DNA of 44,984 bases, taken from a virus. Positions within the stretch are counted from its first letter, which is position 1, and every line of letters starts with the position of its first letter. The stretch lies in IMG/VR virus record IMGVR_UViG_3300017963_000100, positions 1 through 44,984 of that record. One strand, 5' to 3'. The notes below the pieces were generated by a model. The model did not search any database and was not told the origin of the DNA. It saw only the letters and a program-made list of their open reading frames with translations. Below, piece after piece: positions 1-44,984 of this stretch. A program made the position numbers and the translations under genes.

Positions 1-100
1 AACCGCCCACGCAAGCGATCACGAACCCGGCGGCGGGGACGCTATGACCGTAGACGCGGCCGCCGGTACTGGTAGTCTAAGGACGTTGGGAACGGGCGCC
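1..100. repeat. 100-bp direct repeat, left copy (assembly overlap of a circular genome)
   Basis: Bases 1-100 are identical to 44885-44984. The repeat lies inside the tail-fibre reading frame and keeps that frame across the join, so it is best read as assembly overlap of a circular or circularly permuted genome of 44,884 bp and not as a biological terminal repeat. Confidence 0.95.
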
Positions 101-979
101 GCGCAGGCTTGCGCCGGGAACGATGCAAGGTTAAACGACAAGCGCGATCCAACCGCCCACGATCTAGCAGGGGCCGATCACAATTCGGCAACTTTGGCGA
201 ATCTAAACGCGAAAATATCCGACGATAATATTACAGGTAAAAATATTTACGACGCGAATACGATGCTAAAAGCCGATTCGGATAACACGCCGTCGGCGTT
301 GACTGTAAACGCTAGTACCTTTGTAGGACGAAAAGCGGCCGGCCCGATCGCGGCTATGTCCCCGGGCGAAGCGCGAACGGTTCTTGCGTTGCCTTCGTCC
401 TTTAGTGGTGAAAAGAACGAATTTTTACAAATCAACGAAGCCGAAACGGCGATCATTGTTGCAGGCCGGGGCCATTGGGGAACCAAAACAAAAGCCCAAA
501 TGGAAGCGATCACGGGTATGCGCGACGGCGATACGTGCGTATGTTCAACATTTGATAATAAAATGTTTTGGTACAATTCAAATTACGGCCTTTGGCTTGT
601 ACCCGGCGAAACGTTGGCGTTTGAAAATCGAACCGGCGGAACGCGATCCGAAGGCGATACCGTGGTAGTTCATACAGGTAACGATCAAGCCTGCGACGGT
701 TCAACCGTTTTAGACGACTTGAACATAATAGGCCCGGTCGTTCAAGGCGGGATCGCCGGCGCAGGTAATTACATTTCGGTTGCAGTCCAGGGCGTACCCT
801 GGAAAGTCAATATTAATACAGCTTGCGCCCGGGGCGACGGTCTTTTTCAATCGACGACGCAATTTGTAGGGTATACGTCAACGTTTGCAAGTCCCGGCGG
901 GTTCGGCCAAACGGTCGCAACAAAAGGCGCGGGGACTGCTTTAATAGATAGTTGGGTAAAATCAAAGGAGATATACTAA
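1..979 (+). CDS. Tail fibre, C-terminal part (gene begins at 42858)
   Basis: This is the C-terminal third of the large tail fibre whose N-terminus lies at the other end of the window. The last 100 bases repeat bases 1-100, and the reading frame entering from 42858 is the frame used here (first whole codon at base 2). The ATG at 44 is internal and is not a start. Joined over the circle, the gene is 3006 nt, 1001 residues. This part holds a second DARLNDKRDPTAH-type linker repeat, a coiled, Asn/Thr-rich shaft, and a C-terminal tip of about 190 residues containing Trp/Tyr-rich stretches (GHWGTKTKAQMEAI, MFWYNSNYGLW) typical of small binding or trimerisation domains. It ends TAA 977-979, one base before the next start at 981. 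The receptor-binding role is inferred from position and architecture. Confidence 0.85.
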   Translation, partial: TAHASDHEPGGGDAMTVDAAAGTGSLRTLGTGAAQACAGNDARLNDKRDPTAHDLAGADHNSATLANLNAKISDDNITGKNIYDANTMLKADSDNTPSALTVNASTFVGRKAAGPIAAMSPGEARTVLALPSSFSGEKNEFLQINEAETAIIVAGRGHWGTKTKAQMEAITGMRDGDTCVCSTFDNKMFWYNSNYGLWLVPGETLAFENRTGGTRSEGDTVVVHTGNDQACDGSTVLDDLNIIGPVVQGGIAGAGNYISVAVQGVPWKVNINTACARGDGLFQSTTQFVGYTSTFASPGGFGQTVATKGAGTALIDSWVKSKEIY

Positions 980-980
980 A

Positions 981-1238
981 ATGAATCAACAACAAATTAT
1001 CGACTATTTAGAAACGTTAACCGACGACGAAATAATACCCGACGGATCCCACGACGCGCCCGACCTAACCGAAAGCGACTTAAAGAAAATCGCAGGCCAT
1101 TACAAAGGCGGGATAACCGATCCTTTGTGGTTACAAATTCAAGTACCGGGGGCGGGGGGTATGCCCTATTCGCGCTTCCAAATGTTGCAGGCGATCAAAC
1201 TTTGCGAACGGGACGTATACAGGCGTCAAAATCCATAA
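981..1238 (+). CDS. Small protein downstream of tail fibre
   Basis: An 85-residue acidic protein (N-terminal half rich in Asp/Glu, then GGITDPLWLQIQVPGAGG, ending in a basic helix). The start at 981 follows the fibre stop by one base, and its ribosome site AAAGGAGATATAC lies inside the fibre's last codons, so the two are translationally coupled. No family is recognised. A small gene directly after a fibre is often a fibre-assembly chaperone or an attached tip protein, but nothing in the sequence proves that here. Confidence 0.75.
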   Translation: MNQQQIIDYLETLTDDEIIPDGSHDAPDLTESDLKKIAGHYKGGITDPLWLQIQVPGAGGMPYSRFQMLQAIKLCERDVYRRQNP

Positions 1239-1272
1239 ACAAACCCGGGGGCGTTGAAAAGGAGATCGGGAA

Positions 1273-1701
1273 ATGCCAAAAAAGGACGAATCGACTATAA
1301 CGTTAAAACCTAAAACGCTTTTGATCGTACTCGGGCTTTTGATCGGCGGGGGCGGCGTTACCGGGGGCGGCCTGGCCGCTTTTGATTTCACAACAAACGA
1401 CGAAGTAAAAGCGGCGGTTGATAAAAAGGCGGAGCAAATAACAAGCGTTGAAAACGCCCGACACGTTGTTATAGATGACACTTTCAAAAAGCAGGGTAAA
1501 GCGATCGACGAATTGAAAACCGGGGTTAAGGGTATACAAGACACGCAGATCCGCGAAATTGCGCGAACCGAGGCGCGCAGACTTACAAAGCATATAAACG
1601 ATCGGGATACTCGAGAAAACCAGTATGATCGATTGTTTCTAAAAAATATTCGAAGACTCGAGGCGGGGAAAGATCCTTGTACGTCGTTGTCGTGTAATTA
1701 G
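1273..1701 (+). CDS. Membrane-anchored coiled-coil protein, spanin- or holin-like candidate
   Basis: A 142-residue protein with a charged N-terminus, one hydrophobic Gly-rich segment (about residues 15-37) and then a long charged helical stretch (about 45-130) suited to a coiled coil, ending in two cysteines. N-in, C-out topology with a periplasmic coiled coil is the layout of inner-membrane spanins, and the gene sits at the end of the late operon; a role in lysis is inference. The ribosome site AAAAGGAGATC precedes ATG 1273. Its TAG stop (1699-1701) overlaps the TAA of the oppositely oriented MuF reading frame (1698-1700), so the two operons meet tail to tail with no spacer. Confidence 0.65.
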   Translation: MPKKDESTITLKPKTLLIVLGLLIGGGGVTGGGLAAFDFTTNDEVKAAVDKKAEQITSVENARHVVIDDTFKKQGKAIDELKTGVKGIQDTQIREIARTEARRLTKHINDRDTRENQYDRLFLKNIRRLEAGKDPCTSLSCN

Positions 1702-1874
1702 CTTTCGTAATCGTTTAAACGTTCTTTCATACCTTTTGTTGACTTCATCCATTGATCAGATTGTCCCGGGTTGTTTTGGAATCCTTCGGGTACCTCTTGA
1801 CTTGTCGGGATCTTAGTTTCTTTTATTTTGTTCAGTTCTACGTATGATTCGGTTAACTCCGAAACGGTGGATCT
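1698..1874 (-). other. In-frame continuation of the MuF reading frame beyond a TGA
   Basis: After the TGA at 1877-1875 the same frame stays open for 58 codons to a TAA at 1700-1698. The first residues read R-S-T-V, which is what usually follows the cysteine in the MuF C-terminal motif (HFxCRSTV). The extension then has ordinary, low-Arg composition (VELNKIKETK, PEGFQNNPGQSDQW) and ends exactly against the convergent gene at 1701. This strongly suggests the ancestral gene ended at 1698. Whether the TGA is read through, recoded, a true nonsense mutation or a sequence error cannot be decided here. Confidence 0.7.
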
Positions 1875-1877
1875 TCA
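1875..1877 (-). other. In-frame TGA at the expected MuF cysteine codon
   Basis: On the minus strand the frame reads N-H-F-T-TGA-R-S-T-V. MuF domains commonly end with a Cys at this place. TGA is used as a normal stop elsewhere in this genome (for example 27908-27910, 40019-40021), so a general code change is excluded. Eleven bases after the TGA there is a 5-bp hairpin (TTCGG, loop AGTTAA, CCGAA; 1863-1848). Confidence 0.6.
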
Positions 1878-2660
1878 AGTAAAATGATTTAGAGGGTTGT
1901 ATTTGTCCCAAAATGGATCTGTCTTCTTTCGTGTAGTACCGGCCAGGGGTTCGCATATGTTCTTTGTACGGCGATCGTCGTCAACGGTCATATATCTAAG
2001 CATTGATACGACGGGGGACGCCTGCGCCGCTTTCCAACGCCCTGCACTATGCGCGGTTCCGTAGTTCGTACGGTAAACCGTTTCGATATAATAAGGACTT
2101 TCGCCGGCCAGGCCGATCCGCGCCATTGCTTGATCGCGTCCGATTTTATCTAAAAAGTCGCGGTACCCTAATCCCGTTTCGACGTTTTCGGCCAGTACGG
2201 ATCGAAGACTTTTCATATTATCATAAAAGTCAAGTTTTGCCCGGTCCGATACCATTGGCCCCATTGTCTGTTCTAGGCTTTCGACGTATTCGGCGTCTAC
2301 CCCCGCGTCGTTTAAGATACTTTCGATCGTTTGTTCGTCGATAACTTCGGCAACGTCCCCTTTTACGCTGAAAACTTCAACCGTACCCCCGAGTACGGCG
2401 GCGTTTACCGCGCTTTCTTGTCTTTCAACGTTTTTGTTGACATGGATAAAGCCCATTAAATGCGCGTGTATCATTGAAAGTTCGATCAATGTTTCGGCGT
2501 TGTTTCTGTATTGGGTTCCCGGTTTCGGGTCGGAGTCTTCGACGCGTTTGTAAAGTTCGTCGTATATGTTGTTCGCTATTTCTTCGCCGTAATACTTCGT
2601 AAGGCTCTTGAGATCTCTTTGATCAAGGGCGGCCTGTTTTTCGGGGGTTCGGAGCGCAAA
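1875..2660 (-). CDS. MuF-type head morphogenesis domain (phage Mu gp30/gpF-like), reached by -1 frameshift from the portal
   Basis: The domain begins FALRTPEKQAALDQRDLK, continues through a helical region (YYGEEIANNIYDELYKRVE) and ends with the MuF signature: YIETVYRTNYGTAHSAGRW, a DDRRTKNICEPL core, and DPFWDKYNPLNHF. MuF proteins act inside the head near the portal during assembly. No ATG or GTG occurs in this frame between the portal overlap and 2489, where only a TTG is found, and starting there would cut the conserved helices. The frame is continuous with the portal if the ribosome slips -1 in the T9 run at 2666-2658, giving about 680 residues to this TGA or about 740 to the stop at 1698. 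Alternatives are a one-base homopolymer error or a separate TTG start at 2489. Confidence 0.7.
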   Translation of the reverse strand, partial: FALRTPEKQAALDQRDLKSLTKYYGEEIANNIYDELYKRVEDSDPKPGTQYRNNAETLIELSMIHAHLMGFIHVNKNVERQESAVNAAVLGGTVEVFSVKGDVAEVIDEQTIESILNDAGVDAEYVESLEQTMGPMVSDRAKLDFYDNMKSLRSVLAENVETGLGYRDFLDKIGRDQAMARIGLAGESPYYIETVYRTNYGTAHSAGRWKAAQASPVVSMLRYMTVDDDRRTKNICEPLAGTTRKKTDPFWDKYNPLNHFT

Positions 2661-3919
2661 AAAAAAGCGTTTTCGTCTTTGTTGGAAAATTCGCCGCCGA
2701 TCGTTGTAACCTGCGGTTCGACTAATTGATCGTCGTCGCTTTCGGGCGCTCCGACATTGAACTTTTTATAAAACCATTTACCCGAAACCGGGATCCGCGC
2801 CTGTACTGCTTTGATCGTTTCGTCGTAACTCGGGTCGTATTCGTAAATGTATTTAAAAGTCGGTAATTTTAGAGGATCGATCGGCCCTTGGTTTAGTTCC
2901 AGGGTCCAACGTAAAAGAGTATTTACGGCGGGTTGTTGTTCGACCGTTGTTACCTTTTGCGCCCTGGCTTCAATTAGGTTTTCTTGGCTTGTCGTATCGC
3001 CTCGGTTACTGTACCGCGTGTCGTTCGTCAACGTGGCGACGCCGATCAAGGCTTTCGAGATCATACGGTTGAACATTTCGACTAAATCAATTATGTCCGT
3101 ACCTTTACTTGTTGCGTCGACGGTTTCGAGGCTTTCGATATTAGCCAGGGCGATCCCCGAGCTATTCGCGAGTTTTGTAAGCTCTTTTGCGATTAACGCG
3201 CCTTGTTCGGCGGTTGTATCTGCATTTTGTGAACCTTTGAAGATTGCCACGATCGACGGTATGATCGCTTTTTTGACATACAAAAGACCCGCTTTTATGC
3301 AAATTTTACGGAAAAACCAGGGCCAGTAAGCCTTTAATATAAGACTATTCCCGTTTAGGTTACCTTGTCGGACGTCGTGAGATACTGAAACATATTTGTA
3401 CGGCGCGTCCAGTACCAAACCGCCGGCCCGGTCTACCATCTCGCCTTTTTTGTTGAACCCGTACCGACTAGGATCGAGCGGTTTTAATCTATCGATTACC
3501 CAAACGCCGCCCGTAAGCGCGGGATCCCTCCAAATTACTTCGCAAATCACAAAACCATAGTCTAGGGCGTCGTAAAAGTTCGATACCTGCGCAATTAGGC
3601 GGCCGCCTTCGCGGGTAATATATTCGGTATAGAGTTCGGCCAGGGCGGGATCCTTTTCGTCGGCGGGTTGTACTATGTACGTCGTATTCCCAACAAACGT
3701 TTTAAACGTTTCCATTTCGGCGGACACTTGATCGTCTTCAAGCATTTTTTTAACGGTTTCGGCCAGTTCGTCGACCCCTAGATCGCTTAAAAATTCTTCG
3801 CTTTGAAAGCTAAATAATTCCTCGAGATCTTCGCCTTCAAATTCGGCGATCAAGTCTTTAGTTAGTTCGGCCGGGTTCGGTTTCGGCGCCGTTTGAAAAA
3901 GTCTTTTCCAAAAACTCAT
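2576..3919 (-). CDS. Portal protein, Mu gp29-like (DUF935)
   Basis: 447 residues in the standard frame. It matches the DUF935 portal pattern: an acidic N-terminal helix, FYDALDYGFVICEVIWR, a YVSVSHDVRQGNLNG stretch, LILKAYWPWFFRK, then GSQNADTTAE..LAKELTKL and the helical stem with MISKALIGVATLTNDTRYSNRG. Portals form the dodecameric DNA gate at the head vertex. Residues after about 420 (LRSEPPKNRPPLIKEISR onward) look like out-of-frame translation, because the -1 frame carries the better protein from there on. ATG 3919 follows the HExxH gene stop by one base. It is unusual that the portal lies in the leftward operon with replication genes, about 18 kb from the terminase. Confidence 0.88.
   Translation of the reverse strand: MSFWKRLFQTAPKPNPAELTKDLIAEFEGEDLEELFSFQSEEFLSDLGVDELAETVKKMLEDDQVSAEMETFKTFVGNTTYIVQPADEKDPALAELYTEYITREGGRLIAQVSNFYDALDYGFVICEVIWRDPALTGGVWVIDRLKPLDPSRYGFNKKGEMVDRAGGLVLDAPYKYVSVSHDVRQGNLNGNSLILKAYWPWFFRKICIKAGLLYVKKAIIPSIVAIFKGSQNADTTAEQGALIAKELTKLANSSGIALANIESLETVDATSKGTDIIDLVEMFNRMISKALIGVATLTNDTRYSNRGDTTSQENLIEARAQKVTTVEQQPAVNTLLRWTLELNQGPIDPLKLPTFKYIYEYDPSYDETIKAVQARIPVSGKWFYKKFNVGAPESDDDQLVEPQVTTIGGEFSNKDENAFFLRSEPPKNRPPLIKEISRALRSITAKK
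2658..2666 (-). other. Candidate -1 frameshift site (T9) joining portal to MuF
   Basis: On the minus strand the portal frame reads GCT TTT TTT TTG, which contains the slippery heptamers T TTT TTT and T TTT TTG. A -1 slip moves the ribosome into the open frame encoding the MuF domain. A missing T in the homopolymer would give the same picture. Confidence 0.5.
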
Positions 3920-3920
3920 A

Positions 3921-4517
3921 TTAGATCCCCTTACCTATGCGCAATTTTGGCGCGTTTTTTTCTAGCCAGGCGATCGAATCTTTACCCGCTCGGGTTGTAA
4001 CGCCGCCCCGGCGTATCGTTTCGGAACAAGATCGCAAATATTTACCCACGATCTTGATCTCTTTTTTCGTACAACCGTATTGTTTAAGCGTTTTCGCCCG
4101 TTCGGTTGCGCCTGGTAAAACACCATAGCGCCAAAAAATAAGCTCGAAACTAGTATGATACGCTTTACATTCGTAATTCGCCCGTTTGGTACTACTTCTT
4201 AGATAATTCCAAAGGAACTTCCAACCGCCGTCTTTATATTGTTTTACGTGGGTTGATTCGTGGGCGGCGATCACTACTTGATCCCAAAGCCCGAAACGCG
4301 GCGAAGGCGTACCGACACGAAAAGGAACATAGATCGTACGCTTGATCGTTGTTACAAACCCTTTCATAAAACGGCGATAACTCATTATTGAAAGCGCCAC
4401 AAGGATCCGCCCTATGATTCGCATTGAACTAGATCCGGTTTTTTGTTTTATTTTGGCGTCGTATTTGTCCGCCGTGTAGTTCCAAAAATTAATAACTGTT
4501 TTGGGGTCAATTGTCAT
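3921..4517 (-). CDS. HExxH zinc-metallopeptidase-like protein
   Basis: 198 residues from ATG 4517 (upstream in-frame codons are Arg-rich antisense of the lipoprotein and were excluded). A hydrophobic segment at about 32-46 could be a membrane or amphipathic helix. The zincin motif HESTH is at 86-90, followed by VKQY and, 26 residues on, YECKAY with Glu116 as candidate third ligand, as in gluzincin-like domains of the HExxHxxQ...E type. The substrate is unknown. The start overlaps the lipoprotein stop (ATGA-type, 4517-4514) and the end abuts the portal gene, so it is co-translated with both. It could be a virion-associated or host-directed protease, or a catalytically silent remnant. Confidence 0.65.
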   Translation of the reverse strand: MTIDPKTVINFWNYTADKYDAKIKQKTGSSSMRIIGRILVALSIMSYRRFMKGFVTTIKRTIYVPFRVGTPSPRFGLWDQVVIAAHESTHVKQYKDGGWKFLWNYLRSSTKRANYECKAYHTSFELIFWRYGVLPGATERAKTLKQYGCTKKEIKIVGKYLRSCSETIRRGGVTTRAGKDSIAWLEKNAPKLRIGKGI

Positions 4518-4807
4518 TCGATTACCTCGCAATCGTCCGCAGGTAAACAAGCATGTACGCCGGCGTCGGGGACAAAGCAACAAGTCCAGGGCAAACCGTC
4601 CGCGCTTTCGGTTTCGTCGCAGTCGGCGATCTCTAACCATAACCCGTCGGCGTCGCAGATTTCGGCGGCGTTGTCGCTACATTGTGTTGTTTCGGCCGTA
4701 CACTCGGGATCCGGTTCGCAACCCAAAACGGCCGCGATCAGACTTCCAAAACATACGATCCCTAGTATCGCGACGGCGTACGCCCTTACTTTGTAACGGT
4801 ATTTCAT
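4514..4807 (-). CDS. Cys-rich secreted lipoprotein
   Basis: 97 residues from ATG 4807, chosen for the TAGGAG ribosome site eight bases upstream. A basic n-region (KYRYKVR), a hydrophobic core (9-29) and a lipobox VLGC put the lipidated Cys at 30. The mature part has nine cysteines spaced as in small disulfide modules (PECTAETTQCSDNAAEICDA, then ADCDETE, TCC, HACLPADDC), a pattern common in secreted proteins of Myxococcota and relatives. It would sit in the periplasm or outer membrane. It is short for an outer spanin and lacks the Pro-rich look, but an o-spanin or superinfection-exclusion lipoprotein are both possible. It is flanked by a membrane transglycosylase and an HExxH protein in one operon. 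Confidence 0.65.
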   Translation of the reverse strand: MKYRYKVRAYAVAILGIVCFGSLIAAVLGCEPDPECTAETTQCSDNAAEICDADGLWLEIADCDETESADGLPWTCCFVPDAGVHACLPADDCEVIE

Positions 4808-5432
4808 TTTTTGCGCTCCTATCATGTAGACGATACCACAAATTGAACCGACGTTGTACGGCGTTTCGCGTTCGGGCGTTTGTTGGCTTGCATTTTCCGC
4901 AGGCGTACGCGGTTAAACCTTTTTCCAGTGTCTTACACCATTTGACATTTTCGCGAAGCCAACAACCGCCGCACATTATTTGCTCGTACTCGGTTTTATT
5001 GCGTCCGCAGTATTGACGACAACGCCGGCGGCCCTGCTTGCCAACTTGTAAGATCCCGATTTCGCCCCTTTTCCCGCGTACGTTTGTACGGTATTCGGAT
5101 TCGTAACGCCCCATTGATACCAATAAAAGAGCGGGGATCTTGAACTCTTGTTGCGCGGCGCTAAAACTCATTGATAACGCCTCATAATCGGGATCGGTTC
5201 GGGTTAACTTGCCTTCAATTATGTGAGTAAGGGCGGCGCGGATCTCGGTTTCTGTATATGTCGTCGGTTCGCTTGGTTTTGAACCTGATAAGAGGATCGC
5301 CACGCCGACAACGAACAAGGCGCAGGCCGTCCCCTTTACCATGTTTTTTAAAAGTTTAGAATCTTCTATAAAAAAAGCGGCTATTGTCTCCAAAAGTAAT
5401 AGAGCAACAAGCGCGTAAAGTACGTATAACAT
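4677..5432 (-). CDS. Membrane-anchored lytic transglycosylase (SLT-like)
   Basis: 251 residues from ATG 5432, which has AGGAG nine bases upstream (a TTG at 5456 is the alternative). Two transmembrane segments (about 2-22 and 31-49) are followed by an SLT-type fold: PALLLVSMGRYESEYR, with Glu111 as probable catalytic acid, and GEIGILQVG (123-131) as second motif. Extra cysteines (CRQYC, CGGC, YACGKC) suggest disulfides. It cuts peptidoglycan, either for DNA entry or lysis. Oddly, the frame runs 131 bases into the lipoprotein gene, and those last ~45 residues are Arg-rich shadow-like sequence; the natural end is probably near RRFNLWYRL. Confidence 0.65.
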   Translation of the reverse strand: MLYVLYALVALLLLETIAAFFIEDSKLLKNMVKGTACALFVVGVAILLSGSKPSEPTTYTETEIRAALTHIIEGKLTRTDPDYEALSMSFSAAQQEFKIPALLLVSMGRYESEYRTNVRGKRGEIGILQVGKQGRRRCRQYCGRNKTEYEQIMCGGCWLRENVKWCKTLEKGLTAYACGKCKPTNARTRNAVQRRFNLWYRLHDRSAKNEIPLQSKGVRRRDTRDRMFWKSDRGRFGLRTGSRVYGRNNTM

Positions 5433-5455
5433 TGTTTCTAACTCCTGTTTTTTCA

Positions 5456-5484
5456 ATTGTGCGGTAAAAACGTCGATTTTTCAA
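5456..5484 (-). promoter_or_regulatory. Possible sigma70-like promoter before the transglycosylase
   Basis: On the minus strand TTGAAA (5484-5479) is followed after 17 bases by CACAAT (5461-5456), in the only gap between the polymerase and transglycosylase genes. The -10 is weak (4 of 6), so this is a candidate only. It would let the transglycosylase-lipoprotein-HExxH-portal block be expressed apart from the upstream replication genes. Confidence 0.3.
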
Positions 5485-5488
5485 GTAT

Positions 5489-7753
5489 TTAGTCTTTACG
5501 GTAACGCCGCCCACGCCAACCCCCCGCCGCTTTGATCGGCCAACCCTTCGCCCACGCGGGGACGGTTCCCATTATCTGTTCTAACTCTTCAACCGACCCC
5601 GAACCCGCCGGGACTTCGGCCGCTAGTTCGTCGTGTACATGCAAAACGATCGGGTACCCGGCCTTTTCTGCGTTAACCAGGGCGTATGCGAGTATATCCC
5701 GCGCGACGGCCTGCGTTACGTTTTCGCAGAGTTTACCGCCGTACGTTTCCATACGGATCCAACCGATCGGCCCTTTCGTACTGTCCGAATTCCAACCCAT
5801 AAACGACAATTGATAGATCGGGTTTTTATGGTACCTATGAGTCGTTGAAAACAACCGGGGGGCGTGGTACGTGATTAAACGCCCCGAGGGAAGCCGACAA
5901 TACAACGTATCGTCTTTTACGCCGTAGGTAATGGATCGACACGCGTACGCCTTTCCCGGGTTCAAAACGGCGCAGACGGCCGCCCCCTCTAATCCGTAAT
6001 ACTCTTGTTTGTAGTTTCGAAACCCGGGCATTTCGCGCCACTGATCGCCCCAAAATTCAACGATCGCCGGCGAATCCTCGCGCCATTTTAAGATCGCGTC
6101 TTTTATTTCGTCGTCGTTTTTAAAATGTTTGTCGGCGCCGAACGCGCGCCACGCCCCGATCCAACCCTGGTACCCGCTTGCGAGTTCCGCAACTTTTCCG
6201 ATTTTCTTTCGTAAAGGATGACTTTCGCCGGTTCGTTCTTTGTAATCTAAAAACTCTTGAAACGGGATCCCGGTTATTTTGGCCGCGCTCATTTCGTAGA
6301 TCTTACCGTGGGATCTAAATACGTCTTGGCGCCATTTTTCGCCGGCCAGTTCGGCCAGTACAACCGCTTCGATCGCGGAAAAGTCCGAACAGATAAGATC
6401 CCGGCCAGGCGCGGCGGTAAATAATGCGCGCATACAACCCGACATAGCTTTTAAAGAGTTTTCAAAATAGTGCTCTAAAAGGTCGACGTCCCGGCCCGAC
6501 GAAATTAGTATTACGTCTTCGACTGCGTCCAGGTTCCAAGGCGCCGGCGCCATTTCCGACGATCGGCACCATTTACAAACCGCCGCCCCGGTTGCCTGGT
6601 AGTGTCCACAATTCCCGCAACGGTCGACGGCGGGGCCGCTTGTCGCTAGGTTATGGGGTTGAACCTTTGAACCGGCCCAACGTCCAGTACGCGCGACATG
6701 ATACCCGAACAAGTCCCGCAAGCGGTTATCGTCGCATCTTTGAACGTCGATCGCTTGTAGTTTTTTGACGCTTGCCATTGAAAGCCATTGACGGATCAAA
6801 AGTACGCGGCGGACGTTGAAAGGTAGATCGGATCGTTTTAGGGCGTCTTTTATCGTTTCGGCCTGGACGTTCGGCAAGTTAATCCCGTAATCGGCTATGT
6901 ATTCGCGTAATTTTTCGTATTCGTTGACGGTACCGACCCGGCCGCAGGTAAGGCGCACAAGTTCCCGCGTGTATTTGATTTCGGTTTGTCTGTACAGTTC
7001 CAAAAAGTGTTCCAGGGTTTCGACGTCGATATGTACGCCGCGCAGGTTGATCCGTTGACTTGCGATCCATACCTCGAGTTCGTCGGCGCTTAAATCGGGA
7101 CACAGTAACGACGCTTCGGCCTCGGTTTCAATATCCCCGATATTGTAAAAAATAAAGTTGTCGGCGTCTTTGGGGTCGTCTTCAAGGCGGATCCGTTGCC
7201 TTTTGTCTTTTTTCGTCGGGGAACGCGGGATCGAAAACTTGCGTATTAAGCGTTTTCCCTCTTTATCTTTTTGTGTTTTTGTCCCGAGTACTTCGGCCAG
7301 TTTTCCCAATTGCCCCGGCGCGGCGTACGCCCTGGCTTTCGCCTGCGCGCATCTTTGTTGCTCTAATGGTAACGGCGGCCAGTTCATACGCTTGAAGCAA
7401 ACGTAATGCCAGATCAGAAACTCAAAACCGGCGTTAAACGACTCTAAAAGGCCGCCGCCGGCGATATAATCGAACAGTTCTTGCGGGGGTTGCATACCCT
7501 GGACCCAAGACCGAGATCCGACGCCGTCGAACAAATCGTACGAAAGCATTAAGATCTCGGTCGTCGGGTCTTGGGCGTATACCGCCGCGCCTACTCCTTT
7601 GATCCCCGGTTTATTCGATACTAGGGATTGGTACCTTTCTTTTTTGTTGTTAAAAATGTAACCTGCTTTGGAAAACGTTTCGACGTCCAAAGTAGGGATC
7701 GCAGTTGACACCGAACAACCCGCCGGGGTTTCAAAGTAGGCGTTTAGGTTCAT
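5489..7753 (-). CDS. DNA polymerase I, family A, phage type, with 3'-5' exonuclease domain
   Basis: 754 residues. The N-terminal exonuclease is marked by TLDVETFS (Asp23/Glu25) and later FYNIGDIETEAE. The polymerase domain has motif A SDFSAIE (about 452-458), motif B RKKIGKVAELASGYQG, and motif C HVHDE (705-709). There is no 5'-nuclease domain. A four-Cys zinc-ribbon-like insert (CGNC at about 380, CKWC at about 394) lies between the exonuclease/thumb region and motif A. The gene follows the ssDNA-binding protein by one base and is the central replicase of the leftward operon. This polymerase type typically occurs together with the DUF2800 and DUF2815 proteins, as here. Confidence 0.93.
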   Translation of the reverse strand: MNLNAYFETPAGCSVSTAIPTLDVETFSKAGYIFNNKKERYQSLVSNKPGIKGVGAAVYAQDPTTEILMLSYDLFDGVGSRSWVQGMQPPQELFDYIAGGGLLESFNAGFEFLIWHYVCFKRMNWPPLPLEQQRCAQAKARAYAAPGQLGKLAEVLGTKTQKDKEGKRLIRKFSIPRSPTKKDKRQRIRLEDDPKDADNFIFYNIGDIETEAEASLLCPDLSADELEVWIASQRINLRGVHIDVETLEHFLELYRQTEIKYTRELVRLTCGRVGTVNEYEKLREYIADYGINLPNVQAETIKDALKRSDLPFNVRRVLLIRQWLSMASVKKLQAIDVQRCDDNRLRDLFGYHVARTGRWAGSKVQPHNLATSGPAVDRCGNCGHYQATGAAVCKWCRSSEMAPAPWNLDAVEDVILISSGRDVDLLEHYFENSLKAMSGCMRALFTAAPGRDLICSDFSAIEAVVLAELAGEKWRQDVFRSHGKIYEMSAAKITGIPFQEFLDYKERTGESHPLRKKIGKVAELASGYQGWIGAWRAFGADKHFKNDDEIKDAILKWREDSPAIVEFWGDQWREMPGFRNYKQEYYGLEGAAVCAVLNPGKAYACRSITYGVKDDTLYCRLPSGRLITYHAPRLFSTTHRYHKNPIYQLSFMGWNSDSTKGPIGWIRMETYGGKLCENVTQAVARDILAYALVNAEKAGYPIVLHVHDELAAEVPAGSGSVEELEQIMGTVPAWAKGWPIKAAGGWRGRRYRKD

Positions 7754-7754
7754 T

Positions 7755-8666
7755 TTAGCCGCGCGGTAACTTGTCGATCTGTTCGTCCGTCCAGTTCGAC
7801 GCCTTCAACGCTTCCCGCGTGTACGATACCCCCGCGTGTATGTAACCGGATTCGTCGGGGGTAGGGGGCGGCGGGGCGCCCGGGGCGGACATAAAGCCCG
7901 GGGCCGGCGCTACATTGGCGCCGCTTGTCGCAGGGGCCGCAGGGTCGGGCGCAGGCGTTCCCGCCGGTCCAGGGGCCGCAGGGGCGCCCCCGGGGACCAT
8001 ACCGGCGCCCGTTGTCGCAGGGGCGATCGGCGTTTCACTTGCGCCGGCCGGCAATTGGGCAACGGGGGATCCACCGAAAACGGCCTTACCATCGATCCCG
8101 CCCCGTTGGATCTCTTGTCCGTACCCTATCAATTCGACGCCGGCGATATTGAGGTAAACCCCCGGCGTATCGCTTGGATCGTTGTCGACAACGTTACCGG
8201 CGATTCGAATGTAATACCCTGGTTTGATTGATTGCGGATCGGTTAGTAATGATTCGCCGCCCCGAGCATAGCAGGGGAAAGGATAACCCGACGAAAAAGA
8301 TAGAACATAATGCCCCGGGTATCCCTCTTTATCGCAAGGGCGTTTTTGATTTTTGTTCATTACCGTACTATCGCCGTCGATCACTTTCCAGGCGAACGAC
8401 GGTTGATTGCAAGATCCGTCGGCGTTGAATAAATGGGGGTAACCCGCTTTCGCGGCCTGGTTTATCTTACTCCAAAGATCCGCCCAACCGGGATCCGTTT
8501 TGGGAATAGCCAACCCTATGTAATATTCGGTTCGGGGTTGCCCTGCGTTCGGTCCGTTTTTTATGATCAACGGTTCGCCTTTTCGGTTTGTTGTTTTCCC
8601 CGTGAAAGCGTCCCCGCCAACCATACGGCCGGTTGGGGTCAATATTTCGATCGCTTGTTTTGACAT
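7755..8666 (-). CDS. DUF2815-like single-stranded DNA-binding protein with Pro/Ala-rich tail
   Basis: 303 residues. The first ~190 form an OB-fold-type domain with hallmarks of phage DUF2815 proteins (EYYIGLAIPK, GYPGHYVLSFSS, PGYYIRIAGNV, GVYLNIAGVELI). Then comes a long disordered linker of Pro/Ala/Gly (about 200-275) and a short folded C-terminus (SGYIHAGVSYTREALKAS.WTDEQIDKLPRG) resembling tails that recruit partners. It would coat ssDNA for the family A polymerase encoded just downstream. ATG 8666 sits six bases after the DUF2800 stop with AAAGGAG upstream. Confidence 0.75.
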   Translation of the reverse strand: MSKQAIEILTPTGRMVGGDAFTGKTTNRKGEPLIIKNGPNAGQPRTEYYIGLAIPKTDPGWADLWSKINQAAKAGYPHLFNADGSCNQPSFAWKVIDGDSTVMNKNQKRPCDKEGYPGHYVLSFSSGYPFPCYARGGESLLTDPQSIKPGYYIRIAGNVVDNDPSDTPGVYLNIAGVELIGYGQEIQRGGIDGKAVFGGSPVAQLPAGASETPIAPATTGAGMVPGGAPAAPGPAGTPAPDPAAPATSGANVAPAPGFMSAPGAPPPPTPDESGYIHAGVSYTREALKASNWTDEQIDKLPRG

Positions 8667-8672
8667 GGTCCT

Positions 8673-9833
8673 TTACTCCTTTGACGCGTCCCCGAATAGG
8701 TAACGCGCGTTTTTTAGATCGTCGTAAATTAGCTTTTTTCCTTTTTTCTTTTTTTCTGTAAAAGCGTCGACAAGTTCCGCAGATAGCCCCGCTTTTACTG
8801 CTTGCGGCGGCGTCAAGGTTTTAGGTACCTCAAGATCAAGGCCGTACGATTTTCCCAACTGGACGATCTCATTGTGCGAAATGTTCCAATTATTACGCCC
8901 GAAAGTATCCGTTAAACGAAACCGGGGAACGTTCGCCCCCTTTTTTAGCTTGGTTTCTAGTTCAGTTCGCAGGGCGTCGACACGGTGATCGATCCTTTTT
9001 TGTGCCTTTTCTAGTAAAAATAGTTCGTACCATTGATCCCGTTCGGGTACGACATACGAACCAAGGCCGCCGATCATATCCAACGCGTTAAACGTCGTTC
9101 GTTGATTAAATTCACAAGAAACCAGGGCGGAGCAACGCCGGCAATGATCGCCGCTTTCTACGAAGGCGTCGGATCCCATTGCCATTTCTGCGGCGTCCCG
9201 TAATTGGTTTAAATAGGTAGTGTTTAGAGTTCCGCGCGTTAGTTTCCAGGTACGGACAGGGCCGCGCGCGTGGGGGGCGCGCGGTTGAATGATCATTAGT
9301 TTGATCGTTGCCGGTTTTTGAGTTAGTCCCGCGACGATCCCGATCGCGTACGCGAGTAATTGCCAATTTTCGAAAACTTCATGTACGCCAAAGCCAAACT
9401 TTAGATCCGCAACGTATAAAATACTTTCATGCGAATCAAACAAATAAAAGTCGGGCGTCCCGTAACAATCAGCGTGTACGTCTTCAATAGTTACGGGTTG
9501 TTCGATCCCGAGGTTCGGGCCGCCAAAGACGCCGGCCGATCGTATTAGTTCGGTACACGTATCGGCGTAAAGTACGGCGCCGTCGACCATTTCTTGCGTA
9601 ACGGTTACGCCGTCGCGGACTTTCCCGACTTCTGCGACGGCGGTTTGCTTGTACCCCTGGCCTTTCGTCGATCCCCGTATGAAGTCCGCGCCGATCGCGT
9701 GTACCGCGTTCCCTTCGTCTGCGTCTTGTCCGCCTTCGTCGGGCGGTAAAATCAAACATTCTTGAACCGACCCGGGGCAAGGTACCCAAATCGGCGCGGA
9801 CGACGGCGCTAATATTGAATGATCGCCGGGCAT
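8673..9833 (-). CDS. DUF2800 family PD-(D/E)XK nuclease
   Basis: 386 residues. DUF2800 proteins are RecB/Cas4-like nucleases of phage replication modules. Visible motifs: SSAPIWVPCPGSVQ near the N-terminus, EGNAVHAIGADFI, then the nuclease core DCYGTPDFYLFD (about 124-135) and VADLKFGFG (Asp-x-Lys at about 142-144) followed by NWQLLAYAIG. A Cys cluster CRRC-x5-C near 235-245 could bind a metal or an Fe-S cluster as in Cas4. The C-terminus is helical and Lys-rich. It overlaps the upstream gene by one base and lies just ahead of the ssDNA-binding protein. Confidence 0.85.
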   Translation of the reverse strand: MPGDHSILAPSSAPIWVPCPGSVQECLILPPDEGGQDADEGNAVHAIGADFIRGSTKGQGYKQTAVAEVGKVRDGVTVTQEMVDGAVLYADTCTELIRSAGVFGGPNLGIEQPVTIEDVHADCYGTPDFYLFDSHESILYVADLKFGFGVHEVFENWQLLAYAIGIVAGLTQKPATIKLMIIQPRAPHARGPVRTWKLTRGTLNTTYLNQLRDAAEMAMGSDAFVESGDHCRRCSALVSCEFNQRTTFNALDMIGGLGSYVVPERDQWYELFLLEKAQKRIDHRVDALRTELETKLKKGANVPRFRLTDTFGRNNWNISHNEIVQLGKSYGLDLEVPKTLTPPQAVKAGLSAELVDAFTEKKKKGKKLIYDDLKNARYLFGDASKE

Positions 9834-10552
9834 TATTCGGGCCTAGGCATTGCGCGGACAACGTCGGCGATCCCTGGTACGAGATCATGATCCGACTTTG
9901 CCTTTACTGCAACGGCCGCGATCGAGGGCATATCGAAATTTTCTTTTATGAACTTGTTTTGCGCCTCGAGATCATACCCGTAAGCATTGAAAAGGCCGGT
10001 TAACTCGAAAAATGTAGTTATAGGAGCGTCGGCGGTTTGCGTGTCGTCGGGTTCGGGCGGCGCCTCGGGGGGCGGGGGCGCGGCCGGTTGTTCGGTCGTT
10101 GGCGGCGCGGCGGGTTGTTCGGGCGTCGGTACGGCCGCTTTTAGTTCGGCTTTTATCTGCTCGTAATACGCGGGATCAACTTTTGGTTTCTTTTTCCAGG
10201 TTCCCGCCTTTACCTTGTTTTTTGTGGACGCGTGGATCCGTTCGTCCCACGGGATCCCGTCTTTGTCTAACTCTTGTTCGTCGTCGATCGCCGGCGGTTT
10301 GTACGGTTCTTTCGGGGGCGCAGGATCGCCGGGCGGCGGCGGGGGCGGAGCGTCCCCGGTTGGCGGCGGCGGGGGCGGAGCGTCCCCGGCGGTTGCGGCC
10401 GCCGCGTCTTTGGCGTCCGACTCCTCTTGTAATTCGGCGCCTAACCCCTTTTTGTCAACTTTTAAATTGACGTTTGTTACATGCGTTTTACATAGTTCGG
10501 CGTTCATTTCCTCGAGGGATCCGAACTCGAGGGTTACAACTACTTTCGACAT
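9833..10552 (-). CDS. Pro-rich phage protein, first gene of the leftward operon
   Basis: 239 residues: a short N-terminal beta-rich segment, a disordered Pro/Asp/Gly stretch with two GDAPPPPPP repeats, a folded block with DGIPWDERIHASTKNK..GTWKKKPKVD, a second Pro/Ala/Glu-rich linker, and a helical C-terminus. The PWDERIHAS..GTW block recurs in uncharacterised proteins of phage replication modules; its function is not known to me. It is first behind the minus-strand promoter at 10617-10589, so it is probably expressed early and strongly. The Pro repeats come from a 28-bp DNA repeat. Confidence 0.75.
   Translation of the reverse strand: MSKVVVTLEFGSLEEMNAELCKTHVTNVNLKVDKKGLGAELQEESDAKDAAAATAGDAPPPPPPTGDAPPPPPPGDPAPPKEPYKPPAIDDEQELDKDGIPWDERIHASTKNKVKAGTWKKKPKVDPAYYEQIKAELKAAVPTPEQPAAPPTTEQPAAPPPPEAPPEPDDTQTADAPITTFFELTGLFNAYGYDLEAQNKFIKENFDMPSIAAVAVKAKSDHDLVPGIADVVRAMPRPE
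10332..10389. repeat. 28-bp tandem-type repeat encoding GDAPPPPPP
   Basis: Two identical 28-base units at 10332-10359 and 10362-10389, separated by two bases, inside the Pro-rich gene. A period of 30 keeps the reading frame, so copy number could change without breaking the gene. Confidence 0.85.
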
Positions 10553-10576
10553 TTTGATTCCTTTCTTTTTTTCCTA

Positions 10577-10605
10577 TTGACTCTTGAGATAATAAGCCTT
10601 ATTAT
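10577..10605 (+). promoter_or_regulatory. Rightward early promoter
   Basis: TTGACT (10577-10582), 17-base spacer, TATTAT (10600-10605): a near-consensus sigma70-type promoter 30 bases ahead of the helicase gene. It overlaps the leftward promoter in a dyad centred on 10597. Confidence 0.8.
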
Positions 10606-10617
10606 TCGGGTAGTCAA
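10589..10617 (-). promoter_or_regulatory. Leftward early promoter
   Basis: On the minus strand TTGACT (10617-10612), 17-base spacer, TATTAT (10594-10589): the mirror image of the rightward promoter. Each -10 lies inside the spacer of the other. The inner 17-bp dyad ATAATAAG-C-CTTATTAT (10589-10605) could serve as operator for a dimeric regulator. Confidence 0.8.
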
Positions 10618-10634
10618 TAAGGTTTTTAAAAAAA

Positions 10635-12359
10635 ATGCATTTACGACCATATCAAACCAATTTCGAACGCGATATATACGCCGCTTGGGGTTCCGGTTCA
10701 AGAAACGTTTTAGGCGTCTTACCTACGGGCGCAGGTAAAACGGTTTCGTTTGCGAAGATATTAGGCGATCACAAAGGGCAAGCAGTCGCAACCGCGCATA
10801 GACAAGAACTAGTCGGGCAAATATCCCTAGCACTTGCACAAAGGGGGGTCTATCACCAAATTATAGGCCCGGCCAATGTTGCCCGGTTTGCCATTGCCCG
10901 ACAAATTGAAGAGTTAAACAATTCTTTCTATCGTCCAGGGGCGCGCGTTTCGGTTGTCGGCGTCGATACTATTGTAAGGCGCGCCGAAAGTCTGCGGGAT
11001 TGGGCGCAATCGATCACGCTATGGGTTCAAGACGAAGGACACCATATTTTAAAAGCGAACAAATGGGGAAAGGCCGCCGACTTATTCCCGAACGCGTACG
11101 GCCTCGGGGTTACTGCAACGCCGACTCGGGCGGACGGGCGCGGACTCGGGCGCCACGCCGACGGGTTGATCGACACTATGATCGAGGGTCCAGGGTTGCG
11201 GTATTTAATAGAAGACGGTTATTTAACAGACTATAGGATCTTCGCGGTTGGATCTGATCTATGTTTAGAAGACATTAAAATAACCGCCTCGGGGGATTAC
11301 TCAAAACCACAATTACGGGACGCCGTAAAAAAGTCGAAAATAACCGGGGACGTCGTCGGGCATTACCAAAGGATCGCCCCGGGCAAATTGGGCGTAACTT
11401 TCGTCGTCGACGTCGATACGGCCGTTTTAACTGCGGAAAAATACAGGGCCGCAGGCGTTCCCGCCGAAGTGGTAAGCCATAAAACGCCCGACGCAGTCCG
11501 CGCGGCTATACTCCGACGGTTTAGACGACGCGAGATCCTGCAATTGGTAAACGTCGATTTATTCGGCGAAGGGTTCGACCTACCCGCGATCGAGGTCGTT
11601 TCGTTCGCGCGCCCGACGGAATCATACGCGCTTTATTGTCAACAATTTGGCCGGGCGTTGCGGGTAATGCTTAACCCGGGGCAAGCCTGCGATCTAAGTA
11701 CCAGGGCGGGACGACTCGAGGCGATCGCCGCTTCGAACAAACCGAAAGCGATCATAATTGATCACGTCGGGAACGTAGTACGACACAATTTACCCGACGC
11801 GCCCCGACATTGGACGCTAGACCGGCGCGGGGGACGGGGTCGACTCAATAATAACGGTTTGTTACCCGTCGTCGCTTGCCCCGAGTGTACGGCCATTTAT
11901 GAAGCAATAAAAACCGCTTGCCCTTTTTGCGGTTATGTCCCCCAACCGACGAACAGATCGAAACCCGAGTATGTCGCGGGGGATTTGCAAGAACTGGACG
12001 CCGCGACGTTGGCGCGTATGCGCGGCGAAGTCGATCGGGTCAATATGTCCCCCGAGCAATACCGGGCGGAACTTGTCGCGAAACACGCGCCGATCGTTGG
12101 GCAACTGCGCCACGTAAAACACCATAGTAAACGACAAGAGGTACAAGAAAGTTTACGCGCCGTTATGGCGTGGTGGGGCGGTTGGCAAGTGGCGCAGGGG
12201 CGGACGAATGAACGGGAAAACCAAAAACGCTTTTTTTATACGTTCGGTATGGACGTTTTAACCGCGCAGGCGTTAGGGCCAAAGGACGCGGCCGCGCTTG
12301 CGGATCGTGTAGTAAAGGAGATCGGATCAAATGATTTATCTAGCCTGTCCATACAGTGA
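10635..12359 (+). CDS. SF2 DEAD/DEAH-box helicase with zinc ribbon
   Basis: 574 residues. Helicase motifs in order: Q-motif-like LRPYQ (3-7), Walker A LPTGAGKT (29-36), TAHRQEL (motif Ia), DEGH (133-136, motif II), VTATPTR (motif III), and in the second RecA domain LFGEGFDLP and QQFGRALR (motif VI). After that comes a four-Cys ribbon (CPEC at about 416, CPFC at about 431) and a helical C-terminus. It is an ATP-driven DNA translocase, likely for replication or recombination with the polymerase module. First gene of the rightward operon; it overlaps the next gene by 29 bases. Confidence 0.92.
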   Translation: MHLRPYQTNFERDIYAAWGSGSRNVLGVLPTGAGKTVSFAKILGDHKGQAVATAHRQELVGQISLALAQRGVYHQIIGPANVARFAIARQIEELNNSFYRPGARVSVVGVDTIVRRAESLRDWAQSITLWVQDEGHHILKANKWGKAADLFPNAYGLGVTATPTRADGRGLGRHADGLIDTMIEGPGLRYLIEDGYLTDYRIFAVGSDLCLEDIKITASGDYSKPQLRDAVKKSKITGDVVGHYQRIAPGKLGVTFVVDVDTAVLTAEKYRAAGVPAEVVSHKTPDAVRAAILRRFRRREILQLVNVDLFGEGFDLPAIEVVSFARPTESYALYCQQFGRALRVMLNPGQACDLSTRAGRLEAIAASNKPKAIIIDHVGNVVRHNLPDAPRHWTLDRRGGRGRLNNNGLLPVVACPECTAIYEAIKTACPFCGYVPQPTNRSKPEYVAGDLQELDAATLARMRGEVDRVNMSPEQYRAELVAKHAPIVGQLRHVKHHSKRQEVQESLRAVMAWWGGWQVAQGRTNERENQKRFFYTFGMDVLTAQALGPKDAAALADRVVKEIGSNDLSSLSIQ

Positions 12360-12702
12360 TCCCGACCCCGGGGTACGTCGCGATCGCTTTTTGAAAGCGA
12401 ACAAACAAGCGGCGGTTTTAATGGCCGAAGGGTTACATATTTTTTCGCCGATCTCACAATGTCACCCTATCGCGCAAGCGGGGGATCTGCCTTTAAATTG
12501 GGAATACTGGAAAGAATACGACGAAAAAATACTTTCGATTTGTTCCGAATTGTGCATTTTGACGATCCCCGGTTGGAAAAGTTCGAAAGGCATTACAGGC
12601 GAAATGAAGATCGCAATACAAAAACAAATCGCGATCACCGTGGTAACATTGGGATCGATTATTCGTACGCCTGCGCATTTAACGGGGGTTATAAATGGTT
12701 AG
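12331..12702 (+). CDS. DUF1937 family protein (nucleoside deoxyribosyltransferase-like)
   Basis: 123 residues. It fits the DUF1937 pattern: IYLACPYSDP at the start, VRRDRFLKANK, HIFSPISQCHPIA, LPLNWEYWKEYD, and the GWKSSKGITGE motif near 83-93. Relatives share a Rossmann-like fold with nucleoside 2-deoxyribosyltransferases; the exact substrate in phages is unknown. AAAGGAGATC lies within the helicase gene end, giving translational coupling, and the stop overlaps the next start by eight bases. Confidence 0.8.
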   Translation: MIYLACPYSDPDPGVRRDRFLKANKQAAVLMAEGLHIFSPISQCHPIAQAGDLPLNWEYWKEYDEKILSICSELCILTIPGWKSSKGITGEMKIAIQKQIAITVVTLGSIIRTPAHLTGVING

Positions 12703-13171
12703 TTTTTCACATTGGGCGGCGCGTTGGAACGTTCCACAAGAGGCCGTCGACGAATTAATGCGCGTTCTTTTAGCCGAAACGCCGATCCCGTATCCGACGG
12801 ACCCGGGCGGGACGCCCGAAACGGTCGTACAACAAGCGGTACGCCTCGAGGCGTCCCGGCAAGGTTGCAGGTTATGGCGTAACAACGTCGGAGCGTTTCG
12901 GCCGCCCGAAGGCGGTTTAGTACGTTACGGACTATGTAACGAATCTAAACGAATGAACGAAAGAATAAAATCTAGCGACTTGATCGGGATCCGTCCGGTA
13001 ACGATTACCCCCGCGCATGTCGGGCGGGTTGTCGGGCAATTTTTAGCGCGCGAAACAAAGCGATCCGACTGGACGTACAAAGGAACGAAACGGGAACGGG
13101 CGCAACTGAAATTCAACGAACTTGTTTTATCATTGGGCGGGGACGCCGCCTTTTCAACAGGTCAATTGTAA
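12695..13171 (+). CDS. VRR-NUC domain nuclease
   Basis: 158 residues. The C-terminal ~115 match phage VRR-NUC proteins: PETVVQQAVRLEASRQGCRLWRNNVGA-type opening (Glu42), VRYGL, KSSDLIGIRPV with the catalytic Asp, and ARETKRSDW with the E-x-K pair, then AQLKFNELV..GG.A. The ~38-residue N-terminal extension is helical. Such nucleases act on branched DNA or assist replication helicases. It lies between DUF1937 and a regulator in the early operon. Confidence 0.88.
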   Translation: MVSFSHWAARWNVPQEAVDELMRVLLAETPIPYPTDPGGTPETVVQQAVRLEASRQGCRLWRNNVGAFRPPEGGLVRYGLCNESKRMNERIKSSDLIGIRPVTITPAHVGRVVGQFLARETKRSDWTYKGTKRERAQLKFNELVLSLGGDAAFSTGQL

Positions 13172-13185
13172 AAGGAGATCACAAA

Positions 13186-13491
13186 ATGACCGCATACGAA
13201 CGAATGGAACCGAAAGAACGGTACGATCAGATCATAGGGATCGCGCTAGAAATGGCGGAGCGTAAACACTTTTTAAGCGTTACGCCGTCCAAAGTCGGCG
13301 CCCTGGCCGGTTGTACTAAGTCTTTAGTTTCGCATTACCTCGGGAACCTTGACAGTATACAAGCGATCATACTTCAAGAGGCGATAAACCGAGGGATCGA
13401 AAGCATCATAGAACAAGGGCAACGCCTGGACATGATAACGAACGCCGGGAACTTAAAAAAGAGGGTAAAAGAGCTAATAAAAATAAATTGA
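13186..13491 (+). CDS. Small TetR-like DNA-binding protein
   Basis: 101 residues. The N-terminal ~65 have the TetR helix-turn-helix layout: IIGIALEMAERKHFLSVTP, VGALAGCTKSLVSHYLGNLDSI with Tyr/Leu at the expected spots. Normal TetR proteins carry a further 120-140-residue ligand and dimer domain; here only a short Lys-rich helix follows. It is therefore a minimal regulator or a host-derived truncation. AAAGGAGATC precedes the ATG. A strong promoter starts ten bases after its stop, so it may control that promoter or the symmetric dyad at 10597; both are inference. Confidence 0.7.
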   Translation: MTAYERMEPKERYDQIIGIALEMAERKHFLSVTPSKVGALAGCTKSLVSHYLGNLDSIQAIILQEAINRGIESIIEQGQRLDMITNAGNLKKRVKELIKIN

Positions 13492-13500
13492 AACTTTTTG

Positions 13501-13529
13501 TTGACAACCGTTTGTTTTATGATTATTCT
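13501..13529 (+). promoter_or_regulatory. Strong sigma70-like promoter
   Basis: TTGACA (13501-13506), exact 17-base spacer, TATTCT (13524-13529), located between the TetR-like gene and the ATG at 13569. It should drive the block of small genes from 13569 on. Confidence 0.75.
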
Positions 13530-13568
13530 CTTATTGAACGGCGGACAATAACAAAAAGGGGTTTCAAA

Positions 13569-13937
13569 ATGATCACAAAGGCACAAATCAAAAAATTGAC
13601 CGAAACAAAAACGGGATTAGCCGAAATGTTGGCGACCATTGATAAGATCCAAAATAGCGTTTTAGACAAAGCCGAAGCAAAAAGCAAAATCAACAACCTA
13701 TACGATCCGCAAGCGCAGGAACTCCAAAACGCTTGGAACGGTGTTTTTGATGCGCAAGCGGCGATCGATAGAATATTAAAAAAAGAGGCGGAACAAAAGC
13801 GCCGTATGATCGATCATATGCTTTCAAATTGGGATTACATCAAAAAACTTGACGCGATCAAAGCAGTCAAAGAACTTTACCCCGACGCGGCGTTAGGCGT
13901 TATTAGCGCAGCATACGACGAAGCGTACGAGGTATAG
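13569..13937 (+). CDS. Helical phage protein of unknown function
   Basis: 122 residues from ATG 13569, chosen because AAAAAGGGG lies upstream and the -10 box at 13524 excludes longer starts. Mostly charged helix (LTETKTGLAEMLATIDKIQ, AIDRILKKEAEQKRRMIDHML), suggesting a coiled-coil or bundle. No family recognised. First gene behind the 13501 promoter, so probably abundant early. Confidence 0.7.
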   Translation: MITKAQIKKLTETKTGLAEMLATIDKIQNSVLDKAEAKSKINNLYDPQAQELQNAWNGVFDAQAAIDRILKKEAEQKRRMIDHMLSNWDYIKKLDAIKAVKELYPDAALGVISAAYDEAYEV

Positions 13938-13950
13938 AAAGGGGATCGAA

Positions 13951-14250
13951 ATGAGAGTTACAGACATATTAGAATACAAACGCGACGGGTACACGGCGAT
14001 CGCCGTTATCGTAAACAAGTATAAATCGCCCGTCGACGGTGTAACGTCGTTTTCGGTTCTATTTGACAACGGATCCCCCTATTCGTTCAAAGCGAAAACC
14101 CCCGACGGTGATCGGTTCCAGGTTATCGCGAAAAACGACGAAGCATACAAAAAAGCGACGCAGATATTAAACAAAATACGCAAACTTCGAAAGCAGAAAA
14201 AAGAAATAATCGACGACATATTAGAGGGGGCCAAATGTCAAAAGCAGTAA
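13951..14250 (+). CDS. Small phage protein of unknown function
   Basis: 99 residues: a beta-rich N-terminal half (RDGYTAIAVIVNKY, FSVLFDNGSPYSFKA) and a very basic C-terminal helix (ILNKIRKLRKQKKEII). Possibly nucleic-acid binding by charge. AAAGGGGATCGAAATG start. Overlaps the next gene by 16 bases. Confidence 0.65.
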   Translation: MRVTDILEYKRDGYTAIAVIVNKYKSPVDGVTSFSVLFDNGSPYSFKAKTPDGDRFQVIAKNDEAYKKATQILNKIRKLRKQKKEIIDDILEGAKCQKQ

Positions 14251-14831
14251 TCAAAAACGCCGTTGATTATTTTCTTGACGGCCAAACGCCGATCTATGAA
14301 GTGGCGATCGCGCTTGGTATTAAGGGCGATACAACCGACGAACGGATCGAGGCCATAGCGCAAGAACGCGAACAGATCGAAACCCTAGACGAAAACAAAA
14401 ACCGTATATACTGGGAACCGAGATCGTACGCTTCTTTGTGTCAACAAATTCGAAAGCATGTACGAAGCCAGGAACGATCGTGGATCAACATTTTAGGAAC
14501 TTGGGTAAAACTTGTCGAACGCGATCACGACGTCGAAATAAAGGACCGGATCCGACACGTTAAACGGTTTGGACATTGGGATCGAATGGTCGAACACTTC
14601 GGATACGAAAAGGCGCGGGGAATACTCGAGGCGATCGAACCAATGACCGAAGCCGAAAAGCGAAAGGCGCGGATCGTGTTTTTGTTGGCGTCGTCTAGTC
14701 GCCTTGGGGCCGCCTACTCTCAAGACATCATAACGAAAATAATTGAACTATCAAACGCAGGTACCGACGCGGATCGCATTTTAGAAGCGTTGCAGGGGAT
14801 CGAAAATGAATCTAACAATACTTCAAACTGA
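14235..14831 (+). CDS. Helical phage protein of unknown function
   Basis: 198 residues, all helical and charged. There is a block around 70-135 with RKHVRSQERSWINILGTWVKLVERDHD and RHVKRFGHWDRMVEHFGYEKARGIL, then KARIVFLLASSSRLGAAYSQDII. No catalytic motif is visible. ATG 14235 lies within the previous gene end after GAGGGGG; its own end overlaps the following start by 26 bases. Confidence 0.65.
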   Translation: MSKAVIKNAVDYFLDGQTPIYEVAIALGIKGDTTDERIEAIAQEREQIETLDENKNRIYWEPRSYASLCQQIRKHVRSQERSWINILGTWVKLVERDHDVEIKDRIRHVKRFGHWDRMVEHFGYEKARGILEAIEPMTEAEKRKARIVFLLASSSRLGAAYSQDIITKIIELSNAGTDADRILEALQGIENESNNTSN

Positions 14832-15033
14832 ACTGGTACACGCGACGGCCGGCCCTTGGGAAGCGACGCCCCAAGGTATGATCCTGCAAAGTTCGACGCA
14901 TAACATTATCGCGACTTGTAAAAGCGAGTTCGACGCCCGGGCGATCGTTGCCCTGCGGAACGGGATTGACGAATTGATCGAAGATTACGAAGACGAGATC
15001 GACGAACTCAAAACGGCCAGGGGGGACGAATGA
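14806..15033 (+). CDS. ATPGPW/Ea22-like small phage protein
   Basis: 75 residues with the pattern seen in many small phage early proteins: ATAGPWEATPQG, ILQSSTHNIIATC, then FDARAIVALRNGIDELIEDYE and an acidic helix. The molecular role of this group is not established. Start 14806 overlaps the preceding gene; a GGGGATCG ribosome site precedes it. Confidence 0.65.
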   Translation: MNLTILQTELVHATAGPWEATPQGMILQSSTHNIIATCKSEFDARAIVALRNGIDELIEDYEDEIDELKTARGDE

Positions 15034-15242
15034 CAATTGACTATCAACGATTCAAACCGGGATCGCCGGCGTATTTTGAGCATTACCACAAAAGATTAAA
15101 AGAAGTTACGCCGGCCGGCGTCCGCCTCGGGCCTTTTATGTGTATTGGGCGTTGGGGTTGTTTCCGGTCGTTGATTACGTCGATCGCGTTTCGGTTGCTC
15201 CGCCTGGCCGGTTGGGAAATGGTCGAAAGCAAAAAACAATGA
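15030..15242 (+). CDS. Small basic phage protein
   Basis: 70 residues (MTIDYQRFKPGSPAYFEHYH..., then GPFMCIGRWGCFRSL and a short hydrophobic basic helix). ATGA overlap with the gene before and after. No family recognised; the hydrophobic part (about 38-62) might touch membranes. Confidence 0.55.
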   Translation: MTIDYQRFKPGSPAYFEHYHKRLKEVTPAGVRLGPFMCIGRWGCFRSLITSIAFRLLRLAGWEMVESKKQ

Positions 15243-15418
15243 CAACACAAGAAAACGTCGATCAATTGATCAAAACAAACGCTTTGTTAATTGAAACAAA
15301 CGCTAGTCTAATCGAGACTAACAAAAAATTAATTGAAATGAATCAAGAGTTAACAGAACAGATCGAAACATTACGTAGAATCGGTCGAATACTACAAGAG
15401 GATCAAAATGAATCCTAA
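15239..15418 (+). CDS. Perfect leucine-zipper protein with LIxTN heptads
   Basis: 59 residues from ATG 15239 (ATGA overlap with the previous stop). Leucines fall every seven residues at 10, 17, 24, 31, 38, 45 and 52, and Asn at 14, 21, 28 and 35, giving repeats of the form L-I-x-T-N-x-x. With Leu at d, the Asn residues fall on the buried a positions, a layout that favours parallel self-assembly in register. It has no other domain, so it probably only oligomerises, alone or with a partner coil. Ends inside the next gene (overlap 11 bases). Confidence 0.75.
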   Translation: MTTQENVDQLIKTNALLIETNASLIETNKKLIEMNQELTEQIETLRRIGRILQEDQNES

Positions 15419-16262
15419 AAAACCCCCGCTTGCCCTTGTTGATCTGCGGTTCGTCGAACGTATGGCCGTAATACTAGCCAGGGGCAACAAGAACGGACGC
15501 AGGGCGAACGATTGGCAAGATCTCGAAATGACCCCCGAACTAACTTTAGAGTACTTTAGCGCCCTTTTACGACACGTTAAAGACGCCTCGCTTTCACATA
15601 TGGCCGTAGAAGTGATCGACGCCCTGGCCGCCGTTGCGGTTAACTGTCAAATACTGGCCTATCATTTCGGACTCAAGGATCCCGCGATCGTTTTTCCCGA
15701 CACGTACGATCCCGATCAAGAAATGGCGCCCGATTACCTGGAACCCAACGCAGTAATGATACCGAATCAAAACGGTTTTTACGCGTTAAGAAACATAAAA
15801 CCGATCACGGGTTGGACGGATCAAGGGTTTGAAGGGTTCCATTTTTACGAAAACTCAAATACGGCCCTTTGTCGCGTTCGGTTACCCTGCGCCCCGACGG
15901 TTGAACCGTTACAAGAAAAGCCGGCGGATCGGATCTGTATTAATTGCAATTTACTTTTTTCAAATCCCCATAGGTACATAACGCCGACAAAAGGCGATCC
16001 CGAATTCGACGAAGACGAACCCGACCCGCCGCAGGTACTAACCAGGCCGGGCGAAATGCTTGTAAAAAATCCCGGTTGGAAGTCAATACGGCGTTTCAAA
16101 ATTGAAGGCCACGATCAAGAAACGGGTGGCCCTAAATGTTGTTTTTGTAAAGGAGTCGTACCGATCGGCGCCCATATGTTCGAAATACTGGACAAAAACG
16201 GTTTAATTGGCGCCGCCTGCGCGGTTTGTATAGACGAATACAACCGCCCGGCGGAACTCTAA
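15408..16262 (+). CDS. dATP/dGTP diphosphohydrolase N-terminal-like domain fused to zinc-binding region
   Basis: 284 residues. The first ~95 resemble the phage dATP/dGTP diphosphohydrolase N-terminal family (formerly DUF5664): ALVDLRFVERMAVILARGN, DWQDL, LEYFSALLRHVKDA, then a DALAAVAVNCQILAYHF helix. The remainder is different: RICINCNLLF (about 170), an acidic loop, and KCCFCKGVVPIGAHMF with ACAVC (about 240-275), which look like treble-clef or ribbon zinc sites. A role in nucleotide pool control is inferred from the N-terminus only. Confidence 0.6.
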   Translation: MNPKKPPLALVDLRFVERMAVILARGNKNGRRANDWQDLEMTPELTLEYFSALLRHVKDASLSHMAVEVIDALAAVAVNCQILAYHFGLKDPAIVFPDTYDPDQEMAPDYLEPNAVMIPNQNGFYALRNIKPITGWTDQGFEGFHFYENSNTALCRVRLPCAPTVEPLQEKPADRICINCNLLFSNPHRYITPTKGDPEFDEDEPDPPQVLTRPGEMLVKNPGWKSIRRFKIEGHDQETGGPKCCFCKGVVPIGAHMFEILDKNGLIGAACAVCIDEYNRPAEL

Positions 16263-16275
16263 AGGAGCGATCGAA

Positions 16276-16647
16276 ATGACTTGTAAATATGAAGATTGTA
16301 AATGGTTCGGTAAATGCGTTGCGATAGACGCGCCCCTAAAAGACGGTTTACCGACTTGTTATGAAATCGCGCCCCCGTCGGTTACGCCGGCCAGGGTCCA
16401 AACGATGCAAACGAACCCCCGGGACGTCAACGAAATGATCGTAAGCTATAACGACAAAGACGGGAAAACGATACGCGCGATCATGAATTCGACAAGTCAA
16501 TTACGTATGTACCTTTTCCAACTTTCGGAGCGTATCAAATTCGTAAAAATCCATTTTAAGAGTACAGGGCGAACCATTGACGGGAACCGGCGAACATTGT
16601 TACAGGCGGCCAAAGACGGATCGTTGTTGTCGCAGGGGTCGAACTAA
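16276..16647 (+). CDS. Small protein with N-terminal Cys motif
   Basis: 123 residues. The first 28 contain four cysteines (MTCKYEDCKWFGKC, then PTCYE), a short knuckle likely to bind a metal. The rest is beta-rich and charged (VSYNDKDGKTIRAIMNS, FVKIHFKSTGRTIDGNRRTLLQA). AAAGGAGCGATCG start site. No family recognised. Confidence 0.6.
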   Translation: MTCKYEDCKWFGKCVAIDAPLKDGLPTCYEIAPPSVTPARVQTMQTNPRDVNEMIVSYNDKDGKTIRAIMNSTSQLRMYLFQLSERIKFVKIHFKSTGRTIDGNRRTLLQAAKDGSLLSQGSN

Positions 16648-16853
16648 TGAACCCCCGTTGCGAAACTTGCCCCATTTGTGAAAATTGCCCGATACCGATC
16701 CCCGCGTCGTACGTATCCAAAGACGCCACGCTAACCGGGTTTAAGTACCTTTGCGCCGATTGTCGTTTTGACGACGAAGATCGGTTACGCCTGGAACGTA
16801 ATACGGCCGTTTGGTATTACGAAAAGATAGGATCGACAAATGACAAAAGGTAA
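16647..16853 (+). CDS. Small Cys-rich zinc-finger-like protein
   Basis: 68 residues with NPRCETCPICENCPIP at the N-terminus and YLCADCRFDDED at about 35-46: six cysteines in CxxCxxCxxC plus CxxC spacing, suggesting two metal sites. Start overlaps the previous stop by one base. Function unknown. Confidence 0.65.
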   Translation: MNPRCETCPICENCPIPIPASYVSKDATLTGFKYLCADCRFDDEDRLRLERNTAVWYYEKIGSTNDKR

Positions 16854-16932
16854 CATACTTGCGGTAATACTGTTCGTCGCGGTTGCGTTCATTGCGTTGG
16901 GCCGAACGGTCTTTTACTTTTTGACACAGTAA
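16840..16932 (+). CDS. 30-residue single-span membrane microprotein
   Basis: ATG 16840 to TAA 16930-16932 encodes MTKGN followed by one continuous hydrophobic span (ILAVILFVAVAFIALG), then RTVFYFLTQ. It overlaps the zinc-finger gene by 14 bases and is followed at once by the AAAGGAGATC site of the next gene. Proximity to the amidase (300 bp downstream) makes a holin or lysis-accessory role conceivable but unproven. Confidence 0.55.
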   Translation: MTKGNILAVILFVAVAFIALGRTVFYFLTQ

Positions 16933-16945
16933 AGGAGATCCAACC

Positions 16946-17242
16946 ATGAAACCGAAAATATTTGTGTTTTCTAATGTGTCGGACGGGGGCGGGGGTCCGT
17001 GTTACGCAATGGCCGAAGACGGAACCGTATTAGCTTCAAAATTTTGTATAAATGAAAAGTACGCGCTTGAAGAGTTTAGTTACAACGCAGTGTATGAAAA
17101 GCATTACCCGAACGGGTACGAACTCGAGTACGTACCAGTAAAGGATCTTTCGCAGCATGTTGAACTAAACCAAGCGATCGGACGAAACCGGGTACAAGGG
17201 GCCGTCGCGCGGCGCCTGCGCCCAAGAAAGGAAATAAACTAA
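16946..17242 (+). CDS. Small phage protein of unknown function
   Basis: 98 residues: KIFVFSNVSDGGGGPCYAMAEDGTVLASKFC at the start, a pattern seen in small phage proteins with no known role, then YEKHYPNGYELEYVP and a basic Arg-rich tail. Strong AAAGGAGATCC site; stop one base before the amidase start, so translation is coupled to the endolysin. Confidence 0.65.
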   Translation: MKPKIFVFSNVSDGGGGPCYAMAEDGTVLASKFCINEKYALEEFSYNAVYEKHYPNGYELEYVPVKDLSQHVELNQAIGRNRVQGAVARRLRPRKEIN

Positions 17243-17243
17243 A

Positions 17244-17828
17244 ATGAAAACTTTACTAGACCCGGGCCACGGGGGGATCGCTTTCGGTCATTACTTGACG
17301 CCCGGCAAACGTTCGCCCGACGTACCCCCGGGCATTTACGAAGGCGAATTTAACCGAATAGTATGTAACAAGGTCGAACGCCTCAATACTTCAAGTTTTC
17401 TAAACATAGCGCCGGGGCCGATCAATATTCCGTTAAAGTCCCGCGTGTCGTTCGTTAACCAGATCGCGAAGCGGGAACCGTCGATCCTTATTTCGGTACA
17501 CTGCAACGCGGCGGGGGGTTCCGGTTGGAGTTCGGCGCGCGGCCTTGTTGTTTGGCTTTCTAACCGAGCGTCGAAAAACTCAAAAAAGTTAGCGCGGATC
17601 GCCCTGGAACAAATGACCGAAGCATTAAAAGGGTATATCGAACCGCGATCGACTCCGATTAGAACCGCGAACCATACGATCACGACGCAGACTAATTGCC
17701 CGGCAATTTTGATCGAGGTCGGTTTTATGACAAATTTACCCGAAGCGGCGTTACTTGCAAGCAACGAAATCAAAAATATGACTTGCAACGGGATCGCGCG
17801 GACAGTTACGGAATATAAGCGATCATAG
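17244..17828 (+). CDS. N-acetylmuramoyl-L-alanine amidase endolysin (Amidase_3)
   Basis: 194 residues, a bare catalytic domain. Zinc ligands and catalytic residues are visible: LLDPGHGG (His9), YEGEFN (Glu33 or Glu35), SVHCNA (His86) and CPAILIEVGFMTN (Glu158). It cleaves the amide between MurNAc and L-Ala. No signal peptide and no wall-binding domain, which fits a Gram-negative host and release by a holin. It lies in the early rightward operon among replication genes, not with late genes. Confidence 0.9.
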   Translation: MKTLLDPGHGGIAFGHYLTPGKRSPDVPPGIYEGEFNRIVCNKVERLNTSSFLNIAPGPINIPLKSRVSFVNQIAKREPSILISVHCNAAGGSGWSSARGLVVWLSNRASKNSKKLARIALEQMTEALKGYIEPRSTPIRTANHTITTQTNCPAILIEVGFMTNLPEAALLASNEIKNMTCNGIARTVTEYKRS

Positions 17829-17970
17829 TCAAAAAAGCGGCGCCGAACGATACAGGGGATCACCATACCGCCGGCGCCTAAAAGGAAAAGGAACCGTTAA
17901 AAGCGTATCATGTTTCGAAATCGCGTACAACAACTTGACGGCCAGGGCGCCGGCAAGGTACAAAAGGAAA

Positions 17971-18003
17971 GACCCGGCCGAACGTTACAAGCGCGGCCGG
18001 GTC
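17971..18003. terminator. Strong hairpin between amidase and primase genes
   Basis: Perfect 10-bp inverted repeat GACCCGGCCG (17971-17980) and CGGCCGGGTC (17994-18003) with a 13-base loop, in the 238-bp gap 17829-18066. On the plus strand it is followed by AAAACATC, on the minus strand by TTTCCTTTT, so a classical terminator would act leftward. Against rightward transcription it may attenuate or stabilise the mRNA end. Confidence 0.5.
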
Positions 18004-18066
18004 AAAACATCGAAAGCCCAAAGCCAAGAAATAACATAGTATTGTCATTTGGGCAAGGGGATCGCA

Positions 18067-20460
18067 ATGCTTCCTAAGTCTTTTGACGCCCTGAAAAAGT
18101 ACAATCAATTTATCATTTATAGACTTGATCAACTAGAAAACGGGAAAACGAACAAGGTACCCCAAACGCCGATCGGGACGGGGAACGCCGATCCCCATAA
18201 CGTCGAAAACTGGTTATCATACGATCAAGCGTTGGGCGTATTGGGCAAGCTCGGGACGCCGTACGGCCTCGGGTTCGTCTTTACCGACGCGGATCCGTTT
18301 TTCTGTATTGACGTCGACGCCTGTTACCAGGGCGGGAAATGGTCGGATCTATCGTTGGAAATGCTGCGCGCGTTCCCGGGCGCTTGCGTCGAATGGTCTG
18401 TAAGTCGAACGGGGATCCATATTTTCGGAACGTATCGGCAAGTCGACGATCACAAAACGCGCGACAAAGCAACCCCCGGGCTAGAACTGTACACGGCGGC
18501 CCGGTTTGTTGCATTGACCGGGATCGAAGTGTACGCCGCCCACGGGGACGCCGGCGCGGACTTTACCGCCGAACTGGACCGATTGATCGCGCAAACGTTC
18601 AAGCGCGTTACAACGGACGGGGGCGCCCCTCTTGAATGGACCCGCGAACCCGTCCCCGAGTACACGCCGATCGGTACCGACGAACAGATAATAAAACGGT
18701 TGAACGGTTGGAAGTCGTACGGGTCAATGTTCAAAGACGGCCTAACGTTCGCCGATTTGTTCGGGGGGAACGTCGACGCCTTGGCCCGGGCCTTTCCCTC
18801 GAGTACAGACATTTATAACCGCAGTTCCGCCGATATGGCGTTAAGCGTCCGTTTTGCTTTCGCCACGGGGAAAAACTGCGATCATATTTGGCGCCTTTTG
18901 TGGAAATCTGCGCTAGTTCGGGACAAGTGGCGCGAACGTCCCGAATACGTCCAACGAACGATCGTTAACGCGATCAACTTTCAAAAAGCGGTTTATACTG
19001 GTAAAACCAAAAAAGAACCCGCTTACGTCGAACCGGGGGCGGCCGTACCTGGAACCCCCCAAGCCAATGATCCCGCCCCCGGTTTGGCGCCCTCTAACGA
19101 TACGCCCGGCCCCGGCGTTGCGATCCTACCATTGACCGATCAACTTGAACTTTTCAAAGGTTGCGTCTATGTCGCGGATCGACATCGGGTATTTATGCCA
19201 AACGGCGAACTAGTAAAGCCCGAAACGTTTAAAGCTCTTTTCGGCGGGTATTGGTTCGTAATGGATGGAAACGGAAAACAAACAAAAAACGCTTTCGAAG
19301 CTCTAACCGAATCGCGTTTACATCATTTCGACAAAGTTAGTACAACTTGTTTTCGGCCCGACCTGGAACCGGGCCTTATCATGTCCCGGGGCGTTATTAC
19401 GGCCGTAAATACGTTCGTACCCCAATACGGCGCGCAGGTAAAAGGGGACGTTTCGCCGTTCTTGGATCATGTCGCGCGATTGATACCGAACGAAGACGAC
19501 CGGGCGATCGTCTTGTCGTACCTTGCGGCCTGTATCAGATACCCGGGCGTCAAGTTCCAGTGGGCGCCATTGATCCAAGGGATACAAGGCAACGGTAAAA
19601 CGGTTTTGTACCATGTTGAAGAGTACGCGTTAGGCGAACGGTATTGCCATCAAGTAGATCCGAAAGACTTAGATAATAAATTCAACGCTTGGATCTCGGG
19701 CCGTATGCTCGTATGTATTGAGGAAATACGAACCGGCGGCCGGCGGGACGTTGCCGACGCCCTGAAACCGTTAATAACTAATCGACGGGTAGCAACGCAA
19801 GCAAAAGGACAGGATCAACAAACGAGCGACAATTGCGCGAACTTCCTTTTATTTAGTAACCACAAAGACGCAGTACTAAAAACAATCGACGATCGCCGTT
19901 ATTGTGTCTTCTACACGGCGCAACAAGACGTCGACGATCTGAAACTCTGCGGTATGGACGGCCCGTACTTCAAAAAGTTGTACAACTGGCTAGACCGGGG
20001 CGGGGGCGCGGCGGCCGTTGCGCATTACCTCGCGATCGAGTGTCCGATCACTATTGATTTAATGGGCCGCGCTCCGAATACCTCGAGTACTGAAGAGGCG
20101 TTGACGGCGTCGCAGGGGACGGCCGAAAACATACTAACCGAAGCCATAGAAGCGGGGGCGCCTGGCTTTACCGGCGGACTGATCGACGTACAAGACGCCG
20201 TCGATCACTTAACGCGCGAAGGCCGTAAGTTTTCCGCCAAAAAGGTCGGGGCAATGCTTCGATCCCTGCGTTACGATTTACACCCCGCCTTGAGAGAAAA
20301 TAGCGACGGCCGGGTATACGTCGCAGGCCGAAAGCGTCGGATCTTTGTTCGGAAACATACGATAGTATGGAACATCGAAACGCCCGATCAAGTCGCGGCG
20401 AAATGGCTAGAACTAAAACAAGAGGCGACAACGCCAAACGCGGAACTAGTAACGAAGTAA
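18067..20460 (+). CDS. Primase-polymerase / D5-type replicative helicase
   Basis: 797 residues from ATG 18067 (GGGGATCGCA site). N-terminal PrimPol-like domain: YGLGFVFTDADPFFCIDVDAC (Asp pair near 80), VEWSVSRTGIHIFG. Middle helical region, then a Pro-rich linker (about 325-360). The C-terminal helicase has the Walker A GIQGNGKT (505-512), CIEEIR as Walker B, and FSNHKDAV..DDRRY as sensor region. It is the replicative helicase-primase working with the family A polymerase. It lies closest to the candidate origin, only ~0.8 kb upstream of it. Confidence 0.9.
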   Translation: MLPKSFDALKKYNQFIIYRLDQLENGKTNKVPQTPIGTGNADPHNVENWLSYDQALGVLGKLGTPYGLGFVFTDADPFFCIDVDACYQGGKWSDLSLEMLRAFPGACVEWSVSRTGIHIFGTYRQVDDHKTRDKATPGLELYTAARFVALTGIEVYAAHGDAGADFTAELDRLIAQTFKRVTTDGGAPLEWTREPVPEYTPIGTDEQIIKRLNGWKSYGSMFKDGLTFADLFGGNVDALARAFPSSTDIYNRSSADMALSVRFAFATGKNCDHIWRLLWKSALVRDKWRERPEYVQRTIVNAINFQKAVYTGKTKKEPAYVEPGAAVPGTPQANDPAPGLAPSNDTPGPGVAILPLTDQLELFKGCVYVADRHRVFMPNGELVKPETFKALFGGYWFVMDGNGKQTKNAFEALTESRLHHFDKVSTTCFRPDLEPGLIMSRGVITAVNTFVPQYGAQVKGDVSPFLDHVARLIPNEDDRAIVLSYLAACIRYPGVKFQWAPLIQGIQGNGKTVLYHVEEYALGERYCHQVDPKDLDNKFNAWISGRMLVCIEEIRTGGRRDVADALKPLITNRRVATQAKGQDQQTSDNCANFLLFSNHKDAVLKTIDDRRYCVFYTAQQDVDDLKLCGMDGPYFKKLYNWLDRGGGAAAVAHYLAIECPITIDLMGRAPNTSSTEEALTASQGTAENILTEAIEAGAPGFTGGLIDVQDAVDHLTREGRKFSAKKVGAMLRSLRYDLHPALRENSDGRVYVAGRKRRIFVRKHTIVWNIETPDQVAAKWLELKQEATTPNAELVTK

Positions 20461-20471
20461 AGGGGATCAAA

Positions 20472-20711
20472 ATGAGATACAAAACGAACGACGGTACGAT
20501 CGTCGATACAAGAAAAGCGACGGCCCGTTACAAAGGGAAGTACGTACGGGGCCGGGTTGCCGAAATACTTTACCACGATCCGATCGGCGGGTATTACCTT
20601 GTAAACAGTATGGATCGATCGGTCGAATGGTATTGCCCCGAACTTGCGATCGCCTGGTTTCAACGTAATGGTATTTGGGATTTTCCCGCGAACCTAGCGG
20701 GGACAAAATGA
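20472..20711 (+). CDS. Small phage protein
   Basis: 79 residues from ATG 20472, preceded by AAAGGGGATC. Beta-rich and basic (MRYKTNDGTIVDTRKATARYKGKYVRGRVAEILYH...), with YYLVNSMDRSVEWYCPELAIAWF. No family recognised. Ends with ATGA overlap to the next gene. Confidence 0.65.
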   Translation: MRYKTNDGTIVDTRKATARYKGKYVRGRVAEILYHDPIGGYYLVNSMDRSVEWYCPELAIAWFQRNGIWDFPANLAGTK

Positions 20712-21055
20712 ACGAAAAAACGATCGATCATTACCTGGAAAAACTAAACGAAGTCGGATATACGGAAAACGGCGGAACCGTCGTTACATGGTCGGATCTG
20801 GTAGCGTGGGATCTCGCGCGGGAATCGACCGAACGTTGCGTACGATACTTGTTCGAAAAAGTCGGGTTATTGAGATCTAAAATCATTTTGTCCAGGGGCC
20901 GGCGGATCGCCGAACTCGAGGCGGAGCGGGACGACGCCCGGCGCAAGTTTTGCCAAGTTCTAGCGGTTTGTAATTTCACTTCGCCGGCCCTCGAGGCGAA
21001 AATAAGCGAATGGTCTTACCTGTACGACGACGAAGCGAAAGGGGATCCCGAATGA
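20708..21055 (+). CDS. Helical phage protein with coiled-coil middle
   Basis: 115 residues from ATG 20708. N-terminal DHYLEKLNEVGYTENGGTVVTW, then helices with RRIAELEAERDDARRKF matching a coiled coil. The ELEAERDxxR stretch is repeated in the next gene, suggesting duplication or a heteromeric coil. ATGA overlaps at both ends. Function unknown. Confidence 0.65.
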   Translation: MNEKTIDHYLEKLNEVGYTENGGTVVTWSDLVAWDLARESTERCVRYLFEKVGLLRSKIILSRGRRIAELEAERDDARRKFCQVLAVCNFTSPALEAKISEWSYLYDDEAKGDPE

Positions 21056-21252
21056 ACAAAAGAGAAAAGCGCCAACGAATCGATCAAGAAATTTCGAACC
21101 GGATCCGCGAACTCGAGGCGGAACGGGACGCCCTGCGCGACAAAATCCAAACACTAGAAACGGGCGCGCGTATCCTTACGGCGGACAATGAACGTTTAGA
21201 ACTCCTTTGCGGAAAACTCCGCGACGCCCTCGCAAAGAAACAAGCCAATTAA
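21052..21252 (+). CDS. Small coiled-coil protein, last gene of rightward operon
   Basis: 66 residues, almost entirely a coiled coil (RIRELEAERDALRDKIQTLE, LTADNERLELLCGKLRDAL). Shares RIxELEAERD with the preceding protein (also at DNA level: GAACTCGAGGCGGA). Probably assembles with it. Ends 594 bases before the terminase start. Confidence 0.65.
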   Translation: MNKREKRQRIDQEISNRIRELEAERDALRDKIQTLETGARILTADNERLELLCGKLRDALAKKQAN

Positions 21253-21299
21253 ACCCCGTTACCGCCGCGCGGTAATAATTACCGTATGTCTGTATTTAT

Positions 21300-21481
21300 T
21301 GTCCTATTGTCCTATCGCGATCGCCAAACTGACAGGCGCAACCCCCCGAAATCATTCAAAACTGGGGTTTAAATTGTCCCGTTGGCCTGTCTGCCCTTTC
21401 GCCTTACCCTACCCCCCTACCCCCCTCTATACCCTACCCCTTTATTACTCATATTAAATATATAGATAGGACAACAGGACA
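21300..21481. repeat. Inverted 17-mers built from TGTCCT iterons
   Basis: TGTCCTATTGTCCTATC at 21300-21316 (itself a tandem of TGTCCTAT) and its inverse GATAGGACAACAGGACA at 21465-21481 match at 16 of 17 bases. Further TGTCC/GGACA words occur at about 21375 and 21541. Such clusters are typical binding sites of initiator or packaging proteins. Confidence 0.75.
21407..21440 (-). other. G-quadruplex / i-motif candidate
   Basis: Five C runs on the plus strand (21407-21409, 21412-21417, 21420-21425, 21432-21434, 21437-21440) with loops of 2, 2, 6 and 2 bases, so the minus strand carries GGG-type runs able to form a quadruplex. It is directly followed by the AT-rich TTTATTACTCATATTAAATA patch. Confidence 0.6.
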
Positions 21482-21565
21482 GTAAACCAGCCAAACGCTT
21501 GTAATCTTTGTGTTTGTTGTTGTCAGTTCGGCAAAAAACGGGACAATCGATAGGCCAAATTACAG

Positions 21566-21642
21566 TATAATGCTAATTTCGGACCGAAAACGCCCCTGAA
21601 ACGTAGCAATATCGGGGGGTTAGCCACGACACTATAATGCTA
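21566..21642 (+). promoter_or_regulatory. Paired TATAATGCTA boxes, candidate late promoters
   Basis: TATAATGCTA occurs at 21566-21575 and 21633-21642, in each case followed by a TTT and a CCG/CGG dyad. Both contain a perfect -10 (TATAAT), but no good -35 lies 16-18 bases upstream, which suggests activator-dependent or tandem late promoters for the terminase-to-fibre operon. Confidence 0.5.
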
Positions 21643-21776
21643 GTTTTCCGATCGGCCAGTAATGGCGCGGTTTTCCGTGTCTTCGGCGGCGCCTGCGTTC
21701 CGGTACCGGGGGACGTGTCAAGGGCCGTTTAGAGGTTTTTTCGTTTTTTGTTTTTGGTTAATTGGCCCCCTATCGG

Positions 21777-21800
21777 TACCGACACGGATACCGACACGGA
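21777..21800. repeat. Tandem 12-mer TACCGACACGGA x2
   Basis: Two exact copies (21777-21788, 21789-21800), 46 bases ahead of the small terminase start. Short tandem repeats beside terS are frequent binding sites for the small terminase, so this is a pac-site candidate. Confidence 0.55.
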
Positions 21801-21846
21801 CGCGCCCGACTTGCCGGCCCCCCTCGAATACTGTAGAATATGGATT

Positions 21847-22434
21847 ATGAGTGAGAAAAAAACAAAGACGCTTCAAAAAATATCGTCGTCGGGCGCGGTT
21901 GAAATAGATCCGCCCGAGGGCGTCGGCGAAGTCCCCGCCGCCCCTGTATACTTCAACGCGGCCCGACATATTCCATTGATCAAGTCGTTAGCGCGTCAAG
22001 GTATGCGAGTCGGAGACATTGCGGCCCATTGCGGCGTAACTGGCCGTTCGTTCGGCGTTTGGCGTTCCAGGTTCCAGGCCGTAGAAGACGCGATACAAGA
22101 GGGTTACAAAATCGCGACGGCCATTATTGAAAACAAACTTTTTGAAACGGCCTTGGGCGGGGGTACCGTCGTCGAAACTACACATATCGAGGGCGAAACG
22201 TCGGGCAAATACGGCGGGAAATACAACGAAGACAAAACGGTAATAAAGCAACTACCCCCGAGCGTACCGGCCCAAATGTTCATACTAAAGAACATAGCGC
22301 CCGATCGTTGGAGTGATAAACAAAAAGTCGATCACAATATGAATATTACCTGGAACGAAGTACGACAAGAACTAACGCCCGAAATACGAGATCAATTAAA
22401 AATTTCGCCTATTCCCGAAACGCCCGAGGCGTAA
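21847..22434 (+). CDS. Terminase small subunit
   Basis: 195 residues from ATG 21847; longer frames upstream translate the repeat region and were excluded. N-terminal helix-turn-helix region: HIPLIKSLARQGMRVGDIAAHCGVTGRSFGVWRSRF (about 40-75), then an oligomerisation helix (AIQEGYKIATAIIENKLFETAL) and a C-terminal part with PAQMFILKNIAPDRW, a stretch seen in many small terminases, followed by a tail for large-subunit contact. It recognises packaging sites. Stop four bases before terL. Confidence 0.85.
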   Translation: MSEKKTKTLQKISSSGAVEIDPPEGVGEVPAAPVYFNAARHIPLIKSLARQGMRVGDIAAHCGVTGRSFGVWRSRFQAVEDAIQEGYKIATAIIENKLFETALGGGTVVETTHIEGETSGKYGGKYNEDKTVIKQLPPSVPAQMFILKNIAPDRWSDKQKVDHNMNITWNEVRQELTPEIRDQLKISPIPETPEA

Positions 22435-22437
22435 AGT

Positions 22438-23841
22438 ATGCAACTATCCCCGAAACAATCGTATGTTTTGGATCTGCTTGAAGACGACACTACTACGGAA
22501 ATACTAGCAGGCGGCGCAAAGGGCGGGGGCAAGTCGCGGATCTTGTGTTTTTGGATACTCAAAAACGCCCTTAAATACCCTGGTACACGTTGGCTAATCG
22601 GTCGGAAAGAACTTAAAAGACTAAAAGAAACGACATTGATTACCTTTTACGAAGTGGCAAGGGAACAAGGGATCGTCGAAAATGTCCATTTTACTATTGA
22701 TCACCAATACAATGTAATTAAGTTCGTCAACGGGTCCGCCGTTCTTTTGATGGATCTCAAGTTCCAACCGTCCGACGCAGATTATCAAACGCTTGGATCG
22801 TTGGAACTAACCGGGGCGGCCATAGACGAAGCGGCCGAAGTTCCCGAAAAAGTAAATAGTATTCTTTCGGTATGTGTCGGACGCCATAGAAACGACGAAT
22901 ACGGGATTACAGGGAAAGTTTTGTTAACCTGCAACCCGCATAAAGGCTGGCTATATCAAGTTTTTTACAAACCGTGGCGCGCCGGGTCGTTGTACCCCTA
23001 TCAAAAATTCATACCTATGAACGAATCAGACAACCCTTGGTTACCCGAAAAGAACCGCGCGGCGTTGCGCAGGTTGAAAGGCGTCGATCGGGAAAGGTTG
23101 CTTTTAGGTAATTGGGAATATGACGCGGACCCGTCCGATCTGATAGATTACGAAAACATTTTGAACCTATGGACAAATACTTTCGTCGAACCCGGCGATC
23201 GTTTTATGACTTGCGACATTGCTATGCAAGGTTCGGACGTCTACACGGTTTTTGTATGGTCGGGCCTTCGCGTTATCAATATTAAGGCGTACCCAAAGAT
23301 CGACGCGAAAGAAATAGAGGCGCATATAAAAGCGACGGCGGAGATCTTCGAAGTACCGCGATCTAATATCGTATTCGATTCGGACGGCCTCGGGGAATAT
23401 TTGAATAGTTACTTAACAAACGCCGTTCCCTTTCATAATGGCGCGCGACCCCTGGAACGATTGCGCGGCGCAGACGATTACAAAGAAAACTTTAGTAACC
23501 TAAAAACGCAAACGTCGTTCGAACTCGCAAAGTACATTCAAGCGAACAAAATTTACATAGACGACGAAACCTTTAAAGAGCAAATATGTGAAGAGTTACG
23601 GTGGATCAAACGCGATCGCCTGGACAAAGACGGAAAACTTTTTATATTGCCGAAAGAAAAAGTAAAAGCAGGCTTGGGACGTTCCCCCGACTTCGCCGAC
23701 GCGTTGCATATGCGAATGTATTTTGTAATTGAACGCGAACGGGTCCGAAAGGTAAGCGGGGCCGCGTCGAACGACGGGACGCCGGGGTACAATTCGGGAT
23801 ATGAGGCCGAACGATCGTACACTGGAACCGAGGGTTATTAA
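22438..23841 (+). CDS. Terminase large subunit
   Basis: 467 residues. ATPase: Walker A GGAKGGGKS (25-33), Walker B AAIDE (127-131) with catalytic Glu131, and CNPHKGWLY as coupling motif. RNase H-like nuclease: CDIAMQGSD (first Asp), FDSDGLGEYL and PDFADALHM near the C-terminus. PBSX/T4-type packaging motor. The last 25 residues are Ser/Gly-rich. Lies between terS and a zinc-ribbon gene, at the head of the late operon. Confidence 0.95.
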   Translation: MQLSPKQSYVLDLLEDDTTTEILAGGAKGGGKSRILCFWILKNALKYPGTRWLIGRKELKRLKETTLITFYEVAREQGIVENVHFTIDHQYNVIKFVNGSAVLLMDLKFQPSDADYQTLGSLELTGAAIDEAAEVPEKVNSILSVCVGRHRNDEYGITGKVLLTCNPHKGWLYQVFYKPWRAGSLYPYQKFIPMNESDNPWLPEKNRAALRRLKGVDRERLLLGNWEYDADPSDLIDYENILNLWTNTFVEPGDRFMTCDIAMQGSDVYTVFVWSGLRVINIKAYPKIDAKEIEAHIKATAEIFEVPRSNIVFDSDGLGEYLNSYLTNAVPFHNGARPLERLRGADDYKENFSNLKTQTSFELAKYIQANKIYIDDETFKEQICEELRWIKRDRLDKDGKLFILPKEKVKAGLGRSPDFADALHMRMYFVIERERVRKVSGAASNDGTPGYNSGYEAERSYTGTEGY

Positions 23842-24072
23842 ATGAACTGGTTTAGTCTAATCGGACGGGCGATCGTGTCGGCGGTAACACTCGGGGATCG
23901 GTTATACGTCCCGATTGTTTGTTGTTCTTGCGGTTCGTCCGAACCGAAATTAGACCGTATGAAGGATCGCCGGTGGATCGTTTTCTGTCCGCGTTGTCGT
24001 AAGCGTACAATCGGGACAACAAGAACGCGCCGGCGCGCTAAAATCAATTGGCGGGAAATGAACAAAACGTAA
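23842..24072 (+). CDS. Small zinc-ribbon protein
   Basis: 76 residues: hydrophobic N-terminus (MNWFSLIGRAIVSAVTLGD), then CCSC at about 27-30 and CPRC at about 49-52, a four-Cys ribbon, and a basic Arg-rich tail. Start follows the terL stop without gap. Function unknown; position suggests a packaging accessory. Confidence 0.65.
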   Translation: MNWFSLIGRAIVSAVTLGDRLYVPIVCCSCGSSEPKLDRMKDRRWIVFCPRCRKRTIGTTRTRRRAKINWREMNKT

Positions 24073-24078
24073 AAATAG

Positions 24079-24108
24079 TTGTTTTTTGTAGTTTTCCGTG
24101 TATATCAT
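24079..24108 (+). promoter_or_regulatory. Possible promoter ahead of protease/scaffold gene
   Basis: TTGTTT (24079-24084), 18-base spacer, TATCAT (24103-24108), in the only gap of the early late operon (24073-24129). Imperfect match; it may boost expression of capsid genes. Confidence 0.35.
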
Positions 24109-24129
24109 ACAGAAAAGGAGATCAAAGCA

Positions 24130-25077
24130 ATGGCGAAAAGAACTTTTCAACTGCTTTACCCTAAAAAAGTCGACGACGAACGCGAAGTAACCGCAAAAGA
24201 TATAGACGAAATCATCAATAACAGTTCAGAAAAAGCCCGTTATCCCGTATCGATCGGACATGCGCGCGCCTTGGGGTTTTTTGAGGATCACCATAGCGCC
24301 GCAGGCAAGGTAACGAATCTTCGAAAAGACGAAGATAATACGCTTTTAGGGGACGTAGAATTACAACCCGAGGTCGACGAAGCGTACAAAAAGGGAGAAT
24401 TCCCCGGTTGGAGTGTAGGGATCACGCCCCCGGGTAGCGACGGCCGCAAGTTGGATCACCTTGCGTTACTCGGTTCCGTCGGCGCGGCGTTTAAGGATCT
24501 ACAAGAGGTAGACGGCGCCGCGTTTTCAATACATAACCAATCCCCGCAATCGATGACAATTGAATGTTTCGAATCAAAAAAGACCCTTTGGCTTTTACAG
24601 TCGACGCCGAAAGGGCCAGAAATACCGGCGGCGGGACCGTCAAAACAAAAGAGCAAAGGAGATCTCAAAATGTCCGACGAATTGAAAGAAAAAGTCGCGG
24701 AACAAGAAAAAGCGATCGAAACGTTCCGCGCCGAAAACGAACGCTTAAAAGCCGAAGCCAAGACCCGGGCGGACGCCGAAGCGAAGCGCAGGGGCGATCA
24801 GTTCGCAACGATTAAAACCGATTTGATCGCGGCGGCCGCCTCGAAAGGCGTAACCGAACCCGCGCGCGACGAACTTAAGGCCGCCCTGGACGCATACGAC
24901 GTTCATTACGCGGCGGGGATCGTATCCCCCGAACTGTTCGCCGCAATGACAAAGGTTTTAAGCGAACTTAAACCCAAAGTCGAACCTGGCCCGGCAACGA
25001 ACGACGACGACGCCGACGACTTTGTACCCAAAAACACTTTTAGCGCGGCCGAAGCAACCGCCGCTATTTTAGATTAA
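24130..25077 (+). CDS. Prohead protease with C-terminal scaffold (Mu gpI-like)
   Basis: 315 residues from ATG 24130 (AAAAGGAGATC upstream). N-terminal protease domain: PVSIGHARALGFF (candidate catalytic His), GEFPGWSVGI (candidate Ser in WSVG), LDHLALLGSVGAAF before the C-terminal part. From about residue 180 the sequence becomes charged helix (EKVAEQEKAIETFRAENERL), the scaffold. This fused protease-scaffold layout, with the scaffold also made separately, is known from Mu I/Z and lambda C/Nu3. It precedes decoration and capsid genes as expected. Confidence 0.82.
   Translation: MAKRTFQLLYPKKVDDEREVTAKDIDEIINNSSEKARYPVSIGHARALGFFEDHHSAAGKVTNLRKDEDNTLLGDVELQPEVDEAYKKGEFPGWSVGITPPGSDGRKLDHLALLGSVGAAFKDLQEVDGAAFSIHNQSPQSMTIECFESKKTLWLLQSTPKGPEIPAAGPSKQKSKGDLKMSDELKEKVAEQEKAIETFRAENERLKAEAKTRADAEAKRRGDQFATIKTDLIAAAASKGVTEPARDELKAALDAYDVHYAAGIVSPELFAAMTKVLSELKPKVEPGPATNDDDADDFVPKNTFSAAEATAAILD
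24655..24664 (+). promoter_or_regulatory. Internal ribosome site for nested scaffold
   Basis: AAAGGAGATC, the same box used by most genes here, lies inside the protease gene eight bases ahead of an in-frame ATG at 24670. Confidence 0.75.
24670..25077 (+). CDS. Nested scaffolding protein, internal in-frame start
   Basis: 135 residues (MSDELKEKVAEQEKAIE...), identical to the C-terminus of the protease gene. The ATG has its own strong AAAGGAGATC site, and the product is a charged helical rod ending in an Ala-rich segment with FVPKNTFSAAEATAAI, as expected for a scaffold whose tail binds capsid. Analogous to Mu Z and lambda Nu3. Confidence 0.75.
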   Translation: MSDELKEKVAEQEKAIETFRAENERLKAEAKTRADAEAKRRGDQFATIKTDLIAAAASKGVTEPARDELKAALDAYDVHYAAGIVSPELFAAMTKVLSELKPKVEPGPATNDDDADDFVPKNTFSAAEATAAILD

Positions 25078-25092
25078 GAAAGGGGCGTTACA

Positions 25093-25485
25093 ATGGTAGA
25101 CTTCAACGCTAAAAGAAACCTTGGGCAAGTCGAATTCAATTACGAATTGTATGTAGGCAATACGTACCTTGAGTTCGCCGAAGTTTTGTTAGACGAAGCG
25201 ACCGCAGGGTACGCGCCGGCCGTTGGCGACATACTTTGCTACAAAACAGACGACACGAACAAACACACAAAGTACGACAAAAGCGACGCCGCTTTGGTAA
25301 TAATGGGTATTGTCGACGAACTCAAAGACGACAACACGACGCCGACGCCCGTTACTAAAATTTCGTACGCCAAAAACGCGACGGTACATTACGCGGCGCT
25401 CGGGTACGTTGGAACTTTGAACGCGGCCGAAAAACTAACGCTTAAAGAGGCGTTAAGAGCCAAAAATATCAATTTGGCGGATTAA
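25093..25485 (+). CDS. Probable capsid decoration protein
   Basis: 130 residues, beta-rich, no cysteines except one (DILCYK). Located between protease/scaffold and major capsid, the place of lambda D-like decoration proteins, whose size it matches. Sequence features: VEFNYELYVGNTYLEFAEVLL, ALVIMGIVDELK, VHYAALGYVGTLN. The family match is by position and general look, not by a motif. Confidence 0.6.
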   Translation: MVDFNAKRNLGQVEFNYELYVGNTYLEFAEVLLDEATAGYAPAVGDILCYKTDDTNKHTKYDKSDAALVIMGIVDELKDDNTTPTPVTKISYAKNATVHYAALGYVGTLNAAEKLTLKEALRAKNINLAD

Positions 25486-25500
25486 GGGAGGATCGAAAAA

Positions 25501-26532
25501 ATGTCTTATACAGTAACAAACCTTGACGCCGCCAAAAGGCTAAAACCCGAACTCATTTTACAAGTTTTGGGCGGCGTCAAAGCCCCTGAAACGGAAATGT
25601 TGCAAAACGTTTTCAAAAACAAGAAAAATGTAAACGGTTCGACGGTTAGCCGCGAGATCGTGACCCGTACGATCAAGGCGATCCCCTTTGTCGGACAGAA
25701 AAACCCGGGCGTCGTATTGAATGGCAAAACCATTCTAGCCGAAGGCATTACAACGCCGCCAATGAAAGCTCACGTACGGATCGAAGCGTCGGACTTTATG
25801 AAAGCAAAAGAACTGCGCGACAAAGATTACCGCGCCTGGCTTGCGGACGAACTCGCGTACGTAAAAGATACGATCGCCTGGAACCGCGAATGGTTCGCGC
25901 GCCATTTCTTGACGACGGGTAATTGCGATTACGCCTTTTTGGTAGACGGTGTTTACCAGGCGTTGACGTATTCCCTCGGGACAATGACCGCCGTAGCGGG
26001 TCCGCCGTCCGTACTGTTCGACGCCGCAAGCGCGAAACTAACCGACGTTATCAAACACCTTGATTTGATGTACAAGACCGGCCAAGACGTACCAAATCGA
26101 AACCATTTCCAGAACAAAGACGCCGTAATAACGTACGCCCGTACGGACGTTTGGAACGCGATCTTTGATATTATCGACGGTAAACTTTCGACTTCGTCCG
26201 TACCAGGGCGTCGCTTGAATCAAGATGATCTAGAGGTCGGATCTTGGATCGTTCGTAAGTTCGACGCGCGGATCGTTGATCCCGAAACGCAGGCCGAAGG
26301 GTTCGCGATTCCGGTTAAACGTATGCGAATGGTCGACACTGGCCGATCCGCCCCTCACACTATGGCGAACCTTGAGATCGAAAACCTCAAGGCGACCGGC
26401 GGACAAAAACACGTTTTCGTATTGCCACTAGTTGATCCCGGTGGCGAGTACGTTGACATTATGGTGCAACATAGACCCGTCGGTATGTTCATACCCGAAG
26501 CTATGGTAGATTCGGACGCGGTGATCTCGTAA
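25501..26532 (+). CDS. Major capsid protein, lambda gpE-like
   Basis: 343 residues. Pattern of the gpE capsid family: N-terminal arm, IPFVGQKNPGVVL, ITTPPMKAHVRIEASDFM, ELAYVKDTIAWNREWFARHFLTTGN (spine helix), DVWNAIFDIIDGK, then HVFVLPLVDPGGEYVDIMVQHRPVGM near the C-terminus. No obvious propeptide. GGGAGGATCG ribosome site; stop overlaps the next start (TAATG). Confidence 0.9.
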   Translation: MSYTVTNLDAAKRLKPELILQVLGGVKAPETEMLQNVFKNKKNVNGSTVSREIVTRTIKAIPFVGQKNPGVVLNGKTILAEGITTPPMKAHVRIEASDFMKAKELRDKDYRAWLADELAYVKDTIAWNREWFARHFLTTGNCDYAFLVDGVYQALTYSLGTMTAVAGPPSVLFDAASAKLTDVIKHLDLMYKTGQDVPNRNHFQNKDAVITYARTDVWNAIFDIIDGKLSTSSVPGRRLNQDDLEVGSWIVRKFDARIVDPETQAEGFAIPVKRMRMVDTGRSAPHTMANLEIENLKATGGQKHVFVLPLVDPGGEYVDIMVQHRPVGMFIPEAMVDSDAVIS

Positions 26533-26897
26533 TGTCTGGTACTTACAAGGTTACCCTGGCTTCGGCAACTGATAGGCTTACGATTGAAACCGTACAAGCC
26601 CCGTCGGTTGCCGGCGCTAAAAAGATAGCAAAAAGCGCCTACCCGGGATCAAAAGTGGTAGGGGTAAAAACTATTGTACCGTCGGAGTCGGAGCAAAAAA
26701 CCGCGTTTGAAAAGGCGCAGGCCGCGAAGTTAGCCGAAGCGCAGGCGATCACAGACGCCGCCGCAGACAAGAAAGCGAAAAAGGACGCGGAAAAAGCCGA
26801 CGCGAAAGCGAAAAAAGAGGCCGAAAAGGCCGCGAAAAAGGCGGAAAAAGAAGCGGCGAAGGCCGCAAAGGACGCGGAAAAGAACGCGAAAGGGTAG
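26532..26897 (+). CDS. Head-associated protein with Lys/Ala/Glu-rich tail
   Basis: 121 residues: a ~50-residue beta-alpha domain (YKVTLASATDRLTIETVQAPS, AGAKKIAKSAYPGSKVVGV) and then a ~65-residue helical tail made almost only of Lys, Ala, Glu and Asp. The tail could bind DNA or form a single alpha-helix. Similar small N-domain and charge are seen in the gene at 27907. Role in head completion inferred from position. Confidence 0.65.
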   Translation: MSGTYKVTLASATDRLTIETVQAPSVAGAKKIAKSAYPGSKVVGVKTIVPSESEQKTAFEKAQAAKLAEAQAITDAAADKKAKKDAEKADAKAKKEAEKAAKKAEKEAAKAAKDAEKNAKG

Positions 26898-26900
26898 GTA

Positions 26901-27446
26901 ATGGCCCTTACGAATGGCGACATACTTGATTACATTCTCGCTAATAGGTTATTTCTTGAAGACGGGGAATACCTCTTGCAAGAAAAGATCGATACTATGG
27001 GGCGCGACGCCGTCGGATCGGCGCGCGCCTGGCTATTCGGGCGTTTTTTGCAGGCCGGCGAAACTACCACGTTTCAAGAGTTCATAGACGAAACGTACGA
27101 CAATTTGATCCCCGCCAATTTAACCGAAATTGAAGACATACGCGCGGCGTACTTTGTGTTGACAGGCGACAAAGATACGACGAACGTTTACGTAATGTTG
27201 TTCGAAGCATTGGTACGACTCGCGATCGCTTACATTTGGGAAGCGGCGCGAATGGACGGGCAAGCGTCCATAGTTGAAAAGGGCGCCCAAGAACTAATAA
27301 GCGCCATTGTAGGAGCGTCGGCGAACCCCGACAACGTGATAGGCGGGGACGAAGGCGGCGGGGGTACTATGCCCCTTGTACCGTCTGTAAACGTGTACGC
27401 ATTAACCGACGACGAAGTTTCGGCAATGCTCGGGGGTTACGAATAA
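26901..27446 (+). CDS. Head-tail connector-like protein
   Basis: 181 residues, helical: ILDYILANRLFLEDGEYLLQEKID, ARAWLFGRFLQAGE, IRAAYFVLTGDKDTTNVYVMLFEALVRLAIAYIW, then a Gly-rich linker and LTDDEVSAMLGGYE. Position after the capsid and before the gpG-like gene matches Mu gp36-like (DUF1320) or gp15-like adaptors. Stop overlaps next start. Confidence 0.5.
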   Translation: MALTNGDILDYILANRLFLEDGEYLLQEKIDTMGRDAVGSARAWLFGRFLQAGETTTFQEFIDETYDNLIPANLTEIEDIRAAYFVLTGDKDTTNVYVMLFEALVRLAIAYIWEAARMDGQASIVEKGAQELISAIVGASANPDNVIGGDEGGGGTMPLVPSVNVYALTDDEVSAMLGGYE

Positions 27447-27910
27447 TGGCAAGCGCAGAATGGATCGGATTGCATAGCCAGGATCGGAACATACCGGGGA
27501 CGTACGCCCACGCAATCGATCGAATGATACACGCCGGCGGGGACTATTCCGAAGTACTCGAGGATCTAGGCAAAACGGCCGTAACTCGTACAACCGATAA
27601 ACTTTTGGGGAACCGAGTACGGCCCAAGACGACACGAAAGACGCTTTTAAAAAGGCGGACGCGTTCAAAGAAACCGTCGACAAGTGGTATTACACTTGTT
27701 GACAATGCGATCGGGGTAAAACAAGTCGCGTACGCGACCGGCCCCGACTATATGGAAGTCGGGATCCCGACGGGGCCGGGCGCCTATATGGCCGCCCATC
27801 AAAAAGGAACGGTACCAAACGCGCCCCGGCGTCGTTTTTTAGTGTTACCAACTAAACAGCGTACGCTTGCGGTTGTAAACTTCCATTGGAAGAAAGCGAT
27901 CAGATCATGA
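27446..27910 (+). CDS. Phage virion morphogenesis / tail completion protein (Mu gpG-like)
   Basis: 154 residues. Matches the pattern of gpG/gpS-type completion proteins: DYSEVLEDLGKTAVTRTTDKL, TGPDYMEVGIPTGPGAYMAAHQKGTVPNAPRRRFLVLP, with HQxG and PxRxFL as hallmarks. Helps join head and tail or finish the tail. TGA stop in ATGA overlap with the next gene. Confidence 0.7.
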   Translation: MASAEWIGLHSQDRNIPGTYAHAIDRMIHAGGDYSEVLEDLGKTAVTRTTDKLLGNRVRPKTTRKTLLKRRTRSKKPSTSGITLVDNAIGVKQVAYATGPDYMEVGIPTGPGAYMAAHQKGTVPNAPRRRFLVLPTKQRTLAVVNFHWKKAIRS

Positions 27911-28218
27911 AATTAGTCAAAGACCCTGACACAAGAACGCCCGAGGAAAAGAAAAAGGACTTAGACGCGCTTTACTTGAAAAAGCAAAAGATCGCGCAGA
28001 CGTCCAAAGCGAAAGAAGACAAGATCGCCAAAGCGGCCAAAGCCGACAAAATGTACAAGGTACATACAGGCGCGCCCGACGAAAAAAAGCCGGCCGCTTT
28101 TAAAGGCAAGGTCGTTCTTGTAAAGGCGAAATCGAAAGCCGAAGCGATCAAGAAAACAAAGGACGCTTACCAGGCGTTCGAAGTCGCGGACGACTTCAAG
28201 TTACCCAAAGGCAAGTAA
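27907..28218 (+). CDS. Small Lys-rich protein
   Basis: 103 residues from ATG 27907 (ATGA overlap). N-terminal half is Lys-rich helix (EEKKKDLDALYLKKQKIAQ, KEDKIAKAAKADK); C-terminal half is a small domain (VVLVKAKSKAEAIKKTKDAY, FEVADDFKLPKGK) whose VxAxSxxEAIKKxKxAY pattern resembles the N-domain of the protein at 26532. Function unknown. Confidence 0.6.
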   Translation: MKLVKDPDTRTPEEKKKDLDALYLKKQKIAQTSKAKEDKIAKAAKADKMYKVHTGAPDEKKPAAFKGKVVLVKAKSKAEAIKKTKDAYQAFEVADDFKLPKGK

Positions 28219-28221
28219 CGA

Positions 28222-28821
28222 ATGGATTTGCCCCGATACCTAGCGCGGGTTATTAAGTACCGCGTCGGAAAACCGGCCGAAGCGGCCCCGAGTTTAGCCG
28301 ATATTGCAACCGATCATTTTATCGTATCGGTTCGTAATTTTTGGCAAGAACCCGTCGGGACGTTTTCGGATATGGAATCGGGCGAATACAGTTACAAACA
28401 ACACGGGATCCCGGTTGAAGGTTTTGTGCAAGCGTTACCGATCCGCGTCGTGTATCAGTCCAAAGGGGCCGGCGAAAAATGGCGCGGCGAAGTGATCGAA
28501 CAAATGAGAATAAACGCGATCTTGTTTTCTCCTATGTTCCATTTACCTGCGTTCGGCGGTAAAATATACGGAAAAGCGGCCGAACTTTGCGACGACGGCG
28601 TACCCGAGGACATAGCGAATTTTGACGAAAATAATTTAGGCGGCCCGGGCCTCGGGTACAACGTCGAATTAAACCGGGATCCGAATAGCGATCGAGTTTT
28701 TGAACCTGATACAAAGAACAGAAAACAAAACGGTTTTATAGCCGAACAACATTTTATCGGTGACATTGTTTTTAATGGCGGGGCCGAAGTCCCAAACGAT
28801 AGAAGGAGTATTACCCAATGA
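28222..28821 (+). CDS. Tail-neck protein candidate
   Basis: 199 residues, beta-rich with FIVSVRNFWQEPVGTFSD, GFVQALPIRVVYQSKG, IGDIVFNGGAEVPNDRR. It lies directly before the sheath, overlapping it by four bases, where contractile phages place tail-completion or terminator proteins. No family recognised with confidence. Confidence 0.6.
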   Translation: MDLPRYLARVIKYRVGKPAEAAPSLADIATDHFIVSVRNFWQEPVGTFSDMESGEYSYKQHGIPVEGFVQALPIRVVYQSKGAGEKWRGEVIEQMRINAILFSPMFHLPAFGGKIYGKAAELCDDGVPEDIANFDENNLGGPGLGYNVELNRDPNSDRVFEPDTKNRKQNGFIAEQHFIGDIVFNGGAEVPNDRRSITQ

Positions 28822-30305
28822 CTGAAAAATACGGTGTAAATGTTTATCCCGGCCCGACGAAGGGATCCCCGCCGTTATCGGTTGACACTGAGATCATAGC
28901 CTTGATCGGTTGTTTTCCGGTCGACAAAGCGACGAATCCAACTAAGGGCCATCCCCTTGAATGGTACGAGTGTAATTCATGGTCGGATTACAAAGCGGCG
29001 TACGGACATGAAGAGTTTTGGGGCGTTGATACCCTGCTAAGATCGGCCGGGTTCGTAACTCCGAAAAGCGCGCAACGTTTGATCGAGGGTTTCGCCCTGC
29101 GTCCCGTACTCATTTACAACATTTTCGACGAAACGAATCATACGACGCCGGTAGTAGACGAAAATGTAACGTTTGCGGCCGGCGCCGGCGCAGTTCAACC
29201 CGTCGCGAATGACTTTGCCCTAATCGATACCTTTGTGATCCAAGACGTAACCGATACGATCACATATGTAGAGGGCGTCGACTATTCACTTGAACGGAAC
29301 GCGACGACGGGCAAAGTAGAGATCACAAACCTAGGGGCCGGTATCGGAACAACCGACACGGTACACGTTGATTATGAATACTGCGATCCAACCGCCGTTA
29401 CGACGGCGCAGGTTAAAGCAGGGATCGACGAAGTACAAAACATAATAACCGCCCTTGGGTTCGCTAAATTGCCCGGTTGGATCCATTGCCCGAAATACTC
29501 GCAAGTCGCGATCAGTGGTACCGACCCGGCGGCGATTCGCGCGCAACTGCTTGTAAATTGTAACAACTTGAACGAAGTTTTTACAACCCGCGCTTTGTAC
29601 GACATAGACGAAACCGCGTACAATGTAACCGTTGCGGCCGGTTCGCCCGACTTGACGAAAATTTACGACGATAAAGACGTAACAAGCGAACACATTAGGA
29701 CGCTTTTCGCCGAAGGCGAAATGCCCGGCGCAACCGAGCAACTTTTAAGCGACTGGTTTTTAGGACTCCAAACGGCCGAAGTTGCGGCGAATCAGTTTCC
29801 GTGTGTTTCGCCCTCTAATCGGCTTTTGTCCAACTACACGCCGAATAACAAAATGTCTTTCCCGACGCAGTCGAACAGCGTACGGGACAAAGGTATTATT
29901 TGTGTTTGCCTGGACCCCGGCGATCGCGGTTGGGTTCTTTGGGGTACCTGGACGTCGTACTTTAACGGGACACAAACCGATCTTAGGTTGGATAGTACTA
30001 ACCAAAACGATCTCCAAAACTATCTAGTTAAGGCGATCACGCGGGACGTTTGGGTGCAAAACACGGATCGAAACTTCAACAAAACAACGGCCGAAGATTT
30101 TGTAGACAAATGGAACGGCCTAGGCAAACAGCAAGTATCAAAGGGTAAATTGCTAGGTTGGAACCTAGTTTTTGATCCCGCCGAAAACCCCGATCTTTCG
30201 CAGTATATCAAGTTTAACCTTTCGTTACTCGGTCCCGAACCAATGAAACGAACGGACGTTGAAATGCAAATAGATCTCAACTATTTTAGTACGTTATTCG
30301 GCTAA
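28818..30305 (+). CDS. Contractile tail sheath protein
   Basis: 495 residues. P2 FI-type sheath: YGVNVYPGPTKGSPPLSVDTEI, then ALIGCFPVDKATNPT, RPVLIYNIFD; an inserted domain at about 105-190 with VDYSLERNATTGKVEI; LGFAKLPGWIHCPKYS; and the C-terminal core GPVDPS-like region replaced by ICVCLDPGDRGWVLWGTWTSYF, ITRDVWVQNTDRNF, ending in LNYFSTLF. Forms the contractile outer tube. Its presence defines the myovirus morphotype. Confidence 0.9.
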   Translation: MTEKYGVNVYPGPTKGSPPLSVDTEIIALIGCFPVDKATNPTKGHPLEWYECNSWSDYKAAYGHEEFWGVDTLLRSAGFVTPKSAQRLIEGFALRPVLIYNIFDETNHTTPVVDENVTFAAGAGAVQPVANDFALIDTFVIQDVTDTITYVEGVDYSLERNATTGKVEITNLGAGIGTTDTVHVDYEYCDPTAVTTAQVKAGIDEVQNIITALGFAKLPGWIHCPKYSQVAISGTDPAAIRAQLLVNCNNLNEVFTTRALYDIDETAYNVTVAAGSPDLTKIYDDKDVTSEHIRTLFAEGEMPGATEQLLSDWFLGLQTAEVAANQFPCVSPSNRLLSNYTPNNKMSFPTQSNSVRDKGIICVCLDPGDRGWVLWGTWTSYFNGTQTDLRLDSTNQNDLQNYLVKAITRDVWVQNTDRNFNKTTAEDFVDKWNGLGKQQVSKGKLLGWNLVFDPAENPDLSQYIKFNLSLLGPEPMKRTDVEMQIDLNYFSTLFG

Positions 30306-30321
30306 AAAAGGAGGTTAGAAA

Positions 30322-30858
30322 ATGCCCGGACCTTTAGATCTAATTAAGTCGTTTACCGTATCTAAACAAGTCGTTTACATCGGGGGCGATCCTATGCCAT
30401 ACGTCGCGGAGGTTACGATCCCCGGGATAACGGCGCCAACTGAAACCTTTAACAACACAAGTACAGGCGGCGAACTTGAAGTCGCGGATCCGTGGCGCAA
30501 AATGCCCGACGGGGATGGCGAGATCAAGATCGAAGCCGAAGACAAGGCGCTTGCGGCTAAAATTTACGATTCGACTAAGATCCAATCGTTGAAACTTTCT
30601 TGCGCCGTCAATGCTCTTAATCCGCAGTTAGGCCAGTTTCTACCCTTGCCGATCGTGTATACAATCGGCGCGCAGTTTTTCGGGGTAGACCCGGGCGCAA
30701 TTGCGCAGGGCAAGAAACGCGACATAACCGCAAAATTCAAAATGTTCAATTACAAAATGTCGCAAAACTTTATCGACGTCGTCGACTTCGACTTTGCAAA
30801 CGGCGTGTACTTAGTTAACGGCGCGGATCTACTTGCGCTAGTTGGAGCAATTTTATAA
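30322..30858 (+). CDS. Tail tube protein (P2 FII-like)
   Basis: 178 residues. Beta-barrel tube pattern of the FII family: GDPMPYVAEVTIPGITAP, TFNNTSTGGELEVADPWRKM, DGEIKIEAEDKALA, GAQFFG, RDITAKFKMFNYKMSQ and a C-terminal DVVDFDFANGVYLVNG. Forms the inner tube under the sheath. AAAGGAGG site upstream. Confidence 0.87.
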   Translation: MPGPLDLIKSFTVSKQVVYIGGDPMPYVAEVTIPGITAPTETFNNTSTGGELEVADPWRKMPDGDGEIKIEAEDKALAAKIYDSTKIQSLKLSCAVNALNPQLGQFLPLPIVYTIGAQFFGVDPGAIAQGKKRDITAKFKMFNYKMSQNFIDVVDFDFANGVYLVNGADLLALVGAIL

Positions 30859-30899
30859 CATAAAGGAAAAGGAACCAATTTTTACAAAGGGGATCAACA

Positions 30900-31349
30900 A
30901 TGAACGACGAAACAAAAGAAACGGCGGCCGAAGTGATCGAAACGAACGAACAACCCGAAGCGACGGACGCCGAACGGCCAAAAACAAAACTTGAAAAAGC
31001 GCGCGAAGCAGTCGGGGATCTAAGTAAGGCACTCGAGAAAGACGCGGCGGCGAAGGGTTGGGACATTGCCGAAGACGACGAATTTCAAGAAACTTCGGCC
31101 CCGCCCAAGGTTCGACTATTAAGGCGATCACGAATAGGCGACGCGATAACGGCCGAACGAATCGCCCGTAAACATTTCGGCGGCGGTAAAGATGATTACG
31201 AACCAACCGTACAAGAGATTTCGATCGCGAAGTTTTCTTTAATAGCAAAATTCAACGGGGAACACTGGCCGATCCCCGATATAGAGGCGTTAGGTGAAGA
31301 TTTTTTTACGCACGTATTCGTCCGGTTTGCGAAGTATCTGGGCTTGTAG
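30900..31349 (+). CDS. Tail assembly chaperone, short form (P2 E-like)
   Basis: 149 residues. Acidic, disordered N-terminus (about 1-60) and a helical core (RSRIGDAITAERIARKHFG, VQEISIAKFSLIAKFNGEHW, DIEALGEDFFTHVFVRF). Lies between tube and baseplate as gpE does. It ends TAG 31347-31349, after the slippery T7 that gives the extended form. Confidence 0.8.
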   Translation: MNDETKETAAEVIETNEQPEATDAERPKTKLEKAREAVGDLSKALEKDAAAKGWDIAEDDEFQETSAPPKVRLLRRSRIGDAITAERIARKHFGGGKDDYEPTVQEISIAKFSLIAKFNGEHWPIPDIEALGEDFFTHVFVRFAKYLGL

Positions 31350-31495
31350 AAGCGACGATAATAGAAGCGCAGGCGATACTTTGGGCCGGCGGCGTACCGA
31401 TTTCGTATACTGACTTAATGAGGTACCCCGAGGATCATTTTACAAAGGTATTTCTTGAATATGCGAAAATCGTCAAGGAGAAAAAGCCGAAATGA
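30900..31495 (+). CDS. Tail assembly chaperone, -1 frameshift extended form (P2 E+E'-like)
   Basis: A -1 slip on GAT TTT TTT continues as Y-A-R-I-R-P-V..., then EATIIEAQAILWAGGVPISY and MRYPEDHFTKVFLEYAKIV, ending TGA 31493-31495: 198 residues. The region 31350-31491 has no other gene, and the new stop overlaps the next ATG (ATGA at 31492), the exact style of neighbouring genes. Paired short/long chaperones made this way are a hallmark of tailed phages and guide tape-measure assembly. Confidence 0.85.
31301..31307 (+). other. Slippery heptamer T TTT TTT
   Basis: In frame as GA[T TTT TTT] ACG inside the tail chaperone gene; P2 uses the close relative T TTT TTG at the same place. Confidence 0.85.
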
Positions 31496-31869
31496 CCGAA
31501 TACAAGCCCCAAGACTTACCAGGCTTTTACCGGCGCCTAAACTTCGAACAGATCGGCGGGGACGATTACTCTAGATACGTTCGAACGCAAAAAGGTATCA
31601 TACGCGAAATAGTCACGCCGAAATATTCCGTACCTCTTAGTCGCGAAGGTACCAAATTACACGAATACACGGATCGAAACGAAGTTAGCGCCGCAGTAAT
31701 GGCGCGGGACGAATTGATCCGCTTGACTGTTTTGTGGTACCCGGTCGTAAAATTCGAACGGGCGTTACTGTCCTACATTACGAACGACACGATCATAAAA
31801 GAGCTACTCCAAACAAAATTTTTACGCGATTCGTCCGCAGTATCGCCCGAGGTTTTTACAAATGGCTAG
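31492..31869 (+). CDS. Probable baseplate wedge protein, gp25/W-like
   Basis: 125 residues. Weak but suggestive fit to the GPW/gp25 family: PKYSVPLSREGTKLHEYTDRNEV followed by ARDELIRLTVLWYPVVKFERAL, corresponding to the usual GSRxxxPxxGxxL...I..AI..WEPRI.L pattern. Position directly before gpJ supports this. It overlaps gpJ by eight bases. Confidence 0.55.
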   Translation: MTEYKPQDLPGFYRRLNFEQIGGDDYSRYVRTQKGIIREIVTPKYSVPLSREGTKLHEYTDRNEVSAAVMARDELIRLTVLWYPVVKFERALLSYITNDTIIKELLQTKFLRDSSAVSPEVFTNG

Positions 31870-33295
31870 ACCCGACATTTTCGAACTAGATTTTTTAGAA
31901 ATTTTCAACGCCGCCGTTGACGATTTCCAGGGGAAAACCGGGTACACGCTGGAACGTCAAGACGCCGAACGCTTAATGCTACAGATTTTCGCCGACATGG
32001 TCTTTAAATGGGGTTCGGATTGGTTAGAGGCGAGCGCGCAAAATTACCTCGAGTATATGACCGGCGCGCAGTTGGACGCATACGGCGAAAATAACGAAGT
32101 CGATCGCCTGGCTTCAACGCCTTCAAAGACCGTCGAAAGGATCCATTTTGTCGGGGCGCTTGAAGTGTTCTATACGATCCACAAAAACACGTCGTTTACA
32201 GGTCAAAACGACAACGGGACTTTTACATATAAGGTTTTAGAAGACGCGATCGCAGTCCCCGAGGCGACATACATAGACGTACCCATTGAAGAGTATTTGG
32301 CGGACGGGGGTAATAGTGGCGAACTGTCCAATAAAATCGAAATCGGGGATATAAACAGCCTTGACGACCCCGACGGGATTTACTCGATCATAGATTCCGT
32401 TGAAAACCTACAAGAAACGTACGGCGGCCACGCGTCCGAATCCGACGACCATTACAAAAACCGATTACGGTACGTACTCGGGCAACCGTCGACGGCCGGC
32501 GCGTTCGATTCGTACAAGTTTCATTCGTTGTCGGCGCATGTCGGAGTCTTAGACGTCGGGATTTTGAAACCTGCTTGGGAAATAAAGATCTATTGTTTGC
32601 CTTTCAATTTTGAAAGCGAGGTAATAGGGGATCCGCTAAATCAAATTGATAACGTACGATGTACAGGCTTGACGACAACCGACACGGATCAAGGTCGTTT
32701 ATATTGGGACATAACCGGAACCCCGACGCGTACCGTTACTTTCTACCTGGACCCGGCCAAAACGATCGCGGTTGCGCAATACGTAGGGGCCAACGGGGTC
32801 GACGTACTAGCGTCGAATTTGCCCGGCCATACCGTACGAGTCGTTTTCGATTTGACGGGATCCACGGACGATACAGACGCTTTGAACTACCTGGAAACGT
32901 TCGCGATCCCAATGTGTGCAATCAATCAAATTATGAACCCTTCAACGGGAACGTCTAAAGTACGGCCGCTAAACGATATTGTTTCGGTTTATATGTCTCA
33001 AGAAACCACTTTTACGATCTCTAAACTCGAGATCCTTATTTTATCGGGGAACGTCGAAACGGTCGAAACGCAGGCCGCGCAGGTCGTCAACGCGTGGCGC
33101 GATTCGTTGCGAGGGGGCGCAGGTTTGGAAGCAATACGGGGCGATCTCGAAAGCCTGATAAGGCAAATCGGGGGGATCCATACCGTTGATATTGAATTAA
33201 ACAGCGATCCCGCGCTTAAAGTGGTACCGAATACCCAAGACAAGTATTTGACCTGCGCGCTACCTACGATCGCCGTCGGGGTCTACGTACCATGA
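31862..33295 (+). CDS. Baseplate protein J (gp47-like wedge)
   Basis: 477 residues. J-family layout: helical N-terminus (LEIFNAAVDDFQGKTGYTL, MVFKWGSDWLEASAQNYLEYMTG), the ASTPSKTVERIHF beta region, SDDHYKNRLRYVLGQPSTAGAFDSYKF (the conserved EsDexyRxRi..ap...t.Gt...Y motif), and a C-terminal domain with RQIGGIHTVDIELNSDP. Builds the baseplate wedge. Overlaps gpI by four bases. Confidence 0.87.
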   Translation: MARPDIFELDFLEIFNAAVDDFQGKTGYTLERQDAERLMLQIFADMVFKWGSDWLEASAQNYLEYMTGAQLDAYGENNEVDRLASTPSKTVERIHFVGALEVFYTIHKNTSFTGQNDNGTFTYKVLEDAIAVPEATYIDVPIEEYLADGGNSGELSNKIEIGDINSLDDPDGIYSIIDSVENLQETYGGHASESDDHYKNRLRYVLGQPSTAGAFDSYKFHSLSAHVGVLDVGILKPAWEIKIYCLPFNFESEVIGDPLNQIDNVRCTGLTTTDTDQGRLYWDITGTPTRTVTFYLDPAKTIAVAQYVGANGVDVLASNLPGHTVRVVFDLTGSTDDTDALNYLETFAIPMCAINQIMNPSTGTSKVRPLNDIVSVYMSQETTFTISKLEILILSGNVETVETQAAQVVNAWRDSLRGGAGLEAIRGDLESLIRQIGGIHTVDIELNSDPALKVVPNTQDKYLTCALPTIAVGVYVP

Positions 33296-33966
33296 TATTT
33301 GAAAACATAGATCGCGCGTTCCTTTGGCGGGATTTCGACAACGTTTTAGCCCGGGACAATGAAACCGTTCAAGGCTATTTAGACGTTTTGGATAAAGCCT
33401 TTCATATTGACACGCCGACGCGTACCAGTTTGAACACAAAGATCCAAAACGTTACGACCTGGACGGCGATCAAAAACGGGACTTTGTCAGAACCAATGAT
33501 GGATCTAATTGCCCGTCAATTGAATTTTCCCGCGTGGGAATATGTCGGGAAATACAACTTAATCGCCCCTTTCGATACGGTCTTAAAGCGAAAGCGGGAA
33601 ATGTTGAAACACATAGTACGATTAATGCGCGTTCGGGGAACCCCGTACGCCGTCGAACAAATTTTACTAGCCTTTGGGTTTACCGACGTAATCATACACG
33701 AAAATATATCGGTCGATATATTGTACGACGGAACATTTAGTTACAACGGCCAGGGCGTTTACGCGGGGACTTTGATCCATCAATTGTTCAATGTGGAATT
33801 AACGACGACTCTAGACATTGCAACCGCGCCGACGCCCGACGAACAGTTAGACGCGATCGTATCTATCGTAAATAGTTTTAAGAAATACCGGCCCGAATTG
33901 TATCAGGTGATCGCGCATACCCCGAGCTTTCCCGGCGGTATGACTCGCACCATATGGGAGTTTTAA
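33292..33966 (+). CDS. Baseplate/tail protein I (P2 gpI-like)
   Basis: 224 residues. gpI-type: IARQLNFPAWEYVGKY (the 'lA.ql.v..w' region), KREMLKHIVRLMRVRGTPYAVEQILLAFGFTDVIIHE (the 'R.li......h...GT..ai...l...g' motif), and a C-terminal FKKYRPELYQVIAHTP. Wedge component that links J to the fibre network. Confidence 0.87.
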   Translation: MIFENIDRAFLWRDFDNVLARDNETVQGYLDVLDKAFHIDTPTRTSLNTKIQNVTTWTAIKNGTLSEPMMDLIARQLNFPAWEYVGKYNLIAPFDTVLKRKREMLKHIVRLMRVRGTPYAVEQILLAFGFTDVIIHENISVDILYDGTFSYNGQGVYAGTLIHQLFNVELTTTLDIATAPTPDEQLDAIVSIVNSFKKYRPELYQVIAHTPSFPGGMTRTIWEF

Positions 33967-33969
33967 AAA

Positions 33970-35607
33970 ATGCCTTGGATACCGACAATTTCTAAAATAA
34001 TCGATTTTGGTAAATCCTGGATCGATAATATGGTAATCCCCGCAACGACCGATCCGGTATTAGGCGAAGACGATCCCGGGGGAACCCCGATCGCGATCGG
34101 TTCTATGGGGTCCGCCTCGGGGTTGGCTTTCGCTTACCTTTCGAACAACTTACAGTATCTTCGCGACGTAATGATATTTGACGACGTAACGATCAACGTT
34201 TCAAATATTACGGAACTGGCCGCCGCTTTGGACGTACTCGATCGGGTCATTTACGTACATAAAGACAAAACTTTTGCGATCAATTTGGCGCCGGGTTCGT
34301 ATGTTTGGCCGGCGCCGGGTTCGGAACCCCGATCGGCTTTACATGCTTACGGTATAAGCGGCGCCGGGTCCGTTTTGTTTACGGTTGCCGGCGTAACTAT
34401 TGAAGGCGAATGTACAAGCGTTCGGCCATTGATTGAATTTATGGATTGTACCTGTAATTTAGTAGTTTCGGGCGCCGTTATCCTTAACAACGATACAAAC
34501 GGATCGGCCCGGGCCGTTACTTTTGACAACGTGCGACAAGTTACCGCCCTTGATTTGACGATCCGTAATAAAGTACTTGGGAATACTTTGTCGTCGGGCG
34601 TTTATTGCAGGGAGGCCGATTTTGTGGATCTCGGGTTGACTATTAATAACACGGTTGGACTTGATACCGGCGTTGGGCGCGCCGTTTACGCCCGGCAAAA
34701 TTCGCGAATTTATTTTGACTCGGGTAATTTGACGGTCGGTAAGTTAACGAACGAAGTTTTTCATTTAGAAAAAAGTTCGCAAGTATTATTCGAAAATTTC
34801 GATAGTTGTTTGCCTCTCGGGGCGGATACGGGGTTAACTCACGACGATCCCGCAAGCGTTGATCCAAGTTCGCGGATCGCTATACAACTTGGATCAAGTT
34901 CGGGATCGGGTACGTCTTCAAGTCCATATGTAATAACGGTTGCTTGGGAATCGGGAACGGATACGGCGAAACTAGTACAATATATTTTCGGACTACTACC
35001 CCGGCCGCTTGACGTTTGGATAAAACTGAAATTACCCGCCGGGACAATGACCGATCCGATCGAAATAAAGGATATTGAAGGGCGCGGGGGTTTGTTGATT
35101 GAAGGTAATACCGTAAAATCGGACTTTGCGACCGATCAAGACTCTATTATTGACGACGACGACGGCGCGTTAATAATAAAGCGGGTAAAAGTTCCCGTTT
35201 TGGTTAGTTCAATTCGTTGCGATAACGATCAAGGGCCGGCGGCGATCGAGATCAACGGGTCCGATAACGTACAAATTTATTTTTGTTATCTGATAGCCGC
35301 AACTGGAACGGGCGGATCGCCTGTTTTCGGTAATGGTCTTTTTGCGTTGGGACCGGATACGAACGTATATTTATATAAAAATTATTTCGGGGCGTGTAAC
35401 CAGTACGGGATCAACGCGTACAACGGCGCGCAGATTGCGGCGCCTTACAATACCGAAGTCGATTCGGGATCGAATCGTCCGCAACAAGAGGGGAACAACG
35501 CCGATTTTGCTTCGGTCATACGACGATCCGTAAATAGCGGCCAGTTTGTAACCGGTGCCGGCGGGATCGATCGTAAAGATCTAGGCGGACAGGTATGGTT
35601 TAGTTAA
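33970..35607 (+). CDS. Baseplate-attached beta-helix fibre/spike protein
   Basis: 545 residues. A short N-terminal anchor (MPWIPTISKIIDFGKSWIDN) is followed by a right-handed beta-helix-like region: VIYVHKDKTFAINLAPGSY, VLFTVAGVTIEGECTSVRP, VVSGAVILNNDTNG, LDLTIRNKVLG, and later SSIRCDNDQGPAAIEINGSDNVQIYFC. Pectate-lyase-type folds of this kind bind or cut surface polysaccharide. It occupies the gpH fibre slot after I. No active-site residues could be assigned. Confidence 0.7.
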   Translation: MPWIPTISKIIDFGKSWIDNMVIPATTDPVLGEDDPGGTPIAIGSMGSASGLAFAYLSNNLQYLRDVMIFDDVTINVSNITELAAALDVLDRVIYVHKDKTFAINLAPGSYVWPAPGSEPRSALHAYGISGAGSVLFTVAGVTIEGECTSVRPLIEFMDCTCNLVVSGAVILNNDTNGSARAVTFDNVRQVTALDLTIRNKVLGNTLSSGVYCREADFVDLGLTINNTVGLDTGVGRAVYARQNSRIYFDSGNLTVGKLTNEVFHLEKSSQVLFENFDSCLPLGADTGLTHDDPASVDPSSRIAIQLGSSSGSGTSSSPYVITVAWESGTDTAKLVQYIFGLLPRPLDVWIKLKLPAGTMTDPIEIKDIEGRGGLLIEGNTVKSDFATDQDSIIDDDDGALIIKRVKVPVLVSSIRCDNDQGPAAIEINGSDNVQIYFCYLIAATGTGGSPVFGNGLFALGPDTNVYLYKNYFGACNQYGINAYNGAQIAAPYNTEVDSGSNRPQQEGNNADFASVIRRSVNSGQFVTGAGGIDRKDLGGQVWFS

Positions 35608-35611
35608 TCAA

Positions 35612-36115
35612 ATGATCAAAGATTCGATCAGACTTGCGAACGTGAAAAGTTACGACGGTAACTACGCGATCGTTGTACTTCAACAAGGCCACGGATCCGA
35701 AGCCGATCGAACTCTTGAGGGCGTTTTACCGACTCGCATAAATATGGGATCGCAGGAATTACCCAACGTAGGCGCGGACGTCTTGATCGCTTTCGACCAT
35801 GTCGGGGACGCTTATTTACTAAAGGTAATCGCGTCGGACAATCAACCATTACCCAACGCAGACGAACCCGAAACCCTGGTATACGATAATCTAAACGAAA
35901 TACCGACGGATAATATCAAATGTTCGATTACGAAAGCGGGGAAAGTCGCGGCGGAAAAAACCGATCCGGTACATGGTCCCGTCGAATTAATTACGATCCT
36001 TTACGATACGATCAATTTGATCGCTACTTCAACTTGTCCGCCGGGTTCGGCGTTAACGAACGCCCCGGCGATATTGATCGAAAATATTAAGTTACTTGGG
36101 TACAAAAAGGTTTAA
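35612..36115 (+). CDS. Tail spike / puncturing protein (gpV-like OB fold)
   Basis: 167 residues. The N-terminal OB-type domain (IRLANVKSYDGNYAIVVLQ, RTLEGVLPTRINMGSQELPNVGADVLIAFDHVGDAYLLKVI) resembles that of V/gp5.4-type central spikes; the C-terminal part is a short beta region with LINAP-like SALTNAPAILIENIK. A role as membrane-piercing tip is inferred from fold and place before the tape measure. Confidence 0.6.
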   Translation: MIKDSIRLANVKSYDGNYAIVVLQQGHGSEADRTLEGVLPTRINMGSQELPNVGADVLIAFDHVGDAYLLKVIASDNQPLPNADEPETLVYDNLNEIPTDNIKCSITKAGKVAAEKTDPVHGPVELITILYDTINLIATSTCPPGSALTNAPAILIENIKLLGYKKV

Positions 36116-36117
36116 AA

Positions 36118-38052
36118 ATGGCGGACGAAACTTTTGAAGCTGCGTTACGGTTAGTTCTACAAGACGAACTAACAAAGGCGCTAAAAAATACCCGGGCGAA
36201 ATCGGACGCCGCCGCCAAAGGTACCGCGAAGGGTTGGACAAAGGCTTTCGCAAAAATGCGAAAGGGTATGTCCAAAGCCCAAAAAGACATACAAAAAGGG
36301 CAACAACAGATCCGATCCGGTCTAACGACCGTCGCGGCGGGGGTAGGTATAGCGGCCCCGCTTGCGCTTGCGGCGAAAAGCGCCGCCGGGTTCCAGGATC
36401 AAATGGCCGAAGTTGCGACGCTTACCAAAAAATCGGCTAAAGAAATAACGGCGGAGTTCGGCCCCATTGTGAACGCTACCCGTACGACTTTCGGGAAAGA
36501 AGCGCAGGGGACGATCAAAGCTCTATACGATGGATTTTCGGCGGGGGTTCCCAAGACGAAGGCGGCCGCCGACGCGTATTTAAAAGCAGTCGGCGAAATG
36601 GCGTTAGGCGGAAAAACGGATATGACAAGCGCCGCCGACGCAATTACGACCGTCAAGAACGCGTGGGCGTTTGAAGGGTTATCATTCAAGCAGATAACCG
36701 ATCAGACTTTCGCCGGCGTCCAGGCCGGGAAAACGACAATAACCGAGCTTTCGGCGTCAATGGGGCAAGCGGCGTCGACCGTTGCCGGCGCGCGGATCAA
36801 GTATCAAGAGTTTATAGGAGCAACGGCGGCGCTTACGGCCTCGGGCGTCAAAACGCCGCAGGCAATGACACAGATCGCCGCGTCAATTGCGGCCATACAA
36901 AAACCGAGTAGCGAGGCGGTAAAATGGTACCGTAAAATCGGCGCAGAGATCACGCCGTTGACGTTTAAAAACCGAGGGTACGCGGGAACGATCGACTATA
37001 TCAAAGGCAAGGTCGACGCGTACACGACGAGCGAAGACGAACGCGCCGAAATTTTTAATAAATTGATTAGTTCAGTTGAAGCGGGGCGCGCAGTTTTCGC
37101 CCTGGCCGGCGATCAAAACGCAGTATTTAAACAATCGGTTGACGACGCCGCGAAAAGTCAAGATCTAATGGGCGAAGCGGCGGACAAAATGCGCGAAGGC
37201 CCAATGTTTAAATACAAACAAGCAGTACAAGAGACTAAGATCGCTTGGGAAGCGTTCGGGACTGTTACCGCGCCGATATTTTCCGACTTATTAGAGACAA
37301 TGTCCCCGCTTATTAAAGATATAACCGAGTGGACCCGCGAAAACCGGGACTTAGTCAAGACCCTTGCAACGGCCGCGCTTTGGATTAGTGCCTTAACCGT
37401 GGCTTTCGGAGTTCTAAAAACGGTAATGGGCGTCGCAACGGTGATCAAAGGCGTTACAACGGCCCTTTGGAGTATGAACGCGGCGATCCTGGCTAACCCC
37501 TTTGTATTGATCGCGGCGGCCGTTATAGTGGCGATCGGGCTTGTTGCCGGCGGTTTGTACATGCTGATCACTCGTACCGACGAAGTCGGTATGTTTTTTC
37601 AATTAATGGGCCTGGACATATCGAAAGTTTTCAACGAAATACAGTTGACAATTTTCAATACGTTGGACGCTATAAGTAAAAAAGTTGCGCCGTTGACGGG
37701 CATAATTAAGCAATTTACAGGGGTTGATCTGTCCGTCAATTGGACTTCGAACATAGACGAACAAAAGCAGGATCTAGCAGATATTGAAAATCAATCAAAT
37801 GAGATCCTAAAAATGCAAAACGCCATACAAACCAGGCGCGAAGAGTTAGAGGCGAAAAACAAAGGAAAGGGCGCCGGGGGCGGCGGGATCGATACGATGA
37901 ATTTAGGCGGTATTACTAACAATTTAGTATTACCCGCCGGCGTCCCGATTTCACAAATGGACATCGACAAACTAGGGATCCAAATGGAAAAGAAAACGAT
38001 CGAAGCTATGAACAAAGCTAAAAAGCAAAAGAACCGGGAAAAGGTCGACTAA
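36118..38052 (+). CDS. Tail tape measure protein
   Basis: 644 residues. N-terminal helices, GLTTVAAGVGIAAPLALAAKSAAGFQDQMAEVATLTKKSA (TP901-type core), helical repeats, a hydrophobic block at about 420-483 (LATAALWISALTVAFGVLKT, NPFVLIAAAVIVAIGLVAGGL), and a coiled C-terminus. Sets tail length: at about 1.5 angstrom per residue a tail near 100 nm is expected. Overlaps gpU by one base. Confidence 0.9.
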   Translation: MADETFEAALRLVLQDELTKALKNTRAKSDAAAKGTAKGWTKAFAKMRKGMSKAQKDIQKGQQQIRSGLTTVAAGVGIAAPLALAAKSAAGFQDQMAEVATLTKKSAKEITAEFGPIVNATRTTFGKEAQGTIKALYDGFSAGVPKTKAAADAYLKAVGEMALGGKTDMTSAADAITTVKNAWAFEGLSFKQITDQTFAGVQAGKTTITELSASMGQAASTVAGARIKYQEFIGATAALTASGVKTPQAMTQIAASIAAIQKPSSEAVKWYRKIGAEITPLTFKNRGYAGTIDYIKGKVDAYTTSEDERAEIFNKLISSVEAGRAVFALAGDQNAVFKQSVDDAAKSQDLMGEAADKMREGPMFKYKQAVQETKIAWEAFGTVTAPIFSDLLETMSPLIKDITEWTRENRDLVKTLATAALWISALTVAFGVLKTVMGVATVIKGVTTALWSMNAAILANPFVLIAAAVIVAIGLVAGGLYMLITRTDEVGMFFQLMGLDISKVFNEIQLTIFNTLDAISKKVAPLTGIIKQFTGVDLSVNWTSNIDEQKQDLADIENQSNEILKMQNAIQTRREELEAKNKGKGAGGGGIDTMNLGGITNNLVLPAGVPISQMDIDKLGIQMEKKTIEAMNKAKKQKNREKVD

Positions 38053-38573
38053 TGGCGGATTCGTTGATATGGGGTACTTTTGGCGGGGTTGTCTTTGAGT
38101 TTTTGACGTCCCCCGAGTATGGATCGTTTACGCGGCGAAAGTCGGCAAAATTTGAAGAGCATGATCGGATCGTTTCCAGGTTACCAAACGGACAACTAGC
38201 AGGCCAAAAACCAGTAAAAGAGATCAACGGTTTAGATCTCGATACAATCAATTTTACTTGTAAAATTTCGTCTATTATTCTGCAATCGATGGATCTAAGT
38301 TTGGGCGCCGCCCTGGCCGGCGCGTTGGGCGTCGGTTCGATCGTTCCTTTGGGCGAATTTGAAGACGACGAACGATTTAATGGAAAACCGGCGGAGTTCG
38401 CCGACGCTTTGATCGAAATAATGGATAGTCAAAGGTATGAAGCGTTTTCAGTTGGGGAACGTTTTTTCGGTTTGTTTACGATCGACGGTTTGGACATGAC
38501 CGAAAAGCATAAAAAAGACGGCGAACTTTTACATATTGAGATTAGATTAGATCTCAAAGAATGGATCGATTAA
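38052..38573 (+). CDS. Tail protein U (P2 gpU-like)
   Basis: 173 residues. gpU pattern: LIWGTFGGVVFEFLTSPEYGSFTRR, RIVSRLPNGQLAGQKPVKE, INFTCKISS near the middle and RFFGLFTIDGLDM..H.KDGELLHIEIRLDLKEW at the end. Completes or terminates the tail in P2-type phages. TAATG overlap with the following gene. Confidence 0.85.
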   Translation: MADSLIWGTFGGVVFEFLTSPEYGSFTRRKSAKFEEHDRIVSRLPNGQLAGQKPVKEINGLDLDTINFTCKISSIILQSMDLSLGAALAGALGVGSIVPLGEFEDDERFNGKPAEFADALIEIMDSQRYEAFSVGERFFGLFTIDGLDMTEKHKKDGELLHIEIRLDLKEWID

Positions 38574-40021
38574 TGGCGGATCATTCGACATATCCCCGTA
38601 GAATAGAGTTCGACGCAATCCCCGCCGGCGTCCAATCTGCGCCGGTTTGGTTACACTTCGCAAACTATACAACTAGCGGTATGTATGTCGGGGATTGGGG
38701 TATTAATGGCCATTTTACAAGCCAACGGCCGCGCCTGCGCGAACTAAATCAAGTAAACGTTAATCTTTTGAAAACAACGCCGCCGCCCTCGGGTACAAGT
38801 CAATTTATCATATCCGACGGTACTTACGTTTACGAAAGCAGTAATACGAAAGGGATCCGCGTTTATACGTTGGATAGCGCCGGCGCTTTGACCTTGGTTT
38901 ATACGCGATCGAATGTAATACCGCTTCGGAATATGTACCACGATCAGCGATTTTTATACGCTCCGACGATCGCGGGTTGTTCGATCCTGAAATTCGACCC
39001 CTATACAAACGCTTTAAAATTAACCGATCAAGCAACGCCGACGGGGGCAACTGTTACCTCTATAAGTGGAAACGGTAAACATATTTTTTCGATCGATACA
39101 AACGGTTTAAACGTTTACCGCGTTGATCATAAGGGCAAAGCAACGTTAACGGATCAATTTTTAAGTTCGGGTTATTTTTCTTGTTGGGCGCGAAAAGATG
39201 CGGTTTTTGTACTTAATACAATGACCGTACAATTACACGCGTTTAAAGTGGACGAAGCCGGGAAACTTACCCGACAATCGACATACTCTTTAAGTACGAA
39301 CTCTTCGCTTATAACGGGCGATCAAGACTATATTTACGTATGTAGTGACAAAAACGACACGCTACATTCGTTTACATATGATACAGATACCGAAACTTTC
39401 GATTTAAAAGATACTTTATCTTTGTCGACAACTGACACGCATCAAATTTTTTGGGACGGCGCTTTTGTACTAGTCGCGGGATCTGGTATCTCGACTTTTT
39501 TATTAATAGGAGTCGACCGATCCGACGGGTCGTTGCAGCTTGTCAAAACGGTTAATGATTCGTGTAATTCTATTTGGAGTAATGGCGAAAGAATATTAAC
39601 CGCCCGTCTTACCTCGGGTATGTCCGTCTATGATTTCAACGATTCGCGGATCCGGTTCCCCGTTCATTTTACGCCCCTTGGATATGAACAATTAGAGGGC
39701 GAAATGGTCTTGACTTCGCCGACAAAAGGCCAAAACGACGCGCGGATCGAACTCAAGGGATCAAGCCCGGCCAGTTTTGATCCGTACATTCGCGCGGGTT
39801 CGAACTCGCGTACGTTGATTTCGGATCTACGTTGGGATCGGGTTGCGTTCGATTGGTTCGGAAACTACGATCGAACCCAAGACGTAAAAAATCATAATTT
39901 AGCAATACCGACGGAAATAAAAGCGCGCCTCTATATTCCCACGGGGGCGATCCTGGAAAAACCCGGCGCAGTCGAAAACGATTCTAGTGTAATCGGCGCG
40001 GCCGGTTGGCGGCGTCAATGA
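38573..40021 (+). CDS. Seven-bladed beta-propeller protein inserted in an ASH-like Ig domain
   Basis: 482 residues from ATG 38573 (TAATG with gpU; 38561 is possible). Residues about 8-52 (RRIEFDAIPAGV, VWLHFANYTTSGM, GDWGINGHFTS) look like the first half of an ASH/choice-of-anchor D Ig domain; about 348-388 (RIRFPVHFTPLGYEQLEGEM, NDARIELKGSS) look like the second half. Between them lie about seven YncE-like repeats with GIRVYTLDSAGALTLVYTR-type blades. Position between U and D is where P2 has the small LysM protein X. A ~95-residue C-terminal region follows. Likely a baseplate-hub or surface-binding protein; inference. Confidence 0.7.
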   Translation: MADHSTYPRRIEFDAIPAGVQSAPVWLHFANYTTSGMYVGDWGINGHFTSQRPRLRELNQVNVNLLKTTPPPSGTSQFIISDGTYVYESSNTKGIRVYTLDSAGALTLVYTRSNVIPLRNMYHDQRFLYAPTIAGCSILKFDPYTNALKLTDQATPTGATVTSISGNGKHIFSIDTNGLNVYRVDHKGKATLTDQFLSSGYFSCWARKDAVFVLNTMTVQLHAFKVDEAGKLTRQSTYSLSTNSSLITGDQDYIYVCSDKNDTLHSFTYDTDTETFDLKDTLSLSTTDTHQIFWDGAFVLVAGSGISTFLLIGVDRSDGSLQLVKTVNDSCNSIWSNGERILTARLTSGMSVYDFNDSRIRFPVHFTPLGYEQLEGEMVLTSPTKGQNDARIELKGSSPASFDPYIRAGSNSRTLISDLRWDRVAFDWFGNYDRTQDVKNHNLAIPTEIKARLYIPTGAILEKPGAVENDSSVIGAAGWRRQ

Positions 40022-41004
40022 TCGGATCGTATACAATATTTGTGGACGGCGTCGACATTACCGACAAGATCGGCCGTATTGGAAATAAGATCACATATCG
40101 CGATAATATGGGGTTAGTTTCCGATACTATGGACATAGTTTTAAACGACTCGAGTTTAGAAAATAAGGCACTTTTCCCCAACGCTTCAAAATTAGAGGCC
40201 GAATTTGAAGACGAAAACGGGAAAGTACTTAAAACCGGGGCGCTTTATATTGATACGTATTCGGGCCGTATTTCAGGGGCGAAAAATTTAGACGTCGGGG
40301 CGAACTCCAAACCGTCGAAAACGCCGGGCCTTTCTAAGTTCATTTCGTACAACAAGAAAAAAGTAAAACTCAAAACACTACTTACGGACGTATTGAAAAA
40401 AGGCGATCTTGGCCTGGTTTACAGGTTTAATAAAAGCCCGGTCGAACCTTGGGACATTGAACTTAAAAACGTAACCATACAGGATCAAACGATCGCGTCG
40501 GTTGTTTCGACGTATCGGGATCTTTTCGGTTGTATGCTGAAAATATACGACGATTCGATCGTATTCGCCAATAAACAAGCGTTCGACCTGGACCCGTACA
40601 AAATCATAGTACCGTATTCGGAGCAAATCGAAAATTTTACTTTTGATATTAACGAACATCAAGACGCCGAATACGAAATACGGTATTATGATCCGCGAAC
40701 GGGGAAAACAACCCAAGACAAAAGATCCAAACAATCTATACTTTTGACCGAAAGCGAAACCGTACGACAAATAATTGCGAACGTTTCCGACCCTGATACG
40801 GCGCAGGCCGTCGCAATGGCCGTAGACGGACAACGACAAGTTACAACAAGTTTCGAAACCGACGGCGCCGCAGATTGGATCGCGGGGGGCGTCTATGAAC
40901 TAACCGATATTGTGGAATTAAGCGGGAAATATGTTATAACTAGCGCGTACCATACGATCGGGGCAGAATGGACAGTGGAATTAAGCGGCGAAAACATTTT
41001 TTAA
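40018..41004 (+). CDS. Baseplate hub protein D (P2 gpD-like)
   Basis: 328 residues from ATG 40018 (ATGA overlap). gpD pattern: YTIFVDGVDITDKI, VSDTMDIVLNDSSLENKALFP, GALYIDTYSGRISGAKNLDVGANS, the middle phage-hub domain, and WIAGGVYELTDIVELSGKYVITSAYHTIG at the C-terminus. Hub to which the spike and tape measure attach. Despite the P2 name it is structural, not regulatory. Confidence 0.87.
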   Translation: MIGSYTIFVDGVDITDKIGRIGNKITYRDNMGLVSDTMDIVLNDSSLENKALFPNASKLEAEFEDENGKVLKTGALYIDTYSGRISGAKNLDVGANSKPSKTPGLSKFISYNKKKVKLKTLLTDVLKKGDLGLVYRFNKSPVEPWDIELKNVTIQDQTIASVVSTYRDLFGCMLKIYDDSIVFANKQAFDLDPYKIIVPYSEQIENFTFDINEHQDAEYEIRYYDPRTGKTTQDKRSKQSILLTESETVRQIIANVSDPDTAQAVAMAVDGQRQVTTSFETDGAADWIAGGVYELTDIVELSGKYVITSAYHTIGAEWTVELSGENIF

Positions 41005-41013
41005 GGGGATAGC

Positions 41014-42843
41014 ATGTCAAGAAATGTAATACCAAGCGACGGGCGACATAGTGAAAAAGAGTTAGACGCCGATCTTACGGTCCCGGCCGGCGCAGTTTTT
41101 ACCGAACTACAATCAAAAATAAACGTCGCGAACAATGGGGACGGCCTGCGGATCGACGGCGCAGACGAACTAGTGGTACGCGTCGCCGTGGTCGGTTCTA
41201 TGCCCGCCGGTTCGGAAGTGGTAGTACAACCGATTTTACATGGTTTCGTCGGTTTAACGCCTATTAGCTTGACGCTTGGGGCCATTATCGACGGGATCGT
41301 TGAAGCTAGGTTAGAAAATAACGATACGTTTCGCGACGCGGACTTGTTGAAGGTTACTTACGAGTTCAAGCAGGGGGGCGCCCAATACCTAGTAAGCGCC
41401 GTAAATCTACAGGTAAAAAAAAAGTCTTCTCTTGATCCGGTAATCGCCCCCGAAACAACCGAGGATCTAGAATGGCATATTGACCCGGTCGCAGGTAGCG
41501 ACGAAACGGGGACCGGATCCGCCTCGCAACCGTTCAAAACGTTTGCATGTTTGGATCGGTTGCCCTTTACCATTAAAAACGAAGTAAAGATCAAGCCCAA
41601 GGCCGGCGCGTACTCGTACTTTCCAGAATATTACACGCGTGAATTTTTCGGTAATGGTCGGATCGTTATCGACTCGAGCGGCGAAACGTACCCCGTTACG
41701 GCGGGACCGTTTACGATCGGGACTGTAACCGGCGTCGGGGACGCTTACCAGGGTTACCCAATGGCGACGGATCTACAAGTAACAGGATCGCCCGGTTGGA
41801 CGCCCGACGATTATTACCCGAAGTTTATACACATACTTACGGGTAATTGGGCGGGGTATGTATTACCAATTTTTAAGAATACGGCGGACACGATCCGAAC
41901 TTCCGCCGATTGGTACACGTTCGCCCCGGGGGATACTTTTAATATTGTCGATTGTCCCACCGTGATCGATATTCCCGATAGTACATATTGGCGCGGTAAT
42001 GTCGCGCGTCTTATGGATTTTACCGGGGTTGCATACAAAGACGCGCCCATGACCCCCGTACTTTTAATGTCGGGCGTCAAAATTCGCGCCAATAGTGTTA
42101 AACAAAAAAGATCGCCTTTCAAGTTTCAGGATATTACCGCCGTTTTTTCATTCTGTGCATTTATCAACGAAGACGACGTAAGCCCTGAATTAAGTAAAAA
42201 CATTCTTTCGATATTCAATATGTCGTTAAATGGTCAAATTTTAGAAACCGCCGCTTTTGATAATAATAAATGTTCGGATTGGTACGCGTACGCGTTCCAG
42301 GTTTCACAAAAAGAGGGGGATCCGCGCGATAATGTCGCGTCGGATATTGAGATCGCGAACTGTTTACTAGCTTTAACTTGTTGCCGGGGCGGTATTTGGC
42401 CGATCGCGAAACCAGGGTACGAGGGCGGCGGGTTCGTTTCGTATTCTATGTGCGGCGCCATTGTTAACAATGCTTCGGGCTATTGGGATATAGGGCCGGT
42501 TTTTTTAGAACAAATAGGGTTTTCGGACGTTGCGATCGAACAACAAATGAACGGGCGTTTAAAAATTAGGGGCGTATATTTAGAAAATTGCGGGACGCCT
42601 GTTAAGGTTGCTTGGGGCGCGGGGGTTTCTTGTGAATGGTTCAAAGGTAATACTATCGGCGGACAATACGCCCTTGAAATTGAAGACGTATCAAACTTTA
42701 TTATCGAGGGCGCCAACTGTAGCGTATTAGGTACTTTGGGCGCATATAAATTTTTGTTTACTGGTACAACTAGCGCAACTTGGCCCGGGGCCGGCGCATC
42801 GGACGACGACGGCGCGGGATCGTTTGTTTTACGTAAGCCGTAA
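41014..42843 (+). CDS. Tail fibre/spike 1 with shared anchor domain
   Basis: 609 residues. Residues 1-139 form an anchor domain paralogous to that of the fibre at 42858 (MSRNVIPSDGR identical; LVVRVAVVGSMP, RDADLLKVTYEFKQGGAQY, KKKSS boundary). Then a carbohydrate-type beta-helix: WHIDPVAGSDETGTGSASQPFKT (a typical parallel beta-helix opening, 'D...GsD...Gt...PFkT'), then solenoid repeats with several cysteines, ending in a small C-terminal part. Likely polysaccharide-binding or -cutting spike. Confidence 0.8.
   Translation: MSRNVIPSDGRHSEKELDADLTVPAGAVFTELQSKINVANNGDGLRIDGADELVVRVAVVGSMPAGSEVVVQPILHGFVGLTPISLTLGAIIDGIVEARLENNDTFRDADLLKVTYEFKQGGAQYLVSAVNLQVKKKSSLDPVIAPETTEDLEWHIDPVAGSDETGTGSASQPFKTFACLDRLPFTIKNEVKIKPKAGAYSYFPEYYTREFFGNGRIVIDSSGETYPVTAGPFTIGTVTGVGDAYQGYPMATDLQVTGSPGWTPDDYYPKFIHILTGNWAGYVLPIFKNTADTIRTSADWYTFAPGDTFNIVDCPTVIDIPDSTYWRGNVARLMDFTGVAYKDAPMTPVLLMSGVKIRANSVKQKRSPFKFQDITAVFSFCAFINEDDVSPELSKNILSIFNMSLNGQILETAAFDNNKCSDWYAYAFQVSQKEGDPRDNVASDIEIANCLLALTCCRGGIWPIAKPGYEGGGFVSYSMCGAIVNNASGYWDIGPVFLEQIGFSDVAIEQQMNGRLKIRGVYLENCGTPVKVAWGAGVSCEWFKGNTIGGQYALEIEDVSNFIIEGANCSVLGTLGAYKFLFTGTTSATWPGAGASDDDGAGSFVLRKP
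41418..41424 (+). other. Slippery heptamer A AAA AAG in fibre 1
   Basis: In frame as GT[A] AAA AAA AAG within an A9 run. A -1 slip gives V-F-S then TGA (41433-41435), ending the product at 140 residues, exactly after the shared anchor domain. A bulged GATC.CGG/CCG..GATC hairpin starts about nine bases downstream. Confidence 0.45.
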
Positions 42844-42857
42844 AAGGAGAAAAACCA

Positions 42858-44984
42858 ATGTCAAGAAATGTAATACCAAGCGACGGGCGTTTTAATAAAC
42901 CCGAGCTTGACGCGTCTTTACTGGTAGCGGCCGGCGGGTCGTTTGTTGATCACGTTTCGGGAATCAATGCAGAAAACGACGGCGAAGGCCATAGGATCGA
43001 CGGCCTGGACGAACTAGTTGTACGGGTTGCAGTTACGGGAACAATGCCGGCCGATTCCGAAGTAGTAATAACGCCGATCGTTCACGGGTTCCCCGACCTT
43101 GCCGACATTACGTTATTGTTGCCGACGATTACCGACGGTATTACGTCGGTACGGCCTGCGGTTCTTTCGGACATTGAAACGATCCGCGACGCGGACTTGT
43201 TGAAAATAACATATCGTTTCAAGCAGGGGGGCGCCGACTATACGGTAACGGCGATCAGTCTGCAAATAAAAAAAAAGTCTAGCGGGGGCGGCGTAGCGTC
43301 CGAAGTAGTGATCGAACAAATCGGATCCGCAACCTTCGCAAGTGTTCAAGACGCAATAAACCAGATCGGATCGGCCGGTTCTAGTTCCGAAGGGTACATA
43401 ACCGACGCCGGCGGGGGTTCTATCGACGTTGCGACGGGGGCGGGTTTTATTCGTGTTACTGATTCGCATAACTCCACATTAAAAGCGTTTGATTGGGCCG
43501 CGTCGTCGGGGGTTGCCATACCGTCGGATACTGCGCGATACGTTGGGGTCGAATACAACGCCGGCGCGCCTCAAATTGTGATCAAAACGGTTGATAGTTG
43601 GGATTGGCATACCGAATTCAGATTAGGATCCGTAGTAAACGAAGGCGGGACGCTTCATATATTGAACAACCCGCAAAGATTAAGCGACGGGATCGCGCAT
43701 ATTTTCGAACGTTTTTACGAGTGTCGACCCCTGGAACGGGCCGCCCGTATCGGCGGTATTATTGCCGGCGAAACTGGTACGCGTAATTTAACCGTTTCGG
43801 CCGGCGAATTGTACGACGGTCTAAACGAATTTGACGTAGGGGGGATCGATACGAGCGGGGCGGATACGTTCGACGCGTATTACCGGGACGGCGGCGGCGG
43901 TTTTACGAAAGTACCAGGCGCGACGCAATGGGATAATTTACAATACGACGACGATTCAGGTACGTTGCAACCTTTGGGCGTTTCAAAATATGGCGTACAT
44001 TGGATTTATATTGAAGCCGATAACAATTTAATTTTAATGTACGGCGAAGACGAATATAATACGCAAGCGGCCGCCGAAAATTCAAACCCGCCGGCGTCGG
44101 TACCCTTACGATTACAGGTACACGGGCGTTTGATTAGTCGTATAATTTTCCAACAAAACGCCGCGACGGCGATCGAGTTTCAAAGCGTTTTTGATACTCA
44201 ATTCGATCCGACTTTGGTTAGCTCACATACGGCGCTTTCGAACGTTACCGCCGATCAACACCATAACGAAGATCACGCGGCCCGACACAAAGGCGGCGGG
44301 GCGGACGTAATCGACAACGCGACAACAACGATCGCGGGGTTAATGAGTGGACCCGATAAACTAAAACTTGATACCCTGGCCGCCGGGGACGTAACAACCC
44401 CCGTACGGAATGAAACGGGCGGCCCCCTTTCTAAACACAAATTGATCGCCGTCGTCGGTTACAGCGGGACTCACTCGCGGCCCCTTGTAAATTACGCCGA
44501 TAAAGATAACGCAGCGTTGCGCCCTTGCATTGCGATCTTAATGGCGGATCTAGCAGATAACACAAACGCCGACGCCTTGGTAGTTGGAACCCTAACGAAC
44601 GTTGATACGTCGGCGTGGTCAATTACTGATCAATTAGTTCTAGGGGCAAGCGGGGCGATCTCGCGTCCGCCGCCCGATCAAGACCCTTTTACGGGCGAAA
44701 TTCAGAATATTGGATCCGTTTCGGTCGTTAACGCAACGATCGGCCAAATTGTGATCTCTATTGACGGACAAAACCCAATAACCGCCGGGCAAGTTTTCGC
44801 GGCCGCAGGGTCGGACGGGACGCCGTCGAAAACAAACCCGTATGTTACGAACTCCGATCCAAGGTTAAGCGACGATCGAGATCCAACCGCCCACGCAAGC
44901 GATCACGAACCCGGCGGCGGGGACGCTATGACCGTAGACGCGGCCGCCGGTACTGGTAGTCTAAGGACGTTGGGAACGGGCGCC
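42858..44984 (+). CDS. Tail fibre 2, N-terminal part (continues at base 1)
   Basis: The gene begins at ATG 42858 (AAAGGAG site) and stays open to the window end; over the circle it continues at 1-979, total 1001 residues. Residues 1-142 are the anchor domain shared with the fibre at 41014, ending KKKSS. Next come beta-rich shaft modules (RYVGVEYNAGAPQIVIK, LILMYGEDEYN), a HHNEDHAARHKGGGADVI collar-type motif with GLMSGPDKLKLD, a GTLTNV.TSAWSI module, and NPYVTNSDPRLSDDRDPTAH linker repeats typical of long fibres. A second receptor-binding protein on the same attachment site. Confidence 0.88.
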   Translation, partial: MSRNVIPSDGRFNKPELDASLLVAAGGSFVDHVSGINAENDGEGHRIDGLDELVVRVAVTGTMPADSEVVITPIVHGFPDLADITLLLPTITDGITSVRPAVLSDIETIRDADLLKITYRFKQGGADYTVTAISLQIKKKSSGGGVASEVVIEQIGSATFASVQDAINQIGSAGSSSEGYITDAGGGSIDVATGAGFIRVTDSHNSTLKAFDWAASSGVAIPSDTARYVGVEYNAGAPQIVIKTVDSWDWHTEFRLGSVVNEGGTLHILNNPQRLSDGIAHIFERFYECRPLERAARIGGIIAGETGTRNLTVSAGELYDGLNEFDVGGIDTSGADTFDAYYRDGGGGFTKVPGATQWDNLQYDDDSGTLQPLGVSKYGVHWIYIEADNNLILMYGEDEYNTQAAAENSNPPASVPLRLQVHGRLISRIIFQQNAATAIEFQSVFDTQFDPTLVSSHTALSNVTADQHHNEDHAARHKGGGADVIDNATTTIAGLMSGPDKLKLDTLAAGDVTTPVRNETGGPLSKHKLIAVVGYSGTHSRPLVNYADKDNAALRPCIAILMADLADNTNADALVVGTLTNVDTSAWSITDQLVLGASGAISRPPPDQDPFTGEIQNIGSVSVVNATIGQIVISIDGQNPITAGQVFAAAGSDGTPSKTNPYVTNSDPRLSDDRDPTAHASDHEPGGGDAMTVDAAAGTGSLRTLGTGA
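43271..43277 (+). other. Slippery heptamer A AAA AAG in fibre 2
   Basis: Same place as in fibre 1, again within an A9 run. A -1 slip gives V then TAG (43280-43282), a 141-residue product consisting of the anchor domain only. A GC-rich hairpin candidate starts six bases downstream. Confidence 0.45.
44885..44984. repeat. 100-bp direct repeat, right copy
   Basis: Identical to 1-100; shows that the sequence closes into a circle of 44,884 bp. Confidence 0.95.

Follow-up and report, generated by a model that had tools for sequence, protein, structure and literature searches.

A putative -1 recoding site joining portal and MuF in a viral genome and its relatives

The DNA analyzed here (the window) is a virus record of 45 kb (44,984 nt). 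Because it carries a 100-base direct terminal repeat at 1-100 and 44885-44984, the genome is probably complete and circularly assembled. A portal gene on its minus strand overlaps a MuF domain that lies in the -1 frame. The features discussed below are as follows.

3919 to 2576, minus strand: portal gene, zero frame, 447 aa, Mu gp29-like (PF06074, phrog_113)
2666 to 2660, minus strand: slippery heptamer T_TTT_TTT, in frame
2659 to 2576, minus strand: end of the portal made without a slip, zero frame (LRSEPPKNRPPLIKEISRALRSITAKK, then stop); it overlaps the MuF frame
2666 to 1878, minus strand: MuF domain, -1 frame (PF04233, E 5e-8; phrog_220, E 5e-15)
1877 to 1875, minus strand: in-frame TGA within the MuF frame
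1874 to 1698, minus strand: MuF C-terminal tail past the TGA (RSTVSELTESYV...NDYES, TAA)
30900 to 31349, plus strand: likely tail assembly chaperone gene; it too has a -1 slip site, T_TTT_TTT (about 31301)

The frame break and its slip site

The portal ORF matched Portal_Mu (PF06074) with an E-value of 5.5e-35 (121.7 bits; cut-off 23.9) and also matched phrog_113; its ATG is preceded by an SD-like GGGGAT (anti-SD, -7.5 kcal/mol). When portals of the window clade were used as queries against 84,980 genomes, no relatives were found. The initial annotation placed GCT TTT TTT TTG in the portal frame, and we found the run to be exactly A9 on the plus strand at 2658-2666, that is, T9 on the coding minus strand, read as GAC GAA AAC GCT TTT TTT TTG CGC. 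The window holds only three homopolymer runs of at least nine bases. The in-frame heptamer of the X_XXY_YYZ form is T_TTT_TTT at 2666-2660, and a second one, T_TTT_TTG at 2657-2663, overlaps it. Past the slip, the portal frame continues for about 27 codons to TAG, a stretch overlapping MuF that had gone unmentioned before.

The -1 frame, which is open already upstream of the run, reads FALRTPEKQAALDQRDLK... after it and leads into the Phage_Mu_F domain, so the claim that good protein sequence continues in this frame was borne out by the PF04233 match (34.1 bits, cut-off 29.6; 48.9-66.6 bits in relatives). No ATG, GTG or TTG lies between the run and a TTG at 2489, as had also been claimed, and no Shine-Dalgarno sequence precedes that TTG (best anti-SD, -2.2 kcal/mol vs. 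-7.5 at the portal start). Folding for simple hairpins found no such stimulator at the window slip site, and no SD-like element was found upstream of it. Hairpins and SD-like elements are common stimulators, but not obligatory, for programmed -1 ribosomal frameshifting. An AlphaFold model of MuF built from six sequences was too poor for use (mean pLDDT 43.7).

The MuF frame of the window is interrupted by the TGA at a position where four of the five close relatives described below have Cys (TGC or TGT) and L002 codes Glu. Because of this codon, the window's copy would yield a shortened fusion. The 58 codons 3' of it are still conserved, with the tail aligned in L003, L015 and L018; both the TGA and the tail are additions to the initial annotation. 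The TGA may be a recent nonsense mutation, a base error or a site of readthrough. Selenocysteine was considered and rejected, as there was no SECIS-like fold and no Rfam match there. Since eight other genes of this genome end normally in TGA, we claim no recoding at this codon.

Conservation of the junction

We compared the window with a clade of five related viral contigs (L002/L014, L003, L015, L018 and L030). Portal identity to the window was 61% in L002/L014, 50% in L003, 63% in L015 and 50% in L018, and MuF identity of the five was about 37–70% (37% in L030). Alignment of relatives for the frame break, a test set beforehand, showed that the break and a -1 heptamer were kept in five of five; the close relatives had neither an in-frame fusion with ten T nor a separate MuF gene that starts independently. 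In all five, the portal ORF shares 91–133 nt with a MuF ORF lying in the -1 frame, and the zero-frame portal tail runs 18-27 codons past the slip. MuF lacks an early start and lies in the -1 phase in all six clade members, the window included. The slip codons are AGT TTT TTT TTG in L002 and L030, GGT TTT TTT TTC in L015, and CGT TTT TTT CAG or CAA in L003 and L018, which makes the run T9 in the first three contigs and T7 in the other two. An in-frame T_TTT_TTT occurs once per portal ORF in each of the six; all 6 of these heptamers, among 2,659 codons, fall at the junction, which is more than chance would give. SD-like elements lie 9-10 nt ahead of the heptamer in L003 and L018 and are absent at the T9 sites.

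Selection was then examined in both frames. Between the window and L015, pN/pS was 0.14 in the overlap and 0.31 in the part of MuF ahead of its first ATG (45 codons). This pre-ATG part, reachable only from portal, is under purifying selection. Synonymous change between L003 and L018 was 0.21 in the overlap (5557-5653 and 6107-6212, respectively) and 0.85 just after it. Low synonymous change is expected from double coding, and the low value may reflect either double coding or an RNA element that simple folding, limited to hairpins, has missed.

Next, a search with a Mu-type portal profile gave 80 loci in bacterial genomes and another 80 in viral contigs; the named bacterial records were all Bacteroidota (Flavobacterium, Chryseobacterium, Dysgonomonas, Sphingobacterium, Rikenella, Flammeovirga and others). 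The 160 rows consisted of 13 duplicates, 8 loci running off contig ends, 7 in-frame fusions, 3 odd cases and 129 split junctions. Because its seed portals were drawn from loci with the feature, the search describes its own clade, not all Mu-type portals; its counts come from related sequences and are not independent. MuF was in the -1 frame at 129 of 129 non-redundant, unfused, intact junctions, and an X_XXY_YYZ heptamer was present at 128 of them. In 99 of the 129 the heptamer was T_TTT_TTC, placed exactly 12 nt ahead of the portal stop, with A_AAT_TTT, T_TTT_TTT and similar sites elsewhere, and T_TTT_TTC was found 0 times in 40,367 other portal codons. In about 90% of the T_TTT_TTC group, a stem of at least 6 bp starts from the first base after the stop (spacer, 6 nt), compared with 11% at random portal positions used as a control. 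Covariation in 22 equal-length hairpins exceeded that in all 500 shuffles: 97.7% of cells pair, and five pairs change on both sides, one stem pair being mostly gapped by the aligner. Three loci that had appeared not to be -1 cases (L134, L214 and L234) were set aside as probably broken ORFs, the portal of L134 being split; the T_TTT_TTC site is kept in L234 and in L059, which is on the same contig as L214.

In-frame fusions occur naturally in this family, in the 7 survey loci and also in L071. The Flavobacterium covae locus L084 reads GAT TTT TTT CGA CTA AGC CCC. The split form, GAT TTT TTC GAC TAA GCCCC, has one T fewer. The DFFRLSP that L084 encodes in frame is exactly the predicted frameshift product; the extra T may be real or an assembly error. 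In Porphyromonas phage008a (BK068090), portal–MuF is a single fused CDS. Taken together, the sequences suggest that the recoded arrangement is common to the window phage and at least 130 relatives.

The arrangement also occurs in isolated phages. Elizabethkingia phage TCUEAP3 has AAT TTT TTC at the junction, with MuF annotated 276 nt late, and Winogradskyella Peternella_1 has the arrangement with A_AAA_AAA. Flavobacterium fF4 also has the arrangement with A_AAA_AAA, but a GTG stands at +9 too. The portal ends in A_AAA_AAG TAA in Bacillus vB_BpsS-36 and PS1 and in G_GGA_AAG TAA in Eoghan, Finn, GBK1 and Rossellomorea phiT1, and in these Bacillota phages -1 frame MuF sequence precedes the annotated MuF start. 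At six loci from Bacillus, Geobacillus and Rossellomorea (L245, L247, L244, L248, L242 and L239), MuF is annotated as starting 27-228 nt past the portal stop; because the -1 MuF frame begins before that stop, these starts are likely mis-annotated. Staphylococcus MVC_VPHSA1 has G_GGA_AAA without a long -1 ORF, and Hanky phage p00 is ambiguous, because an overlapping ATG is present besides T_TTT_TTC. Portal and MuF are separate genes in Mu_3F6, Mushu, Helicobacter prophages, StM171, lotta8-1 and FPSV-S1. In a distant relative, L034, the heptamer lies directly before the portal stop, with an SD-like GGAGGT about 9-11 nt upstream. A PBECR3 nuclease-like domain (PF18812, E 2.3e-8) is encoded in the MuF frame of that locus (4488-6029) as well, and this possible effector would be dosed by the frameshift.

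Ribosomal slippage and its rivals

The rival that deserves most attention is that RNA polymerase slips on T9, so that some U10 transcripts are read straight from portal into MuF. It is a serious one at the T9 sites because no stimulator was found there: the T9 of the window, L002, L015 and L030 is long enough for slippage, transcriptional realignment being recognized by a run of about nine or more A/T in the DNA, and neither an SD nor a hairpin is present at these four sites, in contrast to the two T7 sites with their SD-like elements. However, the T7 sites of L003 and L018 and the T6C, A6G and G3A3G sites, which fall below that length, keep the -1 phase and the X_XXY_YYZ codon register. RNA polymerase would not slip efficiently on sites this short or mixed. 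In addition, another gene of the window, likely a tail assembly chaperone by its place after the sheath and tube genes, likewise uses a T7 heptamer: T_TTT_TTT lies about 48 nt before its stop and is accompanied by a 65-codon -1 ORF to 31495, as in the classical frameshift of phages, suggesting that the phage relies on this heptamer elsewhere. We therefore regard polymerase slippage as possible but rather doubtful. Ribosomal slippage is best supported for the family by its in-register heptamers, canonically spaced hairpins and SD-like elements (L003, L018 and L034), and in the window phage the slip would likewise be mainly ribosomal.

The frame break might instead be a homopolymer sequencing or assembly error in a gene that is really an in-frame fusion. 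Such runs are error-prone and the family does contain fusions, but the break is kept with T9 or T7 in five independent contigs, the 129 survey junctions, bacterial and viral, show the same, and the L003/L018 overlap is under synonymous constraint. Because T7 and T9, two bases apart, leave the same -1 break, a miscount is unlikely; for the family the error reading is already refuted, and for the window we give it hardly any credence. Almost as improbable is that the window MuF is a decaying, frameshifted pseudogene. The nonsense TGA in place of a Cys codon, in a genome where TGA normally stops translation, would fit decay, yet relatives without the TGA have the same frame break, the frame is under purifying selection and the sequence past the TGA is still conserved. 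MuF could also be a separate product, translated by coupling or from an internal start, with the overlap incidental, as separate genes with an ATG are the rule in Mu, lotta8-1, Mushu and StM171. This, too, is very unlikely here: there is no ATG or GTG from -20 to +30 of the portal stop at 116 of 129 junctions, the pre-ATG part of MuF is conserved, and heptamers recur at the junction in lineages of different sequence.

Copy number of MuF and known systems

The reading we favor, programmed -1 recoding, would work as follows. The portal mRNA would carry a -1 slip site at U_UUU_UUU. The majority of ribosomes would read about 27 further zero-frame codons and stop, giving ordinary portal, and a minority would move back one base into the MuF frame, giving portal with a C-terminal MuF. 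Both forms would co-assemble into one mixed ring, in which the slip frequency would set the number of MuF domains per head (about 1-2 of 12) and copy number would be the selected trait. With twelve subunits, slippage of 8–17% would give one to two covalently fused MuF copies. We think it very probable that recoding yields mostly portal and some portal–MuF, with MuF fixed at about 1–2 per dodecamer.

Parts of this arrangement have precedents. The slip site of lambda gpG/gpGT is GGGAAAG. The SPP1 17.5/17.5* tail assembly chaperone slips at UUUUUUC (PMC6316719). In both systems an X_XXY_YYZ -1 slip fixes the ratio of a short to an extended protein, as proposed here, but the products are non-virion tail-assembly chaperones, unlike the portal. 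In SPP1, the MuF protein gp7 attaches to the portal and is present in 1-2 copies (PMC5576092), or few copies (PMC6316719). SPP1 gp6/gp7 and Mu gp29/gp30 are the same functional pair as portal and MuF of the window, but they are encoded by separate genes and attach non-covalently. Natural portal–MuF fusions, to which the initial annotation had pointed, are indeed found in frame in Microbacterium cluster EA/EB phages (PMC7302621), as in phage008a and L084; these have the same two domains in the same order as the window product, but carry MuF on every portal subunit and use no recoding.

The closest precedent is Emery, a Brevibacillus/Paenibacillus phage in which gp4 and gp5 share one start and the second of two products (58.9 and 82.5 kDa predicted) arises by putative ribosomal slippage (PMC4168068). 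The slipped product was annotated in 2014 as a head morphogenesis protein whose second part is SPP1 gp7-like (PMC4168068). Emery thus resembles the window in both the slip and the second part, but its portal was not recognized, its first part seems to be of another portal family and it was a single phage without conservation analysis. We re-read this locus (L250, KC595516, 3171-5350) and found T_TTT_TTA at position -15 relative to the stop, together with a -1 ORF resembling MuF; the first part lies directly after the terminase and has a weak Portal_T4 match (E 4.8e-4) that is below the curated cut-off. From its sequence, gp4/gp5 resembles a portal of T4 type with MuF attached through a T_TTT_TTA slip, which would extend the device to another portal family. 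The fusion by frameshift had been proposed as a new way of setting copy number. This stands for the general pattern, in that we found no published description of portal–MuF recoding as such in a search of mainly open-access literature, but the slip itself had been annotated in Emery. Widespread portal–MuF recoding thus appears to be new, whereas in-frame fusions and frameshifted tail chaperones were already known.

We lean, with some reserve, toward the wider reading that -1 recoding of portal–MuF is a general tailed-phage device that evolved several times with different heptamers (U_UUU_UUU, U_UUU_UUC, A_AAU_UUU, A_AAA_AAA, A_AAA_AAG, G_GGA_AAG and U_UUU_UUA) and different stimulators (a hairpin in Bacteroidota, SD-like elements in others), making asymmetric rings with a set number of covalent MuF. 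Our results also suggest that many annotated MuF genes, among them those of isolated phages of Bacillus, Elizabethkingia and Winogradskyella, may begin too late or be treated as separate. Head proteins attached to the portal are present in low copy number, and a slip frequency coded in the portal gene would explain how phages set that number; this predicts portal rings with about 1–2 fused subunits. MuF proteins carry toxin domains in many temperate phages (PMC5576092), and the dose of MuF toxin delivered may be set by the same slip.

Follow-up and report, generated by a model that had tools for sequence, protein, structure and literature searches.

Nine-adenine tracts at the anchor boundary of two phage tail fibre genes are candidate slippage sites for anchor-only protein

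The two fibre genes that close the tail cluster of this phage each carry a run of nine adenines where a shared type of anchor domain gives way to differing distal parts, which raises the question of whether the run is an accident of encoding three lysines or a site at which some of the protein is cut short. The window, the whole stretch of DNA analysed here, comprises the 44,984 bases of one virus record and has its 3′ end inside the second fibre gene. It encodes a P2/Mu-like tail set of baseplate J and I, a tape measure, gpU, a propeller protein, a gpD-like protein and, last, the two fibres; the protein before the fibres is taken as gpD-like from its position. Fibre 2 sits after the tail genes and matches the tail fibre family phrog_5668 (E 9.6e-35, residues 145-447), and fibre 1 shows a weak match to the tail protein family phrog_4577 (E 7.8e-4). 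The two genes are divided as follows:

41014-42843, plus strand: fibre 1 gene, 609 codons
41014..41424, plus strand: anchor of fibre 1 (residues 1-137), which would be kept in a slipped product
41425..42843, plus strand: distal part of fibre 1, in common with the relative L005, which would be missing from a slipped product
42858 to the contig end, plus strand: fibre 2 gene, cut by the contig end
42858..43277, plus strand: anchor of fibre 2, residues 1-140
43278..44984, plus strand: distal part of fibre 2, running off the contig, which would be missing from a slipped product

At the end of the anchor, fibre 1 reads GTA AAA AAA AAG TCT TCT CTT GAT and fibre 2 reads ATA AAA AAA AAG TCT AGC. The original prediction had placed an A9 run, read as AAA AAA AAG, at the anchor/distal boundary of both fibres, and this was correct to the base. 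The tracts and the stops that lie in the shifted frames behind them are:

41415-41423, plus strand: A9 run of fibre 1, slippage-prone, read directly; the AAG ends at 41424
41433-41435, plus strand: TGA in the −1 frame of fibre 1, after three extra codons (GTC TTC TCT TGA)
41441-41443, plus strand: TAA in the +1 frame of fibre 1, after five extra codons
43268-43276, plus strand: A9 run of fibre 2, slippage-prone, read directly
43280-43282, plus strand: TAG in the −1 frame of fibre 2, after one extra codon (GTC TAG)
43294-43296, plus strand: TAG in the +1 frame of fibre 2, after five extra codons

A −1 shift would give products of 140 residues from fibre 1 (137 + 3) and 141 residues from fibre 2 (140 + 1), and we confirmed both the predicted −1 stops (at 41433 and 43280) and these lengths. 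Beyond what had been predicted, the +1 frame also stops five codons on in both fibres. The fibre 1 tract lies at codon 137 of 609, 22% of the way into the gene. Within the genes of the window, the two fibre tracts are the only sense-strand runs of eight or more adenines. A run of nine thymines, likewise slippage-prone, occurs in the sense strand of the Mu-type portal gene (2576-3919, minus strand; PF06074, E 5.5e-35) near its 3′ end (2658-2666; GCT TTT TTT TTG, about codon 419 of 447), where the +1 frame runs into a stop after 11 codons and the −1 frame is free of stops for 20 codons or more.

The tracts coincide with the end of what the two fibres share. Their anchors are 63% identical and their distal parts differ, and DNA identity between the genes stops directly after AAAAAAAAAGTCT, that is, directly 3′ of the tract. 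The fibre 1 anchor was modelled on the basis of six aligned sequences; the model shows, with confidence, a beta-rich domain that starts near residue 11 and has its last strand at residues 125-135. The lysine triplet occupies residues 135-137, and from residue 141 on pLDDT is below 50 almost throughout the same model. Since the predicted domain ends at the triplet, a cut just after it would keep the whole predicted domain. Comparison of the anchor fold returned only generic matches (TM-scores up to ~0.5), and a PDB sequence search with the anchor gave no convincing match. At the other end of the anchors, the two fibre genes are identical over their first 32 bases (ATGTCAAGAAATGTAATACCAAGCGACGGGCG; 41014-41060 and 42858-42900), and much of this stretch is common to L005; such identical starts may reflect gene conversion or constraint.

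To place these sites in a wider context, we compared them with related anchors. Searches of IMG/VR and GTDB contigs with one- and two-sequence anchor queries gave no match, nor did a gpD profile against GTDB contigs, and an anchor homologue was absent from INPHARED phages, PLSDB plasmids, Pfam and PHROGs. Four relatives, all uncultured phages, were found through the neighbouring gpD-like gene together with wider profiles and patterns. In L005 the anchor is ~52% identical and the distal part corresponds to that of fibre 1; the site reads GTA AAA AAA AAG CCT GAA CTG, with A9 and stops after one codon in the −1 frame and after two in the +1 frame. L007 has ~37% anchor identity and a different distal part; its site reads GTA AAA AAA AAA GAT GAA ATA, with A10 and stops again after one codon (−1) and two codons (+1). 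The tract is absent from L003 (CTG AAA AAC GCG) and L014 (CTC AAA AAC GCG) where the triplet would be; both have short C-terminal parts, the anchor being joined to other distal parts without a tract. The site is therefore not essential to the family. Conservation of run length and −1 stops, one of the proposed checks, thus held for two relatives (A9 in L005, A10 in L007) and failed for the other two. Tract lengths are A9, A9, A9 and A10 (fibre 1, fibre 2, L005 and L007), and the site is found in three of the five phages (the window phage, L005 and L007); in every case stops follow closely, the codons that form them being different.

Could these coincidences be incidental? The lysine triplet could end the anchor for reasons of protein structure, AAA-rich codon usage would then make a run of nine, and the stops would lie nearby by chance, any slipped product being noise. 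We regard this as a real possibility, although not the account that we would choose. Given the peptide, the chance of nine or more adenines is 0.25-0.49 per site, the chance of the stops given the actual linker peptides is 0.12, 0.02, 0.14 and 0.30 at the four sites (singly not small), two relatives manage without a tract, and the independent lineages are few. Against it stands the behaviour of the same genomes elsewhere. When synonymous codons were resampled in the window's genes outside the anchors, runs of eight or more adenines were expected 5.2 times and seen not once (P 0.003), and runs of seven or more were seen 6 times against 16 expected. The L005 phage has one run of eight or more where 4.6 are expected (P 0.03), and in it and the window alike AAG breaks every other Lys-Lys-Lys site. 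The valine codon GTA, which precedes the L005 tract, makes up just 5.5% of valine codons in that phage. The avoidance in the window hints that the polymerase of the window phage's host is slippage-prone. The AT-rich L007 phage shows no avoidance (18 runs seen, 19.7 expected), and because long adenine runs are common in it, its A10 tells little; its host may tolerate or suppress slippage. In the record that carries L007 (G003; 17444-18181, 6253-6936), many runs of A9 to A11 lie within genes, eight runs of at least nine being outside the anchor.

The stops also set the fibre sites apart. Both shifted frames are closed within five codons, a limit fixed after the sites were known, at 4/4 anchor sites and at 19 of the 201 other lysine-run ends in the five phages (23 of 205 ends in all; P 1.2e-4, weakening to 1.1e-3 if three sites are counted as independent). 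The heptamer by itself does not distinguish them. It had been cautioned that A AAA AAG also occurs in the lysine-rich tail of a DUF2800 gene, rightly so: the gene at 8673-9833 (minus strand) matches PF10926 (E 1e-35). Of the 11 in-frame A_AAA_AAG sites in the window's genes, the fibre pair alone has A9, and the fibre pair alone meets a −1 stop in three codons or fewer; at the remaining nine the run is A6-A7 and the −1 stop comes at 4 to >40 codons. Between phages, identical codons at identical residues occur at about the frequency expected from codon usage, and synonymous positions are thus saturated. The two fibres of the window fall short of saturation against each other (49 identical codons seen, 31 expected); they are not fully independent, and one inherited tract may be common to both. 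The comparative signal is good but comes from few lineages.

If the sites are used, by what mechanism? The ribosomal −1 shift of Escherichia coli dnaX combines A_AAA_AAG with an upstream Shine-Dalgarno (SD)-like element and a downstream stem-loop. The fibres resemble it in their in-frame heptamer, the close −1 stop and the truncated product; they differ in having no SD-like element or consistent stem-loop, in the closure of both frames and in a longer adenine run. By eye, no SD-like element was present at dnaX spacing in the 15 nt upstream of the four sites (fibres 1 and 2, L005 and L007). The predicted hairpins can be drawn downstream, but over 70 nt the fibre 1 fold is no better than that of shuffled sequence (z +0.96) and that of fibre 2 is marginal (z −1.59); the other two sites give −0.53 and −1.84. 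Across the sites, a downstream hairpin as stimulator is not consistently better than shuffled sequence. With neither an SD-like element nor a consistent downstream hairpin, a ribosomal shift of the E. coli dnaX type fits poorly, and this part of the original prediction was not borne out. Ribosomal frameshifting on the heptamer alone, giving truncated anchors, is accordingly improbable, although few heptamers shift more readily in E. coli than A_AAA_AAG (PMC5009743), which occurs in frame with a near −1 stop in fibres 1, 2 and L005. In L007, the AAG is replaced and the heptamer is A_AAA_AAA, and a purely ribosomal account leaves both the near +1 stops and the ninth adenine unexplained.

Slippage during transcription accounts for more of these features. 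Nine adenines or thymines permit high-efficiency slippage by bacterial RNA polymerase in vivo (PMC5009743), and the coding regions of many genomes avoid runs of nine (PMC1088944). The closest known case is dnaX (tau/gamma) of Thermus thermophilus, in which an A9 run followed closely by stops in the −1 and +1 frames accounts for the short gamma form, about half of the product (PMC1088944, PMC5009743). The fibre genes share with it an A9 run lying inside a single open gene, stops close behind it in both frames, a predicted truncated N-terminal product, no conserved stimulator found at the sites compared and, in the window and the L005 phage though not in the L007 phage, avoidance of such runs elsewhere. 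Because the fibre sites have these features, transcriptional slippage is favoured, with ribosomal slippage possibly adding to it. The fibres differ from Thermus dnaX in being structural phage genes, in their early tract (22% of the way along fibre 1, that of dnaX coming late), in forming two paralogues with one tract each and in that slippage is here a prediction. A nascent-RNA hairpin upstream of a run helps polymerase slippage (PMC5009743); among the sites only fibre 2 stands out in this respect, and the alignment holds no common structure, for which reason such a hairpin was rejected as a slippage aid. The structure at fibre 2 is a stable RNA hairpin (43218-43267; z −3.0) that lies 4 nt upstream of its A9 run.

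Two further explanations place the event in the DNA. Replication indels in the A9 run might switch each fibre off and on and so alter host range, as in phase variation by contingency tracts. The fibres share with such systems a homopolymer in an adhesin gene and a clean off state upon indels in either direction. They differ in that no length variants were seen and in that the effect proposed here acts on RNA within one genotype; nine adenines are short for such a tract, and the A10 of L007 stays in frame by a codon change rather than an indel. We consider this explanation very unlikely. That the tract is a module boundary at which recombination exchanges distal fibre parts is least likely of all, since, for all that fibre identity ends at the tract and the distal parts differ, it leaves the near stops in both frames unexplained and in L003 and L014 other distal parts follow the anchor with no tract between them.

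Taken together, these comparisons lead us to favour, tentatively and as something close to an even call, the view that the A9 tracts are functional slippage sites yielding some anchor-only protein. Host RNA polymerase would slip on the nine adenines to produce some fibre mRNAs with one or more adenines gained or lost, and a ribosomal −1 shift on A_AAA_AAG may contribute beside it. As both shifted frames stop within six codons, translation of such messages would end right behind the folded anchor. Each fibre gene would then give a full fibre and, besides, a complete anchor that lacks the adhesive part; this short product would be the anchor followed by between one and roughly six residues that are changed or added. 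The proposal that a slip at the boundary sets free an intact anchor, as first put forward, is in part supported: run and near stops recur with different codons in relatives, the modelled domain ends at the lysine triplet and the rest of the phage's genes avoid runs of this kind, but two of the four relatives lack the site. The short form, if stable, would probably occupy anchor positions on the tail or mix into fibre oligomers, leaving fewer adhesins per virion. A stronger version, in which polymerase slippage at the A9 tract behind each anchor is how the phage fixes its count of receptor-binding fibres per virion, fibre-less anchors serving as built-in competitors for attachment sites, is conceivable on this sequence evidence but rather unlikely.

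Recoding in a tail gene that gives two products in a ratio would recall the frameshift of tail assembly chaperones (lambda G/GT type). The shift there carries translation on into a second ORF, whereas the fibre shift would cut the protein short; where phages are known to shift frame in tail chaperone genes, the outcome is a longer protein and not a truncated one (PMC5009743). In a literature search of partial coverage, no account of truncating slippage in a tail fibre turned up. Such slippage is known from dnaX and is hard to predict by comparison (PMC1088944), because no new coding sequence is added. Here, two paralogues and two relatives supply a comparative signal. If the favoured reading is true, one gene would give a fibre and a cap in a set ratio, a simple means of tuning adhesin number per virion, and this suggests searching phages at large for A9 runs that sit where a domain ends and are followed by stops in the −1 and +1 frames.
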